Source: Novipirellula galeiformis (GTDB taxonomy: Bacteria; Planctomycetota; Planctomycetia; Pirellulales; Pirellulaceae). From it: a stretch of DNA of 64,000 nt. A program made the position numbers and the translations under genes. The notes beneath the pieces were generated by a model. It was not told the DNA's origin and ran no database searches. It saw only the letters and a program-made list of their open reading frames with translations. The stretch spans positions 496,001-560,000 of the forward strand of contig NZ_SJPT01000005.1 in NCBI RefSeq assembly GCF_007860095.1, written 5' to 3'. Each line of letters begins with the position of its first letter. Position 1 is the stretch's first letter. Below, one piece after another: positions 1-64,000 of the stretch.

Positions 1-1938
1 AGCGGCGAGCCCCACGCCAATCCAGGTCAAGATCAACAGTGTGCCGGGCATCGCCATGCTCAGTCGAATCAGCGGCGTAACCAGATGCTTCAAACCACGA
101 AGCAAGAAACCGTCGCCTTCATGATGGGTCGCACCGGATTGAGGCAGCAGGTAATACGACAGCACGGGAGTGACCGTCATCGACACCACGAATGAAGCCA
201 GGATCGAAACGATATAGGCAAACCCCAGCGGTGTGAACAAGCGACCTTCGACGCCGGAGAGGGCAAACAGCGGCATAAACGACAGGATCACGACGGCGGT
301 GCCGAACACAATCGAGCTACGAATTTCTTTGCTCGCCTCGAAGACCACGACGATGGATGGCTTCTGCGTTTCGCTTGGCAAAGCGTTGTTCTGTTTCAAT
401 CGACGAAAGATATTTTCGACATCAACGATCGCGTCATCGACCAACTCACCCATCGCAACGGCGATGCCGCCAAGCGTCATCACGTTGATCGACAACTCGC
501 TGCCGCTGAGCATCCCGATCACGCGAAACACTAGCGTCGTGAGCACTAGCGACAAGGGAATGGCGGTTAGTGTGATAAAGGTCGTACGGAAATTCAGCAA
601 AAACAAAAACAGCACGATGATGACCAAGACGGCGCCGATAACGAGGGCTTCGGCGACGTTGAAGATGCCCCGATCAATGAAGTTCTTCAAGCGAAACAGT
701 TCACTATTGACGACGATGTCCGCCGGCAACGACGCTTCGACTTCCGCAAACGCCTGCGCAACATCGTCGGTCAGTTTTCGAGTATCGATGTGCGGTTGTT
801 TTACGGTGGTAAAGACAATTCCCGGACGACCATCGACGCTGCCGTCGCCCCGTTTGAATTGAGGCCCTTCGGTGACGCGAGCGACCTGTTCGAGCAAAAC
901 AGAGCGTTTGGGATGATTACCCACCGGAACCTTCTTCAGGTCTTCGATGACCACTCGCGACTGAGGCCCCAATCGCCCGAGGATGCGAATGGGACGCTCG
1001 GTTTCGCCTGTCACGGCAAATCCACCACTCGTGTTGATATTACTGGCCCGCAGCGCCCGTTCGACATCTTGGACGGTGACGTCGTATTCGAGCAGCGCGG
1101 TTGGATCGATCAGGATCTGGTATTGTTTGCGGTCGCCGCCAAGCATGAATACTTCCGCCACGCCGGTGACTTTCAATAGTCGAGGACGGACAATCCAATC
1201 GGCGACGGTGCGAAGTTCAAGTTGCTGTTTGGCTTCGCTGAAAAAATTCGCTTCGTGGGTACTGCCGTTGATCAGAACCGTGGCCGTTCCCAGCGGCCCC
1301 GATTGCAAGCCCGAGCCAGTATTCAGATCGTCATTCCAATGCAGGTGGGTTGGTTCCAACTTAGTCCAGGTCGACAGATCATGACGGTCCTCCGGTTGCC
1401 AAATTTGAATCTGCGGTTTGCCGTCAGCTCCCACCAGGATCTCGGCCATCATCTCGGTATTGCCGACCTGAGCTAGTCGTCCGCCGCCGGGGCCATCCTG
1501 ACGATAAATACCGGCGACGACGATTTGCCCCATGATCGACGATGGAGGGGTCATTTGAGGGCGAATGCCAACGGGCAGAATGCCTTCGAGTGTGGCCAAT
1601 CGCTCTTGCACCGTTTGCCGGGCCGCGCGAATTTCGGTCGACCAATCAAACTCGATATAGATGACGTTCAGCCCCGCAGTCGACTGGCTGCGGACCGCTT
1701 GCACTCCGTTGGCCCCCAACAGCGCGATTTCAATGGGCTGAGTCACCAGCGTTTCAACTTCTTCGGTCGCCAAGCCGGGCGCTTCGGTGATGATAACCAC
1801 GCGAGGTCGGTCGAGGTCAGGAAAAACGTCAATCGACATTTGTGTGGCAAGGTACGAACCATACACCAACACCGCCAAACTGATCACGACGATCAGCATC
1901 CGATAGCGAAGCGAAAACTTGATAATTGAATCTAACAT
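1..1938 (-). CDS. Heavy-metal efflux RND pump (CzcA/CusA family), 3' end cut by window edge
   Basis: This is the N-terminal 646 codons of an inner-membrane proton-driven RND pump; the C-terminal half lies outside the window. The protein opens with MLDSIIKFSLRYRMLIVV, one membrane helix, then a periplasmic porter domain. A helix around residues 495-506 reads AMGELVDDAIVD, the acidic proton-relay helix of heavy-metal RND pumps. Compared with CzcA, an extra stretch of about 80 residues sits in the porter domain near residues 155-232. The ATG at 1938 lies inside a degenerate heptamer repeat and has no clear Shine-Dalgarno site. It is the last gene of the minus-strand efflux series, so adaptor 2379-3806 is its likely partner. 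The metal is not deducible. Confidence 0.93.
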   Translation of the reverse strand, partial: MLDSIIKFSLRYRMLIVVISLAVLVYGSYLATQMSIDVFPDLDRPRVVIITEAPGLATEEVETLVTQPIEIALLGANGVQAVRSQSTAGLNVIYIEFDWSTEIRAARQTVQERLATLEGILPVGIRPQMTPPSSIMGQIVVAGIYRQDGPGGGRLAQVGNTEMMAEILVGADGKPQIQIWQPEDRHDLSTWTKLEPTHLHWNDDLNTGSGLQSGPLGTATVLINGSTHEANFFSEAKQQLELRTVADWIVRPRLLKVTGVAEVFMLGGDRKQYQILIDPTALLEYDVTVQDVERALRASNINTSGGFAVTGETERPIRILGRLGPQSRVVIEDLKKVPVGNHPKRSVLLEQVARVTEGPQFKRGDGSVDGRPGIVFTTVKQPHIDTRKLTDDVAQAFAEVEASLPADIVVNSELFRLKNFIDRGIFNVAEALVIGAVLVIIVLFLFLLNFRTTFITLTAIPLSLVLTTLVFRVIGMLSGSELSINVMTLGGIAVAMGELVDDAIVDVENIFRRLKQNNALPSETQKPSIVVVFEASKEIRSSIVFGTAVVILSFMPLFALSGVEGRLFTPLGFAYIVSILASFVVSMTVTPVLSYYLLPQSGATHHEGDGFLLRGLKHLVTPLIRLSMAMPGTLLILTWIGVGLAA

Positions 1939-1949
1939 TGAAGATCGTC

Positions 1950-1970
1950 GATTGAAGATTGAAGATTGCT
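1950..1970. repeat. Heptamer array, left arm of an inverted pair
   Basis: The plus strand has two perfect GATTGAA units (1950-1956, 1957-1963) followed by a degraded GATTGCT. On the coding (minus) strand this reads as the pyrimidine form TTCAATC. It lies after the four-helix-bundle gene and 11 nt before the RND pump start. The next units toward the ATG are GACGATC and TTCAATG, so the start codon falls within the decayed array. It is the inverse complement of the array at 2353-2380. Confidence 0.9.
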
Positions 1971-1990
1971 GAACATTGAATCGCCGACCC

Positions 1991-2341
1991 TCATTCACCT
2001 TTGGCTGTTTTTCGGGATGCGACCATGATTGCCGTGATTTGATTCGCTTCGTCGAGTAGTGCTTCGACTTTCTCCTTTGGTAAAAGGTCGCCTTCAATAA
2101 TGAGTTCGAGCCAGTAGCAACATTCGTCTGCTTCCTCGATGACGATGCTAAGCTTTGAGACGAACTCAGCTCTCGAACGCCCGCGACACGCGGCTCGATA
2201 GTTCGCCCCAACAGATGTCGCACTCCGGATCAATTGATTGCCGATGGGACGCCCGACTGCATCTTTCGGCAAAGCACCGACGAGCTTCATCACCCTCAGT
2301 GCAAGCTGCTTTGTCCTCTTCTTCAATTCCGAATCATTCAT
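1991..2341 (-). CDS. Four-helix-bundle protein, S23/IVS (Avd-like) family
   Basis: This 116-residue, wholly helical protein matches the four-helix-bundle family first known from ORFs in 23S rRNA intervening sequences and related to the Avd accessory protein of diversity-generating retroelements. Family hallmarks are IGNQLIRSATSVGANYRAA around residues 53-71 and the following SRAEFVSKLSIVIEEADEC stretch. The ATG has a GGAA motif 7-8 nt upstream. The gene sits between an RND adaptor and its pump, where it has no obvious role in metal efflux, and it is framed by inverted heptamer arrays at 2353-2380 and 1950-1970. No reverse transcriptase or rRNA is present in the window. Its molecular function here is unknown; nucleic-acid binding is the best inference from the family. 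Confidence 0.88.
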   Translation of the reverse strand: MNDSELKKRTKQLALRVMKLVGALPKDAVGRPIGNQLIRSATSVGANYRAACRGRSRAEFVSKLSIVIEEADECCYWLELIIEGDLLPKEKVEALLDEANQITAIMVASRKTAKGE

Positions 2342-2352
2342 GTCTGGTTCCT

Positions 2353-2380
2353 TTCAATCTTCAATCTTCAATCTTCAATC
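2353..2380. repeat. Heptamer array (TTCAATC x4), right arm of inverted pair
   Basis: Four perfect TTCAATC units lie at 2353-2359, 2360-2366, 2367-2373 and 2374-2380. On the coding strand they read as purine-rich GATTGAA. The last unit overlaps the TGA stop of the adaptor gene by two bases, and the array fills most of the 37-nt gap before the four-helix-bundle gene. It can pair with the 1950-1970 array over about 19 nt in a transcript. Confidence 0.95.
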
Positions 2381-3806
2381 AATGTGCCGCGTGCACCGTA
2401 CCGTCAGCATGCACATGCACACCGGGAGCTTTTCCGCTAGCCGACTGTGACTTGAGCACCCGATTAAGCGAAGCAGCGGAACTCTGGGCCAGATAGCTAC
2501 CCGGTGAAATGCTGCCGTCATTGGCGATCACGATTGCAAGACGATCTTCGTGCAGTACATGGACGGGCAGTTGCTTGAACAAATCGCCGTTCTGGCGAAA
2601 CACATACGCCTCGGGTCCTTCTCGCACCACCGCTTCAGCAGGCAACACAAAGACGTTTTCAAATTGCTCGACCGGAACTCGAATCCGTGCCCGTTGGCCT
2701 GGTCGAAAACGCCACACCAGAAATGTGTTCCCCAATTTTTCATAGGCATGCGACTGATTCGAAAGCGGCACGAAGAAATCGAACGTGCGGCTGTCGGGAT
2801 CGATCGTATTGGAGAGATGTCGAATCACGAACGTTTGCTCTACCACGGGCCAATCTGCCGTGTTGACTTCGGCAAACTCAATCTCGACCGCACGATTCGC
2901 CTCGGCCGCCTGCTCTAGAAACGACGCCTCGCGTTTGAACGCATGACCGATCACGTACAACGATTGATGATTGGATAGTTTGGCCAGCAATTGGCCGGCC
3001 TGGACCTGCTGGCCCATCTCCACGCTCAACTCTTGAACTTCATAAGCCACGTCGTTGGGCGAGACCGAATCAGTGACCAAACTGGCTTGGCGAACTGCGT
3101 TTCCATGACCATCCTCAAGCGACGTTTGAGGCATCAACGGCGGCGCCGTAACTTCGATTGTCGAAACAAACTCACCTTGCTGTTGCACTTGGTCGATCTG
3201 ATCGGGAAGCAATCCACGGGTCAACAAATCTTGACGCGAGGATTGAATGACCGCTTGCTGGCGAGTCAAGTTAGCCCGCAGCTCAATCATCTTGCCTTGA
3301 GAAATCGCTCCCACCGAGGCGGCACTCGACAACCGGTCTAATTCCGCTTGAACGATGAGTGTTTCTTGATTGGCCTTGAACAACTGCGTCTGCGTGTTCT
3401 GCAAGTACTCGCTGAACAATCGTAACGTGAATAGCGAGTCGCCGGGACGCATGGTGTCACCGGGAAAGGCGTGGATCGCGGTAACGATACCGACCGCGGG
3501 CGAGGTGACACCGCGGTCGGACACGCCAGGACGATCAGCAACGACACCTGGAATCGTGACCGATCGCCAGTACGTCTGTGGCCGCGCGGGCTTGGATACC
3601 AAGCCAAGGTTCCTCCTCGCTTGGCCACTGATTTCGAGCACAGTTTGCTTCTCGTCGGACTTGCCCGATGGGCTAGCCGTCGGCGTTTCAACCGCTTCGT
3701 GGCTGCCCCATAATTCGGCACGAAAGAACCAGATCGCCGCGACGACGACGATGATGATTGCGGGCCCAAGCAAAGCGTTTAAGAGTGATTTCAAAGGTTT
3801 CTTCAT
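2379..3806 (-). CDS. RND efflux periplasmic adaptor (HlyD/CusB-type membrane fusion protein)
   Basis: The 475-residue product is anchored by an N-terminal helix (residues about 10-30, LLGPAIIIVVVAAIWFFR) and has the lipoyl/barrel-sandwich, helical hairpin and beta-barrel layout of membrane fusion proteins that link an RND pump to an outer-membrane channel. The C-terminus carries a His-rich tail (GVHVHADGTVHAAH), compatible with metal binding. I chose MKKPLK at 3806; the frame is open to 3950, but that segment is Arg/Cys-rich and unlike a signal. Its stop overlaps a heptamer array, with the four-helix-bundle gene and RND pump downstream. Substrate is inferred from context. Confidence 0.9.
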   Translation of the reverse strand: MKKPLKSLLNALLGPAIIIVVVAAIWFFRAELWGSHEAVETPTASPSGKSDEKQTVLEISGQARRNLGLVSKPARPQTYWRSVTIPGVVADRPGVSDRGVTSPAVGIVTAIHAFPGDTMRPGDSLFTLRLFSEYLQNTQTQLFKANQETLIVQAELDRLSSAASVGAISQGKMIELRANLTRQQAVIQSSRQDLLTRGLLPDQIDQVQQQGEFVSTIEVTAPPLMPQTSLEDGHGNAVRQASLVTDSVSPNDVAYEVQELSVEMGQQVQAGQLLAKLSNHQSLYVIGHAFKREASFLEQAAEANRAVEIEFAEVNTADWPVVEQTFVIRHLSNTIDPDSRTFDFFVPLSNQSHAYEKLGNTFLVWRFRPGQRARIRVPVEQFENVFVLPAEAVVREGPEAYVFRQNGDLFKQLPVHVLHEDRLAIVIANDGSISPGSYLAQSSAASLNRVLKSQSASGKAPGVHVHADGTVHAAH

Positions 3807-3932
3807 CGGTTCATTCTCGACAAATTCGCAGCGGGCAACACCGACCGCGCAGCCGTAGGTGCAAGGGTAAAACAGGCGGGAGCAAGCCAAACGCAAGCGG
3901 CAAAATCTCAGCAGCTTGATTTTCATACAGGG

Positions 3933-3981
3933 CCGGTTCCTACCGACCAAGCCTTCCGAGCGAATCGCCGGCGGGAACCGG
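3933..3981. repeat. Hairpin-forming inverted repeat (REP-like)
   Basis: CCGGTTCC at 3933-3940 is matched by GGAACCGG at 3974-3981, with further imperfect pairing outside. It lies in the 236-nt gap between the His-rich gene and the adaptor. No T-run follows, so it is either a REP-like element or an mRNA processing structure rather than a classical terminator. Confidence 0.55.
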
Positions 3982-4042
3982 ACCTACTTCGATCGCCTAC
4001 TCGAATTTGCGCACAATCAAAACACGCGCAAGGGAGCGTCCG

Positions 4043-4492
4043 CTATAGCCGAAGCGAGGCTGTGAGAAGATAGATCGGCAGTGCTGCCATCGGATCCGGC
4101 GGATCGCTGGTTCGATAACGACACCGCGTATCGACCTCATACGGGACGATGAAAACATCCCAATCCGCAGCCTGAACCTCGATCGTGATCGATTGAGAAT
4201 GACGCGTCAGTGATTGCTCGGATGCCGCCAGGTAAAGCGCATCCGAATCATGATCCGGCGCTGGCGAGATACCTTGAGCATCCGCTGCTAGATCCTCTTC
4301 ACCGGCATGACGATCAGCGTGATCATGATGATGTGTTTCGTCACCATGATGGTGGTCGTGCGAATGCAAATGGAGATGCGGACGCAAAGCGTGACCATCC
4401 GGTTCAGCTACGCTGGTCCCCGCGTGTGAATGAGGCAGAGCTTGCCCCAGCACAAAAAAGGGAATCAACAGTAGTGAAACAAATCGGATCAT
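4043..4492 (-). CDS. Histidine-rich exported protein, probably metal-binding
   Basis: The protein has 149 residues. The N-terminus MIRFVSLLLIPFFVLGQALP is a plausible signal peptide. Residues about 40-65 are crowded with His and Asp (LHLHSHDHHHGDETHHHDH), a composition typical of periplasmic metal buffers near Zn, Ni, Co or Cu transporters. The C-terminal half (ITIEVQAADWDVFIVPYEV) looks folded but is not recognised. It sits between the CusA-like pump and the second adaptor on the same strand, which supports a metal-handling role. Which metal is bound cannot be read from the sequence. The ATG at 4492 is the only good start that keeps the signal peptide. Confidence 0.75.
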   Translation of the reverse strand: MIRFVSLLLIPFFVLGQALPHSHAGTSVAEPDGHALRPHLHLHSHDHHHGDETHHHDHADRHAGEEDLAADAQGISPAPDHDSDALYLAASEQSLTRHSQSITIEVQAADWDVFIVPYEVDTRCRYRTSDPPDPMAALPIYLLTASLRL

Positions 4493-4634
4493 AGTGCAAA
4501 TTTTAGTTACTCATTGCCCCAACGACTAGAGCGGTTCCGGCACGAGTGACGAGAAGCATGGGATTAACGATTCTGAAAACTCCCCCATTCTGCCTCGTGA
4601 TGTTCACTTTCATCCTTCATTTCAGCGCTTCAGA

Positions 4635-7600
4635 TCAGGCATTTTCGGCGAATCGCTCGTCGTTGATTCCTAGCCGCAGCTTCCATTCCATCACGCTGCA
4701 GTACAGCACCGGGACCACCAGCATCGTGATGATCGCGATCGTCATCCCGCCGAAACTGGGGATCGCCATCGGCACCATGATGTCGCTACCCCGGCCGGTC
4801 GAAGTGAGCACCGGGATCAGGGCCAGCAGTGTCGTTGCCGTCGTCATCAAACAAGGACGAACGCGTCGCATTCCGGCGATGACGGTAGCTTCGCGAGCTT
4901 GATTCGCGTTTGCAATCCGCTCCTTGCGAAAACTTTCGTCCAAGTACGATGCGATCACGACGCCATCATCGCTTGCGATGCCGAACAACGCCAAGAAACC
5001 AACCCAAACGGCAACGCTGAGGTTGATCGTGTGAACTTGAAACAGCTCACGCATATTTGTGCCAAACAGCTCAAAATTGAGGAACCACTCGGTGCCATAG
5101 AGCCACAACATGATAAATCCGCCAGCCCATGCGATCATGATCCCACTAAAGACCAGCGACGTCGTGATCGCCGATTTAAATTGCAAATAAAGGATCAGGA
5201 AAATGATTCCAAGCGCCAGTGGCAATACGATCGACAGCGTCTTTTGAGAACGAAGTTGGTTTTCGTAATTGCCAGCGAACGTATACGTCACGCCGGCCGG
5301 AAGCGTCAATTCACCTGACGCAATCTTGGTTTCCAAGAATGCCTGGGCATCTTCGACAACGTCGACTTCGGCATTGCCCGGCTTCATGTCAAACAGCACG
5401 TAGCCAATCAAGAACGTGTCTTCACTCTTGATCACTTGCGGGCCGCGTAGATAGCGAATGTCGGCCAATTGACCGAGCGGAATCTGTTGTCCCGTAGGTG
5501 CAGGAACAAGAATTCGCTCGAGCGATTCAATATCATCACGCAGTTCACGAGCGTAGCGGACTCGCACAGGAAATCGTTCTCGCCCTTCGACCGTCGTCGT
5601 AATTTGCCGCCCCCCGATCGCGACTTCGATCACGTCCTGGACCGTACGGATGTGCAATCCATATCGCACGATTGCGTCGCGATCGATATCGATTTCCAAG
5701 TAGGGCTTTCCCACGATTCGATCGGCAATGACGGCCGATGCTTGTACCGATGGTACCTGCTTGAGCATCGCTTCCATCTCGAGCGCGACGCGTTCGATGG
5801 TTTCCAAATTGGGGCCTTTGATCTTCATCCCCATCGGGGCTCGCATCCCGCTTTGCAGCATGACTATCCGAGCAGCGATCGGCTGTAACTTTGGCGCCGA
5901 CGTTGTCCCGGGGATCTCAGCCGCTTCGGTGATCGCTTGCCAAATGTCGTTGGGATTTTGAATTTCATCTCGCCATTGACGAAACGGGCGTCCGCCATCG
6001 TCTGCAATTAATTCACCGTTCGGATCACGCACAAATTCACCCGTTGCGTCATCGTACTCGAATTCCAACCGATGACCGTTTTTGTCTGTTTTGTATTCGG
6101 ATTTGTAGGTGATGTAGGTTTCAATCATCGACACCGGCGCGGGATCTAGCGGGCTGTCGGCGCGGCCGATCTTACCCACCACCGACTCGACTTCGGGAAT
6201 CGAAATCAGCAATTGATTTTGCAATTGCATGACGTCCATCGCCTCGCCAATCGAAGCGTGCGGCATGGTGGTGGGCATGTACAGAAACGAACCTTCGTCG
6301 AGCGGCGGCATGAACTCTTTGCCCAGCCCAGGAAGCGCAGTCGACGCCGCTTGCCAAGGCGACGACGTGCGGACGGTTACTTCGGGCACCCCAACGGCGG
6401 CCAATGTCCGCGGCACAAAACCAAAGACGCGATCAAACCCGAGCCATGCACACCCACCCCATATCAGAATCACCGTTGGCAATGAAAGAAACATCAACTT
6501 GTGGTTCAAACACCAACGCAAAGTCGGCTCATACAGACAACGCTGAAACACGGTGAAGAACCCGAGGATGCCGCCGATCAACAGCCCAACAAACATCAGG
6601 TTTCTCAGCAGACCTTTCTCGGGCCCCAACGGCAACCAGTGATCCGTCAACAGCACGGCGACGACGATCACCGCCAAAACACTCGCCGCAGTAGGTCCGT
6701 AGTGCCTAAACCGCTCGGGAATGCGGTCTTCCCACAATTTGAAGGTCGCCAATCCAATCAAAATGCCCCCGATCCACCAAACGAGCATGATCGATGCCGT
6801 AATCCCCGCGACCAAGAGTCCCAACCACGCCACACGCAAAAGCAGCGTCGAACGAAGCCGGCCTCCCATCAACATGTGAGCCGCAGGAGGAATGATCGTC
6901 AGTGCGACCACGACCGAAGCGACCAACGCAAAGGTTTTAGTAAACGCGAGCGGCCTAAACAATTTGCCTTCCGCTCCGATCATCGTGAACACGGGTAGAA
7001 AACTGACCACGGTGGTGGACACTGCGGTCAAGACCGCTCCAGCGACTTCATGCGACGCTCTGAAAATCAACGGCATCCGATCTTCGTCGGGATCAGCTTC
7101 GTCGAGATACTTCAAGATGTTCTCGGTCAGAATGATCCCCATGTCGACCATCGTCCCGATCGCAATCGCGATGCCCGACAGTGCGACGATGTTGGCATCC
7201 ACCCCAAATGACTTCATCGCAATGAAACACATCAACACCGCCAACGGCAGCAGGGCACTGATCAAGAACGAGCCTCGCAGGTGAACCACCATCACCAGGA
7301 TGACGATGATCGTGACCAAAATTTCTTCGCTCAGCGCCGTATTGAGCGTACCGAGCGTTTCATAGATCAATCCCGTCCGGTCATAGAACGGCACGATCGC
7401 AACTTGGCTAGTCGTAATCCACGCGGGCCATCGCTCGGTGGGGATGCTGCGCAGGTGCTTCACCCACGCAGCATCGTTGGTATTACCCGCAGTGATTGCG
7501 TTCAATCCGTGCAAGTCGGCATAGTCGTCCACCTCGCGTGTGGTCACCCGGGTGTAATCGACAACGACCTTCATCGGCAAGCCAGGCGAAACTTCCTTGA

Positions 7601-8627
7601 CGCGTTGTTTGATATTCTTGATCGCCGACAGCGGATTGAATCCATATCGCACCACCGCAACCCCACCGACCGCTTCGCTGCCCGCTTTATCAAGTGCTCC
7701 GCGACGCAGCGCCGGCCCGAGCGATACCGTCGCGACGTCCTTGACCGTGATCGGCACATTGTCGGTCACTTTCACGACCGTCTTTTCCAGGTCCTCGACT
7801 TGCTCAACAAAGCCCAGTCCGCGAATCACATACTCGACTTTATTCAGCTCGATCGTTCTCGCACCGACGTCCACATTGGTCATCCGCACCGACTCGAACA
7901 CATTGGCCAGCGTCACGCCAGCGGCACGCATCGCATCGGGATCGACATCGATTTGATATTCTTGGACAAAGCCGCCAATCGACGCAACTTCACTGACACC
8001 TTCAGCGGACGTGAGCGAGTAGCGAACGTAATAATCTTGGATCGTCCTGAGTTCACGCGGATCCCAACCGCCTGTGGGTTGCCCCTCAGGGTCACGACCT
8101 TCGAGCGTATAGAGAAAGACTTGCCCGAGCGCGGTGGCATCAGGCCCAAGCGTGGGCTGCACGCCGGTGGGCAGCGTGCCCGAGGGCAGACTGTTTAGTT
8201 TTTCCAGCACCCGTGTTCGCGACCAATAGAAATCGGCGTCTTCGCCAAAGATGATATAGATGCTCGAGAATCCGAACATCGAATAGCTCCGGATCGTCTT
8301 GACCTCGGGAATCCCGAGCAGGGCCACGGTTAGCGGATAGCCGATTTGGTCTTCGACATCTTGCGGACTACGGCCCATCCACTCGGTGAAGACAATTTGT
8401 TGGTTCTCGCCTATATCAGGGATCGCGTCGACCGGTACCGGGTCGCGAGGCAACGCACCGACTTGCCAATCGAATGGCGCGACCATCACACCCCAAACCA
8501 TTGTCGCGATGACCAATAGCAACACGACCAACTTGTTGGTCAGACAGAACCAGATGATACGTCCGAGCATCGTCCGCCGCGCGGTGGACAGAGAAGAGTC
8601 CAGAGGATTGGGGTGAGAGTCAGACAT
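4635..8627 (-). CDS. cusA: CusA-like heavy-metal RND efflux pump, enlarged
   Basis: An inner-membrane RND pump of 1330 residues, against about 1050 for CusA. The CusA signature DAIPDIGENQQIVFTEW lies near residue 60, and the proton-relay helix reads GIAIAIGTMVDMGIILTEN. The matching second-half helix reads FGIASDDGVVIASYL. Met-rich QSGMRAPMGMKIKG is present in the second porter half. Extra length comes partly from additional hydrophobic segments between the two halves (about residues 590-720) and a charged insert (YKTDKNGHRLEFEYDDATGE). The start ATG at 8627 is preferred to an in-frame TTG five codons upstream. The CusB-like adaptor lies 77 nt upstream. Cu/Ag specificity is inferred from homology. 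Confidence 0.93.
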   Translation of the reverse strand: MSDSHPNPLDSSLSTARRTMLGRIIWFCLTNKLVVLLLVIATMVWGVMVAPFDWQVGALPRDPVPVDAIPDIGENQQIVFTEWMGRSPQDVEDQIGYPLTVALLGIPEVKTIRSYSMFGFSSIYIIFGEDADFYWSRTRVLEKLNSLPSGTLPTGVQPTLGPDATALGQVFLYTLEGRDPEGQPTGGWDPRELRTIQDYYVRYSLTSAEGVSEVASIGGFVQEYQIDVDPDAMRAAGVTLANVFESVRMTNVDVGARTIELNKVEYVIRGLGFVEQVEDLEKTVVKVTDNVPITVKDVATVSLGPALRRGALDKAGSEAVGGVAVVRYGFNPLSAIKNIKQRVKEVSPGLPMKVVVDYTRVTTREVDDYADLHGLNAITAGNTNDAAWVKHLRSIPTERWPAWITTSQVAIVPFYDRTGLIYETLGTLNTALSEEILVTIIVILVMVVHLRGSFLISALLPLAVLMCFIAMKSFGVDANIVALSGIAIAIGTMVDMGIILTENILKYLDEADPDEDRMPLIFRASHEVAGAVLTAVSTTVVSFLPVFTMIGAEGKLFRPLAFTKTFALVASVVVALTIIPPAAHMLMGGRLRSTLLLRVAWLGLLVAGITASIMLVWWIGGILIGLATFKLWEDRIPERFRHYGPTAASVLAVIVVAVLLTDHWLPLGPEKGLLRNLMFVGLLIGGILGFFTVFQRCLYEPTLRWCLNHKLMFLSLPTVILIWGGCAWLGFDRVFGFVPRTLAAVGVPEVTVRTSSPWQAASTALPGLGKEFMPPLDEGSFLYMPTTMPHASIGEAMDVMQLQNQLLISIPEVESVVGKIGRADSPLDPAPVSMIETYITYKSEYKTDKNGHRLEFEYDDATGEFVRDPNGELIADDGGRPFRQWRDEIQNPNDIWQAITEAAEIPGTTSAPKLQPIAARIVMLQSGMRAPMGMKIKGPNLETIERVALEMEAMLKQVPSVQASAVIADRIVGKPYLEIDIDRDAIVRYGLHIRTVQDVIEVAIGGRQITTTVEGRERFPVRVRYARELRDDIESLERILVPAPTGQQIPLGQLADIRYLRGPQVIKSEDTFLIGYVLFDMKPGNAEVDVVEDAQAFLETKIASGELTLPAGVTYTFAGNYENQLRSQKTLSIVLPLALGIIFLILYLQFKSAITTSLVFSGIMIAWAGGFIMLWLYGTEWFLNFELFGTNMRELFQVHTINLSVAVWVGFLALFGIASDDGVVIASYLDESFRKERIANANQAREATVIAGMRRVRPCLMTTATTLLALIPVLTSTGRGSDIMVPMAIPSFGGMTIAIITMLVVPVLYCSVMEWKLRLGINDERFAENA

Positions 8628-8704
8628 TGTTTCGTGTTGCAAAGCCGAGTCGCGTTCTTAAATACCAACCATCCGACGAGCAAAATCTTCTCCGCTACCT
8701 GCTA

Positions 8705-11047
8705 CTACTTACTCTCGCCCCTCGCCTCTAACTTCTCGATTCGATCCGCGCATTTCAACATCGACGCACCGTAATAGGGATTGCGAACGGCGTCATCCGA
8801 CTGGATCCATGACGCGCCGCGACCATCGAAGGCCATGGGGCAATGCAGTTCATATAACGACTGCGAAGCGGGCAAGCCGAACATCCGCTGAAGGCTCAGC
8901 ATTTGTTCGGACAACAACGCAAAACTACTTCGCAGTGTTTCCAGGTCGTTGGCCTTAGAAAGCCTGGCAGTGATTTCGGACAAGTCACGTCGTTCTTTCG
9001 TCCAACGCTCGATCGCTTTCCCAGAGCCTTCGACCGCAGACGTTGCTGCGATCCAGTCGTGTAACTTCGAGACCGACTGTTTTGCATGTTCGCTTTCGTC
9101 CGCCGCTAACGCCTCGCTGATTGCTAGATAGATCGGCACAAGTTGCTTGATTTGAGTAACCACTGCCTGCGGTGCATCGAGCACTTCGACTGCGGGTTCG
9201 TCGTCATCCATTGACAATGCAAACTGATTTTTTAATTGTTCGATATGTCTGCGGGTGACGGCAAAGACACGATCGGCGTCACGCATGCTTTGAACATCCC
9301 GACCTTCGACCGAATCATTTTGCAGCAACATTGCAAGCTCACGCCACAGCCCCGACAACTCGGGTGAAAGGTTCGCGGGAGGTACGCTCGCCATTTTTTC
9401 GCCCAGGGTGACAAAGTTAGCTTGGATAGCTTGTAAATCTGCCGCCTCTAGCGATTCACGGAGCGTTTCATATTGATCCACCACCGCGATCGCCGCAGTG
9501 ACGAATGCCGGAGGCAGCGACATGGCGTGCCCCGACATTGCGATCGACGAATCGAGGGGCGTTGGCGATTCATTACCGTGGTGGTGTCCTGTGGATCCGC
9601 CGCCACCTTGAGGCGTCATCATCGAAGGCTTGGCTGAAATCTGCAGTGCACTATCGAGTTTAAAATTTCCGTGAATAACGACCAACTCGCCTTCGCGGAG
9701 CCCCGATTTGACCAAGTAGCTGTCGCCTGCGCGAGCACCGATGACGATTTCACGTCCCTCGTAAGTCGGCTTATCGGCATCGGGGATCTGGATGTAAACA
9801 ATCGCTCGAGTGCCAGTCAAAAGCACCGCCGAGACGGGAACCACCAGTGGCTTTGCGGTATCCGAAGGCTCTGCGGTGACGTACCCCAGTGTTTCGGCAC
9901 GCACCAGCGGCATGCCACAGATATCACAATTGCCTGGTTCGTCTTTGACAATCTCGGGGTGCATCGGGCTGATCCATTTACCAGCCAACGAGGCGTCTAG
10001 GACGCGGCCGCCTGCGGCAACGTTGGATTCCACGATCGCACGGACAAACATCTCGGGTTTTAAACGGCCATCTTCGTTGCTGACGTTGACACGAACCCGT
10101 ACGGTGCGGGTATCGGCATTGAGCACCGGATCAATAAAAGCGATTTGACCGCGAAAAATCTCGCCGGGATAGGCTTCGGTGGTGAATTGGACCTGTTGAC
10201 CATAACGCAACCACGCCAAGTCCGATTCGTAGGCATCCAATTGCACCCACAGCTGACTCAAATCAGCGACCGTATAAATACGATCCCCCGTTTGCACACG
10301 CTCGCCTTCCTGTTTCAACTTTTTCACCACGATGCCGCCCACGGGCGAATAGATAGTGACCGATTCCGATGGCGTGCGTCGCTGCTCGATCTCTTGGATT
10401 TGCTCTTTTGTCATCCCCAACCGCCTCAGTTTCTCGCGAGCGGATTCGGCCAAGTCGATCGGTTGGATGAAGCGTGAAGAGCGATTGGATGTCGCTGCCG
10501 ACTCGGTGGCCGCGATCAATTCTTCTTGTCCGGTGTACAGTTCTTCGCTGTACAGCTGGACCATGTGATCGCCCTGGTTGACGTTGACACCGGTATAATC
10601 AACAAACATGCGTTCAAGCCGTCCGGAAACCCACGCGGTGATGTGTGCTAATCGCGTTTCATCGTACTGCAACTTGCCTACCATTCGCACTTCGGCAGTG
10701 ACATAACGTCGCTGGACGGGAACGGTTTCGACCTTCATCAACTTTTTGACGGCATCGCTAATCGAAACAGTACGGATGCCGCCCGCAGATTCGCGAACAG
10801 GAACCAAATCCATGCCACAGATAGGACAATCGCCCGGCCCATCGCGACGAATTTGAGGGTGCATCGAGCAGGTCCATATCGCCGGCTTGCTAGGTGCACT
10901 AACATCATGCGAGGTGGAAGTCGACACAGCGGTGGGTGTTTGGGAACCGCCGCCGAACCATGACGCGACCGCAAAACCCAGTAGCACAAACGCGATAGCT
11001 TGGGCGATCCAAAGCGACTTGCGATGTCGCGTCAACCAATGATTCAT
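8705..11047 (-). CDS. cusB: CusB-like RND adaptor with two heavy-metal-binding motifs
   Basis: This 780-residue adaptor has an N-terminal membrane helix (about 12-30). It carries a first heavy-metal-binding motif at residues 58-84 (WTCSMHPQ, then CPICGMDLVPV), the membrane fusion core (lipoyl/beta-barrel, about 120-345), and a second such motif at 358-382 (WISPMHPE, then CDICGMPLV). The C-terminal DUF3347-like region ends with HCPMAFDGRGASWIQ and NPYYGASMLKC. These CxxC-Met motifs are known from CusB-family proteins and P-type ATPases handling copper. The second motif interrupts the late part of the core, which is unusual. It precedes the CusA-like pump by 77 nt and should form a tripartite complex with it; no outer-membrane channel gene is in the window. 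Confidence 0.92.
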   Translation of the reverse strand: MNHWLTRHRKSLWIAQAIAFVLLGFAVASWFGGGSQTPTAVSTSTSHDVSAPSKPAIWTCSMHPQIRRDGPGDCPICGMDLVPVRESAGGIRTVSISDAVKKLMKVETVPVQRRYVTAEVRMVGKLQYDETRLAHITAWVSGRLERMFVDYTGVNVNQGDHMVQLYSEELYTGQEELIAATESAATSNRSSRFIQPIDLAESAREKLRRLGMTKEQIQEIEQRRTPSESVTIYSPVGGIVVKKLKQEGERVQTGDRIYTVADLSQLWVQLDAYESDLAWLRYGQQVQFTTEAYPGEIFRGQIAFIDPVLNADTRTVRVRVNVSNEDGRLKPEMFVRAIVESNVAAGGRVLDASLAGKWISPMHPEIVKDEPGNCDICGMPLVRAETLGYVTAEPSDTAKPLVVPVSAVLLTGTRAIVYIQIPDADKPTYEGREIVIGARAGDSYLVKSGLREGELVVIHGNFKLDSALQISAKPSMMTPQGGGGSTGHHHGNESPTPLDSSIAMSGHAMSLPPAFVTAAIAVVDQYETLRESLEAADLQAIQANFVTLGEKMASVPPANLSPELSGLWRELAMLLQNDSVEGRDVQSMRDADRVFAVTRRHIEQLKNQFALSMDDDEPAVEVLDAPQAVVTQIKQLVPIYLAISEALAADESEHAKQSVSKLHDWIAATSAVEGSGKAIERWTKERRDLSEITARLSKANDLETLRSSFALLSEQMLSLQRMFGLPASQSLYELHCPMAFDGRGASWIQSDDAVRNPYYGASMLKCADRIEKLEARGESK

Positions 11048-11141
11048 CGTTGTCCCTTTGGATTGAGTGCACTCAAATTAGGTTTATATAACTTGGATCT
11101 CGGGAGCGAAGGCGACGCGGAAAAGGTTGATGTGTCGCACC

Positions 11142-12068
11142 TCAGGCTCCCTCTATCCCAACTCCCGCTCTTCCCGCTTTCTTCTCTAACCATTTCACCA
11201 GCGTTGCCACTTCGGCTTGATCCCGCACTCCGACCGCGGTGACATTTCGTGAACCTTGCTTCCACGTCGCAGCGATGCTGTGGTCGAGATCGATCAAGCA
11301 GCAATCCTTGTCACCGCAGGTCGCCATGCTTGACGGCCGATCACCGAACCACGCCGCCTCTTGATCGTCGTGTTCGAACAACACCAACGTTGAACCGTCA
11401 TTCCGCCGGCACACCGCTTTAACGCAGGTGCAGCAGGGCATTTTCAGCACGCTGGTCGAAGCCAACGCATAGCCCTCGGGTAATCCATCCGAAACGATGG
11501 GCCGGTAGCCGACCAATCTGACCGCGCCGTCGACGTCGACCCGCTCGCCGTTGTATCTCGTTAGCAGCATCCGTTCCGCTGCATCAGGTTCGCTGTGCAA
11601 TTTTTTCAAATAGTCGTTCATCACCCCCGTGAATTCGGCCAAGTGTTGGTGCGACACGTCGTGTTCGCCCTGGTGCGAGTGCAATGCAATTGCAGCCCCT
11701 GGCTCTTCCGAGCCGTACCAAAGCCCTAAACCGAGCAATAGCAAGACCGATGCCGCCATCGAGACGAAGCCCGCGACGTAAGGCGACGGGCCAATCGAAT
11801 CCGCAACACGCCGCAGCAACGTCACAGACTCCGGAACGGGAACAGGCTCAAGTTCGCTTTCAATTTTCTGCCACAACTGGGGTGGCATCGCAGGCAGCGA
11901 GGTCTGAGCGAAATCCAAGCTAAGTGACTCGAACGAGCTCAGATCGGCGGCGCACTCGTCACACGCCTCGATGTGCCGCGCAACCTCCGCCGTCTGACCC
12001 GCCGACAGTTCCCCGTCGTAGTAGGCCGACAAACATTGCTGCACGGTTTTGCAATCGTTCGATGCCAT
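11142..12068 (-). CDS. zf-HC2 anti-sigma-like membrane protein with Cys-rich extracytoplasmic domain
   Basis: The 308-residue product begins with a zinc-binding zf-HC2 domain (residues about 10-45, HIEACDECAADL), as in anti-sigma factors that hold ECF sigma factors. A single membrane helix follows near 125-145 (MAASVLLLLGLGLWYG). The distal part has His-rich HSHQGEHDVSHQH and closely spaced cysteines (MPCCTCVKAVC, CGDKDCC), suggesting metal or redox sensing outside the membrane. No sigma factor gene is adjacent, which is unusual for this family. I chose ATG 12068, which has AGGA upstream; the frame is open to 12119. As first gene of the efflux series, it is a plausible regulator. Partner and ligand are unknown. 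Confidence 0.8.
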   Translation of the reverse strand: MASNDCKTVQQCLSAYYDGELSAGQTAEVARHIEACDECAADLSSFESLSLDFAQTSLPAMPPQLWQKIESELEPVPVPESVTLLRRVADSIGPSPYVAGFVSMAASVLLLLGLGLWYGSEEPGAAIALHSHQGEHDVSHQHLAEFTGVMNDYLKKLHSEPDAAERMLLTRYNGERVDVDGAVRLVGYRPIVSDGLPEGYALASTSVLKMPCCTCVKAVCRRNDGSTLVLFEHDDQEAAWFGDRPSSMATCGDKDCCLIDLDHSIAATWKQGSRNVTAVGVRDQAEVATLVKWLEKKAGRAGVGIEGA

Positions 12069-12077
12069 GACTGGTTT

Positions 12078-12104
12078 ATTTCCTGAAAGATATTTCCTGA
12101 AAGA
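12078..12104. promoter_or_regulatory. 13-bp direct repeat upstream of the zf-HC2 gene
   Basis: ATTTCCTGAAAGA occurs at 12078-12090 and again at 12092-12104, a 14-nt period. It lies directly upstream of the zf-HC2 start in the 231-nt divergent region that must hold promoters for both the efflux series and the YHS lipoprotein. Read on the minus strand it contains CAGGAAA, which may serve as the ribosome binding site. An operator role is only a possibility. Confidence 0.4.
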
Positions 12105-12299
12105 CGCTTTGAAGGACATCCTTTTTGGATGCCCGACGATCGGGTTTCTTCAGCTCGGACGGCGAAAACATGAAATCCTTTTGCCACACGATGAGAAATC
12201 GATGAAGAAAGGCGTGCCTCATGCATCTAAAAAGGCCACCTGCGTCCAAACGTACTTCATCCAAACTTTCACACCTCTATCCTTGCAAAGGCCAAGTTG

Positions 12300-12716
12300 A
12301 TGCGACTGATAAAATCCATCCCCCTCATTTTAGGCGGCCTGCTTGTTTTCGGCATCTACGGATGCAATACACCTTCGGCCGACTCCGTCACGCCGCCCGC
12401 AACGGAGACCAGCGAAATGGGCGACGATCATGTCGGTCACGAGCACGAGGATCATGACCATGCCGCCGACGATCCTACGATCGATACCAACTCCCCCATG
12501 GCGAAGATGATGCCGGGGCTCAATGAGTTGTCAGCGGAAGATTACAAGTCTGCGATGGCCCAACACATTTGCCCCGTCACCGGCAAAATGCTCGGCACCA
12601 TGGGAGCCCCTGAGAAAGTGGACGTGAACGGCAACTCGGTCTGGATCTGCTGCGATGGCTGCAAAGATAAACTGTTGGCAGATCCAGAAAAGTATCTCGC
12701 GAAGTTAAAACAATAG
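12300..12716 (+). CDS. YHS/TRASH-like metal-binding lipoprotein
   Basis: The 138-residue lipoprotein has a signal peptide with lipobox GIYGC (Cys about residue 22). A His/Asp/Glu-rich linker follows (HVGHEHEDHDHAADD), then a C-terminal YHS-like domain. That domain contains HICPVTGKMLG and WICCDGCKDKLL, close to the last 45 residues, with cysteines typical of copper-binding YHS/TRASH modules. ATG 12300 follows AAAGG at suitable spacing. It is transcribed divergently from the Cus-like series, so it probably buffers or delivers copper or another soft metal outside the cytoplasm. The family assignment is good; the metal is inferred. Confidence 0.82.
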   Translation: MRLIKSIPLILGGLLVFGIYGCNTPSADSVTPPATETSEMGDDHVGHEHEDHDHAADDPTIDTNSPMAKMMPGLNELSAEDYKSAMAQHICPVTGKMLGTMGAPEKVDVNGNSVWICCDGCKDKLLADPEKYLAKLKQ

Positions 12717-12884
12717 CCGCATACAAGGCTTGCACCGCAAATTCATTTACCCCTGATCGCAAAATACGGGGATCGCAAGCCACGCGCATTCGAGCCCTAA
12801 AGAAGCAGTCTCCGTGACAGGTTGCTCCGCGGGCTGACCCGATAGAGCTTGCCGTAAGACAAGCAGATGACTATCCTGAGAAAC

Positions 12885-13289
12885 ATGAAGAACCCGTTCC
12901 TTGCCCTACTGTTGATGGCCAGTTTACTGGCGTGTCCAGTGCGTTGCCTTTCGTGTGAAGCGAATGCAGCGGTGGGCGACGGGTCTGCGACCGCGGTCTG
13001 CTCCTGTTGTTCGCACGACGAAGTGCCCCCAACAACGGACTCTTCGAATTCGTGTCCCGAGGGTGAATGTGATTGCCAAAATTGCATCTGCGAAGGTGCG
13101 GTGATTGAGCTGGGCGTGGAGATGCCTGACTCGGCGATTGCAGTGTGGACGTGGGTTCAACCGCAGTTCGCGATGCTCGCGCAACCGACTGGATGGAACG
13201 GTTCTCGCCGGCTCCAACCCCAGCAGCCACATGGGCTGTGTCTTTGCGGGCGTGATGTGTGCGTCACGCATCAATCTTGGTTGATCTGA
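12885..13289 (+). CDS. Small Cys-rich exported protein, function unknown
   Basis: The 134-residue protein begins with a hydrophobic signal-like segment (MKNPFLALLLMASLLACPVR). It then has many cysteines in short spacing (CSCCSHDE, CPEGECDCQNCIC) and a C-terminal CLCGRDVC. Such composition fits a metal-binding or disulfide-stapled secreted protein. Its position between the YHS lipoprotein and an ABC exporter supports a role in the same island. The start could also be ATG 12867. The opposite strand carries overlapping open frames, but they lack signal peptides and coherent composition. I do not recognise a family, so coding status is likely but not certain. Confidence 0.6.
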   Translation: MKNPFLALLLMASLLACPVRCLSCEANAAVGDGSATAVCSCCSHDEVPPTTDSSNSCPEGECDCQNCICEGAVIELGVEMPDSAIAVWTWVQPQFAMLAQPTGWNGSRRLQPQQPHGLCLCGRDVCVTHQSWLI

Positions 13290-13513
13290 TCCCGCCTAGG
13301 GTGAAGCCGAGTGGCAATGTCGCATTGGGAATCGTAAATCCCAAGCGATAGTCGATTCATGCTCGTGTTTCCCCTCTTCTTAAATTCCCATGGCTCAAGG
13401 GATGCGCGCAAGGTCGGCATCCGATTGGGCGATGGCGTGTCGATGCTGGCCTGCACCTGGGGAGAGGGTTTTAAAAACGCTCCCCGCCCAACTCCAACTC
13501 CTTCATTTTCACC

Positions 13514-14668
13514 ATGCTTCTTCCCTGGGAATACGGTGTTCGCAACTTGGCCCGGCGGCCGGTGCGCACGGCATTAACGCTCGTTGCGTTGGCGACGGTC
13601 GTGATGCTGGTCTTTGTCGTGGTGGGATTCATTCGCGGCTTGGAACAATCGTTGTCGGTCAGCGGGGACGAGGACGTTGTCTTGGTCTACTCTGTGAACT
13701 CCGAAGAGAATATCGAAAACTCGTCGATCGAGGCGCGTACGCCCGCGTTATTAACGGCGAGCTTCGATGGCGTGGTGAAGCGTTTTGGTGTCACCCATGT
13801 TTCGCCAGAGTTGTACCTGGGAACGCGAGTCAAAACCGTCAACGGCGAGGGCGGACTGGGGTTAGTACGAGGGGTAAAGTTGACCACACCCTTGGTACGC
13901 CGTTCGGTGAAATTGGTCGAGGGAGATTGGCCCGGCGACGGCGAGGTGATCGTGGGGCGTTTGGCAGCAACAAAACTGGGCAGCCCCGACGAGGCGATGG
14001 CGATTGGCCAGCAGCTCGAGTTCGAAGGACGATCCTGGAACATCAGTGGACGTTTCGCAGCCGGAGGTGCGGCGTACGAATCGGAAATCTGGTGCAAGCT
14101 CGAAGACTTTCAAACCGCAACAAAACGACAAGACTTGAGCCTGGTGGCGATGTTATTGTCGCCCGGCAGCTCGCCTGCGGAAGTGGAATTGTTTTGCAAG
14201 GAACGCACCGACTTGGAACTGAGGGCGATCCGCGAAACCGATTATTACGCTTCCCTGCAACAACACTACAAACCGGTGCGAGTCCTTGCCTGGTTCGTTG
14301 TCGTGCTGGTGTCAGCTGCCGGAGTCTTTGCGGGATTAAATATGATGTATGGAGCGGTAGCGGGCCGGATACGTGAGATTGCCACGCTACAAGCACTGGG
14401 ATTCCGACGCCGCGCGATCCTAGTCAGTTTAATTCAAGAAGGAGTGCTGCTTGCCGCCGCCGGGTCTCTGTTGTCCGGCGCGATCGCGTTGACGATGCTC
14501 AACGGCATGGCAGTGCGATTCACGATGGGCGCCTTTGCGTTGCGAATCGACAGCGTCGCCATCGTGATCGGTTGCAGCGTCGGCTTGCTACTCGGCGTGC
14601 TAGGAGCGTTGCCGCCAGCACTGAAAGCACTTCAGGCAGAGGTCGCGACAAGCTTAAAAGCAGTTTAG
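13514..14668 (+). CDS. ABC transporter permease, FtsX/MacB-like
   Basis: The 384-residue permease starts with an amphipathic segment and first helix ([20 protein letters not shown]) and has a large extracytoplasmic MacB-PCD-like domain (about 45-265). It ends with three helices in the FtsX domain (residues about 275-375, containing [17 protein letters not shown], the coupling motif). It heads the cluster of lipoprotein, adaptor, ATPase and second permease at 14706-18948. Together these resemble MacAB or DevBCA exporters acting with an outer-membrane channel. The Shine-Dalgarno site is weak. Substrate is unknown; proximity to metal genes is the only hint. Confidence 0.9.
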
Positions 14669-14705
14669 AAAGAAATGTGTTTCGTTTTTACTTTGGAGAT
14701 TTGAA

Positions 14706-15242
14706 ATGAAGAAATGGTTCGGTTTGCTTAGCCTGTGTTTACTCGGTCTCGGTTTGCTCGCTAGCGGTTGCACTCCATCGGAAGTCGCGAGTGGCCCTGA
14801 TGCGGGTGACGCGTCCTCGTCCGCAGTGAGTTCGCAATTTGTTGTCGACAGTGAACCCGAGGGAGCGATCCCCGTCGGCGAAGCGCGTCAGTCGATTCAA
14901 GACGAAGAAGCGGTCACCTTAGTCGGACTGATCGGTGGCTCTAGCAACCCGTTCGTCGACGGCTTGGCTGCGTTCACCATTGTCGATGCCAAGGTTCCCT
15001 ACTGTGCTCCCGAGGAAGGTTGCCCAACGCCGTGGGACTACTGTTGCGAAACCGACGCGGTCAAGGACAACATCGCCACGGTGAAGCTCGTCGACGCTAC
15101 AGGCAAGCCGGTTGCGAACGATGCGCGTGAATTGTTGAACGTGAAAGAGCTTTCCACCGTTGTCGTCGAAGGCACGGCGAAACGAGACGAGCAGGGGAAC
15201 TTGAGCGTCAACGCGAGCAAAGTCTACGTGCGTCCCGAGTGA
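14706..15242 (+). CDS. Lipoprotein of unknown function in ABC exporter cluster
   Basis: The 178-residue protein has a textbook lipoprotein signal ([10 protein letters not shown], Cys about residue 22) and a good GGAG ribosome binding site 8 nt before ATG 14706. The mature part has a Cys cluster ([16 protein letters not shown]) followed by a beta-rich segment ([19 protein letters not shown]) that could be a small OB-fold-like domain, though I do not assign one. It lies 37 nt after the permease and before the repeat block preceding the adaptor, so it is probably co-transcribed. The clustered cysteines again suggest metal or disulfide chemistry. Confidence 0.8.
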
Positions 15243-15277
15243 AGAAAGGTGTGAAAGACAGAGAGGGGGAGTGGGGG

Positions 15278-15325
15278 AGACAAGGAGACAAGGAGACAAG
15301 GAGAGTGGGAGAGTGGGAGAGTGGG
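15278..15325. repeat. Octamer array, AGACAAGG x3 then AGAGTGGG x3
   Basis: Six octamers lie in perfect register: AGACAAGG at 15278-15285, 15286-15293 and 15294-15301, then AGAGTGGG at 15302-15309, 15310-15317 and 15318-15325. The switch occurs as a block. The strand is purine-rich in the direction of transcription. Only 12 nt separate it from the following pyrimidine heptamer array, so the transcript can fold back, with GGGAGT pairing to ACTCC units. Confidence 0.97.
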
Positions 15326-15337
15326 AGTAAGAAGACA

Positions 15338-15461
15338 ACTCCTCACTCCTCACTCCTCACTCCTCACTCCTCACTCCTCACTCCTCACTCCTCACTCCTC
15401 ACTCCTCACTCCTCACTCCTCACTCCTCACTCCTCACTCCCAATCTTCAATCTTCAATCTT
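15338..15461. repeat. Heptamer arrays, ACTCCTC x14.7 then CAATCTT x3
   Basis: ACTCCTC repeats without error from 15338 to 15440 and is followed directly by three CAATCTT units (15441-15461). ATG of the adaptor gene follows four bases later at 15466, so no normal Shine-Dalgarno site exists. The CAATCTT unit is the same heptamer found around the four-helix-bundle gene at 1950-2380. Its register complement AGATTGA is two substitutions from GGAGTGA, with GGATTGA (17751-17813) as the intermediate. Confidence 0.97.
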
Positions 15462-15465
15462 CCCA

Positions 15466-17016
15466 ATGCCTCCCCTCGACCTAAGCCAACTAAAACTCGA
15501 TCGCTCGCCTTCGGACGAGACTAAAACAGCGAACTTGCGTCCTACGCGGTGGGTCTCACGCTACGTTCTCCCGATCGGCATTCTGCTCGGATTCGTCACT
15601 TTGTTGGGCGTGGCGACAGGCCGGGGACTCTTGCCGCCGACCACGGTAACGGTCGTCCCCGTGGTTGCCAAACGGAGCGAGGTTGTGCAGGCGGGAACGA
15701 CCCTTTTCCAATCACCCGGTTGGATCGAACCGCGGCCAACGGCGATGAGTGTCGCCGCCTTAGCGCCCGGCGTGATCGAAGCGCTGTTGGTTGTCGAGGG
15801 CCAGCCGATCAAGAAAGGCGAACCCATCGCCCGCCTGATTTCAATCGACGCCGAACTACAGGTCGAGCAGGCCCAGAACGCGCTTGCCATCCGCGAAGGC
15901 GAACTGAACCGAGCCCAAGCAGAGCGTGACGCCGCTCAGATTCGTTTGGACAACCCGGTCCATTTAAAGGTCCAACTTGCCGACGCCCAAAGCATGCTGG
16001 CGAAGGCTCAAACAGAACTGGCGAAGCTGCCGTTTTTGATCCAGGCGGCCGAAGCGAACCTCAAGTTCACCCTCAGCAGCATGCAGGGCAAACAGGCCGC
16101 CGAATCGGCGATTGCCGGACGAATCGTACGACAATCGGAAAGCCAGTATGCCACAGCGCAAGCGAATTTAGAGGAACTGCGTCAACGCGAACCCAACATT
16201 GGCCGCGAAGTCGATGCACTTAAAAGCAAGGTCGATGCATTACAGAACCAATTGGATCTAGTCGTCGAAGAAACTCGGCAATTGCGAGAGGCGGAGGCAA
16301 AAGTTCAATCTGCGATGGCGCTGCGAGATGAAGCGAAACTGCGTTTACGCCAGGAACAGCTATCGCTCCAGCGCAACACCGTGCGAGCTCCGATGGATGG
16401 CCGTGTTCTAAAGCTGATTGCTGCCCCAGGAACTCGCGTGATGGGATTGGACACCAACGCTGGCCAAAGTTCGAGCACGGTGATTGAGATGTACGATCCT
16501 GCGAAACTGCAAGTGCGAGCCGATGTGCGGCTCGAAGACGTGCCGATGGTAACACGCGGCCAACCCGTTGAAATCCAAACCGCTTCATCCAACGGCGTGA
16601 TCCACGGCCGTGTCCTGCAAACAACCAGTTCGGCCAACATCCAAAAGAATACACTCGAAGTGAAAGTCGAACTGATCGATCCACCGTTGACGGTTAGTCC
16701 CGAGATGCTTGTGACCGCGACGTTTTTGGCAGCGGTCGTCGCCGACAAGCCATCGGAGTCTGTCGAGAGTCAACGTCTCTTTGTGCCCAACCCGCTGATC
16801 CAGTCCAACGACGCCGGTTCATTCGTTTGGGTTGTCGACTCAAACGCTCGGGCCCAGCGACGCCCGATCGAAATTGGCCAGCCCAGCGCGGAAGGATTAC
16901 GAGAGGTCAAGTCAGGGTTAAACATCACCGATAAACTGATCGCGTCAGGTATCGAGTCGTTACACCCGGGAACCCGAGTCCAAGTGCTCGGCGACGACTC
17001 CACGATCGGAATTTAG
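15466..17016 (+). CDS. ABC exporter periplasmic adaptor (HlyD/DevB/MacA-like)
   Basis: The 516-residue membrane fusion protein has one N-terminal helix ([18 protein letters not shown], about 32-50) and a lipoyl half ([19 protein letters not shown]). A long Ala/Gln/Glu-rich coiled-coil hairpin (about 130-300) precedes the second lipoyl half ([20 protein letters not shown]) and a beta-barrel. This is the layout of adaptors that bridge MacB/DevCA-type ABC transporters to TolC-like channels. The ATG follows a heptamer array by four bases and has no Shine-Dalgarno site, so translation initiation may be leaderless-like or coupled. It belongs to the 13514-18948 exporter. Confidence 0.9.
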
Positions 17017-17066
17017 CAAAGGCGAATAATAGAAATGGCAACCAATCACAGCACACGGAGCGTGAA

Positions 17067-17747
17067 ATGGCGTTGGTAGAATTGCGTGGCGTTTGCAAGA
17101 GTTTTCGCAAAGGCGATCAGACGATCACCCCCCTGGACCATATCGACTTGGACATCGAGGCGGGTGAGTTCGTTTCGTTGATGGGGCCGAGCGGGACGGG
17201 CAAGAGCACCTTATTGAACCTCGTCAGCGGGATCGATCACGCCGATGCGGGGACGATTACCGTCGACGGTACGGTGGTGAGCGAGCTATCACGAAGCAAA
17301 AGAGCCGATTGGCGTGCAGCCAACCTCGGCTACATTTTCCAAACTCACAACTTGATCCCCGTGTTGACCGCGTACGAGAATGTCGAACTCCCCACCCTGC
17401 TGTTGAAACTATCGGCGAAGCAACGTCGACAACGCGTCGAATTGGCATTAGCGGCGGTCGGCTTGAGCGATCGAGCGGAACATTACCCTCGCCAACTCTC
17501 GGGCGGGCAAGAGCAACGCGTCGGCATCGCACGCGCAATCGTGGCCCACCCCAAAGTGGTCGTCGCGGACGAACCAACCGGCAGCCTCGATACCGAGACG
17601 ACCGAGCAAGTCCTGGAACTGCTACAACGGCTCAATAAAGAACTGGACATCACGCTGTTGATGGTCACCCACGACACCGATGCAGCACAGATTGCCTCGC
17701 GTCCCTTGCTGCTTGACCGTGGAAAGTTTCTCGAGCCAGCCCGGTAG
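17067..17747 (+). CDS. ABC transporter ATPase (MacB/LolD/DevA-type)
   Basis: The 226-residue ATPase has every catalytic motif: Walker [10 protein letters not shown] (about residue 38), Q-loop IFQTHNLIP, signature [15 protein letters not shown], Walker [13 protein letters not shown] and H-loop VTHD. GGAG sits just before ATG 17067. It energises the two permeases encoded at 13514-14668 and 17815-18948, which may form a heterodimer or alternative homodimers. The stop is only 3 nt before a heptamer array that fills the gap to the next gene. Confidence 0.95.
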
Positions 17748-17750
17748 AAG

Positions 17751-17813
17751 TCAATCCTCAATCCTCAATCCTCAATCCTCAATCCTCAATCCTCAATCCT
17801 CAATCCTCAATCC
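17751..17813. repeat. Heptamer array TCAATCC x9 between ATPase and permease
   Basis: Nine perfect TCAATCC units run from 17751 to 17813. They begin 3 nt after the ATPase stop and end one base before the permease ATG at 17815, so the repeat is essentially the entire intergenic region. No Shine-Dalgarno motif remains. The tract contains no stop in the permease frame. Confidence 0.98.
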
Positions 17814-17814
17814 C

Positions 17815-18948
17815 ATGACCACGTACGTACTGAAAACTCTTTGGCGGCATCGCACGCGAACGCTGTTGACCGTGACCGGTGCGGCGGTGGCGATGTTTGT
17901 GTTTTGCTTTGTGGGCTCCGTGCAAGAAGGCATGCAACGCTTGACGACGGGGGCGGATGCGGACCGCAGCTTGATCGTGTTCCAAGAGAATCGGTTCTGC
18001 CCGACCAGCAGCCGATTGCCTGAAGATTACGCCACGAAGATCCGCAAGGTGCCAGGCGTTCGTGAGGTGATGCCGATCCAGGTTTGGACGAACAATTGCC
18101 GCGCCAGCCTCGACATCGTCGTCTTCAACGGCGCCGATCCCGATCAAATCCAAGCGACACGGCCTATCAAGCTGACGCACGGCAGCTGGGAATCGTTCGG
18201 ATCACAACGCGATGCGGCCATCGTCGGCCGCAATGTCGCTCAACGTCGCGGCTTAAAGACGGGAGACCAGTTCTCGATCGGCGATCTTTCCGTCCAAGTC
18301 GCGGGGATTTTTGCATCGGCGGTGCCCTCCGAAGAGAATCTGATTTACACCAGCTTGGCGTTTCTCCAATACACTCGCGGGCTCGATGCTGCGGGTCTGG
18401 TCACGCAACACGAGGTATTGCTAACCGACGATGCCGACGCCGATCGTGTCGCGGCCGAAATTGATCAAACGCTGCGGTCCGGTGCCGTCGCCACCAAGAC
18501 CCGGCGCAAAGGTGCGTTCCAAGCCAGCACGTTATCCGATCTCGTCGATTTGATTGGCTTCGCCCACTGGCTCGGATACGCCTGCGTGGGACTGGTGTTG
18601 TCACTCGTGGCCACGACGACAGTGATGAGCGTGCAAGACCGCATCAAAGAATACGCGGTACTGCAAACCATTGGGGTTCGGCCACTGCGTGCGATGCGAT
18701 TGGTATTGGCCGAAAGCACCCTTCTTTGTCTCGTGGGAGGCAGTCTCGGCACCCTCTTCGCCCTCGGAGCGCTGGCGCTCGGAGGCTTCGCCATTGGAGC
18801 GGAAGGAGCCACGATTGCGTTTCGGCCCTCCCTTGAATTAGCACTCTCAGGAACGCTTGTATCACTCGTCGTCGGCATCGCCGCCGGACTAGCCCCCGCC
18901 GTGCAAGCGGCGACCGTCAGCATCGTCGGTGCGTTAGCAGAAGCCTAG
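17815..18948 (+). CDS. ABC transporter permease, FtsX/MacB-like (second)
   Basis: The 377-residue permease begins [18 protein letters not shown] with a first helix ([17 protein letters not shown]). It has an extracytoplasmic domain containing several charged and Cys residues ([19 protein letters not shown]) and three C-terminal helices with the coupling motif [18 protein letters not shown]. It resembles the first permease of the cluster but is clearly divergent from it, so an asymmetric dimer is plausible. The frame is open upstream through the heptamer tract to 17680, but that extension only translates repeats, so ATG 17815 is chosen. Translation may depend on coupling to the ATPase. Confidence 0.9.
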
Positions 18949-19044
18949 TGCACCGAGTAAATATCCGACAAGACAGAGGGAAGCGATCCAACGTTGTGGT
19001 TCGATCTCAGACGCGGTTCACCTGCTTTGTTGTGGCGTGTCTTT

Positions 19045-19112
19045 CATAACCCGATGCGTCAGCGAGGGAATCTCGATCTTGACTCGGTCCCTCGCTGACG
19101 CTTCGGGTTATG
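19045..19112. repeat. 25-bp inverted repeat (REP/MITE-like)
   Basis: CATAACCCGATGCGTCAGCG and the next five bases (19045-19069) are repeated in inverse orientation at 19088-19112 with one mismatch, separated by an 18-nt loop. It sits alone in the 222-nt gap between the ABC permease and the sterol-desaturase gene. It is too long and lacks a T-run for a simple terminator. It is more like a dispersed palindromic element, though it might still halt transcription. Confidence 0.85.
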
Positions 19113-19170
19113 ATTTGTTTGAAAAAACCACACCAGCGAGACTTCGACATACCTCAGAGGTGAACGGACG

Positions 19171-20034
19171 TTGAATCAACGAGATGAAATGATCGTGCGG
19201 CTGGGGTGCTTTGCCGGAGTGTTGTTAGTGATGGCCGTTTGGGAGCTACTCGCACCGCGACGAAAGCTGAGTGTGGGAAAGCCATGGCGTTGGAGCAACC
19301 ACCTGGGGCTGGTCGCGTTGAACGTGATCCTGGCTCGCGCCGTGGTTCCGGTCACCGCGGTCGCCGCGGCAAGCTTCGCTCAATCCCGACAATGGGGCGT
19401 GTTGTCCCTCGCCGATTGGCCGAACTGGGTTGAGATCGTGGTCGCCGTTACCGTGCTCGATCTCGCGATCTATCTCCAGCACGTGCTGTTTCATTCCGTT
19501 CCCCTACTGTGGCGATTGCACATGGTCCACCACGCGGATCTTGATTTCGACGTCACCACCGGCTTGCGATTCCACACACTGGAAATCGTGCTTTCGGCGT
19601 TCATCAAATTGGCCGTCGTCGCGGCTCTAGGTCCGCCGGCGATCGCCGTCGTGATCTTCGAAGTCCTACTGAACGCGACCTCCATGTTCAATCACAGCAA
19701 TGTTCGAATGCCGACCGGGCTGGACCGAGTACTGCGTTTCGTGGTCGTCACTCCCGACATGCATCGTGTTCATCATTCGGTGATTCGTCGCGAAACGAAC
19801 AGCAACTATGGGTTCAATTTACCATGGTGGGATTTCTTGCTCGGCACCTACCGTGATCAACCCCAAGAGGGGCACGAACGAATGACGATCGGCATCAACC
19901 ACCTGCGCGATGAAAAACAGAATGAACGGTTGCCGGGAATCTTGAGCATGCCGTTTGGGAGCAGTCCAGGCTCCTATCCGATCACATCGGAACGTGACGA
20001 CGGTGACGTAGCCCAAGACCCCAAAACGCGGTGA
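19171..20034 (+). CDS. Sterol desaturase / fatty acid hydroxylase family membrane protein
   Basis: The 287-residue integral membrane protein carries the di-iron histidine boxes of the family. These are HVLFH (about residue 109), RLHMVHHADLDFD, and late HRVHHS with NYGFNLPWWDFLLGTY. Such enzymes insert hydroxyl or double bonds into lipids using O2. Four to five hydrophobic segments lie in the first 180 residues. The start may be TTG 19171 (GAGGTG upstream) or ATG 19189. The substrate, sterol-like or fatty acyl, cannot be set from the sequence. It follows the ABC exporter after a palindromic repeat, so it probably has its own transcript. Confidence 0.88.
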   Translation: MNQRDEMIVRLGCFAGVLLVMAVWELLAPRRKLSVGKPWRWSNHLGLVALNVILARAVVPVTAVAAASFAQSRQWGVLSLADWPNWVEIVVAVTVLDLAIYLQHVLFHSVPLLWRLHMVHHADLDFDVTTGLRFHTLEIVLSAFIKLAVVAALGPPAIAVVIFEVLLNATSMFNHSNVRMPTGLDRVLRFVVVTPDMHRVHHSVIRRETNSNYGFNLPWWDFLLGTYRDQPQEGHERMTIGINHLRDEKQNERLPGILSMPFGSSPGSYPITSERDDGDVAQDPKTR

Positions 20035-20067
20035 CGCAGCACCGCTAGCGCATTTTCATCTTTGATG

Positions 20068-20121
20068 TAGCTACCGTCGCCAGACGGTGGACCACGTTCT
20101 GGTGAACGCAGCTACTTTTTT
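20068..20121 (+). terminator. REP-like hairpin followed by T-run
   Basis: ACCGTC (20073-20078) and GACGGT (20083-20088) form one stem and CGTTC/GAACG (20095-20108) a second. The element is bounded by GTAGCTAC and GCAGCTAC and followed by seven T residues. Position after the sterol-desaturase-family gene suits a terminator; the boundary sequences also suggest a dispersed planctomycete repeat. Confidence 0.5.
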
Positions 20122-20283
20122 TACCTACGTCATTTCTCAAATCGCTCTAGCGATGAAAGCCGACCGGACCGCGGTCGAGATTGCTCGCTTGGCGTGGGGG
20201 ATCGCATTGCCAGCCGGAGCGAGCATCCATCACATGATAATCTGGCTTTGTGTCGACGTGCGACCTCAAACCCTCACAACAAA

Positions 20284-20319
20284 ACATCCGCTCCGCTGAT
20301 ACTTCAACGGAGCGGATGT
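20284..20319 (-). terminator. Rho-independent-type terminator of the 20368-21588 gene
   Basis: A perfect 12-bp stem, ACATCCGCTCCG (20284-20295) with CGGAGCGGATGT (20308-20319), encloses a 12-nt loop. On the minus strand it is followed by TTTTGTTG, as expected for a terminator 49 nt after the minus-strand stop. Confidence 0.8.
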
Positions 20320-20367
20320 TTGGATAGCGATCGTTTCTGCAAAATCGCCTACGCGACAATCACTAAC

Positions 20368-21588
20368 TTACAGCGGAGCGGGATCGAGTGGGGCATCGTC
20401 CAACGCATCTTCCGCATTGGCCGGAACATCCTGGCTCTCAATCGCCTTCTCCGCATTATCCACTGCCTCGCCAGCTTCGGTTTGATCTAATGCCGGCGTT
20501 TCCGCAGCCCGTTCAAGGTTGTCCTGAGCACGGGGTGGTTGATTGCGATTGGCATCCACTTCCACGTTTGCATTTGCGTTTTCATTCACACTTGCAGCTG
20601 CATTTACTTCTGCGTTGGTGTTGGCGTCCGCATCCACATTTGCGCGTCCGTTCAAGCTGGCATCTGCATTCGTGTTGGCATCGAGTTCCGTTTGCGATTG
20701 GCCATCTCGGTTCATCTCGCCCGTTTGAGGCTCAGCGGGGTACGCTTGACCGTTGGTGGATTGCGAACCGCTGGCTTCGTCGTAACTACCATAGCCCGCT
20801 TGATAGCGATCATCTTGGTGATGGCCATGTTGAGCGGTCCCCGAGTCAAAATAGACAGGTTGTCCATGAACACAAATGAACTCACGTCCGGAAGCATCGT
20901 GCCGCAAGGGATAGACAGTGTCGGTCGTCATCGCGTGGTTGCTAGACCCGTAGCTGAGATAACCCTGGCTGCCATACCCATGGCTGGGCGTTGCCATGTA
21001 GCGATGCGACGAGTGATGACCACGGTGGCCTAACTTTCCATGTCGATGTCCTGATCGCCCATAATGATGCCCATGGTGACGACCGTTGGAATCGTAAACT
21101 TGGCCACCGTATGCTTGGCCTCCGTAGTGCACCTGCCCCTCGTACACTTGGCCCCCGTACACTTGGCCCCCGTACACTTGGGCCCCGTGGGCGTGACCAC
21201 GATCCCACCCAGCTCGTTGGTTGGATTCATAATGAAGATTGCCGCGGTGGGTTCCCTGGTGCCGGGAATGAAGCTGTTGCGATGACTGAACATTGCCTTT
21301 GACATTCACGCCGTTGACACCAACTCGCTGCTGCGCCCCAGCATTGGTGTCCTGGGACGCTGCGCCTTCGACGCGATTGACTGCGTCGTTAGCCCGCGAG
21401 GCCGTGCTTCCGACTTGGTTACGAACCTGGTTGCGTGCATTATTTGCCGCATCCTGGGCTTGCCCGGCCGTGTTGCGGACGGCATCACCCGCCTGGGAAA
21501 GCGAGTTACCGGCAATGTCTTGAGCGCCGACAACGCTCCCCGCAAACAGAACGCCACAGCAAGCCGCAGTAGTCAACAGTTGTCTCAT
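20368..21588 (-). CDS. Secreted low-complexity protein with Gly/Tyr and Asn/Ala repeats, unknown function
   Basis: The 406-residue protein has a signal peptide (LLTTAACCGVLFAGSVVGA) followed by an Asn/Ala/Gln-rich amphipathic stretch (about 20-90). A His/Gly/Tyr-rich region carries a YGGQV five-residue repeat, and a tail of alternating Asn/Ala/Asp (ANTNADASLNGRANVDADA) ends acidic. One more ordered island, YPLRHDASGREFICVHGQPV, sits near residue 230. The ATG at 21588 has AAGGTG upstream; the frame is open to 21975, but that extension lacks a signal. Length and composition fit a surface or matrix protein. I do not recognise a family. Confidence 0.75.
   Translation of the reverse strand: MRQLLTTAACCGVLFAGSVVGAQDIAGNSLSQAGDAVRNTAGQAQDAANNARNQVRNQVGSTASRANDAVNRVEGAASQDTNAGAQQRVGVNGVNVKGNVQSSQQLHSRHQGTHRGNLHYESNQRAGWDRGHAHGAQVYGGQVYGGQVYEGQVHYGGQAYGGQVYDSNGRHHGHHYGRSGHRHGKLGHRGHHSSHRYMATPSHGYGSQGYLSYGSSNHAMTTDTVYPLRHDASGREFICVHGQPVYFDSGTAQHGHHQDDRYQAGYGSYDEASGSQSTNGQAYPAEPQTGEMNRDGQSQTELDANTNADASLNGRANVDADANTNAEVNAAASVNENANANVEVDANRNQPPRAQDNLERAAETPALDQTEAGEAVDNAEKAIESQDVPANAEDALDDAPLDPAPL
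21141..21185. repeat. 15-bp tandem repeat inside coding region
   Basis: Three near-identical 15-bp units (CGTACACTTGGCCCC) encode the YGGQV repeat of the secreted protein. Nucleotide identity is higher than the protein repeat needs, which suggests recent expansion. Confidence 0.9.
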
Positions 21589-22117
21589 GTTTTGCACCTT
21601 AAATCTGAGTAGTATTTGAGACGCACTCATCGGTTCGACACCCACGTCGTGTCTGAATTCATCCCTTGGAGTGCAGGACAACAAGAAATGCAACTTGCGT
21701 GCCCAACTCCGTTTTTTAGAGGTGCAAGATCGCAGCGCAAACCGATTGCCGCCAATCCACGCGGATCCAAGCCACCAGCGAGCGGCGGACGAGATAGCGA
21801 ATGCAACCGCGGTCGTGATCGATTTCCGATCACGTTTTCGATCACCTTGGCTCCTGAGCGATCGAGTCAGCGACTTAAGAGAGATCGCAAGACGAAGCGG
21901 GTGAAGCCGAGCGCCCTCGAGTTCATTTGTCAGCAAACGCGTGGAGACGATCGCCGTCACGGCGAAGCAGATCAATCGCTGCCAATGCCGGGCACCGAAC
22001 CAATGCCGGGCATAGAAAAGGGACGCACCTCAAAGACACGTTGGCATCCGCGGTTGCCCCCTAACCCCGCCTTGTCCCTACACGACGAGAGGTTCTCGAT
22101 CCGTCCCTCGGATCGAT
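21589..22117. other. Intergenic stretch without supported gene
   Basis: The 529 nt between the secreted-protein start and the prfC stop contain no frame with protein-like composition; the 172-codon plus-strand frame at 21616-22134 is Arg/Pro-rich and lacks a ribosome binding site. A 13-bp direct repeat, CCAATGCCGGGCA, occurs at 21982-21994 and 22000-22012. The promoter of the secreted-protein gene should lie near 21600-21700, but I cannot point to boxes. Confidence 0.6.
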
Positions 22118-23764
22118 TTATTCGTAGGTGGTGACTCGCATTTCCTCAAAACGGATATCGGGATTCGCGCGGTGAAGCGCTTTGATATCCCATTCAGACT
22201 GCAGCAATACGGCGTCGTGTCCAAATTGGTCCAGTGCGAGTTTGGCAGAGTAGGGGAGTTTGATGTTCGACTTTTGTTCCGCCGTTGCATTAAACCAACG
22301 CGCCAATTTATAAGGCCGCCAGCTCAGCGACGTGGGAGCGTTGTACTCGGACTCGAGTCGATAGCGGACGACATCGAACTGCAGCTCCCCCACGGCGGCC
22401 AACAGGTTTTCGCGGCGTTTGGCGTGAGCATCATGAAAGACCTGGATCGCCCCTTCTTCGATCAGCTGTTTGAGGCCGCGGTCGAATTGCTTTCGTCTCG
22501 CCGTATCGGTGCAATCAAGCACGGCGAAGAACTCGGGTGAAAACTGAGGCAATCCTTCCTGGTGCACAATTTCATTTTGGCAAAGTGTGTCGCCCAGTCG
22601 AAACTCTCCGGGGCAAACCAAGCCAATGATATCACCCGGATAAGCCTCTTCGATCGTTTGACGGTCTTGGCCAAAGATGCGAAAGGCGCGAGAGAGCCGA
22701 ATCTTTTTCATCGATCGCGCAATCGTCACTTCCATGTCTCGCTCGAACATGCCGTTGCAGACTCGCAAGAAGGCAACACGGTCGCGATGCCGAGGATCGA
22801 GGTTGGCCTGGATCTTAAAGATGAATCCAGAGAAATTAGATGAAGGCTCTGCCGGACGCTGCTCGGGCGTCTGTCGTGACCCTGGAGGTGGACATAATTT
22901 GAGGAACCCATGCAGGAAATGTTCAATGCCAAAGTTGGTGAGCGCACTGCCAAAGAACACAGGCGTTTGCGCGCCACCGAGGAATTGACTCCGCTCCAAC
23001 GACGCTCCCGCCATTCGTACCAATTCAACCTCTTCGCCCGTCGCATCGATGAGATCAGGGCGGATCGCCGGTTGGATCGATTCCAAGTCCGACCACGAGA
23101 CCACCTTTGACGAGATTCGACGATTGGCGCGATGCTCATCAAATAAATGAACCGAATCATTATGAAGATCGACGAAACCGCGAAAGTCTTCGCCGCTGCC
23201 AAGCGGCCAATTTTGTGGCACCGGTTCGATCGAGAACTTGCGTTCAATCTCATCAAGGATTTCGAGCGGCGAGCGTCCGCGACGATCCACTTTGTTGACG
23301 AAGGTGAGCACGGGAATTTTTCTCAATGCACAAACGCGAAACAGTTTTTCCGTCTGCGACTCGATCCCCTTCGCGAGGTCGATGACCATCACGGCCGCAT
23401 CGGCGGCCATCAGCGTGCGATAGGTGTCTTCGCTGAAGTCATGGTGACCGGGAGTATCCAAAAGATTGACCTGAGCCCCCGCAAACTCAAACGTAAGCGC
23501 GGTCGAGCTTACCGAAATGCCACGCTCCTGCTCCATCTCCATCCAATCGGACTTTGCCGTCCGCTCGGATTTCCGGCCTCGAACCGCCCCGGCGATCTCA
23601 ATCGAGTTGCCAAACAGCAATAGCTTTTCGGTCAACGTGGTCTTGCCCGCATCCGGGTGCGAAATGATCGCAAACGTTCGTCTTCGCAGCCGCTGCGTTT
23701 CAATTTCTGCAATCGATTGAGCCGATCGGGCGACGGTGCTGGGTCGGGTAGGGAGGGTGCTCAT
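22118..23764 (-). CDS. prfC: Peptide chain release factor 3 (RF-3)
   Basis: A 548-residue translational GTPase that recycles RF1/RF2 from terminating ribosomes. Motifs are G1 SHPDAGKTTLTEK (about residue 35), the RF-3 stretch GAVRGRKSERTAKSDWMEME, G3 DTPGHHDFSEDTYR and G4 NKVDR. The C-terminal RF-3 region contains LSWRPYKLARWF. ATG 23764 gives the usual RF-3 N-terminus; the frame is open 53 codons further but has no homology-like content. It stands alone with long flanks, so it is probably monocistronic. Confidence 0.97.
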   Translation of the reverse strand: MSTLPTRPSTVARSAQSIAEIETQRLRRRTFAIISHPDAGKTTLTEKLLLFGNSIEIAGAVRGRKSERTAKSDWMEMEQERGISVSSTALTFEFAGAQVNLLDTPGHHDFSEDTYRTLMAADAAVMVIDLAKGIESQTEKLFRVCALRKIPVLTFVNKVDRRGRSPLEILDEIERKFSIEPVPQNWPLGSGEDFRGFVDLHNDSVHLFDEHRANRRISSKVVSWSDLESIQPAIRPDLIDATGEEVELVRMAGASLERSQFLGGAQTPVFFGSALTNFGIEHFLHGFLKLCPPPGSRQTPEQRPAEPSSNFSGFIFKIQANLDPRHRDRVAFLRVCNGMFERDMEVTIARSMKKIRLSRAFRIFGQDRQTIEEAYPGDIIGLVCPGEFRLGDTLCQNEIVHQEGLPQFSPEFFAVLDCTDTARRKQFDRGLKQLIEEGAIQVFHDAHAKRRENLLAAVGELQFDVVRYRLESEYNAPTSLSWRPYKLARWFNATAEQKSNIKLPYSAKLALDQFGHDAVLLQSEWDIKALHRANPDIRFEEMRVTTYE

Positions 23765-24311
23765 ATTTAAAACTGCATCAAAGTTGAAATGAAGTGCCTT
23801 GAAACACTCCGTTTGCTGCCCATGACGCAACGGCCATGAGTTGGGTGGATGAAAATCGACGGGTGGCAATCGCAGTCGGTCGGTTGCGATCGTGGCAGGG
23901 TGGATTCGAGGATGCTTCCTCAATCAATCCCGACAAACCGGCAGGCCCTGACGAGGGCTAGGATGCAGAAGAAGCACAGCGATTAGAGTGACTGTCGAGT
24001 AAAAAAGACAGTCGTACGGCGTCTCTCGCACTGCGTTGCGTTGCAGCGGTTCGCCGTTGGCTTTGGTGCTAAGGGGGAGTGGTCATGAAGAAACGATAAC
24101 TTGCGAAAAGGGACGCGGCAACTGCAAATCTCGCATTCGGAGCATCCTACCCACCCCCCAATCATCGCAACGGTTGGGGATTTCATAGGACGGCAACGTG
24201 CATTCCCTTGGACCTATTTTGCGGACGAGCCAGTGGCCTTAGTTCGCCGCAGGTCGCTTTAGACGATTTCTTCGCACTGAGCGACACACAGGTGGCAGCC
24301 TGGGGGGACAA

Positions 24312-24328
24312 GCGGGGCAGAGCCCCGC
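24312..24328. repeat. Short perfect GC-rich hairpin
   Basis: GCGGGGC (24312-24318) and GCCCCGC (24322-24328) pair perfectly around a three-base AGA loop. No T-run follows on either strand, so its role is unclear. Confidence 0.6.
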
Positions 24329-24449
24329 CGGACATCGCATTTTGCCGAGGCCAACGCTGCGACCTCCAACGGACTGGCGGTCGCAAAATGGATCCCCCCC
24401 CCAGCCAAGCTGATCAGCTGCCGCAATCTTTCGAGCAACGCATCCAATC

Positions 24450-24569
24450 AATCACCCAATCACCCAATCACCCAATCACCCAATCACCCAATCACCCAAT
24501 CACCCAATCACCCAATCACCCTGTCACCCTGTCACCCTGTCGCCCTGTCGCCCTGTCGCCCAATCGCCC
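24450..24569. repeat. Octamer array of 15 units with block-wise variants
   Basis: Fifteen octamers follow in register: AATCACCC x9 (24450-24521), TGTCACCC x2, TGTCGCCC x3, and AATCGCCC (24562-24569). The changes are grouped, not scattered, which points to serial local duplication of mutated units. On the purine strand the units share GGN-GA. It lies about 220 nt before the ATG of the Tat-exported oxidoreductase, with the pyrimidine strand in the sense direction. Confidence 0.97.
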
Positions 24570-24792
24570 TGCAAAGTGAAACGCAAAGAAGCAAACGAGC
24601 AACCGGCGGACCGACCCTGATTGCCTGCCTCCCCCACCTCGTTGCCCCTACTTGTTATTCCCGAGGCCGTGTTCGTCCGCGAAAGGTCGAATCGCGGTGG
24701 ACAACCGGTTACCATGGGGGAGGGGCACAATTCAGTGCTACAACAAGCTCTCACCAATCGCCCAACCTTTCGCTGCTCAAGAGGACAACGAG

Positions 24793-26175
24793 ATGCCCGA
24801 TCGCTTCGAGACCCACAGCCAAGTCAAGGAAAACAGCCGACTGACTCGACGACGATGGATCGCCACCGCCGGGGCCGCCATTGCTGCGCCTGCAATCGTG
24901 CCGAGTTCGGTCCTCGGCGCGAATGCTCCGAGCAATCGCATCAACGTCGCTTTGATTGGATGCGGTAACCAGAGCCGAGCCGATTTACCGAGCATGTTGC
25001 GACAACCGGATGCCCAGGTTGTTGCGGTATGCGACGTCAACCGTGGCAGCGACGGCTACGCTCGCCCGGAACATTTCCTGGGGCGTGAACCGGCGCAAAA
25101 GAAGGTCAACGAATACTACGCTCAAAAAACTCGTTCGGGCGAATTCAAGGGCTGTGATGCTTACGCGGACTTCCGCGATGTACTCGCTCGCGAGGACGTT
25201 GACGCAGTCATGATCGTGCTACCAGATCATTGGCATGCGCTGGCCACAATCAAAGCCTGTGAAGCGGGCAAGGACGTGTACTGTCAAAAGCCGATGTCGC
25301 TCACCATTCACGATGGCCAGCAAATGATCAAAGCGGTTCGCAAGCATGAACGCATTCTGCAAACGGGAAGCCAGTACCGCTCCAACTCGGTGGTCCGCCG
25401 TATGTGCGAGCTGGTTCGCAACGGTCGGATCGGCGAAGTCAAACGAGCGGTTTCCATCATCAACGGCAGCGGTGCCGGCCCCGCCCCCGGTTGGAGCGAG
25501 ATGCCCGTTCCCGCAGGATTCGACTACGACATGTGGCTAGGCCCCGCCCCCATGGCTCCCTATCACATCGACCGCTGTCTGTACCGATTCCGTTTCCACC
25601 AGGACTATTCCGGTGGCCAAGTCACCAACACCGGTGCCCACGCCACGGACATCGTTCAGTGGGCGCTCGGCAAGGACGGTACCGGTCCGGTGGAATTTGA
25701 GAACCAAGAAGGAACGGTCTGGCCACCACAGGGACATCTCTACACGACCGCCATGAAGGCTCACTTTCGAGCGCGTTACGCCGATGGAATTGAGTTCGTC
25801 TGCCGTACGCAAGATCCAGGCTTCGGAGCCCGTATCGAAGGAACCGAAGGATGGGTTCAATTCACGGTAAACAACATGAAGGAGGTCGAAGCATCGTCCG
25901 ATGCCATCAAAAACTCCGTCATCGGCCCCGACGAGATCCATCTGCCGGTGAGCAAAAATCATTACCGAAACTTCCTCGACTCCGTGAAGTCGCGAAAGGA
26001 TCCGATCGAGCCGGTCGAGGTGGGCCATCGCACGGCATCCATCTGTCACGCCGGAAATATTGCCATGCGTCTGAATCGAAAACTGCAATGGGATCCTAAC
26101 GCAGAACGGTTTCTCGACGACGATCAGGCCAACGAGATGCTGCAAAGGCCCTATCGAAAGCCGTGGCAGCTATAG
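24793..26175 (+). CDS. Gfo/Idh/MocA family oxidoreductase, Tat-exported
   Basis: A 460-residue NAD(P)-dependent sugar-type oxidoreductase. A twin-arginine signal lies at residues 18-45 (RLTRRRWIATAG, then Ala-rich and SSVLGANAP). The Rossmann motif follows (NVALIGCGNQSRADL), with CQKPMSLT, the family's EKP-like loop with Gln in place of Glu, and a C-terminal GFO domain (GGQVTNTGAHATDIVQWAL). Planctomycetes encode many such exported enzymes, thought to act on extracytoplasmic sugars. ATG 24793 is preferred to an upstream in-frame start because it gives the Tat signal. The substrate is unknown. Confidence 0.92.
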   Translation: MPDRFETHSQVKENSRLTRRRWIATAGAAIAAPAIVPSSVLGANAPSNRINVALIGCGNQSRADLPSMLRQPDAQVVAVCDVNRGSDGYARPEHFLGREPAQKKVNEYYAQKTRSGEFKGCDAYADFRDVLAREDVDAVMIVLPDHWHALATIKACEAGKDVYCQKPMSLTIHDGQQMIKAVRKHERILQTGSQYRSNSVVRRMCELVRNGRIGEVKRAVSIINGSGAGPAPGWSEMPVPAGFDYDMWLGPAPMAPYHIDRCLYRFRFHQDYSGGQVTNTGAHATDIVQWALGKDGTGPVEFENQEGTVWPPQGHLYTTAMKAHFRARYADGIEFVCRTQDPGFGARIEGTEGWVQFTVNNMKEVEASSDAIKNSVIGPDEIHLPVSKNHYRNFLDSVKSRKDPIEPVEVGHRTASICHAGNIAMRLNRKLQWDPNAERFLDDDQANEMLQRPYRKPWQL

Positions 26176-26269
26176 CACGAGCGTCAAACGAGTCTGGCGG
26201 AATCGCAATCGCCCGCTGCGATTGTGTGCCCCTACACTCGCCCCAGAGCCCAAATCAGAACGAGCTCCG

Positions 26270-26287
26270 TCCAACATCGATGTTGGA
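26270..26287. terminator. 18-bp perfect palindrome between convergent genes
   Basis: TCCAACATCGATGTTGGA is a perfect palindrome in the 166-nt gap between the convergent oxidoreductase and membrane-pair genes. Position suits a bidirectional terminator, but there is no T-run, so a REP-like or binding-site role is also possible. Confidence 0.5.
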
Positions 26288-26341
26288 GCGGTGGGGGAAA
26301 AGACGCGGGTGAGCTTTGAGCTTTGTGCCGAAAAAGCAAGC

Positions 26342-27379
26342 TCACGCCTCGTCTTCGGAGGGAAAATTCCTGAGCAGCGTTTGCTCAGTTTTCTGTTTTT
26401 CACGCTTGTGCGTGTGCCAAAGCTTCAACGCCATCCACAGTGCGGCGAAGGTGCCCGCGAAAGCCAACGCGGCATAAAACAGCGGTTGCAGAAAATGATT
26501 GGAGAGGTGTTCCGCAGCCTTTCCCGTCGATTCGATCGAGCGTCCAACCAGCCCTGATTTTGAAACCACGATCGGGTTGCCATCGGCATCAAAAACCACT
26601 TCGTCGCCCCCGAGAATGCGCTCGGGTTCGGCCAGGATGACCGTGGTGGTCGCGACGGTGAACAGCGTCTTTCCTGGATTCGCTTCCACGAAACGTCCTG
26701 CAAACGCAACCACCTTTTCCGTGTCGTTGCGGATCAGTGACAGGACACCGCTTCGCTGAGCCGTCGGCAGGGCCGCAATCTCGTCGGCATGTCTCGCCAC
26801 CACGATGGCTTGGTCGCTTGACATCCGGGTTGCCAATTCAGCCCCCTCGTCACCGAAATGTTTTAACAGCACTAACCCGGCACCAGGATGCTTCAATTCG
26901 GTCGCGAGCGCCTTGGAGCCAAAACGCGTTACCGCGGCGCCGAGCGTTTTGCCGGACTCACCGGCCGCCAGCTTGGCCAGCGCCGTGCGCACTTGTGACT
27001 CAGGAAGCTCCTGGAGTGCTTTAGCCACTGGCAAAATCGTGGCGGTATTGTCGAGCGCAAAGAGCACCTCGGGGCCATGCTTGGCGGTCAGCTTGGCGAC
27101 TTGCTCGACCGCTTCTTCGCCACCCTCGCGGGCTGCGATCGTGGCCACACGCTCCATCACTTCCTTGCTGGCATTTTTGGCCAGAAACTCGCTGGCCTGC
27201 TCGGCACCCTCCTTGCCAAAGTACTTCGCCACCGCTTTGACTACCGATGTCGGAATCGAGCTAGCAACCCATCCACTCGCAACGGCTTCCCGATGCCTCA
27301 CCATCGCCAGGGCCACGACCAGGGTCGCAATCACGACGTAGCAGCGGAGAAAAGAGAGTGCGTTAATAGGCTTCATCAT
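26342..27379 (-). CDS. Exported helical membrane protein of unknown function (pair member B)
   Basis: The 345-residue protein has an N-terminal signal or anchor (CYVVIATLVVALAMV), then a long Ala/Glu/Lys-rich helical region. That region has loose repeats such as AAREGGEEAVEQVAKLTAKH, and a second membrane helix near the end (PLFYAALAFAGTFAALWMAL) precedes a short Lys-rich cytoplasmic tail. No enzyme motif is visible. The start overlaps the end of the upstream gene by 17 nt, so the two are almost certainly translated as a unit. ATG 27376 is an alternative start. I do not recognise a family. Confidence 0.75.
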   Translation of the reverse strand: MMKPINALSFLRCYVVIATLVVALAMVRHREAVASGWVASSIPTSVVKAVAKYFGKEGAEQASEFLAKNASKEVMERVATIAAREGGEEAVEQVAKLTAKHGPEVLFALDNTATILPVAKALQELPESQVRTALAKLAAGESGKTLGAAVTRFGSKALATELKHPGAGLVLLKHFGDEGAELATRMSSDQAIVVARHADEIAALPTAQRSGVLSLIRNDTEKVVAFAGRFVEANPGKTLFTVATTTVILAEPERILGGDEVVFDADGNPIVVSKSGLVGRSIESTGKAAEHLSNHFLQPLFYAALAFAGTFAALWMALKLWHTHKREKQKTEQTLLRNFPSEDEA

Positions 27380-28637
27380 GGGATTTACCTGGAGAGACGA
27401 TTTTGGCAAAAAATTGGTCGCGATAGGCATCGGCTAACTGGTCACACACGATCGGAAGCGTCGACTTCAATCCAGTGGCATGGTGCTGGGATCCCAGCAC
27501 CCGTGTTAGTTGTGCCGCGTCGATGGTCGGCGGATCTCGTGGGGCGCCTTCGAGCAGCGTCCGCTCGAGCTGCTCAAGATAATCGTGCAGTTGCTCGCTG
27601 ACTTTGAGTTCAAAGTTTTCGGTCATCCACCAATCGATGATCAACCCCACCGCCAACCCCACTCCGAGCCCGACGACGGTTCCCACCGGTCCCACCAAGC
27701 TGCCACCGCCTGCGCCGGTCGCAGCGGCCCCCGCGGCTGTGCCTGCCCCAGCGGCGGCGCCGACTGCGGCCGTCGCCGAAAAACGAGCTAACAAACCTGC
27801 AGCGACCGTCGTCGCCGCGTAGCTACCCGCTTCGCTGATCAAAATCACCACGATCGCGTTGTAAACACTGGTTGCACCTTGGTCGGCCGAGAATGATTGC
27901 AGCCGCTGCGAAACCAACTCGTAAAACGGTTCATAGGAATCGAGTTGGACCTCCGGAAGATCGGCGATCTCAAGCGACGCATGCACGTTGACCAGCATTC
28001 GTTTCTGGTTGGCATCGATCTCTTTGCGAAAATCTTCCAAGATCCCTGCAATGTCGGACGCTAAGACCTGTTCGGAGAACAGATGCGTTTCAAACTTCTT
28101 GGCTACGTAGTCTTCGATCCGGTTGTCCTCGTTCCACCAACTCGCGGGCATCCGTTTGACGATGCCCAATCGCGTCGAGATGCTTGTCAAATCGTTCACA
28201 AAGGGAGCCACCCCGCGATGATAGCGGCGGACCAGCCGTTGGACTCGCTCGATACAACGCTCGGCGGCTTCGCGATTCAGGCGGTCGGTGACCTCGATCT
28301 CCGGCTCGACTTCACGATCAAAGAATGCCGCGCGGAGCACATCACGCGACGGCTCGATGACCTTGGGAACAATGATCTCGAACTCGTTTTCAATCACCGG
28401 CTCGGGCTTCGACACATTGATCGCGCTATAGGTCGCGATGCCCACCAAGCCAGCAATCACGGCAGCGAGCAAGACCGTCGCGGCGGCAGGGTTGCGTTTT
28501 CCCAAATCCTGGCTGGCGGGATTTCCAATCGGGCGTCCAGCTCGCGTGGTTGGCGGAGGTGGGGTCGGTGCGCTCGAGCTGGATGCGTTCGAGCTGGATG
28601 GACGCGATCCGGATGGGCTCGGTGATTCCGATTTCAT
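27363..28637 (-). CDS. Membrane protein with glycine-rich hydrophobic core, unknown function (pair member A)
   Basis: The 424-residue product starts with a Ser/Pro-rich tail (about 45 residues). A membrane helix (AAATVLLAAVIAGLVGIATY) and a charged extracytoplasmic region (about 75-270) follow. Next is a Gly/Ala-rich hydrophobic stretch (about 275-345, containing VGTVVGLGVGLAVGLIIDWW) that resembles membrane-inserting hairpins of pore-formers, then a helical C-terminus. It precedes and overlaps the 26342-27379 gene. The pairing of two membrane proteins without enzymatic motifs suggests a complex. Function is unknown. Confidence 0.75.
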   Translation of the reverse strand: MKSESPSPSGSRPSSSNASSSSAPTPPPPTTRAGRPIGNPASQDLGKRNPAAATVLLAAVIAGLVGIATYSAINVSKPEPVIENEFEIIVPKVIEPSRDVLRAAFFDREVEPEIEVTDRLNREAAERCIERVQRLVRRYHRGVAPFVNDLTSISTRLGIVKRMPASWWNEDNRIEDYVAKKFETHLFSEQVLASDIAGILEDFRKEIDANQKRMLVNVHASLEIADLPEVQLDSYEPFYELVSQRLQSFSADQGATSVYNAIVVILISEAGSYAATTVAAGLLARFSATAAVGAAAGAGTAAGAAATGAGGGSLVGPVGTVVGLGVGLAVGLIIDWWMTENFELKVSEQLHDYLEQLERTLLEGAPRDPPTIDAAQLTRVLGSQHHATGLKSTLPIVCDQLADAYRDQFFAKIVSPGKSHDEAY

Positions 28638-29052
28638 GGTCGTTCGCCAAAGTCGTGATCAATCAGGAGCGGGAGACCTGTTCAGCGGGCTTGGGGTCCG
28701 TGAGGGCGATTCGTACAGCCTATGCAGGCAGCCCATCCAGCCGGCCCATGCAGGGCCTGTGTACCGGTGCCCAAGCGAACATTGGCTTCATTATACCGCA
28801 TCCGAGGATCGGCACTGGTCGCTTACGAGCAGGTCAAGCAGAGGCCTGCGGCGCGGAGGTCCACTCGGCGTGCGGAGCCCGATTCGGCAGCGGGTGTCCA
28901 TGCAAGGCGTGGGGAGTGGCCGCGATGAAACCACGAAAAAACCCAAGACTGCGACGCGCGCATGGCCTTGGGTTGATTCATTTGTGCCTCACGCGGGAGG
29001 CGATTGTCGATCACCGGCACGATTTCGAGCGCGGTGAAGGGGGGGCAACCGA
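28638..29052. other. Intergenic region upstream of membrane pair and downstream of rpmA
   Basis: These 415 nt carry the rpmA terminator (28936-28974) and presumably the promoter of the membrane-protein pair near 28640-28750. Frames here are short, Arg/Pro-rich and unsupported. I see no RNA gene. Confidence 0.6.
28936..28974 (-). terminator. Rho-independent terminator of rpmA
   Basis: On the minus strand AACCCAAG (from 28974-28967) pairs with CTTGGGTT (28947-28940) around a 19-nt loop and is followed by a run of six T (28941-28936). It lies about 80 nt after the rpmA stop. This is one of the clearest intrinsic terminators in the window. Confidence 0.88.
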
Positions 29053-29298
29053 TTACTCGGTTACGATGTTGATCCGGCGGCCTTCACGGTCGAACATGAC
29101 CTTACCATCGACCAAGGCGAACAAGGTGTAATCCTTGCCTTGGCCAACACCTTTTCCGGCGTGGAATTTGGTGCCAACTTGACGAACAAGGATGTGCCCA
29201 GCACGGACAGCCTCGCCACCAAACTTCTTGACTCCACGTCGCTGAGCGTTCGAATCGCGACCGTTTCGGCTGGAGCCCTGCCCTTTCTTATGTGCCAT
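29053..29298 (-). CDS. rpmA: 50S ribosomal protein L27
   Basis: The 81-residue ribosomal protein begins [20 protein letters not shown], whose N-terminal tail reaches the peptidyl-transferase centre, and continues with the diagnostic [19 protein letters not shown]. An in-frame start three codons earlier gives a nonstandard N-terminus, so ATG 29298 is chosen. The usual partner rplU (L21) is not beside it; the divergent neighbour is tsaD. Length matches the family. A terminator follows at 28936-28974. Confidence 0.97.
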
Positions 29299-29487
29299 CA
29301 GTATCACCCTGGGGTTTTAGCGTATTTTGAGCCACGAAATGTAGCAACATGGCCACAATTGAGCAAGGCTGGCCTACCGCATGATCCACCAGAGATTTAC
29401 GATTTAGATCGGTTTTTATGCCAATCGAGACGATTGGCACGACTTTTTACACAAATTTCGCTGCCGTCCCCCTCACGGGGCGGGTTT

Positions 29488-30525
29488 TTGACGGACTCTA
29501 TTTTGCCCATTTTGACGATTGAATCGACCTGTGACGAGACCGCTGCCGCCGTCATTAGTGACGATGGGGCGGTGATGGGCCAGTGCATTGCGACCCAAGA
29601 GGCGCTTCACGAGCGGTTTCGGGGCGTCGTTCCCGAGGTGGCCGCGCGTGCTCATTTAGAGCGAATCCTGCCTGTGATCGACACCGCGATTCGCCAAGCG
29701 GAGGTTTCGCCGGATGATTTAGACGCCATCGCGGTCGCCGATCGGCCTGGCTTAGCAGGCTCGCTGCTGGTGGGAGTCGTGGCCGCCAAAACACTCGCCA
29801 TTGCCTGGCAAAAACCGCTCGTGACGGTGAATCACTTACATGCCCACCTGTATGCCTGCCAACTCTCCTGCGAATCGTCGGTCTATCCCTGTGTCGGATT
29901 GATCGTCAGCGGAGGTCATACCAGTCTGTATTACTGCACCAGCCCCTTGGACCTCGAATACCTTGGCGGCACGATCGACGATGCCGCCGGCGAAGCTTTC
30001 GATAAAGTCGGCGCGATGTTGAGTCTAGGGTTTCCCGGCGGCCCCGCTGTTTCGAAACTGGCGGCCGAAGGCAAACGCGATGCCTACGCCTTTCCACGCT
30101 CGATGGTGCACGAGAAGCACTTCGATTTCAGTTTTAGTGGACTCAAAACGGCGGTGCGTTATGCGATCACCGGCCCCGGCCAACAAGATTTCGCATCGCT
30201 AAAGATCGATCCCACCATCAAAGCCGACGTCTGTGCTTCGTTCGAAACGGCGGTCGTCGATGTCTTGGTCCGCAAGAGTCGACGGGCACTCAAAATGCGT
30301 CATTGCAAACAATTGATTATTGGCGGGGGCGTGGCGGCCAACGGGTACCTGCGTGACCAGTTCCATAACGCGGCAGAGAAGGACGGCTTTGCGTTGACGA
30401 TCGCGCCGCCGGAACTTTGTACCGATAACGCGGTGATGGGGGCGATCGCTTTAGAAAAAATGAGACGAGGCGATTTTGCTTCGTTCGATCTGGACATTAC
30501 CCCAGGGTTGCAACGTGGGTTCTAA
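29488..30525 (+). CDS. tsaD: tRNA N6-adenosine threonylcarbamoyltransferase
   Basis: A 345-residue Kae1/TsaD enzyme that transfers the threonylcarbamoyl group to A37 of ANN-decoding tRNAs. Motifs are ILTIESTCDETAAAVI at the N-terminus, the metal site NHLHAHLYA (His116/His120), IVSGGHTSLYY, and C-terminal GGGVAANGYLRDQ with PPELCTDNAVMGAIAL. The start is taken as TTG 29488, since this gives the family N-terminus; the frame is open back to 29140 but overlaps rpmA on the other strand and is not protein-like. The stop overlaps mqnB by 11 nt. Confidence 0.95.
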   Translation: MTDSILPILTIESTCDETAAAVISDDGAVMGQCIATQEALHERFRGVVPEVAARAHLERILPVIDTAIRQAEVSPDDLDAIAVADRPGLAGSLLVGVVAAKTLAIAWQKPLVTVNHLHAHLYACQLSCESSVYPCVGLIVSGGHTSLYYCTSPLDLEYLGGTIDDAAGEAFDKVGAMLSLGFPGGPAVSKLAAEGKRDAYAFPRSMVHEKHFDFSFSGLKTAVRYAITGPGQQDFASLKIDPTIKADVCASFETAVVDVLVRKSRRALKMRHCKQLIIGGGVAANGYLRDQFHNAAEKDGFALTIAPPELCTDNAVMGAIALEKMRRGDFASFDLDITPGLQRGF

Positions 30526-31150
30526 CTTGCTGCTGATCCCCACTGCGATCGAGCGAGACAAGCTTGCTCCCCTCCTCGACGTCTCCGCCCATACCAACGG
30601 TTGGTCGATTGAGTTGTGTGGGTTTGGCCAAATCGCGGCTGCGGCACGAACATCGCAACTCGTCGCCACGTTTCAACCTAATCGCGTGTTGCTAGTGGGG
30701 ATTGCGGGGACGCTTGACGATCGTGCCGAAGTCGGGTCGGCGTACCGCTTTAGCCATGTCACTTGCCACGGCATCGGTGTCGGCTCAGGAGACAATTTTC
30801 GCTCCGCGGGTGAGATCGGCTGGAGCCAGTTTGGTAGGATCGACGATGAGATCGAGCTTGATCGCTGGGGTGGGCCATCGCCTCGCTTGCATCCTGGTTT
30901 GCTCAGCGTGTGCGCGGCATCGGCTTCGCAGCTCGAAGCCAAGGTCCGCGCCAAACGGTTTCCTAAGGCCAGCGTCGAAGAGATGGAAGGATTTGGGGTG
31001 GCAATGGCCTGCCAACTGCACTGCGTTCCCGTTGAGATTGTTCGTGGCATTTCCAATCACGCGGGGGATCGCGATCACGCGCGATGGCAAACTGACAACG
31101 CGTTACAGGCTGCCGCAACGATCGTCCACTCGTTATTGAGCTCGAATTAG
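30515..31150 (+). CDS. mqnB: Futalosine hydrolase
   Basis: The 211-residue nucleoside phosphorylase-like enzyme cleaves futalosine to dehypoxanthine futalosine in the alternative menaquinone pathway. Visible motifs are the nucleotide-binding RVLLVGIAGTLDD and the catalytic SVEEMEGFGVAMAC, followed by VRGISNHAGDRDHARWQ. GTG 30515 is the likely start and overlaps the tsaD stop, implying translational coupling. mqnD follows after 235 nt, which supports the assignment. The N-terminus is short, so an upstream start at 30476 is possible but would extend the overlap to 50 nt. Confidence 0.88.
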   Translation: MGSNLLLIPTAIERDKLAPLLDVSAHTNGWSIELCGFGQIAAAARTSQLVATFQPNRVLLVGIAGTLDDRAEVGSAYRFSHVTCHGIGVGSGDNFRSAGEIGWSQFGRIDDEIELDRWGGPSPRLHPGLLSVCAASASQLEAKVRAKRFPKASVEEMEGFGVAMACQLHCVPVEIVRGISNHAGDRDHARWQTDNALQAAATIVHSLLSSN

Positions 31151-31156
31151 ATAATC

Positions 31157-31224
31157 GTCGTTGATCGCTCCGCAATCAAAGTGAGAATCGAGAGTCGTTG
31201 ATCGCTCCGCGATCAAAGCGAGAA
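31157..31224. repeat. 31-bp direct repeat between mqnB and mqnD
   Basis: The 31-bp unit GTCGTTGATCGCTCCGC... at 31157-31187 recurs at 31194-31224 with two mismatches. Each unit holds TTGATCGCTCCGC then ATCAAAG, a self-complementary GATCGC-like arrangement. It occupies part of the 235-nt gap ahead of mqnD and may be a dispersed repeat or operator pair. Confidence 0.8.
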
Positions 31225-31385
31225 CTCAGAATCGCGGCGCAACCGACAACGAAATGCTTGATCGCAGAGTGACCAACGACGCTAGGCAGAAATCTTGGCC
31301 TCTACGGGACTTGGCCAGCTCGTTATGCTGTAAGAATCCGACTGGCATCGCTTGTTAAGAACGCTTTTTAAAAAGAGATCCAAAC

Positions 31386-32243
31386 GTGAACCGCCCCATC
31401 GAACTTGGCATTTCGACCTGTCCCAATGACACCTTTGCCTTTCATGCCTTGATGAATCGCTTGGTGGATTGGCGAGGCCTCGATTTTCACGTCCGCCTGC
31501 TTGATATCCAACAGCTCAATGATGGCTTGTTTCGGAACGAGTTTGATGTTGCCAAGACAAGCTTTCATGCCGCTTTGTTGCTGAGCGAAGAAACGGTGGT
31601 CCTTCCCAGCGGTTCGGCGATGGGCTTTGGCGTGGGACCGCTTTTGCTGTCATCGGCTTCGAAGCCGACGGCCACCCCCGGCGATGCCGATCTGACGACA
31701 CTTTGCCCTGGCGAGCACACCACGGCAACGCTGTTGCTGCGGATTTTTTATCCCAATGCAACGCACATCAAACAGGTGGTGTTTTCCGAGATCATGCCGA
31801 TGCTCCAGCGTGGTGAAGCCGACTTTGGAGTCTGCATTCACGAAGGTCGCTTCACGTGGCAAGACCAAGGGCTCGGGTTAGTCGAAGATTTGGGGGAACG
31901 CTGGGAAACCGAATGCAAGGCTCCACTGCCTCTGGGCGGCATCGTCGCCCGCCGAGTACTGCCTCCTGAGGTGATCGCTAACGCACAGCAAGTGATCCAT
32001 GACTCGATCGAATTTGCGATGGCCAATCGCAAGGTGGCGTTACCGACGATGCGGAAATACGCTCAAGAGTTTAGTGACGAAGTGTTGATGAAACACGTCG
32101 ATTTGTATGTCAACGAATGGACACGCGACTTAGGTGATGTGGGACGGCATGCCATCACGATGTTGTCACGCCGGGCACGCGAGGCGGGAATTGGAACGGA
32201 AAAAGCGATCGAGATCTTTCAAATGCCAACCGTCAAGCGTTGA
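31386..32243 (+). CDS. mqnD: 1,4-dihydroxy-6-naphthoate synthase
   Basis: The 285-residue enzyme of the futalosine pathway converts cyclic dehypoxanthinyl futalosine to 1,4-dihydroxy-6-naphthoate. The diagnostic N-terminus is LGISTCPNDTFAFHALMN, followed by DVAKTSFHAALLL and a periplasmic-binding-protein-like fold (LCPGEHTTATLLLRIFYPNA). GTG 31386 starts this signature with no in-frame alternative nearby. With mqnB at 30515 it shows that the organism makes menaquinone by the futalosine route; mqnA and mqnC are not in the window. Confidence 0.95.
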   Translation: MNRPIELGISTCPNDTFAFHALMNRLVDWRGLDFHVRLLDIQQLNDGLFRNEFDVAKTSFHAALLLSEETVVLPSGSAMGFGVGPLLLSSASKPTATPGDADLTTLCPGEHTTATLLLRIFYPNATHIKQVVFSEIMPMLQRGEADFGVCIHEGRFTWQDQGLGLVEDLGERWETECKAPLPLGGIVARRVLPPEVIANAQQVIHDSIEFAMANRKVALPTMRKYAQEFSDEVLMKHVDLYVNEWTRDLGDVGRHAITMLSRRAREAGIGTEKAIEIFQMPTVKR

Positions 32244-32264
32244 GCCGCCCGAATCGCCCCCCAA

Positions 32265-32298
32265 CCGCATCGAACCTCACCCGGATGATTCGATGCGG
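32265..32298 (+). terminator. Hairpin after mqnD
   Basis: CCGCATCGAA (32265-32274) pairs perfectly with TTCGATGCGG (32289-32298) around a 14-nt loop, 22 nt after the mqnD stop and between convergent genes. There is no strong T-run, so termination strength is uncertain. Confidence 0.6.
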
Positions 32299-32333
32299 AT
32301 GATTCAAGTCTCGCATCACGCACAACGCCCGCC

Positions 32334-33122
32334 CTACAAATTCCGCAAATACGCAACGCCTTGCGTGAGTTCCTCTAGAACCGTTTCGGCGGCCATTTCC
32401 CGGCGTCCTACCACGAAGGGACCGCGGAATTGGAAATCCTCAAGCATCCCTAGCAGCTCGGGGAAATCGGCGGTTCCTTGCCCGAGCGGAACCGATAACC
32501 CACGTCCGGCAGCCAAGTCAATCACGCCATCAACCGCGCAAACGAGCTGAATTCGATTTCCCAATGCCTTGATAGCATCTCGGGGACTATGGCGGTTGAT
32601 GATCAGTTGTCCTGGGTTGAAGGCGGCGGCGACGTAGGAGTCCTCGCTAGCATTCAGTAGTTCGGCCATCGTTTCGCCCGACTCGGTACCGGTCTCGGCA
32701 GCAAACATGGCTCCGATTCGAGTCCCATAGCTGCCGAGATCCTCCATCACGCTTTGCAGGGTGATGTAGCGAGGATCGTCTTTTTCCTCGGGAATCATCC
32801 CGATTTGGTTGACGACCACGGGAGCGCCCACGCGGTAGGCGAATTGCATTGCGGCCTTGGTCGCTTCGATGCGGCGGTCAAGATCTTGGGGGGTATCGTA
32901 CCCTCGTCGCGTTGGGAAGCGGACCGACGCAACCCGCAAATCCAGATCATCCAGCATTTTCCGCAATTGTCGCAGCCCAGTGTCCGACAATTCAGAAGGG
33001 CGGATGCCGTTGCGGGCATCGATTTCGACTGCCCTCGCTCCCATTGCAGAGACAAGCTGTAGTGATTTGCGCAACGGCGCACGCAAATTGTCTATCCGCA
33101 CAGCCACTTTGACTTCAGCCAC
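32334..33122 (-). CDS. Sugar phosphate isomerase/epimerase-like TIM barrel protein
   Basis: The 262-residue protein has the AP-endonuclease-2 TIM-barrel pattern: ARAVEIDARNGIRPSEL, LRVASVRFPTRRGY, VNQIGMIPEEKD, then FAAETGTESGETMAELL with a Glu typical of the metal site, and AAFNPGQLIINRHSP. Family members isomerise or epimerise sugars, but substrates vary and cannot be read here. It is convergent with mqnD and divergent from the large exported protein at 33146, sharing only a 23-nt gap with the latter. Confidence 0.82.
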   Translation of the reverse strand: MAEVKVAVRIDNLRAPLRKSLQLVSAMGARAVEIDARNGIRPSELSDTGLRQLRKMLDDLDLRVASVRFPTRRGYDTPQDLDRRIEATKAAMQFAYRVGAPVVVNQIGMIPEEKDDPRYITLQSVMEDLGSYGTRIGAMFAAETGTESGETMAELLNASEDSYVAAAFNPGQLIINRHSPRDAIKALGNRIQLVCAVDGVIDLAAGRGLSVPLGQGTADFPELLGMLEDFQFRGPFVVGRREMAAETVLEELTQGVAYLRNL

Positions 33123-33145
33123 AGAATTCCTACTTTCTTTTGCAA

Positions 33146-36100
33146 ATGAACCTTCGAGTCAGCGGCATTTTACTGTGCCGCTTTCGAAACGAAAGCCAAG
33201 ACGGTTTCATAAACCTGATCGTTTCCGCGGTCATGGTAGCGGTCGTGGTATGCTGCGCCGTGGTGGCACCCCAGACAATCGTGTTCGCTCAATCGTCGCC
33301 GGCTACCTCGGTAGAGCGCAACGATTCGCAGCGCAACCGTCCGCCCGCCCTGGAAGCGGGTGCTGCAGGCGAGCTACGCAGAACCGACGCCGTCGTGGCC
33401 GATGGGGCGACCGGTGAGGGGTCATCCCCTGCGGACTTGGGCTCCCCGACAAGCAAAAAATTGCCACGTTTCCTTTGGAATTTCGGCCGTGCCAACGATT
33501 CCAACTTCGATGATTGGCCCGATGGTTGGCAGCGACGCGTCGGGCGTCGCTATCCCAAATATGTGAAGGTCGCCATCGTCGCTAAAGACCTCGCGGTCCA
33601 GCAGCAATTGCGGGCCGTCGACACGATGATCATTCGCGAGTGGCCTCGTGTTCGCAAGCAGTTCAAGGCAGCGCCGGTGCTACCCCCGTCGCTCACCGAC
33701 GCGTTGATCGATCGCTATTTCAAGATCGAGCTTGACGGCGGCTTGGTGATGGTTCAATCGCCTCCGGTGAAAACCAGTCACATGTATCAGTATCGCTTTA
33801 GCGTCAAAATTAAAACCGAGGGACTCAGGCATGACCGCGCCCGTGCCGAGTTTGTCTTCGTAGACGAACGCGGCGATGAAGTGGAGACGCACGCCACCGA
33901 GTCGCTTAGCGGAACAACCGCGTGGAAAGTGCTCGTGCTCGATCGCATTCGGGCCCCCAAAGCCGCGACCGGAGTGTTTGTTCGCTTGGTCGTCGAGGGC
34001 GCCGAGGATGGGCTGGAGGACATTCGCGGTGAAATTGGATTTGACGACATTAGCATCGAACCGTTTCCACAGCTTCAGCTTGTGACCGATGAAGCGATGG
34101 GAGTGCATGTGGTTGGCAATCCGGTCATGGTGAGCGCAACGGTGTTAGGATTGCCCCGCGGGGCCACGCAAGTTTTGTTTCGACTTCTCGACGTCGATGG
34201 TCGCGAAGTCGACCGGCAATTGTCGGACGTTCCCGGTGCCGAGGTTACCGATCCATCCGAAGCCTCGGCACGTTTGGATCCACCGCCGGGCGGCGCTAGG
34301 TCCAGCGCGTCTCAGGGGATGAAGGTGCAATGGGAAATCCCTCGGCTCAGCCCTGGTTTTTATCGTGTGATGGCGTCGTTACAGGGTCGCGAGCTTCGAA
34401 CGCTCGCCACCGAAACCACGTTGGCGGTGATCGACCCCGAGATTGGGCAAGCGGGCAATGGAAGTTTTGGTTGGACACTGCTGGAAACCAGTCGCAACAT
34501 GCCGCCGCGGGACTTGGCCAAATGGTTGGCATCGGTCGGCGTCGATTGGGTCAAAATCCCTTGTTGGATCGAGCCCACCGACACCGTTACGGCGGACCGA
34601 ATGGTCGAAGCGAGCACTCGTCTGCAAGACGTCGGAATTCAAACGATTGGAATGTTGGACGTGCCTCCGGAGACCCAGGTGCCGCGCTATGACATTCGGG
34701 GCCGTCGCGACGTCGTTGCCTCGCAATTGTTTCGCGATGTGCGTGTATGGCAACCGTTGCTTGAACCCGTGATGTCGCGTCTGACGCTGAAAATCAAAAC
34801 GTGGCAACTCGGTGGGGATTACGACTACAGCTTCCTTGGGCGGCGACACCTTCAAGAGTCCATCGCCGATATTTCGACCGGGCTTCAGGGCTACGGCCAA
34901 CCGATTGAAGTGGCGATTTGTTGGCCATGGACCGAGCGGGATGTCGCACCGGCGGAAACGTCCTGGAGTGCCGTCTGTCGTTCTGGAGAGCCGGAGCTCA
35001 CCGCCGAAGAGCTCGATGCGTACCTGACCCTTCAGCAAACCCAGTTCAACGGAAGCGGACCGCGAACGTGGGTCGTCGTCGAGCCGATTGAGAAAAATCA
35101 GTATGATCGCAATACGCGAATTTTGGATCTCACCGGGCGGATGGCGGTGGTGCGCAAGCATCATGTCCAGGCAGCCTTCGTCAGCAATCCACGGGACCCC
35201 GAGCGAGGCTTGCTGACCTCTCAAGGACGCCCCGAAGAGATGCTTTTGCCGTGGCGTACGACCTCGTTGATGATTGGTAATCTGCGACAGGTGGGTTCGC
35301 TAAAATTGCGTTCCAAAGCCAAGAATGTCGTTTTTGCCGGGGCCGATCGCGCGGTCATCATGCTGTGGTCACCCACCTCTTGCGAAGAGCAAATTTTTCT
35401 CGGTGACGATGTACACGTCGTCGATATCTGGGGCCGACAACAGCCTTTGCCCATTGAAATCATCGATGGCCAAGCGGCTCAGCGGGTCAAAATCGGGCCC
35501 CGTCCGATCTTTATCTCCGGAGCAGACCCCACCCTGCTTGCGTTCCGCATGTCAGTTAACGTCGAGCAAGAGCAGGTCGACAGCTTGCTCGGGCAAACGC
35601 AACCCATCGACGTCTCGTTCACCAACCCGACGCGCGAAGGGATGTATGGGACGCTACGGGTGCTGCCTCCCGAAAATTGGTCATTCAAAGAACCCTCGAT
35701 GGCATGGGAGCTACCGCCAGGCAAAAGCACCTCGCTTCCGTTCCATCTTGTCTTGGGCAACAGCGCCAAGGTTGGGACCTACGAAGTGGCCCTGGATTTC
35801 GAGCACCAAACCGTACCGCCAAAACGATTCACGGTCTATCGCGAGCTAATGGTGGGCCCGATTGGATTGGAGATCGAAACGGAGACACGTTTATCAGCGG
35901 GAGGCCAATTGCGGGTCGAAATTGAAATGACCAATCACTCCGACGCCACTCAATCCTACGATTGCATGCTGTTCCCACAATCGGGGCGCCAGTATCAACG
36001 CCGCTTCATCACCATTGAGCCGGGGACAACCGAGCGGCGTGAATTCTACTGGAATAACGCCCAACCCTTGATGGGGACAACGATGCTGTTGCGCGCTGGC

Positions 36101-36151
36101 GAGCAAGACGGCAAGCGAATCCTCAACTACGAGATCCCCGTGTTGCGATAG
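33146..36151 (+). CDS. Large exported protein with NEW3-like C-terminal domains, unknown function
   Basis: The 1001-residue protein has a hydrophobic N-terminal segment (VMVAVVVCCAVVAPQTIVFA). A carbohydrate-binding-like beta domain lies at about 150-310 (GEIGFDDISIEPFPQL). A central region at 430-720 is arranged like an alpha/beta barrel (LASVGVDWVKIPCWIEP, WQLGGDYDYSF, VAICWPWTERD). Two late immunoglobulin-like domains resemble the NPCBM-associated NEW3 type (VSFTNPTREGMYGTLRV). The domain order is glycoside-hydrolase-like, but catalytic residues cannot be named. The start may be TTG 33140, ATG 33146 or ATG 33233; all lack a clear Shine-Dalgarno site. Confidence 0.8.
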   Translation: MNLRVSGILLCRFRNESQDGFINLIVSAVMVAVVVCCAVVAPQTIVFAQSSPATSVERNDSQRNRPPALEAGAAGELRRTDAVVADGATGEGSSPADLGSPTSKKLPRFLWNFGRANDSNFDDWPDGWQRRVGRRYPKYVKVAIVAKDLAVQQQLRAVDTMIIREWPRVRKQFKAAPVLPPSLTDALIDRYFKIELDGGLVMVQSPPVKTSHMYQYRFSVKIKTEGLRHDRARAEFVFVDERGDEVETHATESLSGTTAWKVLVLDRIRAPKAATGVFVRLVVEGAEDGLEDIRGEIGFDDISIEPFPQLQLVTDEAMGVHVVGNPVMVSATVLGLPRGATQVLFRLLDVDGREVDRQLSDVPGAEVTDPSEASARLDPPPGGARSSASQGMKVQWEIPRLSPGFYRVMASLQGRELRTLATETTLAVIDPEIGQAGNGSFGWTLLETSRNMPPRDLAKWLASVGVDWVKIPCWIEPTDTVTADRMVEASTRLQDVGIQTIGMLDVPPETQVPRYDIRGRRDVVASQLFRDVRVWQPLLEPVMSRLTLKIKTWQLGGDYDYSFLGRRHLQESIADISTGLQGYGQPIEVAICWPWTERDVAPAETSWSAVCRSGEPELTAEELDAYLTLQQTQFNGSGPRTWVVVEPIEKNQYDRNTRILDLTGRMAVVRKHHVQAAFVSNPRDPERGLLTSQGRPEEMLLPWRTTSLMIGNLRQVGSLKLRSKAKNVVFAGADRAVIMLWSPTSCEEQIFLGDDVHVVDIWGRQQPLPIEIIDGQAAQRVKIGPRPIFISGADPTLLAFRMSVNVEQEQVDSLLGQTQPIDVSFTNPTREGMYGTLRVLPPENWSFKEPSMAWELPPGKSTSLPFHLVLGNSAKVGTYEVALDFEHQTVPPKRFTVYRELMVGPIGLEIETETRLSAGGQLRVEIEMTNHSDATQSYDCMLFPQSGRQYQRRFITIEPGTTERREFYWNNAQPLMGTTMLLRAGEQDGKRILNYEIPVLR

Positions 36152-36181
36152 CAGCAACATCGTCCGGAGGCCTGCGGGCCG

Positions 36182-38125
36182 CTAGCGGATGATCTCGCGC
36201 GAGCGGAGCAGTTGGACAATGGCATCCGCACACTCTTCGACGCTCTGTTGGCTGGTGTCGATGCTGAGATCGGGATTCGGCGGAGCTTCATAGGCGGCGG
36301 TGACACCGGGGAAGTTCAGCAGTTCACCGGCATCGGCCTTGGCGTATTGACCTTTCGTGTCTCGCGTTCGGCAAACGTTCACAGGGGTCGCGACGTGCAC
36401 GACGAGAAAATGTTCCTGCCCAATCAACTTCGCCACTTTGCTTCGCACTTCCTCGGACGGGGCCACAAACGAGGCGACGCAAATGACTCCCGCTTGGTTG
36501 AGCGCGTGAGCGAGATGGCCGCTACGACGCAGGTTTTCGCTACGGTCAGCAGCGGAGAAGCCCAGATCGCGACTCAAGCCGCGGCGAACACTTTCCCCAT
36601 CGATCATCGCCACCGCACGTCCTGCATCGAACAGCTTTCGCTCCACCGCCAAACCAACGGAGGTCTTTCCGCTACCGGTCAATCCCGTCAACAGAATCGT
36701 GGCCGGTTTTTGACCAAACCGCGCGGTGCGTTCTTCGGTCGTGACAGCGGAAACCTCATTGGGGTCGCCGGCATTGCTCGCTTCAAGCTCATCGTCCCAG
36801 ACGCTCTTGGCGTCGCTATCGCCCGATTTGTCCAAAATCATCCCTGCGGCAACGGTCGCATTAGTGATCCGATCGACAACGATGAACGCACCGGTGCTAC
36901 GGTTGCGACGATAGGCGTCAAAATGCAACTGTGCATTGAGCGAGATGCTGACGCGTCCGATTTCGTTTAGCTCTAATTGCGGCGCTGGCTCGCGATGCAA
37001 TGTATTTACATCCACGCGATACTTAAGCGTATCAATCGTGCCGGGAAGGGTTTGGGTGGTGTGCTTGAAGAGGTAAGTCTTGCCGGGCACCATCGCACCG
37101 GCATCCATCCAAACCAGCATCGCGTCAATATGGTCGCGGCTTTTAGGCAGGTTGCCTGGGCGAACGAGCATGTCACCACGACTGGCGTCAATTTCGTCTT
37201 CGAGGGTGACCGTAACGGCCATCGGAGTGAAGGCTTCATCGAGATTGCCATCGTAGGTGACGATCTCTTTGACCTTGGATTTTTGTCGACTCGGCAAAAC
37301 CATGACCTCTTCGCCGGGGCGAATGATGCCCGAGGAGATCGTGCCACAGAAGCCGCGGAAGTTCAAATTAGGTCGGCTGACGTATTGGACCGGCATACGG
37401 AAATCCTGCAGATTCCGATCGCTACCGATGTAGACCGTTTCCAAGAAGTTCATCAGCGTGGTGCCGTCGTACCAAGGCATGTTCTCGCTACGATCGACGA
37501 GATTGTCGCCTTTGAGCGCGCTGATCGGGATGAAGTGCAAATCGGGCAGGTCCAAACGAGTCGCAAACGCGCGGTAATCTTCACAGATTTCGTTGAAACG
37601 TTGCTCATCGTAATCGATGATATCCATCTTGTTCACGGCCACGACGACGTGGCGAATGCCGAGCAGCGACACGATAAAACTGTGTCGGCGTGTTTGCGTT
37701 AGCACCCCATGGCGTGCATCGATCAAAATGACGGCCAAGTCGGCCGCGCTGGCGCCGGTGGCCATGTTCCGTGTGTATTGCTCGTGACCGGGCGTGTCAG
37801 CGATGATGAATTTTCGCTTCGCCGTACTGAAGTAGCGATAGGCAACGTCAATCGTGATGCCTTGTTCGCGTTCGGCTTTCAAGCCATCGGTCAGCAGCGC
37901 GGGGTCAAAGTTTCCCCCGGTTGTACCGATCTTTTTGGAATCGGCTTCGAGCTGCGAAAGCTGGTCTTCATAAATCATCTTGCTGTCGTAAAGCAAGCGT
38001 CCGATCAAGGTACTTTTGCCATCGTCAACACTTCCGCACGTGATGAACCTCAGCAATTGCTTGTGCTCATGTTGCTTCAAGTAGGCTTCGATATCGGTGG
38101 CGATCAGATCTGATTTGTGAGACAT
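36182..38125 (-). CDS. cysNC: Bifunctional sulfate adenylyltransferase subunit 1 / adenylylsulfate kinase
   Basis: The 647-residue fusion joins CysN, the GTPase that drives APS formation, to CysC, which phosphorylates APS to PAPS. The CysN part has G1 [17 protein letters not shown] (about residue 31), G3 [12 protein letters not shown] and NKMD. The CysC P-loop [13 protein letters not shown] lies near residue 480, followed by [16 protein letters not shown]. Fusion of the two is common in sulfur-assimilating bacteria. It follows cysD by 118 nt on the same strand, with CysD as its partner subunit. It converges with the 33146 gene, leaving 30 nt between the stops. Confidence 0.97.
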
Positions 38126-38243
38126 GAGTGAAGTTTAGATTTTGAAGGATGCAGTTTGACGCAGGGATGGAGGAAGGATGACGGCGGGTGAGATCGATTC
38201 GTTCTCCGCTTTGCTGAAGCTCAGCAACCGCCCCATCAAACTT

Positions 38244-39155
38244 CTAGAAGTAGCCTCGACGTTTCTTTTCTTCCATGCCGGCACCACCTTCGTCTTGGTC
38301 GATGATCCGGCCCTGCCGTTCGCTGGTGGTCGCCAGCAACATTTCTTGAATCACTTCCGGAAGTGTCGTGGCGTCGCTTTCAACAGCTCCCGACAGCGGG
38401 TAGCATCCGAGTGTGCGGAAGCGAACCATGCGAGTTTCCTCCTTTTCGCCTTCCAACAATGGCATGCGATCGTCGTTCCGCATCAGCAGCACGCCGTTTC
38501 GGTTGACGACCTTTCGCGGCGCCGAGAGATACAATGGCACGATCGGGATCTGCTCCAAGTGGATGTATTGCCAAACATCCAATTCAGTCCAATTGCTCAT
38601 CGGAAAAACGCGAATCGATTCCCCCTTGTTGACCCGACCGTTGTAAATATTCCACAGCTCGGGGCGTTGGTTCTTGGGGTCCCAGCGGTGAGCCTTGTCG
38701 CGGAAGCTAAAGACGCGTTCCTTCGCTCGGCTTTTCTCTTCGTCGCGACGGGCGCCTCCAAAGGCAGCATCAAAACCGTATTTGTTCAGCGCGGCTTTGA
38801 GCGCGTCGGTTTTCATCAATTCGGTGTGCCGCTCGCTGTCTTCCCACGGCTTGATGTCGTGCTCCAGCCCCTCTTGGTTGATGTAAACGAGCACGTCCAA
38901 ACCGAGTTCCTTTCGCGCGTATTGCTCGCGAAACTCGATCATCTCGTGGAATTTCCACGTCGTGTCGACATGCAAAAGAGGGAAAGGGATCTTTGCGGGA
39001 AAGAACGCTTTTTGGGCCAAATGCAACAGCACCGCCGAGTCTTTGCCGATCGAATACAGCATGACGGGCTTGTCAAATTCCGAGACGACTTCACGAATAA
39101 TGTGAATGCTCTCGGCTTCAAGTTGCTTGAGGTGAGTTAGGTTGTAGTCCGACAT
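38244..39155 (-). CDS. cysD: Sulfate adenylyltransferase subunit 2
   Basis: The 303-residue catalytic subunit of ATP sulfurylase has the PP-loop motif [13 protein letters not shown] (about residue 36), [35 protein letters not shown] and the C-terminal cysteine/glycine-rich [20 protein letters not shown] tail. ATG 39155 gives the usual length; the frame is open to 39275, where the extension contains the palindrome 39234-39245. With cysNC it supplies PAPS for sulfate reduction or for sulfotransferases. Confidence 0.96.
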
Positions 39156-39233
39156 CGCGCCGAGGAATCGAGTGCAAAAGGGAATGACTTGGCCAATGGC
39201 GACCAGGTTCAATGCACGAGTATAGACGTTCAC

Positions 39234-39245
39234 AGGCATATGCCT
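39234..39245. promoter_or_regulatory. 12-bp palindrome upstream of cysD
   Basis: AGGCATATGCCT is a perfect palindrome 79 nt before the cysD ATG, between it and the 19-bp repeat cluster. It is well placed for a sulfur-responsive or general operator, but no known consensus is matched. Confidence 0.35.
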
Positions 39246-39269
39246 AGGTGAATCAGTCGCGAGTTCCTC

Positions 39270-39383
39270 GGGCACCGCTAGTTATAAGCGGGCACCCCTC
39301 GTTGTAGCGGGCAAGCCTCGTTGTAGCGGGCAAGCCTAGTTGTAGCGGGCAAGCCTAGTTGTAGCGGGCACCCTAGTTGTAGC
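39270..39383. repeat. Tandem repeat, six units of about 19 bp
   Basis: The consensus unit GGGCAAGCCTAGTTGTAGC occurs six times (39270-39289, 39290-39308, 39309-39327, 39328-39346, 39347-39365, 39366-39383) with small changes and one 18-nt and one 20-nt unit. The last unit enters the 3' end of rsmG, and the rsmG stop (39373-39375) is inside it, so the coding end is repeat-derived. A related unit (TTGCAGCGGGCC) occurs near 57405-57445. Confidence 0.93.
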
Positions 39384-40038
39384 GGGCACCACGGGGACCG
39401 GCTGGCCAGATTTGCAGGATGACCCCTTCGCTGGCCTCGTCATCACCCAATGGATAGGTCGCCACTCGCCGCAATTGCAGATTGGCAAGCGAACCGAGAT
39501 GCCTCGCTTCCCCCCGCTCTTCCACCCATTTGGGGCCTTTGATCAGCAATAACCGATCCGCACTGGCCCAATGAGGCTCCATCCAACGACAGAATTTCGC
39601 AATGCTGCCGACAGCACGACTGACGATGCTCGAAAAACGGAAATCCTCAAGCAAATCTTCCCCTCGAGCGCCATAGACGGGGACCGGCAAGGCGAGTTCC
39701 TCGACGATTTCACCCAACGCATTAGCTCGCTTGGCGACCGATTCGGCCAGCGAAACTTCAATGTCCGGACGCAAAATCGCCAACGGAATCCCCGGAATCC
39801 CGTTCCCGCTGCCAAGGTCCAAGACTTCTTCGCCAGCTTCAAGCAGAGGTGCCAATTGCAAGCAATCTCGCAGATCTCGGCTGACGAACAGGTCCCAACT
39901 AGTGTGACGAGTCAGGTTCAATTGCTCGTTCCATCGCCACATCGCCTCGGCATAAGACTGCAGCTTGAGCGCGATCACCTCATCGATTTCCATCGAGTTA
40001 GCGGCAAGAGCAGCAGCGAATTCAGGATCCAAAGACAT
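39373..40038 (-). CDS. rsmG: 16S rRNA (guanine-527 N7)-methyltransferase
   Basis: The 221-residue SAM-dependent methyltransferase (GidB/RsmG) modifies G527 of 16S rRNA. Motifs are LNLTRHTSWDLFVSRDLRD, the SAM site VLDLGSGNGIPGIPLAI (about residue 75) and the late FSSIVSRAVGSIAKFCRW. ATG 40038 gives the family length; the frame is open further to 40089 without support. Its final codons (residues ARYN and stop) lie inside the 19-bp tandem repeat, so the C-terminus was probably reshaped by the repeat. Confidence 0.95.
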   Translation of the reverse strand: MSLDPEFAAALAANSMEIDEVIALKLQSYAEAMWRWNEQLNLTRHTSWDLFVSRDLRDCLQLAPLLEAGEEVLDLGSGNGIPGIPLAILRPDIEVSLAESVAKRANALGEIVEELALPVPVYGARGEDLLEDFRFSSIVSRAVGSIAKFCRWMEPHWASADRLLLIKGPKWVEERGEARHLGSLANLQLRRVATYPLGDDEASEGVILQIWPAGPRGARYN

Positions 40039-40188
40039 CGGTAAATAGCAGCACAGGGAAGCAGGGGGGGAACTGGCAACGAACAGCACTCTGCATCATC
40101 ATGCATCAAGCCGCGATTGTGTACCAGACTACCGTAGCACGCTTGCCCTGCATTCCTGGTTTATTTTTACCCGTCAAAGCTGACGACC

Positions 40189-40593
40189 ATGCTGACTGCC
40201 GTCTTTGTCTATGGAACACTCAAACAGGGTCAGTGCCGCGAGACGCTCTGGCCTTGCCTCCCCCGCTCGGTCCGCCCCGGTTGGGTGTCCGGTTCGCTGT
40301 TTGCTCGTCATGACTACCCGGCAATGACGCTCGGAGCCGACCGTGTGCTCGGGGAATGCTGGGAATTCCTCCCTGCCGAGATGCCCCGTGTGCTCCACGT
40401 GCTTGATCAAATCGAAGGCACAAACCAGCACGGCGTCGACGATCTCTATCACCGTGTGAGAGTCGAGGTTTATGCGGTCAACGGCCACCGGATCGGTCCC
40501 GCCTTTGGCTATCACTACGCAAGCGATCCGCTCGAGGATGGATTCACCCCGGTTTATCCCCCTGAGCCAAACGCGTTACTTCAGTGGCCGTAG
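40189..40593 (+). CDS. Gamma-glutamylcyclotransferase-like (GGCT/AIG2) protein
   Basis: The 134-residue protein begins TAVFVYGTLKQGQCRETLW, the YGTL nucleotide-like loop of the GGCT fold, and has LGECWEFLPAEMPRVLHVLDQIEG, where the conserved Glu acts as acid/base in active members. Such enzymes form 5-oxoproline from gamma-glutamyl peptides or amines; the exact substrate is not determined by this motif. The 150-nt upstream region separates it from divergent rsmG. Confidence 0.88.
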   Translation: MLTAVFVYGTLKQGQCRETLWPCLPRSVRPGWVSGSLFARHDYPAMTLGADRVLGECWEFLPAEMPRVLHVLDQIEGTNQHGVDDLYHRVRVEVYAVNGHRIGPAFGYHYASDPLEDGFTPVYPPEPNALLQWP

Positions 40594-40617
40594 CCAACGA
40601 CTCAGTACGCCAACGAC

Positions 40618-41625
40618 TCAGTACTTCGCCGCCATTGCTTGCACTGCTTCGGCGACCGCATCGCGGAATTCTTTTGGCTCTAGCACTTCGGCGTCCACCC
40701 CCAACGACAACACTTTCGGTAGCACCTCTCGCGGATGCGATGCCGGCACGGTCAAGATCGAGGTTCCATCGTCTTGCAGTTCCATTTGTTGCTCGGGATG
40801 CCAGGGATCTTCGCTGACCCAGGCTGCGGCCCGTTCGCCCAGGCGAATTCGCACCATCGTCGGAGACTCGCCCGAAAAAATGCCGATACTTCGCCCCAGT
40901 CGATCGGCCAACTCGATGCTCGGATCGGGTTTGAAGTATTCATCCAGTGCAACTGCATGGCGAAAACGATCGAGCTTCCAATTCCGCAGTCGCTGGCTCG
41001 GTTCTTTGACCTCGGGCGCCGTGGCGATCACATAGATACTGCTTTGATAGACCGCCAATCCGTAGGGTTCGATTCGCCGCGTCGAGACGGGTTTCCCCAC
41101 CGAGGCGTACTGGATTTCGAGGACTCGATGCTCCAGCACGGCACGATTGATCGTTTTGAGCATCCCTTCGTGCTGCTCGTAAGTCTTATTGGGGGAGCCG
41201 AACACGTACAACGTTTTCCGATATCGATCGTAGTGCTCAAAGACGCCATCGGGGATGACATCGCGAACTTTGTTCCAAAACGTCTCGATCCCACGCCAAT
41301 ATTGAGTGCCTAAGAGGGGATAGAGCAACTCGCGTCCGATGGAAAGCGCAATCAACTCCGTTGCCGAGATACCGATCTCGTGCACGCCCTTGTTGTTCCG
41401 CCCCAGTTTAAAGACCTTGCCTCGTTCGAGCGTCTCCGATTGGATATCAAAACCGGCGGCCTGTAATGCCTCGACATCCCGTCGTACGGTTCGCTCGTGA
41501 AGGGTCGTTAACCCCAGGTCGCTGACAAGATCTTCCCTCAATTCATCGAGCGTCTTGCCAAACCGCGACGTCTCTAAGAGCTGAAGTAGCTTGTGTTGAC
41601 GAATGAGTTGTTCGTTACGTGCCAT
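40618..41625 (-). CDS. WYL-domain transcriptional regulator
   Basis: The 335-residue regulator has an N-terminal winged HTH (about 5-70, LLQLLETSRFGKTLDELRED, then ERTVRRDVEALQAAGFDI) and a WYL ligand-binding domain (about 140-215, VLEIQYASVGKPVSTRRIEP). A WCX-like C-terminus contains VRIRLGERAAAWVSEDPWHPEQ. WYL proteins often sense nucleic acid or nucleotides and control DNA repair or defence genes. No defence genes are nearby; the divergent neighbour is a dehydrogenase at 41815, whose promoter it could share. The target is unknown. Confidence 0.92.
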   Translation of the reverse strand: MARNEQLIRQHKLLQLLETSRFGKTLDELREDLVSDLGLTTLHERTVRRDVEALQAAGFDIQSETLERGKVFKLGRNNKGVHEIGISATELIALSIGRELLYPLLGTQYWRGIETFWNKVRDVIPDGVFEHYDRYRKTLYVFGSPNKTYEQHEGMLKTINRAVLEHRVLEIQYASVGKPVSTRRIEPYGLAVYQSSIYVIATAPEVKEPSQRLRNWKLDRFRHAVALDEYFKPDPSIELADRLGRSIGIFSGESPTMVRIRLGERAAAWVSEDPWHPEQQMELQDDGTSILTVPASHPREVLPKVLSLGVDAEVLEPKEFRDAVAEAVQAMAAKY

Positions 41626-41814
41626 CGAGAAACCCCTCCAAGGTTGAGAATATCGTCAAGAACTCTAGGCAATCTCCGCTTGCCGGACCGCCATGGATTG
41701 GAATGTGTCGGACCACAATTGCCAATCCGTCCTACTCCGAGAGGCGGTTTCCGCTACGATACATTCGCAAATAGCACGGTTCCATGCCTCTCATGCTCGC
41801 CACCAGGTTTTTCG

Positions 41815-42798
41815 ATGAGCGATCTCCCCAAAATCTTTCTCACCCGCGAACTGCCGCCATCGAGTATGAAGCAACTGCGGGAACGTTCACAGTTGACAAT
41901 GAATCACGAGGACCGGGCGTTAACCAAGCAAGAGCTGATCGCGGGCCTCCAAGGAGTGGACGGCTTGCTGTGTCAGTTGACCGACATCATCGACGATGAA
42001 GTTCTGGGGGCCAATCCAAACCTGAAGGTGGTTTCCAATTTTGCCGTCGGATTTAACAACGTCGATATCGCGTCGGCGAGCAAACGAAACATCGCCGTCA
42101 CCAACACCCCTGGGGTGCTGAGCGATTCGACCGCCGATATGGCGTGGGCATTGATGTTCGCGGTCGCGCGGCGAGTGGTCGAAGGAGATCGTTTTGTGCG
42201 TGCGGGACGCTGGGAAGGCTGGGCTCCGCTGCAGTACCTCGGGTTGGATATCAGCGGCGCCACGCTGGGGCTAGTTGGATTAGGGCGGATTGGCCGCGCG
42301 ATGATCCCTCGCGCCATGGGATTCAACATGAAGGTGCTGTATTGGAACCGTACGCGAATGGACATCGCTGAAGAGCATGAACTGGGAGTGGAGTACGCCG
42401 AACTCGACGAATTACTCGCCCAAAGTGACTTTGTTTCGCTGCATGTCGCGTTAAGTGAAGGGACAAAACATCTGATCAACGAACAGCGACTCGGGCAAAT
42501 GAAGCCAACCGCCTATCTGATCAATACGGCGCGCGGTCCCGTCGTGGATGAAAAAGCATTGGTGCAAGCTCTTCAATCGAATGTGATTGCCGGCGCTGGA
42601 TTGGACGTATTTGAAAACGAACCGAAACTGGAACCAGCGCTCTACGATTTAGAGAACGCCGTCCTTGCCCCGCATCTCGGCAGCGCCACGATTGCCACCC
42701 GCAGCAAAATGGGTGAATTGGCCATCGAAAATTGTTTGGCGGGGTGTGCCGGAAAACGTCCACCCAATTTGGTGAACCCCGATTACGACGACGCGTGA
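41815..42798 (+). CDS. D-2-hydroxyacid dehydrogenase (glyoxylate/hydroxypyruvate reductase type)
   Basis: The 327-residue NAD(P)-dependent enzyme has the Rossmann motif LGLVGLGRIGRAM (about residue 150). The catalytic triad of the family is in NTARGPVVDE (Arg), DVFENEP (Glu) and LAPHLGSAT (His). The N-terminus PKIFLTRELPPSSMKQLRE fits glyoxylate/hydroxypyruvate or D-glycerate dehydrogenases. ATG 41815 begins this; an in-frame extension to 41593 overlaps the divergent WYL gene and is rejected. The pathway is not evident from neighbours. Confidence 0.92.
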   Translation: MSDLPKIFLTRELPPSSMKQLRERSQLTMNHEDRALTKQELIAGLQGVDGLLCQLTDIIDDEVLGANPNLKVVSNFAVGFNNVDIASASKRNIAVTNTPGVLSDSTADMAWALMFAVARRVVEGDRFVRAGRWEGWAPLQYLGLDISGATLGLVGLGRIGRAMIPRAMGFNMKVLYWNRTRMDIAEEHELGVEYAELDELLAQSDFVSLHVALSEGTKHLINEQRLGQMKPTAYLINTARGPVVDEKALVQALQSNVIAGAGLDVFENEPKLEPALYDLENAVLAPHLGSATIATRSKMGELAIENCLAGCAGKRPPNLVNPDYDDA

Positions 42799-42816
42799 GA
42801 AGGGATCCGATCCCCT

Positions 42817-42884
42817 GCGAGCCGTAAACCCCCGTGAGTCGTAAAAACCCGTGAGTCGCAAAACCCTGTGAGCCGCAAAACGCC
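42817..42884. repeat. Tandem repeat, four units of 17 bp
   Basis: Units at 42817-42833, 42834-42850, 42851-42867 and 42868-42884 follow the consensus GTGAGTCGCAAAACCCC. They lie right after the dehydrogenase stop, in the 201-nt convergent gap. A second short repeat, GCCCATGTCAAC x2, is at 42945-42968. Confidence 0.9.
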
Positions 42885-42999
42885 AACGGCGGGTTTCTGC
42901 GAGTCTTTTTCATCGCGACGACCATGGCGTCGGTTATCCACCCCGCCCATGTCAACGCCCATGTCAACGCCCCAGGTATAGCGGTTCGGACGGCGCTCG

Positions 43000-44652
43000 T
43001 TACGCCGTCTCATTCCAGCGGACCTCGGCCCAGTCCGCCATTTGAATGTGCTCACATTTTTTACAGCGAACCCGAACACCAAGCGAAGCGGGCATGATCC
43101 GCACTTTGCGTTCACATCCGCCGCAATCGATTCGCAAGCAATGTGGGGTTGCGATCAAGGCATCAAGCTTGGCTTGGGAAACGCCCGGCAGACTGATATC
43201 GCTACCAACCAGAACGGTCAACAACGACTCGGTCAACTGAGGGATTTCGGCAACACGGTCGGCCAATCGGCGGACCGTGTCCTCGAATGCGTTGCGGACC
43301 AAGCGGCCATTGCCAAAGTGACGGTCACGATTTTCATAGAGGTGTTGAAATCCGACCAGCAACCGATGACGCGACTCGCTAGGCAGTTTGTACTGGTTCT
43401 GCTGGCACATCGCTTGGAAGATTTTGGCGAGCTCGGTGGCCGTGTAGTCTTCGAATTCGATCTTGGTGTTGATCCGCGAGGAGAGCCCTGGATTGCTGCG
43501 GATCATCTTGCCCATCTCGCCGCTGTACCCTGCCAAGATCACGGCAAACGAGTCGCGATCGTCTTCCATGCGTTTGAGCAGCGCCTGAACCGCTTCGCGT
43601 CCGTACGCGTCGTCCCCCGAGGCGTCGACGAGACTGTAGGCTTCATCGATAAACAACACGCCCCCTTTGGCCGAGTCGCAGAGTTTGTTCGTTTTCGGTG
43701 CGGTTTGGCCAGCGTATTCGGCGACCAATCCGCTACGATCGGTTTCGATCAGATGCCCGATCGGCAACGTTCCGAGTGCGCCTAAGATTTGGCCGACGAT
43801 CCGCGCGACCGTCGTCTTGCCGGTTCCGGGGTTGCCGATGAAGGTCATGTGCAAACTGATCGGCATCGTCGCCAAGCCCGAATCGTTGCGTTGTTGTTGT
43901 AGACGCAGAAAGTTGGCATAGCTGCGAACACGATTTTTCACGCTTTGCAATCCGATCAATGACTCGAGCTCTTTCATTGCGGCTTGCAAACGCCGCTCTC
44001 GATCGGCGGAGCTTTCGGGGGCCGCGGTTTCGCTAGCGTGGGCGTAAGCCTGCTGCTGCTCGTGTTGGTAGGCCGTTGCCGAGGGACCTTCGGAGGAAGC
44101 GTTTCCGAGCGGAGCAAGTGTCGCAGCGGGGTTAGCCGGATGCAGTGCCATGTCGAGATCACGTTGTAGCGTGTGCAGGACAACGGATTCCTCGGGCATC
44201 GTTTGCCCGTCACATTTCGCGACCAAATTCGCCAATCGCATCACGATCGTTTCGACTTGCACCTTGCTGTCGGCCAACGGTGCATAGCGGACGAAGGGAG
44301 CGACAAGCGATTCCCAAGACAGCAGGTCGGCCTGTTGGAAAAGCCCTGTTGCTGCTTCACGCAACTGACCGCCGCGGAGCTGTTCCCCCCACAGATATTC
44401 GATCATCGCGGCGGCAACCCGTTTTTCGGCCCCCGTCCAGCGGTCGTCGGCGCGAACGATCGTCACGTAGACCTTGATCAGCAAGCCACGGTGCAGATCC
44501 TCCATGAGTTCCACGAACCGATCCGGATTCCCTTCGATGAGATTCGGATAGCGCCGCACCATCCACTGGGCACAGTGGTGGTAGAGTTTGCCGCAGTCGC
44601 GAATCACGCGACGCAGCAGACCAATCATGCGGGCATCGTCGTTATCGTTCAT
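43000..44652 (-). CDS. CbxX/CfqX-type AAA ATPase with TerB-like N-terminus and C-terminal zinc ribbon
   Basis: The 550-residue protein has an all-helical TerB-like N-terminal region (about 55-170, RADDRWTGAEKRVAAAMIEY) and a linker rich in Gln/Ala/Glu. The CbxX-type AAA domain has Walker A GNPGTGKTTVA (about residue 272), Walker B GGVLFIDEAYSL and RSNPGLSSRINTKIEFEDYT. A C-terminal four-cysteine zinc ribbon (CGGCERK, CKKCEH) ends the protein. CbxX ATPases remodel Rubisco or serve ESX secretion; none of those partners is here. Its start overlaps the POT transporter stop by 11 nt, so the pair is co-translated. Its target is unknown. Confidence 0.88.
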   Translation of the reverse strand: MNDNDDARMIGLLRRVIRDCGKLYHHCAQWMVRRYPNLIEGNPDRFVELMEDLHRGLLIKVYVTIVRADDRWTGAEKRVAAAMIEYLWGEQLRGGQLREAATGLFQQADLLSWESLVAPFVRYAPLADSKVQVETIVMRLANLVAKCDGQTMPEESVVLHTLQRDLDMALHPANPAATLAPLGNASSEGPSATAYQHEQQQAYAHASETAAPESSADRERRLQAAMKELESLIGLQSVKNRVRSYANFLRLQQQRNDSGLATMPISLHMTFIGNPGTGKTTVARIVGQILGALGTLPIGHLIETDRSGLVAEYAGQTAPKTNKLCDSAKGGVLFIDEAYSLVDASGDDAYGREAVQALLKRMEDDRDSFAVILAGYSGEMGKMIRSNPGLSSRINTKIEFEDYTATELAKIFQAMCQQNQYKLPSESRHRLLVGFQHLYENRDRHFGNGRLVRNAFEDTVRRLADRVAEIPQLTESLLTVLVGSDISLPGVSQAKLDALIATPHCLRIDCGGCERKVRIMPASLGVRVRCKKCEHIQMADWAEVRWNETA

Positions 44653-46663
44653 CCTGCTCGTGCATCCAACGGCTTAGCCAAGGTGACAAAATCAAACAAG
44701 CCAGCCCCGAGAGGATTGCGGTAATGGCAATCGTTCCAAACACACCGCCGTACACGTGGACGGTCTCGGTAGGCAGCGGAATGACATTGCCCGTATCGCC
44801 TCCTTCACTGACTCCGGTTAATTGAGAGATAATTGCCGCTAAGTACTGGCTAAATGCGGTCGCCAAGAACCAACCGCCCATCACGGTGCTGACGAGATGT
44901 CGCGGGCTGAGCTTCGTCATCGTCGAAAGCCCGACGGGGCTGAGGCACAATTCGCCCATCGTTTGCAACATATAGCCCAGCAATAACCAGCTAATCGTTA
45001 CCATCCCCCGTCCATTCGCAGTGACGGCGCCGTACCAGAACGCACCAAAGCCGATCCCCAGCAGGGTCAACCCGAGCGCAAATTTGACCGGCGAGGAGGG
45101 GTCCAGATTCCGCATTCGCAACTGCGTCCACAAGGTCGAGAAAACCAGCCCAAGCAACAAGATGAAAATGGGGTTCACCGATTGAAACAGACTCGTCGGC
45201 AGTTCGGACTCGCGCGAGGCGATCCCCATGCCGAGATTGCTTTCTCGAATCGTCCAATCAATCTGAAAATGACTGTCGGCATGTTCGGCGCGCAATTGAT
45301 CGAGATCCGAAAGCGAGAAGATGACTCCCTCTTTCCACTCGTAACCGATTTGCTCCTGGGTCGGCTCAATCGAGACCGTTTGGCCCACCATCGCGTCGGT
45401 CACGATCTCGGTTTCAACAACGCGGTCCACATTGCGGTCGGTGAACAGGTTCACGCTGCTGCCGGCTTGTTCAAAGAACGCGAAAAATAACATCTGAAAG
45501 AAAATCAACACCAACGCGACAATCATGCGCTGGCGTGGAATGCGATCCAATTGGAACGTTTGCAAAATCAAGTAGCCAAAGGCAATGACTCCGATCACCG
45601 TCAAAACGAGCCCGGCCGGCTTGCTGATCTCTTTCATAAACACAGCGGCGATGTTGCGCACCGCTTTGACCGGCGCGGACGCGTCTTGCTGGGCGTCGCC
45701 CGTAAAATCCGCGATCGTTTCGTTAGAGATCAATTGGAGCGACTTACCGTCTTCGGTGAGCGGGGAAAAACCACTCACCAACAGGGTGAGAATGGGAATC
45801 GCAATCAACGTCCCGAGGTAGACCTTCCAATCATGACGACCATCCATCCCCTCGGGTCGTCGCCCTTTGTCCGCACTCAAACCGCCGCGTGAAAGGGCGA
45901 TGCAAGCGATTGTCCCAGCAGCCAACAATGCGATGGCCACGAAAACGTTGACGGCGGTCGTCCAGGGATTATCGGGGCGAAAAACGAGCATGCCTCCCGC
46001 GCTCGCAATCGCGCCCAACGCGATCAAGCCTTGCGTCACCCGAGTGGGCATGACGAAGACTGCCAAACCAGCCAGCATACCGAAGGTGGCCAGCCCGAAA
46101 CCGTAATGCCACCCATACGTCTCGCCAATATAGCCACACAGCAGCGGGCTCATCGCCGCCCCCAGATTGATCCCCATATAGAAGATCGTAAACCCACCGT
46201 CGCGTTTGCCACTGCCCTTGGGATATAGCGTTCCCACGATGGTCGAAATATTCGGCTTGAAAAAACCGTTGCCCACAATCAATAGCGAAAGGGCGACAAA
46301 GAAAGGCCACTGAGCTTCGTAGGTCATCAGCAAATGACCCGCAGACATGAGCACGGCGCCGAGAATCACGGCGCGGCGTTGCCCCAAGATACGGTCAGCC
46401 AACATTCCGCCAAAAAAGGGCGTCATGTAAACCAGGGCGGTGTAGGCTCCATAAACCGTATAGGCTTGCTCGTCGCCGTACTTCAAGAACCCTTTGATCA
46501 TGTACAAGATCAGCAGCGCGCGCATCCCGTAATAGGAAAAACGCTCCCACATTTCGGCAAAGAACAGCGTGTACAAGCCGGTCGGATGCCCAAATAAAGT
46601 GGATTGACCTTCGTGCAGGTCGGCGTCCGATCGAGTGGGATTGGCGGAAGCGTCAGCGCTCAT
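44642..46663 (-). CDS. POT-family proton-dependent oligopeptide transporter
   Basis: The 673-residue major-facilitator protein has the POT signature FFAEMWERFSYYGMRALLIL (residues about 34-53). Twelve or more hydrophobic helices follow, with GNGFFKPNISTIVG further on. It is about 150 residues longer than typical bacterial POT proteins because of two hydrophilic insertions, near residues 300-350 and 430-490 (VDRVVETEIVTDAM, LDQLRAEHADSHFQIDWTI), probably extracytoplasmic. Uptake of di- or tripeptides with protons is known for the family. It overlaps the AAA gene by 11 nt. Confidence 0.93.
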   Translation of the reverse strand: MSADASANPTRSDADLHEGQSTLFGHPTGLYTLFFAEMWERFSYYGMRALLILYMIKGFLKYGDEQAYTVYGAYTALVYMTPFFGGMLADRILGQRRAVILGAVLMSAGHLLMTYEAQWPFFVALSLLIVGNGFFKPNISTIVGTLYPKGSGKRDGGFTIFYMGINLGAAMSPLLCGYIGETYGWHYGFGLATFGMLAGLAVFVMPTRVTQGLIALGAIASAGGMLVFRPDNPWTTAVNVFVAIALLAAGTIACIALSRGGLSADKGRRPEGMDGRHDWKVYLGTLIAIPILTLLVSGFSPLTEDGKSLQLISNETIADFTGDAQQDASAPVKAVRNIAAVFMKEISKPAGLVLTVIGVIAFGYLILQTFQLDRIPRQRMIVALVLIFFQMLFFAFFEQAGSSVNLFTDRNVDRVVETEIVTDAMVGQTVSIEPTQEQIGYEWKEGVIFSLSDLDQLRAEHADSHFQIDWTIRESNLGMGIASRESELPTSLFQSVNPIFILLLGLVFSTLWTQLRMRNLDPSSPVKFALGLTLLGIGFGAFWYGAVTANGRGMVTISWLLLGYMLQTMGELCLSPVGLSTMTKLSPRHLVSTVMGGWFLATAFSQYLAAIISQLTGVSEGGDTGNVIPLPTETVHVYGGVFGTIAITAILSGLACLILSPWLSRWMHEQDER

Positions 46664-46766
46664 CGATTAATCAAACTTGAGAATGGCGGTTTCGAGAAAA
46701 GGGAATGGGCCGCAACGAGCATCACGCCGCGGCCGAACCAGCCACCGCACGACACTAGTAGACGGG

Positions 46767-47693
46767 CTAGCGTTTGGCGACTTCGGGGGCGCCGACCAGG
46801 GTGGTGGCTTTGCCATCGTGGTAATAGACTCGGTTGCGACCAAAGTTTTTGGCGGTGTACAGCGCTTCATCAGCACGGCGCACGACGGGGCTGGCGACAA
46901 GATCGTCTCGCGGTTCGCTCAAACCGACGCTAATCGCAATCGTCAACGACTGGCTTCCAACATCCATGGGATGCGACGCCATCGTCTTGCGAACTTGGTT
47001 CATCTTTTCAGCGGCAAACTTAAGTGGCCGAGTCATCAAAATCGCAAACTCTTCACCACCAAAGCGAGTCACAATCACCGCATCGTCGAGTTCCACGCGA
47101 AGGATCTTGGCAACTTGCTGAAGCACCTGGTCACCGACTTGATGCCCATGAGTATCGTTAAAGTTTTTAAAGTGATCGATGTCGACCAAGGCGAGCGAGA
47201 ACGAGCGGCCACCATTGCGAAAGGCCAAGAACAGTTCATCGAGCTTCTGATCGAAGGCCCGGCGGTTGTACAAGCCGGTTAGCGCGTCGGTGCGTGCTTC
47301 GGTCAAGTAGCTTTCGATTTGCTTGGTTTGCTTATCGAGCTGACGCTCGGCAGACTCGAGTCGCGTTTGCAATTGCTCGTTGCTGTCCATAATCTGCTTC
47401 AGCAAGGCGACGATTTTGGGGGCGGCTTGATTCGACTTGGCATCGATCCGCACCGCGCTGCTCAGTTCGCCCAAACGATCCTGGTATTGCGAGACACTGC
47501 CCGAGTACTCGTTGGTCCACGCCCCCAATTCGTGCAGCATTTGCAGGACGCGTTCGCGGTCGTTTTTAGACATCGCCTCCCCCGCCATTTGACTCTGTTT
47601 GCGTCCGAATCGAAAACCCAATGCCAGACCGACCGCGAGCAGTACAAGGCCCGAAGCAATTCCGACCAAGGTTAGGATTAGGTTTCCCGTCAT
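46767..47693 (-). CDS. Membrane-anchored GGDEF diguanylate cyclase
   Basis: The 308-residue protein has an N-terminal helix (ILTLVGIASGLVLLAVGLAL), then a coiled-coil stretch (about 60-125). A complete GGDEF domain follows, with RTDALTGLYNRRAFDQKL at its start and the active-site motif GGEEF (about residue 211). It should make cyclic-di-GMP, since the catalytic residues are intact. No receptor or EAL gene lies nearby. The gene is flanked by glgC and the POT gene, with no sign of an operon; a 103-nt gap precedes POT. Confidence 0.94.
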   Translation of the reverse strand: MTGNLILTLVGIASGLVLLAVGLALGFRFGRKQSQMAGEAMSKNDRERVLQMLHELGAWTNEYSGSVSQYQDRLGELSSAVRIDAKSNQAAPKIVALLKQIMDSNEQLQTRLESAERQLDKQTKQIESYLTEARTDALTGLYNRRAFDQKLDELFLAFRNGGRSFSLALVDIDHFKNFNDTHGHQVGDQVLQQVAKILRVELDDAVIVTRFGGEEFAILMTRPLKFAAEKMNQVRKTMASHPMDVGSQSLTIAISVGLSEPRDDLVASPVVRRADEALYTAKNFGRNRVYYHDGKATTLVGAPEVAKR

Positions 47694-47776
47694 GATTTCT
47701 TCATTGATACGCTGGTGTCCAATATAGTGGACGAGAGGAGGAGGATGCGTTTATCGCGAACGGGATGAAATGAAAA

Positions 47777-47818
47777 TCGCCACCACCGGCCGCGTCCGCT
47801 AGCGACTTGCGTGGTGGC
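47777..47818 (-). terminator. Terminator-like hairpin after glgC
   Basis: CGCCACCAC (47777-47785) and GTGGTGGCG (47810-47818) form a perfect 9-bp stem about 77 nt after the glgC stop. On the minus strand it is followed by ATTTTCATTTC, a moderately U-rich tract. Confidence 0.65.
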
Positions 47819-47894
47819 GTTTGTGTCGTCGGTGTCGCAAGCTCACGCCTGCGAATGGACTTTGAGAACGCGTTGTGCCCCCCGGAGTGCATCG

Positions 47895-49151
47895 TTAGGA
47901 GTGTGCAATATCCGGCGTTTGCGAGGACTCGAGCTGTTCTCCTCGTGCGATCACGACCAACCCGCTATCGGTCACCGTGAAGCCACGGGCCGCATCGGCC
48001 GCCGGATCATAACCGATTTCGGTTTCGGGAGGGATGCGGACTCCCTTGTCAACGATCACGCGGCGCAGACGACATCGACGCCCAACTTCGACCCCTTCGA
48101 AGAGGATGCTGTCCTCGACGTGTGCGTAGCTGTTGATACGAACGTTGGGCCCCACAATGCTGCGGGCCACGCTTCCGCCGCTGAGGATCGCCCCTTGGCA
48201 GACCAGCGAATCGAGCGCCTCGCCACGTCGCGATGAGTTGCCTTCGCTTCCGAACACAAACTTGGGGGGAGGCAGCATCGGTTGAAAGGAACGAATCGGC
48301 CAATGTTGGTCGTACAAATTCAACAACGGATCGACACCGACGAGGTCCATATTGGCTTCGTAGTAGGCATCGATCGTGCCGACGTCGCGCCAGTAGGCGT
48401 CACGTTTGCGGTTCTCGTCCAAGAATGGGAAGGCATAAACGGCGTGGTCTTGAATCGCCGCAGGAATGATGTTTTTACCGAAGTCATGGTCGCTATCGGT
48501 CCGCGTTGCATCATCGCACAATTGTTCAAAAAGGAACCGTGCGTTGAAGACATAGATCCCCATCGATGCGAGACAAACATCGGGATCATCGGGAGTGGAG
48601 ATCGGATCAGACGGTTTTTCTTGAAATCCGGTCAAGCGGTTGTCCAAGTCGACTTGCATGACTCCGAATTGCTTCGCCTCGTCACGACTGACGCGAAGCG
48701 CCCCGATCGTAATATCAGCCCCCATTTTGCGATGGAATTCGACCATCGGCTTGTAGTTCATCTTGTAGATGTGGTCCCCCGCCAAGATGACCACGTCCTT
48801 GGGTTGTTCACTCTCGATCGCGTAGATGTTTTGGTAAACGGCGTCGGCGGTGCCTTGGTACCAATTGTTGTCGATCCGCTGCTGCGGCGGGACCACGTCG
48901 ATGAACTCGCCGAGCTCGCGGCAGAAGTAATTACGCCACGCCAAGTTGATGTGACGGTCGAGCGACTGAGCCTTATATTGAGTCAATAACAACATTCGCC
49001 GCATGCCGCTGTTGAGCGCATTGCTTAGCACAAAGTCGATGATTCGATACAACCCGCCGAATGGCACCGCAGGCTTTGCTCTATCCCGCGTCAACGGCTC
49101 CAAACGCGAACCGCGCCCCCCGGCCAAGATGACCGTCAAAGTATCTCGCAT
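47895..49151 (-). CDS. glgC: Glucose-1-phosphate adenylyltransferase
   Basis: The 418-residue enzyme makes ADP-glucose, the precursor of glycogen. Diagnostic motifs are VILAGGRGSRLEPLTRDRAK at the N-terminus, the later QYKAQSLDRHINLAW and WYQGTADAVYQN, plus the C-terminal left-handed beta-helix with SIVGPNVRINSYAHVEDSIL. Length fits the bacterial family. The glycogen synthase and branching enzyme are not adjacent, so it is transcribed alone or with the unrelated downstream genes. Confidence 0.96.
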   Translation of the reverse strand: MRDTLTVILAGGRGSRLEPLTRDRAKPAVPFGGLYRIIDFVLSNALNSGMRRMLLLTQYKAQSLDRHINLAWRNYFCRELGEFIDVVPPQQRIDNNWYQGTADAVYQNIYAIESEQPKDVVILAGDHIYKMNYKPMVEFHRKMGADITIGALRVSRDEAKQFGVMQVDLDNRLTGFQEKPSDPISTPDDPDVCLASMGIYVFNARFLFEQLCDDATRTDSDHDFGKNIIPAAIQDHAVYAFPFLDENRKRDAYWRDVGTIDAYYEANMDLVGVDPLLNLYDQHWPIRSFQPMLPPPKFVFGSEGNSSRRGEALDSLVCQGAILSGGSVARSIVGPNVRINSYAHVEDSILFEGVEVGRRCRLRRVIVDKGVRIPPETEIGYDPAADAARGFTVTDSGLVVIARGEQLESSQTPDIAHS

Positions 49152-49744
49152 ACGATTTTATTAGCTCCTTGCTTACGATCGTTTGCCCAATAGCCTAGCA
49201 GATTGTGATCCAGAAATGTCCAGCACGAACGAGGAAAGAAGCGGATTTTGGCCTATCGTTTGCACTCTAGGAATCGCGCGCCCACGCCCGGGCACCATCG
49301 TCATGAATGACGCCGCACTACTTTGGGAAAAGGGGGCCGTCTAGAGTGGATGGCGGGACTAAGTTTGTCGCCTCGAACGCACGAAATTTCTCGCGAAACG
49401 ACGGTGTCTGGGGTGTGTGTCGTCCCGTTCCGGTGGCGGGGGCGTACCGTGAGCGAAAGCCGCGCGAGCAAGATCCTCACGAGCACGAGAAGAGAGAGAC
49501 TTGGGAAAGAGACACGAGAAAGAGTGAGAGACGCCGCCCAGGGTGAATGGCTTACAAATGGATTGTAAAAAGGAGACTGGGGGATGACGGATTGGGGATG
49601 AAGCGTGGGTGCCCGATCACAAATCTCGAAATCGGTTTCCGCCAATGGCGGAAACGTAATCAGCGATTGGAAACGCGTCTCCGATTTGCTAAGACCCATT
49701 TTTAAATACGATTTACTGACCTGACTGTATAGGGAGTGACCTTG
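49152..49744. other. Divergent regulatory region, no gene supported
   Basis: These 593 nt separate glgC and the protease gene. The minus-strand frame 49301-49909 overlaps the protease coding region and has no protein-like signature. A purine-rich stretch (about 49480-49545, GAGAGAGAC and similar) and the 21-bp palindrome at 49635-49655 are the only structures seen. Promoters for both genes must lie here. Confidence 0.6.
49635..49655. promoter_or_regulatory. 21-bp perfect palindrome upstream of degP-like gene
   Basis: GTTTCCGCCA (49635-49644) and TGGCGGAAAC (49646-49655) are exact inverted complements around a single base, 90 nt before the protease ATG. This shape suits a dimeric repressor site or a short REP. 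No consensus match is claimed. Confidence 0.45.
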
Positions 49745-51220
49745 ATGGACAATTTCTGGAAGCGAACAAGCGTTGCGTTGGGAGCAATGTTCTTTGGTTC
49801 GCTGTTGACGGTGGTCGTTTTGACTTTGCCAGAGTCGCTGCAACGCGACATTCATGCGCAAGATCAACCAGGTGCGCCGATTCAAGGCCAACACCTTGAT
49901 ACAGCACAAGACCTCTCACTCTCGTTTCGCAATGTTGCCGAATCGTTGCGGCCCAGCGTCGTCAGTATCAGCACCAAGCAAACACAAATGATTCGCGGTC
50001 GCCAGAGTCAACGCCGAGCGTTGCCGCCGGGTTTCGAAGACTTTTTCGGTTACCGCCCCCAAGCCCCACAACAGCGTGAGTCGGAAGGAATGGGCAGCGG
50101 CGTGATCGTTCGCAAGGACGGCTACGTGTTGACCAACAACCATGTGGTGGAGGGTGCTGACGAGATCAAAGTCCAACTCAGCGATGGGCGAATCGTTCAA
50201 GGGGAAATGGTCGGTACCGACCCGCAAACCGATTTGGCCGTGATCAAGATCGACCTGGATGGGTTGCAACCGGTATTGCTGGGAAGCTCGGACGATATCC
50301 GTGTGGGCGATTGGGTCTTGGCGATCGGCAGCCCATTTGGATTGGATCAAACCGTTACTGCGGGAATCATCAGCGGAAAGAACCGCGTGCAAGGCATCGT
50401 CGATGACGGAAACGGTTTCGAAGATTTTTTGCAGACCGATGCGGCGATCAACCCCGGTAACTCGGGTGGCCCGCTGGTGAATTTGCAAGGCGAACTCGTG
50501 GGCATCAATACCGCGATCCTGTCCCGCAGTGGCGCAAGCGCAGGGATTGGTTTTGCGATTCCCGTTTCGCTGGCCAAACCCGTGCTCGAATCGATCATTG
50601 AATCGGGCCAAGTGCGGCGTGGTTTCCTGGGCGCCCAGGTGGTCGATGTGACTCCCGAGAGCGTCCGCAAATTCAACCTTTCGGTCAACTCGGGGGCATT
50701 GATTGGTGGGTTATTGGAAAACCAGCCCGCGGCCAAGGCAGGGCTGCAACCGGGCGACGTGGTGACGACGCTCGACGGCCGTCCGGTCCGCTCGGGAACG
50801 CAATTGCGAAACTACATTGCCAGCCGTCCACCGGGAGCCGCCGTGGAAATGGGAATCATCCGCAACGGAGAGAAATCGCAAGTCACGGTCCAATTGCAGG
50901 AACGCACCGATGCGGCCATGGCCATGTTCGGTGCGGGCTCGATCTTCGGTGCGGATCTAGTCCCCGTCACTCCGGAAACCGCCCGCGAGTACGGCTACGA
51001 AGAGCTGCGAAGCGGCTTGATCGTGACCAGCGTCGAGGATGGCAGCGTTGCAGCGCAAGGCGAGTTGCAAGTGGGCGATGTGATTGAATCGGCGGCGAAC
51101 ATCCAAGTCTCCTCGGTCGATCAATTGTCGATGATTTTGGCGGAATCGCAAAAACAGCAACAACCCTTGCGATTGGTCGTCCGCCGCGGCAACTCGCGGA
51201 TGCTGCTGGTGGTACGCTAA
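49745..51220 (+). CDS. degP: DegP/HtrA-like periplasmic serine protease with two PDZ domains
   Basis: The 491-residue protease/chaperone has an N-terminal hydrophobic segment (ALGAMFFGSLLTVVV). The trypsin-like domain has an intact catalytic triad: His133 (NNHVVEG), Asp163 (TDLAVIKID) and Ser240 (NPGNSGGPL). Two PDZ domains follow, at about 285-375 and 400-490 (PAAKAGLQPGDVVTTLDG; LQVGDVIESAAN). It degrades or refolds damaged envelope proteins. ATG 49745 has GGGAG nine bases upstream; the GTG at 49736 would sit on that site. Confidence 0.95.
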   Translation: MDNFWKRTSVALGAMFFGSLLTVVVLTLPESLQRDIHAQDQPGAPIQGQHLDTAQDLSLSFRNVAESLRPSVVSISTKQTQMIRGRQSQRRALPPGFEDFFGYRPQAPQQRESEGMGSGVIVRKDGYVLTNNHVVEGADEIKVQLSDGRIVQGEMVGTDPQTDLAVIKIDLDGLQPVLLGSSDDIRVGDWVLAIGSPFGLDQTVTAGIISGKNRVQGIVDDGNGFEDFLQTDAAINPGNSGGPLVNLQGELVGINTAILSRSGASAGIGFAIPVSLAKPVLESIIESGQVRRGFLGAQVVDVTPESVRKFNLSVNSGALIGGLLENQPAAKAGLQPGDVVTTLDGRPVRSGTQLRNYIASRPPGAAVEMGIIRNGEKSQVTVQLQERTDAAMAMFGAGSIFGADLVPVTPETAREYGYEELRSGLIVTSVEDGSVAAQGELQVGDVIESAANIQVSSVDQLSMILAESQKQQQPLRLVVRRGNSRMLLVVR

Positions 51221-51380
51221 GACACAGCGGTAACGCGCTTGCGACGAGTATGATCGTTAAACTTCGCCCAGGGGAATCCCCTTCCCCCGGGCGAACATCT
51301 CTTGCCCAACTTCACGCCTCCGGTCGCTTAGGAGCGGTTTTTCGGTTGTTGATTTTGAGTAAAACGGTACATTCGTAAGC

Positions 51381-53444
51381 ATGACTGCAATAGCCAAACC
51401 GCTGCCGACCATTCGCCAATTACCCCCCAATCTTGTCAATAAGATCGCCGCGGGCGAAGTCATCGAACGGCCCGCGTCGGTCGTCAAAGAATTGCTGGAA
51501 AACAGCGTCGATGCGGGCGCCTTTCGCATCGAGGTGACGATCAATGGGGGCGGCACCGAGCTGATTCGGATCAGCGACGATGGTTGCGGGATGACCAACG
51601 AGCAATTGCCGCTCGCCGTGGCCAGCCACGCGACCAGCAAACTGCCGGACGAGGAATCGTTATTCCACGTGCACACGCTCGGGTTCCGGGGTGAAGCCTT
51701 GGCATCGATCGGCAGCGTTTCGCAATTGACCATTCGTAGCCGCACCGTGGATAGCGATTGTGGTTCTGAATTAAATGTGCGTGGCGGTGTGGTGGAATCG
51801 CCCACCCCGTGCGGATGCCCGGTCGGCACAGTGATGGAGATTCGCAACCTGTTTTTCAATACGCCGGTACGCCATCGATTTTTGAAAACAGCACAAACCG
51901 AGCGAGGCCATATCGTCGAGGCGTTTACACGCATTGCCCTGGCCAATCCCCAAATCCATTTTGTGCTGACATCCAACGACAAGACCCTTTATGACTTGGC
52001 GCCAACGACTCGCTGGTCCGACCGAATCGCAGAGTTCTTTGGCGGCGAGATCGCGGATGCGTTGATCCCGATTGAAAGTGATGATTCGCAAATTCGTGTC
52101 AGCGGTTATGCGTGCGACCCCTCGGTCAGCCGTGGCAACAATCGCATGCAGTACATGTTCCTCAACGGGCGACATATCCGTGATCGCTCATTGCAACATG
52201 CATTGACCGAGGCCTATCGCGGTTTGTTGATGGTCGGGCGACATCCGGTTTGCTTCCTACGAATGGAAATGCCAGCGGACATGGTCGATGTCAACGTGCA
52301 TCCGACTAAATTGGAAGTCCGTTTCACCGATGGCGGTCGTGTCTACGGTCGATTGCTGCAAACGCTGCGTTATCAATTCTTAAAAACCAACATGACGCAT
52401 CGCGTCGGCCCCGCGTCAACGCCGCAAACGAGCGGCGACATCAGCGGTGGCGGTAGCGCCAGCAACGACGTGGTGACCGCAGGCGAAAGCGTGCTAGGGC
52501 TACCTAAGCAAATCGAAGCCGAACAGCGACAAGAAGTGATCCAGTGGGCGCGAACGGGGGAACACAACCCGGTGGCTGCAAGCTCGGTGCAATCGATGCC
52601 CTCGTTGTCCGTGCCTGGGTTCCGTCCCTACCCCAGTTCCACTCCGCTTTCGGCCCCCCCAACAAGCGACTGGACCCCAGCCGGTACCGCCAATGGCGGC
52701 GATACGGCGATGGGGGCCGTGCCCGCGGCCCCGCTCGATGGTGCGCCGGCAAGCGGCGAGTCGATGGGCGGCGAAGCGAGCGAACTCGCCCCCTGGGACT
52801 CCGCCCCGACAGCGTCTGCGGCCGAAGATGGCAACCCAACGGTTTGTTACCTCGGATTTCAAGTTCACAACCGCTACTTGGTCACTCAAGACGAAAAGGG
52901 AATGGTGGTGATCGACCAACACGCGCTCCACGAGCGAGTGTTGTACGAGCGAGTCAAAGACAAAGTGCTCGGCGGCTCCGGTCGCCTTGAATCGCAACGG
53001 CTATTGGTTCCCGAGCCGGTGTCGCTGACGCCTTCGGAGCGTACCGCCGCGTTGGACTCGAAAGAAACGCTAACGAGGATCGGAATCGACATCGAGGATT
53101 TTGGTGGTGAGACGATCTTGATCCAATCGTACCCCGCGATGCTCAAGCGGATGTCGCCGGGTGATATGTTGCGTACCGTTTTGGAATCGGTGATGTCGGC
53201 CGGGAAAGAGCCCGACGCCCAAGATTTGCTGAACCATTTGCTGAGCACGATCGCTTGCAAGGCCGCGGTGAAAGCGGGCGACCCGTTAACGAGAGAGGAG
53301 ATCACCAGTCTGTTGGAACAGCGAGATTTGTATCAGGACACGCACCATTGTCCTCACGGTCGCCCCACCGCGTTGTTCTTCAGTCGCGACGAACTCGACC
53401 GCATGTTCGGTCGACTTGGGCCTCGCGGCCGCGCCAAAGGCTGA
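51381..53444 (+). CDS. mutL: DNA mismatch repair protein MutL with endonuclease motif
   Basis: The 687-residue MutL has the GHKL ATPase (KIAAGEVIERPASVVKELLE, then DDGCGM and GFRGEALASI). A long Ala/Pro/Ser-rich linker (about 340-480) precedes the dimerisation domain. There DQHALHERVLYE fits the DQHA-x2-E-x4-E nicking motif, supported by ACKAAVKAG and CPHGRPT, the zinc-site motifs of endonuclease-active MutL. So it should nick the new strand itself, as in bacteria without MutH. mutS is not in the window. The 160-nt gap before it probably holds a promoter. Confidence 0.97.
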   Translation: MTAIAKPLPTIRQLPPNLVNKIAAGEVIERPASVVKELLENSVDAGAFRIEVTINGGGTELIRISDDGCGMTNEQLPLAVASHATSKLPDEESLFHVHTLGFRGEALASIGSVSQLTIRSRTVDSDCGSELNVRGGVVESPTPCGCPVGTVMEIRNLFFNTPVRHRFLKTAQTERGHIVEAFTRIALANPQIHFVLTSNDKTLYDLAPTTRWSDRIAEFFGGEIADALIPIESDDSQIRVSGYACDPSVSRGNNRMQYMFLNGRHIRDRSLQHALTEAYRGLLMVGRHPVCFLRMEMPADMVDVNVHPTKLEVRFTDGGRVYGRLLQTLRYQFLKTNMTHRVGPASTPQTSGDISGGGSASNDVVTAGESVLGLPKQIEAEQRQEVIQWARTGEHNPVAASSVQSMPSLSVPGFRPYPSSTPLSAPPTSDWTPAGTANGGDTAMGAVPAAPLDGAPASGESMGGEASELAPWDSAPTASAAEDGNPTVCYLGFQVHNRYLVTQDEKGMVVIDQHALHERVLYERVKDKVLGGSGRLESQRLLVPEPVSLTPSERTAALDSKETLTRIGIDIEDFGGETILIQSYPAMLKRMSPGDMLRTVLESVMSAGKEPDAQDLLNHLLSTIACKAAVKAGDPLTREEITSLLEQRDLYQDTHHCPHGRPTALFFSRDELDRMFGRLGPRGRAKG

Positions 53445-53745
53445 TCCCACGGCCGAAAACTTGAGTTTTCGGTTGATCCGGTCATTGATTTCGCGGCATC
53501 GTGGGTGGCTGCGAACGCAAAATCAGCGGCGACTTTGCCCGCGCCGCTCCCACACCGGAGACGGGGTTCGTCTAAAATAGAGTTCGAGCGTGCCTCGTTG
53601 GCAGGACAGTCCTACCGAGCGGATTGCCCTACCTAGTCGGCCAGTCTTACCTAACAGATTGCTCGCAATTCGTTGTTAGCTCGACCCACCAACCAACTTG
53701 GTGATCACGCCTCGCGTCCGGTTTCACCTCAATGACGGGTTAACC
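53445..53745. other. Intergenic region after mutL with hairpin and degenerate direct repeat
   Basis: These 301 nt hold the hairpin at 53454-53473 and an imperfect direct repeat (GGACAGTCCTACC at 53604-53616, GGCCAGTCTTACC at 53639-53651). No coding frame is supported. Confidence 0.6.
53454..53473 (+). terminator. Hairpin after mutL
   Basis: CCGAAAAC and GTTTTCGG form a perfect 8-bp stem around TTGA, 10 nt after the mutL stop. The stem is AT-rich with no downstream T-run, so it may be a weak terminator. Confidence 0.55.
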
Positions 53746-54648
53746 ATGGCTTCGATTCTGCTCTGCGAAGATAGTCCGACTCATACGCTCCTGATGCAAA
53801 CGCTGCTCGAAGAAGACGCCCATCAAGTGCATTGCGTCGAAGATGGGCGGCAAGCGATCGATTGGCTTGCAGACCAACTCCCCGAGCTTGTCGTCACCGA
53901 TTTGCGGATGCCCAACATGAACGGGGTGGAGTTGGTTCGCACGCTGATCTCCGATTACCCCCAGATTCCTGCCGTGGTGGTGACCGCGCGAGGCTCGGAG
54001 GATTTGGCGGTAGATGCGCTTGCCTTGGGGGCGGTGAATTTTGTCCCCAAAAATTCGCTCAATGTTTTGCTCAACCTCGTGGTGCGACAAGCGGTTGCCT
54101 TTTCCGGAAGCGATCGCTTTTCACAGTCCTTTGCAGGACAACTACATTCACCGGAGTTCTATTTCAAACTCAGCAATTCGATTGAGTCGATCAATCCGGT
54201 GACTCAAATTGTAATTCAAGCGTTGGCGGCATCGGGTAAATTGAACATGACCGAGCGGATCCGCATCGGATTTGCGGTTGCAAGCGCGTTGTTCAATGCA
54301 ATGTGTTATGGCAATTTAGAACTTAGCGACGAAGATCCGATGATCGGCAAAGCGATTGCGGGCGACTCGGCGAGTCAAGACGAATTGCTAAGCTTGGCAA
54401 AGTCCGATGCGTTTCGCAAACGGAGCGTTCACTTGAAAGTGTCGGGGGGCGAAAAGGACACGCGAATTTCGGTTTCACATGATGGCCAAGGACGTTTGGC
54501 GCGTTTCAGTCCTGCCCCGGGAACCCCTGAATCGTTCGAGTTTGAGCAATGTCGCGGGATGATGTTGGTCACCAGCTTCATGGACGAGGTGATATTCAAC
54601 TCCGGCTTCAGCGAAGTCGTGATGGTGAAGTATCACGACAAAAAATAG
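53746..54648 (+). CDS. Response regulator with RsbW-like ATPase-fold output domain
   Basis: The 300-residue protein has a receiver domain (residues 1-120) with acidic pocket LLCEDSP and phospho-acceptor Asp52 (VVTDLRMPNMNG). Its C-terminal part resembles the HATPase fold of RsbW/SpoIIAB anti-sigma kinases, with an N-box-like SALFNAMCYGNLE, a G1-like ISVSHDGQG and a final RGMMLVTSFMDEVIFNSGF. That domain looks intact in order but lacks some canonical residues. Such proteins control sigma factors by partner switching. No kinase or partner gene is adjacent. ATG 53746 is preferred to an upstream start at 53698. Confidence 0.85.
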   Translation: MASILLCEDSPTHTLLMQTLLEEDAHQVHCVEDGRQAIDWLADQLPELVVTDLRMPNMNGVELVRTLISDYPQIPAVVVTARGSEDLAVDALALGAVNFVPKNSLNVLLNLVVRQAVAFSGSDRFSQSFAGQLHSPEFYFKLSNSIESINPVTQIVIQALAASGKLNMTERIRIGFAVASALFNAMCYGNLELSDEDPMIGKAIAGDSASQDELLSLAKSDAFRKRSVHLKVSGGEKDTRISVSHDGQGRLARFSPAPGTPESFEFEQCRGMMLVTSFMDEVIFNSGFSEVVMVKYHDKK

Positions 54649-54673
54649 ACACGCTCAAACCGTCATGACGCCC

Positions 54674-55843
54674 TCACGCGGACCATCCCGTTTGAGGGTC
54701 ACTGTGGACGAGCGGGGCCTGCTCTTCGCCGAGGCTCTTGATCCGCTTGCTCACTTTGTCAACCGCCGCTTCATCGGTCAACACTTCCAACGAGACGCGG
54801 AACGATGCCGTATCGGCTGGCTCGATCGTCACCACTCGGCCCTGCTCGGTTTCAAACGAGCGTGTGTTCGGAAAGTTCGTTGCCGGTTCCATGCCGACAA
54901 CGTAGCCATCGGTTTTCGCTCCGGTGTTCTTCCAGAAGATAAAATGAGGAAGCTTGGCGACATTGAAGGTGACCGCCAATCCGCGATTCTTTTCCGCCGA
55001 TCGCAGCATCGTGGTGGTTTCGCTAGAGTCGTCGCCGAGCAGGGATGCAAAGTAGACTCGCTCTTGATAGCCCGACTCCGCTTCACCACATTGATTCCAT
55101 TGATCCATTTCGCTTGCCGACAAAGCGTCTCTGGGAGCCAACACTTCACAGGCGGCTTCGACCACGGCGCCTGGCTTCAGCACCGGGGAACCGACATTGA
55201 TGTGGTAGAGCAGTTGCATCGTTGCGGGGGTCGATAACTCATTGGTGACATCATCGAGCAAGTCCACGCGGTAGGTTCCGGCATGCACGCGCAGCCGGCT
55301 TTTGAGTCGTAGGCGTTTGAAGAACAAACGCGACTCAATGATCTCGCCGATCAATTCGAGTCGGCCCGATGCCTCGTCGTACTCAATCGACAACGAGTCG
55401 GCGGCCAGGTTTCCGATCCGTCCGTGCAAGGGGTACTTCAATTTGCCCGACTCGTCGAATTCAGGAGCTCCGTTGCTTTCGAGTCCACAGCGGACGACCA
55501 ATTCATCGAAGCCTTCGAGCCAGCCCAATCCGCTGGGGTCAAACAGGGGCACCTGCGATGGGTGGACGGGGCCGGAAACGGGGGAATCCCAGCCAAAACG
55601 GATCCCCTCCGCCTCGATTTTCCAGATCGACATACCACGCGTGGGAAGCACGAGCACGCGCATCACGCCCGTATCGATTTCCACCACTTCGACATTATCT
55701 GACGCGCCGCCGACAAATCGGCCGTGCCTCGTTTTAATTTCGCCGGATCGCGTTTCCACGTTCATGGTGAGCGGCGATTCGCTGTCCCAGTCAATTTGTT
55801 GTTCGCGACGGTCCCAATTTCGGAGTGCGACAATGTCGGCCAT
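54674..55843 (-). CDS. DUF4432 family protein, aldose-epimerase-like
   Basis: The 389-residue protein matches the DUF4432 pattern, a galactose-mutarotase-like beta-sandwich. Signature stretches are RVLVLPTRGMSIWKIEAEG, LGWLEGFDELVVRCGLESNG and YPLHGRIGNLAADS. A C-terminal PATNFPNTRSFETEQGRVV ends the sandwich. Such proteins likely process or isomerise sugars, but activity is uncertain. It is divergent from the cluster at 56112-60039, with which it may share a regulatory region. Confidence 0.85.
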   Translation of the reverse strand: MADIVALRNWDRREQQIDWDSESPLTMNVETRSGEIKTRHGRFVGGASDNVEVVEIDTGVMRVLVLPTRGMSIWKIEAEGIRFGWDSPVSGPVHPSQVPLFDPSGLGWLEGFDELVVRCGLESNGAPEFDESGKLKYPLHGRIGNLAADSLSIEYDEASGRLELIGEIIESRLFFKRLRLKSRLRVHAGTYRVDLLDDVTNELSTPATMQLLYHINVGSPVLKPGAVVEAACEVLAPRDALSASEMDQWNQCGEAESGYQERVYFASLLGDDSSETTTMLRSAEKNRGLAVTFNVAKLPHFIFWKNTGAKTDGYVVGMEPATNFPNTRSFETEQGRVVTIEPADTASFRVSLEVLTDEAAVDKVSKRIKSLGEEQAPLVHSDPQTGWSA

Positions 55844-55950
55844 GGCGTTGAATCTTTTAAAGCGCGAGCGGTGAAGCGTTAAAGGAGCGATAGAAAGGAC
55901 TAAGATCGTCTATTTTGAAGGTCTCGTCGGTGGCGTTCTTGCCCCTTGAC

Positions 55951-55978
55951 GAGGAACCAAATAAAACATGTTTTCCTC
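55951..55978. promoter_or_regulatory. Nested palindrome in divergent region
   Basis: AAAACATGTTTT (55963-55974) is a perfect 12-bp palindrome nested in GAGGAA/TTCCTC arms (55951-55956, 55973-55978). It lies 134 nt before the 56112 ATG, in the divergent space shared with the DUF4432 gene, and may be an operator. Confidence 0.4.
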
Positions 55979-56111
55979 AAGAGCCGATTTAGGGCGGTAA
56001 TATTCGCCCACGCAGCGTTTTCTTCTGCACTTAACCTGCATCGACGACCGAAGAACACGTTTCCCGTCTGAACATACTCTTTCTTTAAAAGATTCAAAGG
56101 TACGACGATCG

Positions 56112-57362
56112 ATGAGTAACGCGAAGTTGGACGATGGCTTGGTCCAAGACGACTCTGTCGCGAGCATTCTGGACTCGGCCATGGACGCAGCAGGCGGGTT
56201 ATTGCGACTCACCCCCACCTGGGTTCCGCGATCGTTCCTACACCCCGGACGTCGGATTAAGTTGCATCCCGGGGACTATTATCGATTTGGAGCCGATCGG
56301 GGAGGGATCGACGAGCGTTGGTTCGGCAGCACCACCGAAGCGGCCAACGAGGGTCGGGTTTGGCACGAAGGGCTGAGTTTTGTGTTGTTCGAAGGCAAAA
56401 AATTCTTGCTTCGTGATGCGGTCGCCGAACGCGGTAACGACCTTGTCGGCGAATCGATCTTTTCAAAATACGATCGTTGGCCGGTCTATTCAAAATTCTT
56501 TGACAACATGGGCCCCATTCCCCATCACATGCATCAAAGTTTCGAAGATGCAAAATTGGTGGGCCAAGAAGGAAAGCCAGAAAGCTACTACTTCCCACCC
56601 CAACTCAACAACGTCGACAATAACTTTGCCTACACGTTCATGGGACTCGAGCCCGGAACCGAAAAGGAAGACGTTCGTCGCTGTTTGGAAAACTGGAACG
56701 CTGGCGACAATGGAATGCTCGACCTCAGCCGCGCCTATCGGTTGAAGCGAGGAACCGGATGGTTGATTCCGCCGGGCGTATTGCACGCTCCGGGATCGCT
56801 GTGCACCTACGAACCGCAATGGGGCAGCGACGTGTTTGGGATGTACCAATCGATCGTCGAAGGCCGCTATGTGCCTTGGTCGTTGCTGGTCAAAGATATG
56901 CCCGAGGAAAAGCATCAAGACCTCGACTTCATCGTCGGCCAATTGGACTGGGACAAGAATGTCGATACCCACTTCAAAAACAGCAACTATCTCGAACCGG
57001 TTCGCGATGAAGCACGCAGCGGTGATGGATTTGAAGACCTTTGGATCGTCTACGGCACCGTCGACGGTGAACAACTTTTCAGTGCCAAAGAACTCACCAT
57101 CCAACCCGGTGCGAAGTGCACGCTGCAGGACCCCGGAGCGAGTAGCTGGATTACGGTTCAAGGGCGCGGCCGCATGGGAGCCCTCGATTTGCAAACGCCA
57201 GCAATGATTCGCTTTGGCGAAAACACCTCAGACGAAGTTTATATTTCGCATATCGCCGCAACGGCCGGTGTCGAGATCGAAAACCTAGGCACCGAACCGC
57301 TGGTCGGGTTAAGGTACTTTGGTCCGAACACCCACAAGAATTTGCCAAAAGCCGGCAGCTAA
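56112..57362 (+). CDS. Cupin-domain protein, phosphomannose-isomerase-like
   Basis: The 416-residue protein has a cupin metal-site pattern resembling class I mannose-6-phosphate isomerase. It carries PIPHHMHQSFEDAKLVG (about residue 137) with two His and a Glu, and later WLIPPGVLHAPGSL with a further His. No signal peptide is present, so it is cytoplasmic. It leads a same-strand cluster of a TIM-barrel isomerase and an oxidoreductase, suggesting sugar interconversion. The first 30 residues are unlike the cupin core and are not assigned. Substrate and metal are unknown. Confidence 0.82.
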   Translation: MSNAKLDDGLVQDDSVASILDSAMDAAGGLLRLTPTWVPRSFLHPGRRIKLHPGDYYRFGADRGGIDERWFGSTTEAANEGRVWHEGLSFVLFEGKKFLLRDAVAERGNDLVGESIFSKYDRWPVYSKFFDNMGPIPHHMHQSFEDAKLVGQEGKPESYYFPPQLNNVDNNFAYTFMGLEPGTEKEDVRRCLENWNAGDNGMLDLSRAYRLKRGTGWLIPPGVLHAPGSLCTYEPQWGSDVFGMYQSIVEGRYVPWSLLVKDMPEEKHQDLDFIVGQLDWDKNVDTHFKNSNYLEPVRDEARSGDGFEDLWIVYGTVDGEQLFSAKELTIQPGAKCTLQDPGASSWITVQGRGRMGALDLQTPAMIRFGENTSDEVYISHIAATAGVEIENLGTEPLVGLRYFGPNTHKNLPKAGS

Positions 57363-57404
57363 GGATCGAGTGTCATTCTCACTGTCGAATTCACAGTCCG
57401 AGCT

Positions 57405-57445
57405 GCGGGCCTTTTTGCTGCGGGCCTAATTGCAGCGGGCCCGTT
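57405..57445. repeat. Three degenerate TTGC-GCGGGCC units
   Basis: CTGCGGGCC, TTGCTGCGGGCC and TTGCAGCGGGCC recur at about 17-nt spacing after the cupin stop. The unit resembles the GTTGTAGCGGGC core of the 19-bp array at 39270-39383, suggesting a common repeat type. Confidence 0.55.
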
Positions 57446-57526
57446 GCTGTGGCCGATCTCCGGTGCGGTGCACTTCGCTACCGCTCGATGCGCCCCCTCA
57501 AAATCCCTTCTTAGGAAATCAAATCG

Positions 57527-58552
57527 ATGAAACTTCACAATGCGATGTGGCCAGGGCTTGTTGGCAAAGGTACCGACGAGGGGCAAGAGCCACCGATCAG
57601 TCTGGAACAGATGCTCGACCTGACCGCCGCCGCAGAAGTGAATGGACAAAAGTTCGATGGCATCGACTACTTTCTGTTTCTGCCGCACACCAATCCCGAA
57701 GCGAGCGATGACGAGATCCGCAGGATCGCCGATCTGATTGCCGGCAAAGGGCTGGCCGTTGGTTCGTTGGTCGCGCCGATTTGGCCTGGCACGATCGGAG
57801 ATTCGGCGATGGGGGATGCCGCCCAACAAGCGAAGTTCCTTTCCGCGGTGAAAATGGCATGTCGGATCGCGGGCATCTTCAACGAGCATGGCGTTCGCCA
57901 ATACGGCGTGATTCGTATCGACAGCGCCGAATTTGGGGTCGAGAAGTGGCGTGAGGATCCTCAGGCAAACACTCAAAAGATCGCTGGCACCTTCAAAGAG
58001 GCGGCGAAGATCGCGGCCGATCACGGCGAACGTCTCGCCGCGGAAGGCGAAATTTGCTGGGCCGGAATGCACAGCTGGAAAGACATGCTCGATCTGCTCG
58101 AAGCGGTCGGGATGCCCGAAACGCTCGGCTTTCAAGCCGACTTGGCCCACACCTATCTGTACTTGATGGGTTACAACGCCCCGGAGCATGCACTGTTGCA
58201 CGAGGGCTACAGCGACGATGAGTTCGATGCCGCGTATACGACGATGACCGACAAGCTTCGGCCTTGGACGATCGACTTTCACGTCGCCCAGAATGACGGC
58301 AATGTTCACGGCGCCGGGTCGCACGACAAAACCGGAAAGCATTGCCCGGCGGATGATCCCAACGGTAAACTGGATATCGTCAAGTGTTCGGGGTATTGGC
58401 TCAAAGACGCCGAAGCGCGCGGCATCAAGCACATTTGCTGGGATGGATGCATGTTCCCCAACGCCACGCTGGAGGACCCAAACACCTGGAACACAATTCT
58501 TGACACCATGATTAAGGTGCGAGACACCCATTGCAAAACGCAATCGGCTTAA
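57527..58552 (+). CDS. Sugar phosphate isomerase/epimerase, TIM barrel
   Basis: The 341-residue protein has the AP-endonuclease-2-like TIM barrel ([33 protein letters not shown]), with [20 protein letters not shown] placing a conserved Glu at the metal-binding site. The second metal-binding motif is around [23 protein letters not shown]-like site precedes ATG 57527. It lies between the cupin and the oxidoreductase on the same strand, so these probably act on one sugar. It may be a 3-keto-sugar or inosose-type isomerase, but that is inference. Confidence 0.85.
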
Positions 58553-58648
58553 ACATCTCACCGCTTCGCTCGGCCGACGCCACAGGTCATCCGCAACAGG
58601 CTCACTTTAACGGGCCTTACTTAACGATACGCAAAGGAAACGCACACG

Positions 58649-59779
58649 ATGAAGCCGCTTAACATTGGCATGGTTGGATATGGGTTCATGGGACGAACTC
58701 ACTCGAACGGATACTCGCAAGCCAACCACTTTTTCCCATGTGAGTACAAGCCGGTTTTGAAAGCCGTCTGTGCTCGCAACAAGGACAAGGCGCAAGCGTT
58801 CGCAGACACTTGGGGTTACGAATCGGTAGAGACCGATTGGCGTGAGCTGCTCAAGCGTGATGACATTGATGCAATCGATGTCTGCACCCCTAACAACTTG
58901 CACAAAGAGATTTCGATCGCGGCGGCCGAGGCCGGCAAAATGGTGCTTTGCGAAAAACCACTCGCGATGAACCAAACCGATGGCGAAGCGATGTGCCAAG
59001 CGGTCGAAAAGGCCGGCGTCAAGAACATGGTTTGGTACAACTATCGCCGTGTTCCCGCCGTCACGCTCGCCAAGCAATTGATCGATGAAGGTCGCTTGGG
59101 CCAAATTTTTCATTACCGTGCAAACTTCTTGCAAGATTGGACGATCAACGCCGACGTGCCTCAGGGTGGCGCAGCGACATGGCGGCTTGATGCCGAAGCG
59201 GCCGGTAGCGGCGTGACCGGCGATTTGCTCGCCCACTGTATCGATACCGCCCTGTGGCTGAACGGCCAAATCAAGGATGTCTCGGCCATGACCGAAACGT
59301 TTGTCAAAGAGCGGATGCACTCCGAAACCGGCAAGAAAGAACCGGTCAAAATCGATGATGCCTGCAGCTTCCTGTGCCATTTCGATAACGGATCCCTCGG
59401 ATTGTTCGAGTCGACCCGCTATGCACGCGGCCACAAGGCCCTTTACACGTTTGAAATCAACGGCGAAAACGCCTCGATTCGTTGGGATCTTCACGATCTA
59501 CATCGGCTCGAGTACTTCGATCACAACGATGACTCGATCGTCCGCGGTTGGCGCAGTGTGCATGTCAGCGACGGCGATCAACCCTACATGGGCAATTGGT
59601 GGGTGCCGGGATTGAACATCGGCTACGAACACACCTTCATTCATCAAGTGGCAGATTTCCTCAAGTCGCTTGAAACAGGCGAACAAATGCACCCGAGCTT
59701 CCGTGATGCCTTGGAAACTCAAAAGGTCTGCGATGCGGTCTTGGATAGTGCGGCTCAACGCGTTTGGAAGGAAGTTTAA
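58649..59779 (+). CDS. Gfo/Idh/MocA family oxidoreductase
   Basis: The 376-residue cytoplasmic NAD(P)-dependent enzyme has the Rossmann motif [16 protein letters not shown] at the N-terminus, [12 protein letters not shown] and the family signature [16 protein letters not shown]. The C-terminal GFO domain contains [20 protein letters not shown]. It has no Tat signal, unlike the 24793 enzyme. It follows the sugar isomerase by 96 nt and its stop overlaps the 59779 ATG (TAATG), so the two are coupled. Substrate is unknown. Confidence 0.92.
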
Positions 59780-60039
59780 TGACTCGCGACGATTTACTTG
59801 CGGCACTGCAAATTGTTCATCAAGAATTGGAGCAAGCCAATGATCTTGATGATGCCGATGTCAGCCGTTTGCGGCAAACGATGTCGGAGATTCAAGAGGT
59901 GCTCGATAAGAGCGGAGAGGAAACGGGTTCGTTTAGTGACCAAATCAACGAATCGGCTCGCCGGTTCGAAGAATCGCATCCGGTACTGACCAACACGCTC
60001 GGCCGGATCGCCGACATGCTTCAGCAAATGGGGATCTAG
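59779..60039 (+). CDS. DUF4404-type small helical protein
   Basis: The 86-residue protein is all-helical and acidic, with LQIVHQELEQANDLDDADVS and ESHPVLTNTLGRIADMLQQ, the pattern of DUF4404 proteins. Its ATG overlaps the oxidoreductase stop in TAATG, so it is translated from the same message. The family has no known function; coupling to a sugar gene suggests it is carried along or regulates the pathway. An in-frame ATG at 59764 would lie inside the upstream gene. Confidence 0.85.
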   Translation: MTRDDLLAALQIVHQELEQANDLDDADVSRLRQTMSEIQEVLDKSGEETGSFSDQINESARRFEESHPVLTNTLGRIADMLQQMGI

Positions 60040-60186
60040 GAGGCCCAGGATGCTGCACAATGCGGCTCCACAACTCCTTGGATTCAGCACGACCACGGCG
60101 TTTTGCGAAACGCCGAATCGAGCGCGGGAATCAGATTAAAGGTAGGGTTCCGGTAGAGCGAAATCGAACCTATTTCAAGGCAGTCC

Positions 60187-61083
60187 ATGCGATCGAACAC
60201 TCCTTCCCCCCTTTCGCAACCGACAACGCAGCGCCCCAGCGCAACGCAACATGCGAATGAACACGGCGCACGGGAATTCGATGTCCGACAAGTGCGCGGA
60301 GCAGCGGGGGAGGTTGTCTCGGACCTGATTGCCATTGAAGAGCCGCTGGAGATCCGAATTGTGATCGATGTGGACGGCAAAAAGAAAGATCGTTCGATCT
60401 CCATTACGATGCGGACACCGGGATCCGATGCGAAGTTAGCGGTCGGCTTTTTGGTCACCGAGGGAATCGTCACAGCGCGTGACGATGTGGTGACGGTTCG
60501 CCCCTGCCGCAGTGGTTCGGTGGTTCGAGTGCGATTGCACGATCGCTTGCCAGTCGATTTACAGCGGCTGCAACGACACTTCTTTACCTCTAGCAGTTGC
60601 GGTGTTTGCGGTAAAGCCTCAATCGAAGCAGTGTCGGTCCAGATTCAATCGCCACTGCAAGCCGCAGTCCCGCAAGTACCAGCTGAATTACTCGGGCGAT
60701 TACCCGAGCGACTGCGCGAGGCTCAGACGCTGTTTGATCAAACCGGAGGGCTGCATGCCAGCGGATTGTTTAATTGCGTGGGCCAGTTGTTAGGAGTTGA
60801 AGAAGACGTCGGCCGCCACAATGCGTTGGATAAACTGATCGGCGGTCAATGGATGAGTGACGCCACCGTGTTTGCCCAGTCAATCTTGGTTGTCAGCGGC
60901 CGAATCAGTTTCGAGTTAGTGCAAAAGGCGCTCGTCGTTGGCATCCCGATCATGGTCGCGGTGGGAGCGCCTTCGAGCTTGGCAATCGAACTGGCTCAAC
61001 GACATGGAATGACGCTCGTCGGATTTACCAAGTCAGATCGATACAACGTCTACCACGATGCCCAACGGATCGCGGCTCGTTAA
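60187..61083 (+). CDS. fdhD: Formate dehydrogenase accessory sulfurtransferase FdhD
   Basis: The 298-residue protein transfers sulfur to the bis-MGD cofactor of molybdenum formate dehydrogenases. The redox motif is SSCGVCGKAS (about residue 138), and VGRHNALDKLIGGQW marks the C-terminal cofactor-binding part. It is followed by a bis-MGD oxidoreductase at 61235, which is its natural client. The N-terminal 25 residues (SPLSQPTTQRPSATQ) are low complexity. The start ATG 60187 lacks a strong ribosome binding site. Confidence 0.95.
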   Translation: MRSNTPSPLSQPTTQRPSATQHANEHGAREFDVRQVRGAAGEVVSDLIAIEEPLEIRIVIDVDGKKKDRSISITMRTPGSDAKLAVGFLVTEGIVTARDDVVTVRPCRSGSVVRVRLHDRLPVDLQRLQRHFFTSSSCGVCGKASIEAVSVQIQSPLQAAVPQVPAELLGRLPERLREAQTLFDQTGGLHASGLFNCVGQLLGVEEDVGRHNALDKLIGGQWMSDATVFAQSILVVSGRISFELVQKALVVGIPIMVAVGAPSSLAIELAQRHGMTLVGFTKSDRYNVYHDAQRIAAR

Positions 61084-61234
61084 TGCCTTCGCACCATTCG
61101 TTTGGGCCATTGAGTTCACTACTCCCCCAATGTGTGAGCGGAGTGGCCCAGCGGGCCCTTTAGGCTCCGTTCAAGGGCGGGGGCGAATGCAGTGAAATTT
61201 GTCCCCAATCAATTTCCTCCACGGGAGCTCCACG

Positions 61235-63592
61235 ATGTCCATCGCAGATCAAACCAACAACGTGGTTGCCACCGCGATCCCGACCAGTCACGGTGAGGTG
61301 TGGTTGTTGCCTGCGAAATCAGACGATGATCTCAAACTCAAACCCGTCAAACAGAAAGCGACGGGGGTCTCGGCCGTTTTAAACAGCTTTCGCTATGCCT
61401 GGGGCGAGGCTGGCGTGGTGCGAGGGACCTTGCCGCTGTTACAGCTGAACCAAAAATTAGGTTTCGATTGTCCCGGCTGTGCTTGGCCTGACTCGGACGC
61501 CAAGCGACCGACATTCGATTTCTGTGAAAACGGTGCCAAAGCCGTTGCCCATGAAGCGGATTCACGTCGACTCACCGCTGAATTCTTTCGCGCGCACAGC
61601 GTTAGTGAACTCTCCACACACACCGATTTCTGGCTCGAACAACAGGGACGTTTGACCCAGCCGATGGTGCTGCGAGAGAACGCGACGCACTACGAACCGA
61701 TCTCGTGGTCCGATGCGTATGCGTTGATCGCCAAGGAATTGAATTCGCTCGAATCTGCCGATCGCGCGGCCTTTTACACCTCGGGCAAAGCGACCAACGA
61801 AGCCGCCTTTTCGTACCAGTTGTTTGCTCGTCAGTTTGGCACGAACAACTTACCCGACTGCTCGAACATGTGCCACGAATCGAGTGGTCGAGCGCTATCG
61901 AAAATGATTGGAATCGGCAAAGGAACCGTGAAGCTTGACGATTTCGAAAAGGCGGAATTGGTCTTCGTTGTCGGACAAAATCCCGGTACAAACCATCCTC
62001 GACAATTAGCGGCGTTGCAACAAGCCAAACGCAATGGAGCCAAAATCATCGCCGTCAACCCGCTGCCCGAAGCTGGCTTGATGGGATTCATGAATCCACA
62101 GGAAGCACTGGGCATGCTGGGGTTCGCCACCGAGCTAACCGATTTGTTTTTGCAAGTCAAAATCAATGGCGACATTCCACTGTTCAAAGGCATTATGAAA
62201 CAAATGCTCGAGTGGGAGGAAGCCGATCCCGGTTCGGTGATCGATTGGGACTTTGTCAATGAGCATGCCGCAGGCTTAGATGATTTGTGTGCGGACCTTC
62301 GCAGTGCCGATTGGGATACTTTGGTGACTCGCAGCGGCGTGACTCGCGAATCGATGCGTCAAGCCGCTGATTGGGTTCGTGCGTCCGAACGAATCATCTT
62401 ATGTTGGTGCTTGGGCGTGACCCAGCATACCAACGGAACCCAGAACGTTTGTGAAATGCTGAACCTGTTGCTGTTGCGTGGCGCGATCGGTAAACCTGGT
62501 GCGGGGCCGTGCTGTGTTCGCGGGCACAGCAACGTTCAAGGCGATCGCACCATGGGCGTCTGGGAACAGCCCAAGGACGCGTTATTAGATCGTTTGCAAG
62601 CGGTATTTGAGTTTGATCCGCCTCGCAAACACGGTTTTGATTCTCAGCGAGCCGCCATCGCGCTGCACCAAGGTGAACTCGATGTTTTTGTCTCCCTCGG
62701 AGGCAACTACTTAATGGCGTTGCCGGATACTCGCTATGCCGCCGAGGGGCTCGCAAGGACACGGCTCAATGTGCGTATCGGCACCAAGCTAAATCGTGCC
62801 GATCTCGTTGCCGGTGGGCAGTCGTTAATATTGCCTTGTTTGGGGCGAAGTGAACAAGACGTTCGACCGGCGAGTGACGGCACTCCGGCAAACAAACAAT
62901 TCACCTCCACCGAAAATTCGATGGGAGTCATTCAATCCTCGCAGGGCAAATTGCCTGCGGCCTCTGCCGAGTTACGCAACGAGGTGGCGATTGTCTGTGA
63001 AATGGCTGCGGCCACGTTGGGCGATCGAGCCAATAACCCCTGGCAAGATTGGGCAAACGATTACGACTTGATTCGTGACGGCATTGCGGCCGTCATCGAT
63101 GGATGTGAGAACTACAACGAAAAAGTTCGCCAGCCTGGCGGTTTTTACTTGCCCAACGCGGCTCGCGAGCGACAGTTCAATACCAGCACCGGAAAAGCAA
63201 ATTTCACCATCAACCCGATCCCTCCGCAAACGATCCAACCGGGCCAGTTTGCGATGACGACGGTGCGCAGCCATGACCAATTCAACACCACAATTTATGG
63301 CAATCACGATCGCTATCGCGGCATTTTGAATGCCCGCCGAGTGGTGATGATGAACGGCGAGGACATGAATGAACGAGGGTTGCGTTCGCGTGACCCCGTT
63401 GCGGTTACCAGCCACCACGACGGAGCAACTCGCACGTTGCAGGACTTCCAAGTCGTCGAGTATCCGATCCCACGCCAATGTGTCGCGATGTACTTTCCCG
63501 AAGCGAATCCACTGATCCCAATGAACGCGACCGATGCATCGAGCAATTGCCCATCGTTCAAACACACCGTCGTGACGATTGAAAAGTGTTGA
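61235..63592 (+). CDS. YdeP/FdhF-type molybdopterin oxidoreductase
   Basis: The 785-residue protein is of the YdeP branch of bis-MGD enzymes. Near the N-terminus CPGCAWPDSDAKRPTF stands in place of the usual four-cysteine Fe-S cluster motif. Cofactor-binding stretches include FYTSGKATNEAAFSYQLFAR, CSNMCHESSGRALSK and VFVVGQNPGTNHPRQLAAL. A late HDRYRGILNARRVVMMN belongs to the C-terminal cofactor-binding domain. ATG 61235 follows GGGAG at suitable spacing, and fdhD sits 151 nt upstream. The family's physiological substrate is uncertain; formate oxidation should not be assumed. Confidence 0.93.
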   Translation: MSIADQTNNVVATAIPTSHGEVWLLPAKSDDDLKLKPVKQKATGVSAVLNSFRYAWGEAGVVRGTLPLLQLNQKLGFDCPGCAWPDSDAKRPTFDFCENGAKAVAHEADSRRLTAEFFRAHSVSELSTHTDFWLEQQGRLTQPMVLRENATHYEPISWSDAYALIAKELNSLESADRAAFYTSGKATNEAAFSYQLFARQFGTNNLPDCSNMCHESSGRALSKMIGIGKGTVKLDDFEKAELVFVVGQNPGTNHPRQLAALQQAKRNGAKIIAVNPLPEAGLMGFMNPQEALGMLGFATELTDLFLQVKINGDIPLFKGIMKQMLEWEEADPGSVIDWDFVNEHAAGLDDLCADLRSADWDTLVTRSGVTRESMRQAADWVRASERIILCWCLGVTQHTNGTQNVCEMLNLLLLRGAIGKPGAGPCCVRGHSNVQGDRTMGVWEQPKDALLDRLQAVFEFDPPRKHGFDSQRAAIALHQGELDVFVSLGGNYLMALPDTRYAAEGLARTRLNVRIGTKLNRADLVAGGQSLILPCLGRSEQDVRPASDGTPANKQFTSTENSMGVIQSSQGKLPAASAELRNEVAIVCEMAAATLGDRANNPWQDWANDYDLIRDGIAAVIDGCENYNEKVRQPGGFYLPNAARERQFNTSTGKANFTINPIPPQTIQPGQFAMTTVRSHDQFNTTIYGNHDRYRGILNARRVVMMNGEDMNERGLRSRDPVAVTSHHDGATRTLQDFQVVEYPIPRQCVAMYFPEANPLIPMNATDASSNCPSFKHTVVTIEKC

Positions 63593-63646
63593 GCAGCTAA
63601 GAGCAGGATTAGCGGAAGTTGATATCGATCGAAGCTATGGGCAAGC

Positions 63647-64000
63647 CTATCGCGCCAACCAGTATTGCTTCTGAGCCGTATCGATCTCCTTGCGGCCCAG
63701 CAGACGCTGCTCAATTCGTCGCCCGCTACGGCGATCCGAGACGCCTTTGACGATCACCCGAACCGAGTTTCGCAAATCGCATTGGTGAGCGATCCGACTC
63801 GCCACCGCCAATTGGAAACGAGCTTGCGGATAAATCGGTACTGTTAATCGATCTAGCGACCATGAGTTCATCTCCAATCGATACCATCCGTCGTCGTCGT
63901 CATCGATCAAGAATGGATGCATTTCGGCAGGCACGTGCTCTCGTGCGGAGCGGTGAAGTTCGACCGTCGCGCGACTGCTGTGCGGCGAATAGAGGGCCCA
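63647..64000 (-). CDS. Partial protein of unknown function, 5' end beyond window
   Basis: A minus-strand frame is open from the window edge to TAG at 63647, giving the last 117 residues of a longer protein. It contains EMHPFLIDDDDDGWYRLEMN and SLDRLTVPIYPQARF, which look like real protein, ending in a basic tail (VSDRRSGRRIEQRLLGRKE). I do not recognise a family. It converges with the molybdopterin oxidoreductase, leaving 54 nt between the stops. Confidence 0.55.
   Translation of the reverse strand, partial: WALYSPHSSRATVELHRSAREHVPAEMHPFLIDDDDDGWYRLEMNSWSLDRLTVPIYPQARFQLAVASRIAHQCDLRNSVRVIVKGVSDRRSGRRIEQRLLGRKEIDTAQKQYWLAR

Follow-up and report, generated by a model that had tools for sequence, protein, structure and literature searches.

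Mobile introns and inteins, which spread by homing, occur sporadically, with related species differing in whether a given site is occupied, have precise empty sites and spread apart from the sequences that flank them. REP sequences and the RAYT transposase follow another pattern, in which short intergenic inverted repeats accompany a small associated gene and also occur as gene-less copies. One intervening sequence of 23S rRNA is described, in the available part of one report, as having a 28-bp stem that is cleaved by RNase III and heptameric repeats beside the start codon of an S23 gene, with a repeat number that varies between strains (PMC4990558). Tandem heptamers near start or stop codons have also been described in Xanthomonas and Nostoc (PMC4692102), Beggiatoaceae (PMC4679880) and Geobacter (PMC2700814). 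In the accessible portions of these papers the repeats are largely intergenic in the first two cases, and one Xanthomonas strain has 70 paired inverse cases (PMC4692102). Unlike in the S23 cassette considered here, no gene family is tied to the repeats in the available text of the three papers, and the terms "s23" and "four helix" are absent from that of the first two (PMC4692102, PMC4679880). Our literature search, which subscription papers mostly lay outside, found no paper that joins S23 genes to intergenic heptamer arrays.

S23 genes are common, and paired heptamer arrays can now be tied to them. This link brings together the intervening sequences of rRNA and the heptamer repeats found between genes, until now two separate puzzles, in a single question about a mobile element that can be put to the test.

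An S23 gene enclosed by inverse arrays

The window, meaning the whole 64-kb stretch of DNA that was analysed, contains the features listed in Table 1. The protein between the two arms belongs to the S23 family, with both curated cut-offs exceeded (PF05635, 66.9 bits against a cut-off of 33.8; TIGR02436, 89.1 bits against 24). Its reading frame matches four-helix or hypothetical families only, with neither a transposase nor an endonuclease among them, and it is the sole recognised gene within the cassette. The adaptor is of HlyD type above the Pfam cut-offs, while its RND_mfp match lies under the NCBIfam cut-off. These profile and neighbour matches bear out the initial annotation, which had placed a four-helix S23 gene between an RND adaptor and its pump.

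Table 1. Coordinates of the arrays, genes and junctions discussed in the text
Feature	Position	Strand	Basis
RND pump, downstream neighbour, cut by window edge	1..1938	-	ACR_tran
3' arm, transcript sense: inverse heptamer array, partly degenerate; reaches pump start codon	1937..1968	-	
S23 / 23S rRNA-intervening-sequence protein gene (four helix bundle protein), 116 aa	1991..2341	-	profile matches
5' arm, transcript sense: GATTGAA x4, all perfect; overlaps adaptor stop codon	2353..2380	-	
HlyD/RND-type efflux adaptor, upstream neighbour	2379..3950	-	profile matches
Array-only junction: G-rich array, then directly C-rich heptamer arrays, then start codon; without S23	15261..15462	+	
Array-only relative: TCAATCC x9, ending just before permease start codon; without S23	17751..17813	+	

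The same annotation had read four GATTGAA units before the gene in transcript sense, and these are indeed perfect. The TTCAATC units that it placed after the gene do form an inverse array, but one that is only partly regular, with 76% matches, and looser than the 5' arm. An inverse complement of at least 19 nt had been claimed, and the arms hold a perfect 19-nt pair (1950-1968, the complement of 2362-2380) as well as a longer pair of 27 nt at 89%. As had also been noted, each arm overlaps at its end with a codon of the adjoining gene, one with the stop codon of the adaptor (2379-2381) and the other with the start codon of the pump (1936-1938), both read from the sequence. The pairing exceeds what chance would give: across the whole 64-kb window, all perfect inverted 17-nt words lying 100-700 nt apart come from this arm pair. 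The flank-complementarity score at the gene is 21 (190-nt flanks), and a score of 20 is reached by 5 of 389 control ORFs at other S23 loci, drawn from the best 80 of 586 (150-nt flanks).

Like the insert of 23S rRNA, the cassette is about 430 nt long in all and consists of an S23 reading frame closed by terminal inverted repeats (available text of PMC4990558). Those in the window are able to form a closing stem; unlike the rRNA insert, however, they lie between protein-coding efflux adaptor and RND pump genes. In the predicted fold, 33 nucleotides pair arm to arm and 33.1 pairs are expected, against a mean of 10.8 and a maximum of 28.7 expected pairs in 50 arm shuffles. One of the 50 shuffles reached that maximum, compared with 28.5-31.0 for two true cassettes, and among the six orthologous cassettes there is one, L067, whose arms are predicted to pair weakly (10 nt, 19.7 expected pairs).

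Paired inverse arrays flank S23 genes in many phyla

Paired inverse arrays are the rule for S23 genes in many phyla, as judged from the best 80 of 586 confirmed S23 loci. Matching inverted flanks, taken as a score of at least 16, are found at 56 of 78 of these genes, with L085 and L125 left out because a flank was too short, and at 11 of 389 control ORFs (Fisher p 7e-43). Other S23 genes do, therefore, carry the paired arrays that the initial annotation had anticipated. The unit sequence varies between loci, yet both arms of one locus match: when flanks are swapped between loci of this set, 4 of 156 combinations reach the threshold (p 8e-31). The swap was used in place of an arm score matrix for the six orthologous cassettes, which is uninformative on concerted evolution because GATTG-like units are common to all six and two of the reading frames extend into the array.

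The host's own genome has paired arms at 11 of 12 S23 loci and the host family at 17 of 26 (26 of 29 loci, without L029, L033 and L037). A further "named" set gives 21 of 30, although it is drawn from genomes of the cross-phylum set (best 80 of 586), overlaps that set and is not independent of it. Swapped flanks in the same comparison reach the threshold in 4 of 204 cases. The controls within these short loci are few, and 3 of 10 in the own genome, 0 of 8 in the family and 1 of 8 in the named set also reach it. Below the threshold stand 22 of the 78 cross-phylum loci (best 80 of 586), 9 of the 26 family loci and 9 of the 30 named ones.

Period and polarity were counted over 116 loci outside the named set. 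The period is 7 in 58 of 70 cases, and the G-rich strand comes first in 71 of 84 arms (the reverse in 11, zero in 2), a polarity that is silent on the strand of S23 because it is symmetric under reversal. The density of arrays of period 6-8 is 224 per 100 kb up to 200 bp from S23, and 7.6-11.1 per 100 kb at distances of 0.2-6.5 kb, an enrichment of about 20-30-fold. Across phyla, both neighbours are co-directional at 34 of 50 S23 loci and 131 of 271 controls (p 0.013), a comparison that deserves little weight as it depends on a crude gene caller.

Heptamer arrays occur without S23 too. Two such junctions lie in the window (Table 1); the permease junction is without the array in both congeners, and at the other the inverse relation of the G-rich and C-rich arrays was judged by eye. 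Regions sampled from S23-free family genomes hold no heptamer array in 341 kb and those from S23-rich ones hold one in 400 kb, numbers too small to compare. Together with a copy number that differs from congener to congener (4 units, 6 units and about one), these gene-less arrays would suit a coincidence in which polymerase slippage makes intergenic arrays beside S23 as an ordinary accessory gene. We find this extremely improbable, because slippage does not yield inverse copies on two sides, and because both the locus-specific pairing among the best 80 of 586 loci and the enrichment beside S23 argue against it.

Occupied, empty and exchanged junctions

Homologous adaptor/pump junctions were compared at 30 loci. 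The cassette is present in six; in 19 the junction is tight, at 10-21 nt, one has an array only and four have other gaps. Tight junctions thus exist, as the initial annotation had proposed to check; of the outcomes set in advance as refuting, neither a lack of empty sites nor a lack of paired arrays at other S23 genes was found. The rfbB/rfbD junction of the Vreelandella/Halomonas group gives a similar picture, with S23 and arms in four cases, a heptamer array only in two and gaps of 2-14 nt in four (29 of 30 loci readable, L261 being excluded since rfbB is not adjacent). Further S23 genes lie at groES/groEL, guaB/guaA, PDH E1beta/E2, pglZ/brxL, cysD/cysN and sufC/sufB. Like homing elements, the cassette is present sporadically at the same site, has precise empty sites and spreads apart from its flanks. 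Unlike mobile introns and inteins, it lies between genes in the window rather than inside one. The matches of its ORF include no endonuclease.

Comparison of coding sequences indicates that purifying selection acts on the S23 protein, with dN/dS of 0.02-0.08 in five of six pairs and 0.76 in the recent pair L013-L015, which has few changes. This differs from the reading frame of the rRNA intervening sequence, called expendable and probably not expressed in the available text of PMC4990558. Such selection is compatible with a host regulatory module, in which S23 and its arrays would serve as an attenuator, or as a device for mRNA stability, selected for operon control; so are the predicted arm pairing next to the downstream start codon and the occupation of one junction by one S23 subfamily in 7 genera. 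We nevertheless consider a regulatory module quite unlikely. The cassette is missing from 24 of the 30 homologous operons, and at the same adaptor/pump junction one S23 copy (G002) has an in-frame stop and two are truncated. The functions of the neighbouring genes are unrelated, and unrelated inserts fill the same rfbB/rfbD junction elsewhere in the Vreelandella/Halomonas group.

We prefer to read the window locus as one copy of a mobile junction cassette, which is very likely. The mobility that the initial annotation proposed is supported by several patterns in related genomes. One copy of about 525-550 bp (L009) is missing from both congeners, and no target-site duplication was resolved in the alignment of its site. 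It belongs to a set of dispersed copies (L005, L006 and L009) that are 88-92% alike over 551-668 bp. At a paralogous adaptor/pump junction (L324) a copy is reversed, S23 being turned round between its arms and lying antisense to the operon.

Divergence is also discordant. Between the window and a congener (G000-G001), fourfold-site identity is 0.96 for S23, 0.59 for the adaptor and 0.67 for the pump (p 3e-8 and 4e-6 for the excess), which indicates that species have recently exchanged the window cassette, to an extent that the divergence of its flanks does not match. This is the one pair of 55 with a clear S23 excess at this junction, and ordinary homologous recombination could explain the exchange, as the raised identity runs about 400 nt into the pump. 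In the Vreelandella/Halomonas group, S23 clearly exceeds its flanks in three of six pairs; values for L247-L248 are 0.84 for S23, 0.54 for rfbB and 0.61 for rfbD. S23 is below both flanks in L110/L114 (0.84 against 0.90 and 0.91) and intermediate in L095/L104 (0.96 against 0.98 and 0.89).

Inverted ends, array-only junctions, dispersed copies and the reversal of S23 in L324 would also be expected of a MITE-like DNA element, whose terminal repeats would be the inverted arrays, with S23 as passenger and a transposase or recombinase encoded elsewhere acting on the arrays in trans. Insertion sequences and MITEs are moved by a transposase and have fixed ends and a target-site duplication. The array units of the cassette differ between loci while the arms of one locus match (best 80 of 586), so that a single enzyme would not meet a fixed end. 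Purifying selection on S23 also speaks against a passenger. To our knowledge, residence of a transposon exactly between a stop and a start codon is unusual. A DNA element of this kind is therefore unlikely. REP/RAYT systems resemble the cassette in their short intergenic inverted repeats, small gene and gene-less copies, but S23 matches four-helix or hypothetical families and no transposase, and the ends are expandable, locus-varying arrays, not fixed palindromes.

Proposed RNA processing and a possible part played by S23

The S23 cassette is best read as the intervening sequence of 23S rRNA in a more general form; that its transcript is processed, and by which route it moves, we infer. The unit consists of a short tandem array, the S23 gene and an inverse array, mostly of heptamers with the G-rich strand first, and inserts after one gene's stop codon and before the start codon of the gene that follows. 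Once transcribed, the arms would pair into a stem enclosing the S23 reading frame in its loop. This stem may be handled as in 23S rRNA, where RNase III cuts it, which would keep the neighbours expressed and the insertion tolerable; junctions in operons, and in tRNA arrays, could for that reason survive as sites. On the predicted folds and the rRNA analogy, the case for stem-based processing of the cassette transcript is about evenly balanced. Excision from a sense mRNA is not always the route by which S23 is expressed, because S23 is antisense to the adjacent tRNA genes at 8 of 11 tRNA-flanked loci, and antisense in L324.

S23, a homopentamer in one solved relative, may bind the arms, or the nucleic acid of the cassette, and may promote spread without a transposase or endonuclease of its own. 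That S23 itself drives mobility is a tentative suggestion. The whole explanation, combining a mobile junction cassette, RNA processing at the arm stem and spread promoted by S23, seems to us somewhat probable. A wider view, which we hold with rather less than even confidence, is that S23 cassettes form a class of mobile elements that is new and spans phyla, namely junction cassettes with neither transposase nor endonuclease and with locus-specific, expandable inverted heptamer arrays as ends. The 23S rRNA intervening sequences would then be no more than the branch of this class that resides in rRNA, and the heptamer repeats that many bacteria have between genes would be its gene-less remnants or satellites. 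With the cassettes one can study, in a natural setting, how an insertion can enter or leave an operon junction with both genes intact, and how seven-letter arrays are copied while two inverse arms stay matched.

A retro-element offers another route, in which an Avd-related S23 and a reverse transcriptase acting in trans would copy cassette RNA into DNA. Homology between Avd and an S23 structure has been suggested (PMC10053308, in its accessible part), and one S23, that of L098, has a weak match to the Avd model (E 1.5e-4, under the cut-off). The window protein has no Avd match at E 1e-3, which places it outside the Avd proteins of diversity-generating retroelements. Of 43 family genomes that carry S23, 10 gave no RVT_1 match, among them one rated 99% complete; of 17 without S23, 2 gave none. 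The RVT_1 distribution in family genomes does not support a dependence of S23 on reverse transcriptase, and we regard a retro-element as highly unlikely. In the host genome, the four places listed of five with RVT_1 are all on contigs other than that of the window.

The S23 cassette at the adaptor|pump junction

The initial annotation described an S23 gene enclosed by inverted heptamer arrays, with one array carrying the adaptor stop codon and the other running into the pump start codon, and the window sequence bears out both statements. The arms share a perfect inverted match of 19 nt (27 nt at 89% by inverted-repeat comparison), the 3' array being partly degenerate; at their outer ends the 5' arm overlaps the stop codon of the adaptor and the 3' arm the start codon of the pump. 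Throughout the 64-kb window, all perfect inverted 17-nt word pairs spaced by 100-700 nt come from this cassette. Array-only sites are found at 15261-15462, 17751-17813 and 24449-24571, three inside 10 kb; the second occupies a junction that has no array in both congeners, and the octamers of the third lie within a mechanically defined ORF of doubtful coding value.

Features of the S23 cassette and its neighbours in the window
Feature	Position	Strand	Remark
RND pump gene	1-1938	-	neighbour downstream of S23
3' arm (transcript sense), inverse array, partly degenerate	1937-1968	-	array search
S23 gene	1991-2341	-	true family member by profile match
5' arm (transcript sense), four GATTGAA units	2353-2380	-	array search
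Efflux adaptor gene	2379-3950	-	neighbour upstream of S23

Empty sites do exist at homologous junctions. Among 30 homologous adaptor loci of the family, at 49-100% identity (98 genomes had any match, and these are the ones assigned loci), adaptor stop and pump start are 10-21 nt apart in 19; an S23 cassette of 417-619 nt fills the junction in six, 49 nt consisting solely of a C-rich heptamer array in one, and the remaining four show other gaps, of 76-168 nt. On the adaptor-pump tree the filled junctions are scattered over four separate places amid unfilled ones. Relatives of the window S23 were followed across 241 family genomes, with context read for 12 full-length copies at 65% identity or above, window copy included: 11 occupy the adaptor|pump junction, in seven genera, and the other a paralogous junction. 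Truncated remains persist at the adaptor|pump junction in two further genomes. Cassette arms can expand on one side only, as in locus L077 (genome G114), where the 3' arm has grown to about 20 CCTCCAA/TCTCCAA-type heptamers and the 5' arm is still short.

Paired arrays at S23 genes across phyla

One scan of 84,980 species genomes gave 586 confirmed S23 loci, the best 80 of which carry titles from Acidobacteria, Bacteroidales, Verrucomicrobia, Chloroflexi, Clostridia, several Proteobacteria classes, one archaeon and others. Flanks were long enough in 78 of these 80, and matching inverted flanks (score at least 16) were present at 56 of the 78 S23 genes. Of 389 other ORFs taken from these loci 11 had them, one of the 11 being a second S23 gene; S23 flanks paired with the wrong partner reached threshold in 4/156 cases. 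Among shorter loci, into which few control ORFs fit, the threshold was reached by 11/12 S23 genes of the source genome, 17/26 of the family and 21/30 of a named set, by 3/10, 0/8 and 1/8 controls, and by 4/204 swapped flanks. The paired-array architecture is thus general, and the finding wider than the initial annotation had stated.

Pooling the 78 cross-phylum loci (from the best 80 of 586) with 12 from the source genome and 26 from the family gives paired arms in 84/116, the 5' arm being G-rich in 71 of the 84, C-rich in 11 and balanced in two. Among the 70 loci with a clear array the period is seven in 58, eight in seven and six in five. The density of period 6-8 arrays, counted per 100 kb, is 224 up to 200 bp from S23 and 7.6-11.1 at distances of 0.2-6.5 kb. 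Heptamer arrays also occur without S23: ten were found in 20 regions, 400 kb in total, from 14 genomes that carry S23, none of the regions having been picked at an S23 gene. Two control ORFs with inverse flanks, L133:5252-5539 (GIY-YIG nuclease by eye, with no NCBIfam match) and L154:7675-8118 (DUF559-type nuclease by eye), hint at further small-gene cassettes bounded by repeats.

A more distant set of 14 S23 loci with context read (40-61% identity to the window S23) has nine at four other junction types: following brxB (L285, L287), at pglZ|brxL (L288, L293), at cysD|cysN (L286, L289), and at sufC|sufB (L294, L299 and, by eye, L292 after a sufC-like ORF). The other five (L290, L291, L295, L297, L300) lie elsewhere. 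Further homes are groES|groEL, guaB|guaA, PDH E1beta|E2 and, in a gammaproteobacterium, pglZ|brxL. At rfbB|rfbD in the Vreelandella/Halomonas group, 29 of 30 loci were readable: four hold S23 with heptamer arms, two a heptamer array only, four a gap of 2-14 nt, and 19 other inserts or gaps. In the four loci with S23 (L247, L248, L255 and L274) the downstream heptamer arm is in frame and forms an N-terminal extension of RfbD, the array having been absorbed by the host protein. Four other loci (L249, L253, L257, L258) carry a different small gene between CCACGGA...TCCGTGG inverted ends, which in L258, the one tested, encodes a GxxExxY protein (TIGR04256); elsewhere, by eye, there is a phosphoribosyltransferase-like ORF or a gene pair with different repeats. 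This junction seems to be a general landing place for small inserts bounded by repeats.

Movement and exchange

The source genome has 12 S23 matches, whose array units vary by eye (GATTGAA in the window, GTGAGGA, ACTCAAG-like, six-letter TACTCG). In L001, L002 and L004 (contig C2, about 59-63 kb) S23, arrays and adjoining stretch form three tandem repeats about 1 kb apart. Copies L005, L006 and L009, on two contigs, are 88-92% identical over 551-668 bp and share no further long stretch; compared with the occupied L009 site, the corresponding site of both congeners is shorter by about 525-550 bp. In genome G265 a second S23 (L324), 79% identical to that of the window, lies between the adaptor and pump genes of a paralogous operon, whose adaptor is 32% and whose pump is 52% identical; this S23 reads against the operon and retains inverse arms on both sides. 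Empty and filled sites, dispersed copies, the L009 absence and this reversed copy support the suggested mobile element with array ends.

Fourfold-site identity between the window and congener G001 is 96% for S23 (n 54) versus 59% for the adaptor (n 150; p 3e-8) and 67% for the pump (n 159; p 4e-6); the alignment runs at 97-100% over gene and 3' arm, stays at 87-98% for roughly another 400 nt towards the pump, then falls. S23 also exceeds its flanks in 3/6 Vreelandella/Halomonas pairs (strongest 0.84 vs 0.54 and 0.61). Same-site pairs L110/L114 (0.84 vs 0.90 and 0.91) and L095/L104 (0.96 vs 0.98 and 0.89) show no excess, and at the window junction it is clear in just 1/55 pairs, most being too diverged; because of this, exchange of the window cassette may be ordinary recombination instead of drive by the element.

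Kind of element and the S23 protein

Published intergenic heptamer arrays include those of Xanthomonas and Nostoc (PMC4692102), Geobacter (PMC2700814) and Beggiatoaceae (PMC4679880); for the last, the abstract states that horizontal transmission is suggested, with no mechanism evident. S23 intervening sequences of rRNA have likewise been published (PMC4990558). S23 genes joined with intergenic heptamer arrays were not found in the literature searched, which left most subscription literature outside, and priority is uncertain. Folding of the window transcript is predicted to pair 33 nt of the 5' arm region with the 3' arm region, at 33.1 expected pairs versus a mean of 10.8 and maximum of 28.7 in 50 arm shuffles; the six orthologous cassettes give 28, 38, 27, 10, 39 and 43 nt. 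The 23S rRNA intervening sequence described in PMC4990558 has an S23 ORF, a 28-bp stem cleaved by RNase III, and two or three heptameric repeats, by strain, adjoining the S23 start; the operon cassette is alike in plan, with S23 ORF, predicted closing stem and heptamers. We infer that cassettes in operons are elements of this kind in a different home, and that stem formation and cutting would make them bearable. The initial interpretation is supported, and the junction cassette, read as an IVS-type element, has a fair chance of deserving its own class.

This proposal leaves S23 expression unexplained where the gene is antisense to the operon (L324) or to adjoining tRNA genes, as at eight of the 11 distinct loci flanked by tRNA genes in a scan of 30 (L001, L007, L017, L019, L020, which is one gene with L036, L030, L034, L038; same strand in L035, L045, L049). 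The majority of tRNA-adjoining S23 genes belong to one subfamily (KLRAFELAD), several within long tRNA arrays.

RVT_1 was not found in 10 of the 43 S23-bearing family genomes searched, which argues against a required reverse transcriptase. Judged by dN/dS of 0.02-0.08 in five of six S23 pairs tested (0.76 in the most recent, with very few changes) and an in-frame stop in the copy of genome G002, the protein is useful to element or host, yet losable. Solved relatives (2gsc, 2rld) each have five chains, and the X. campestris relative is described as a homopentamer (PMC4990558).
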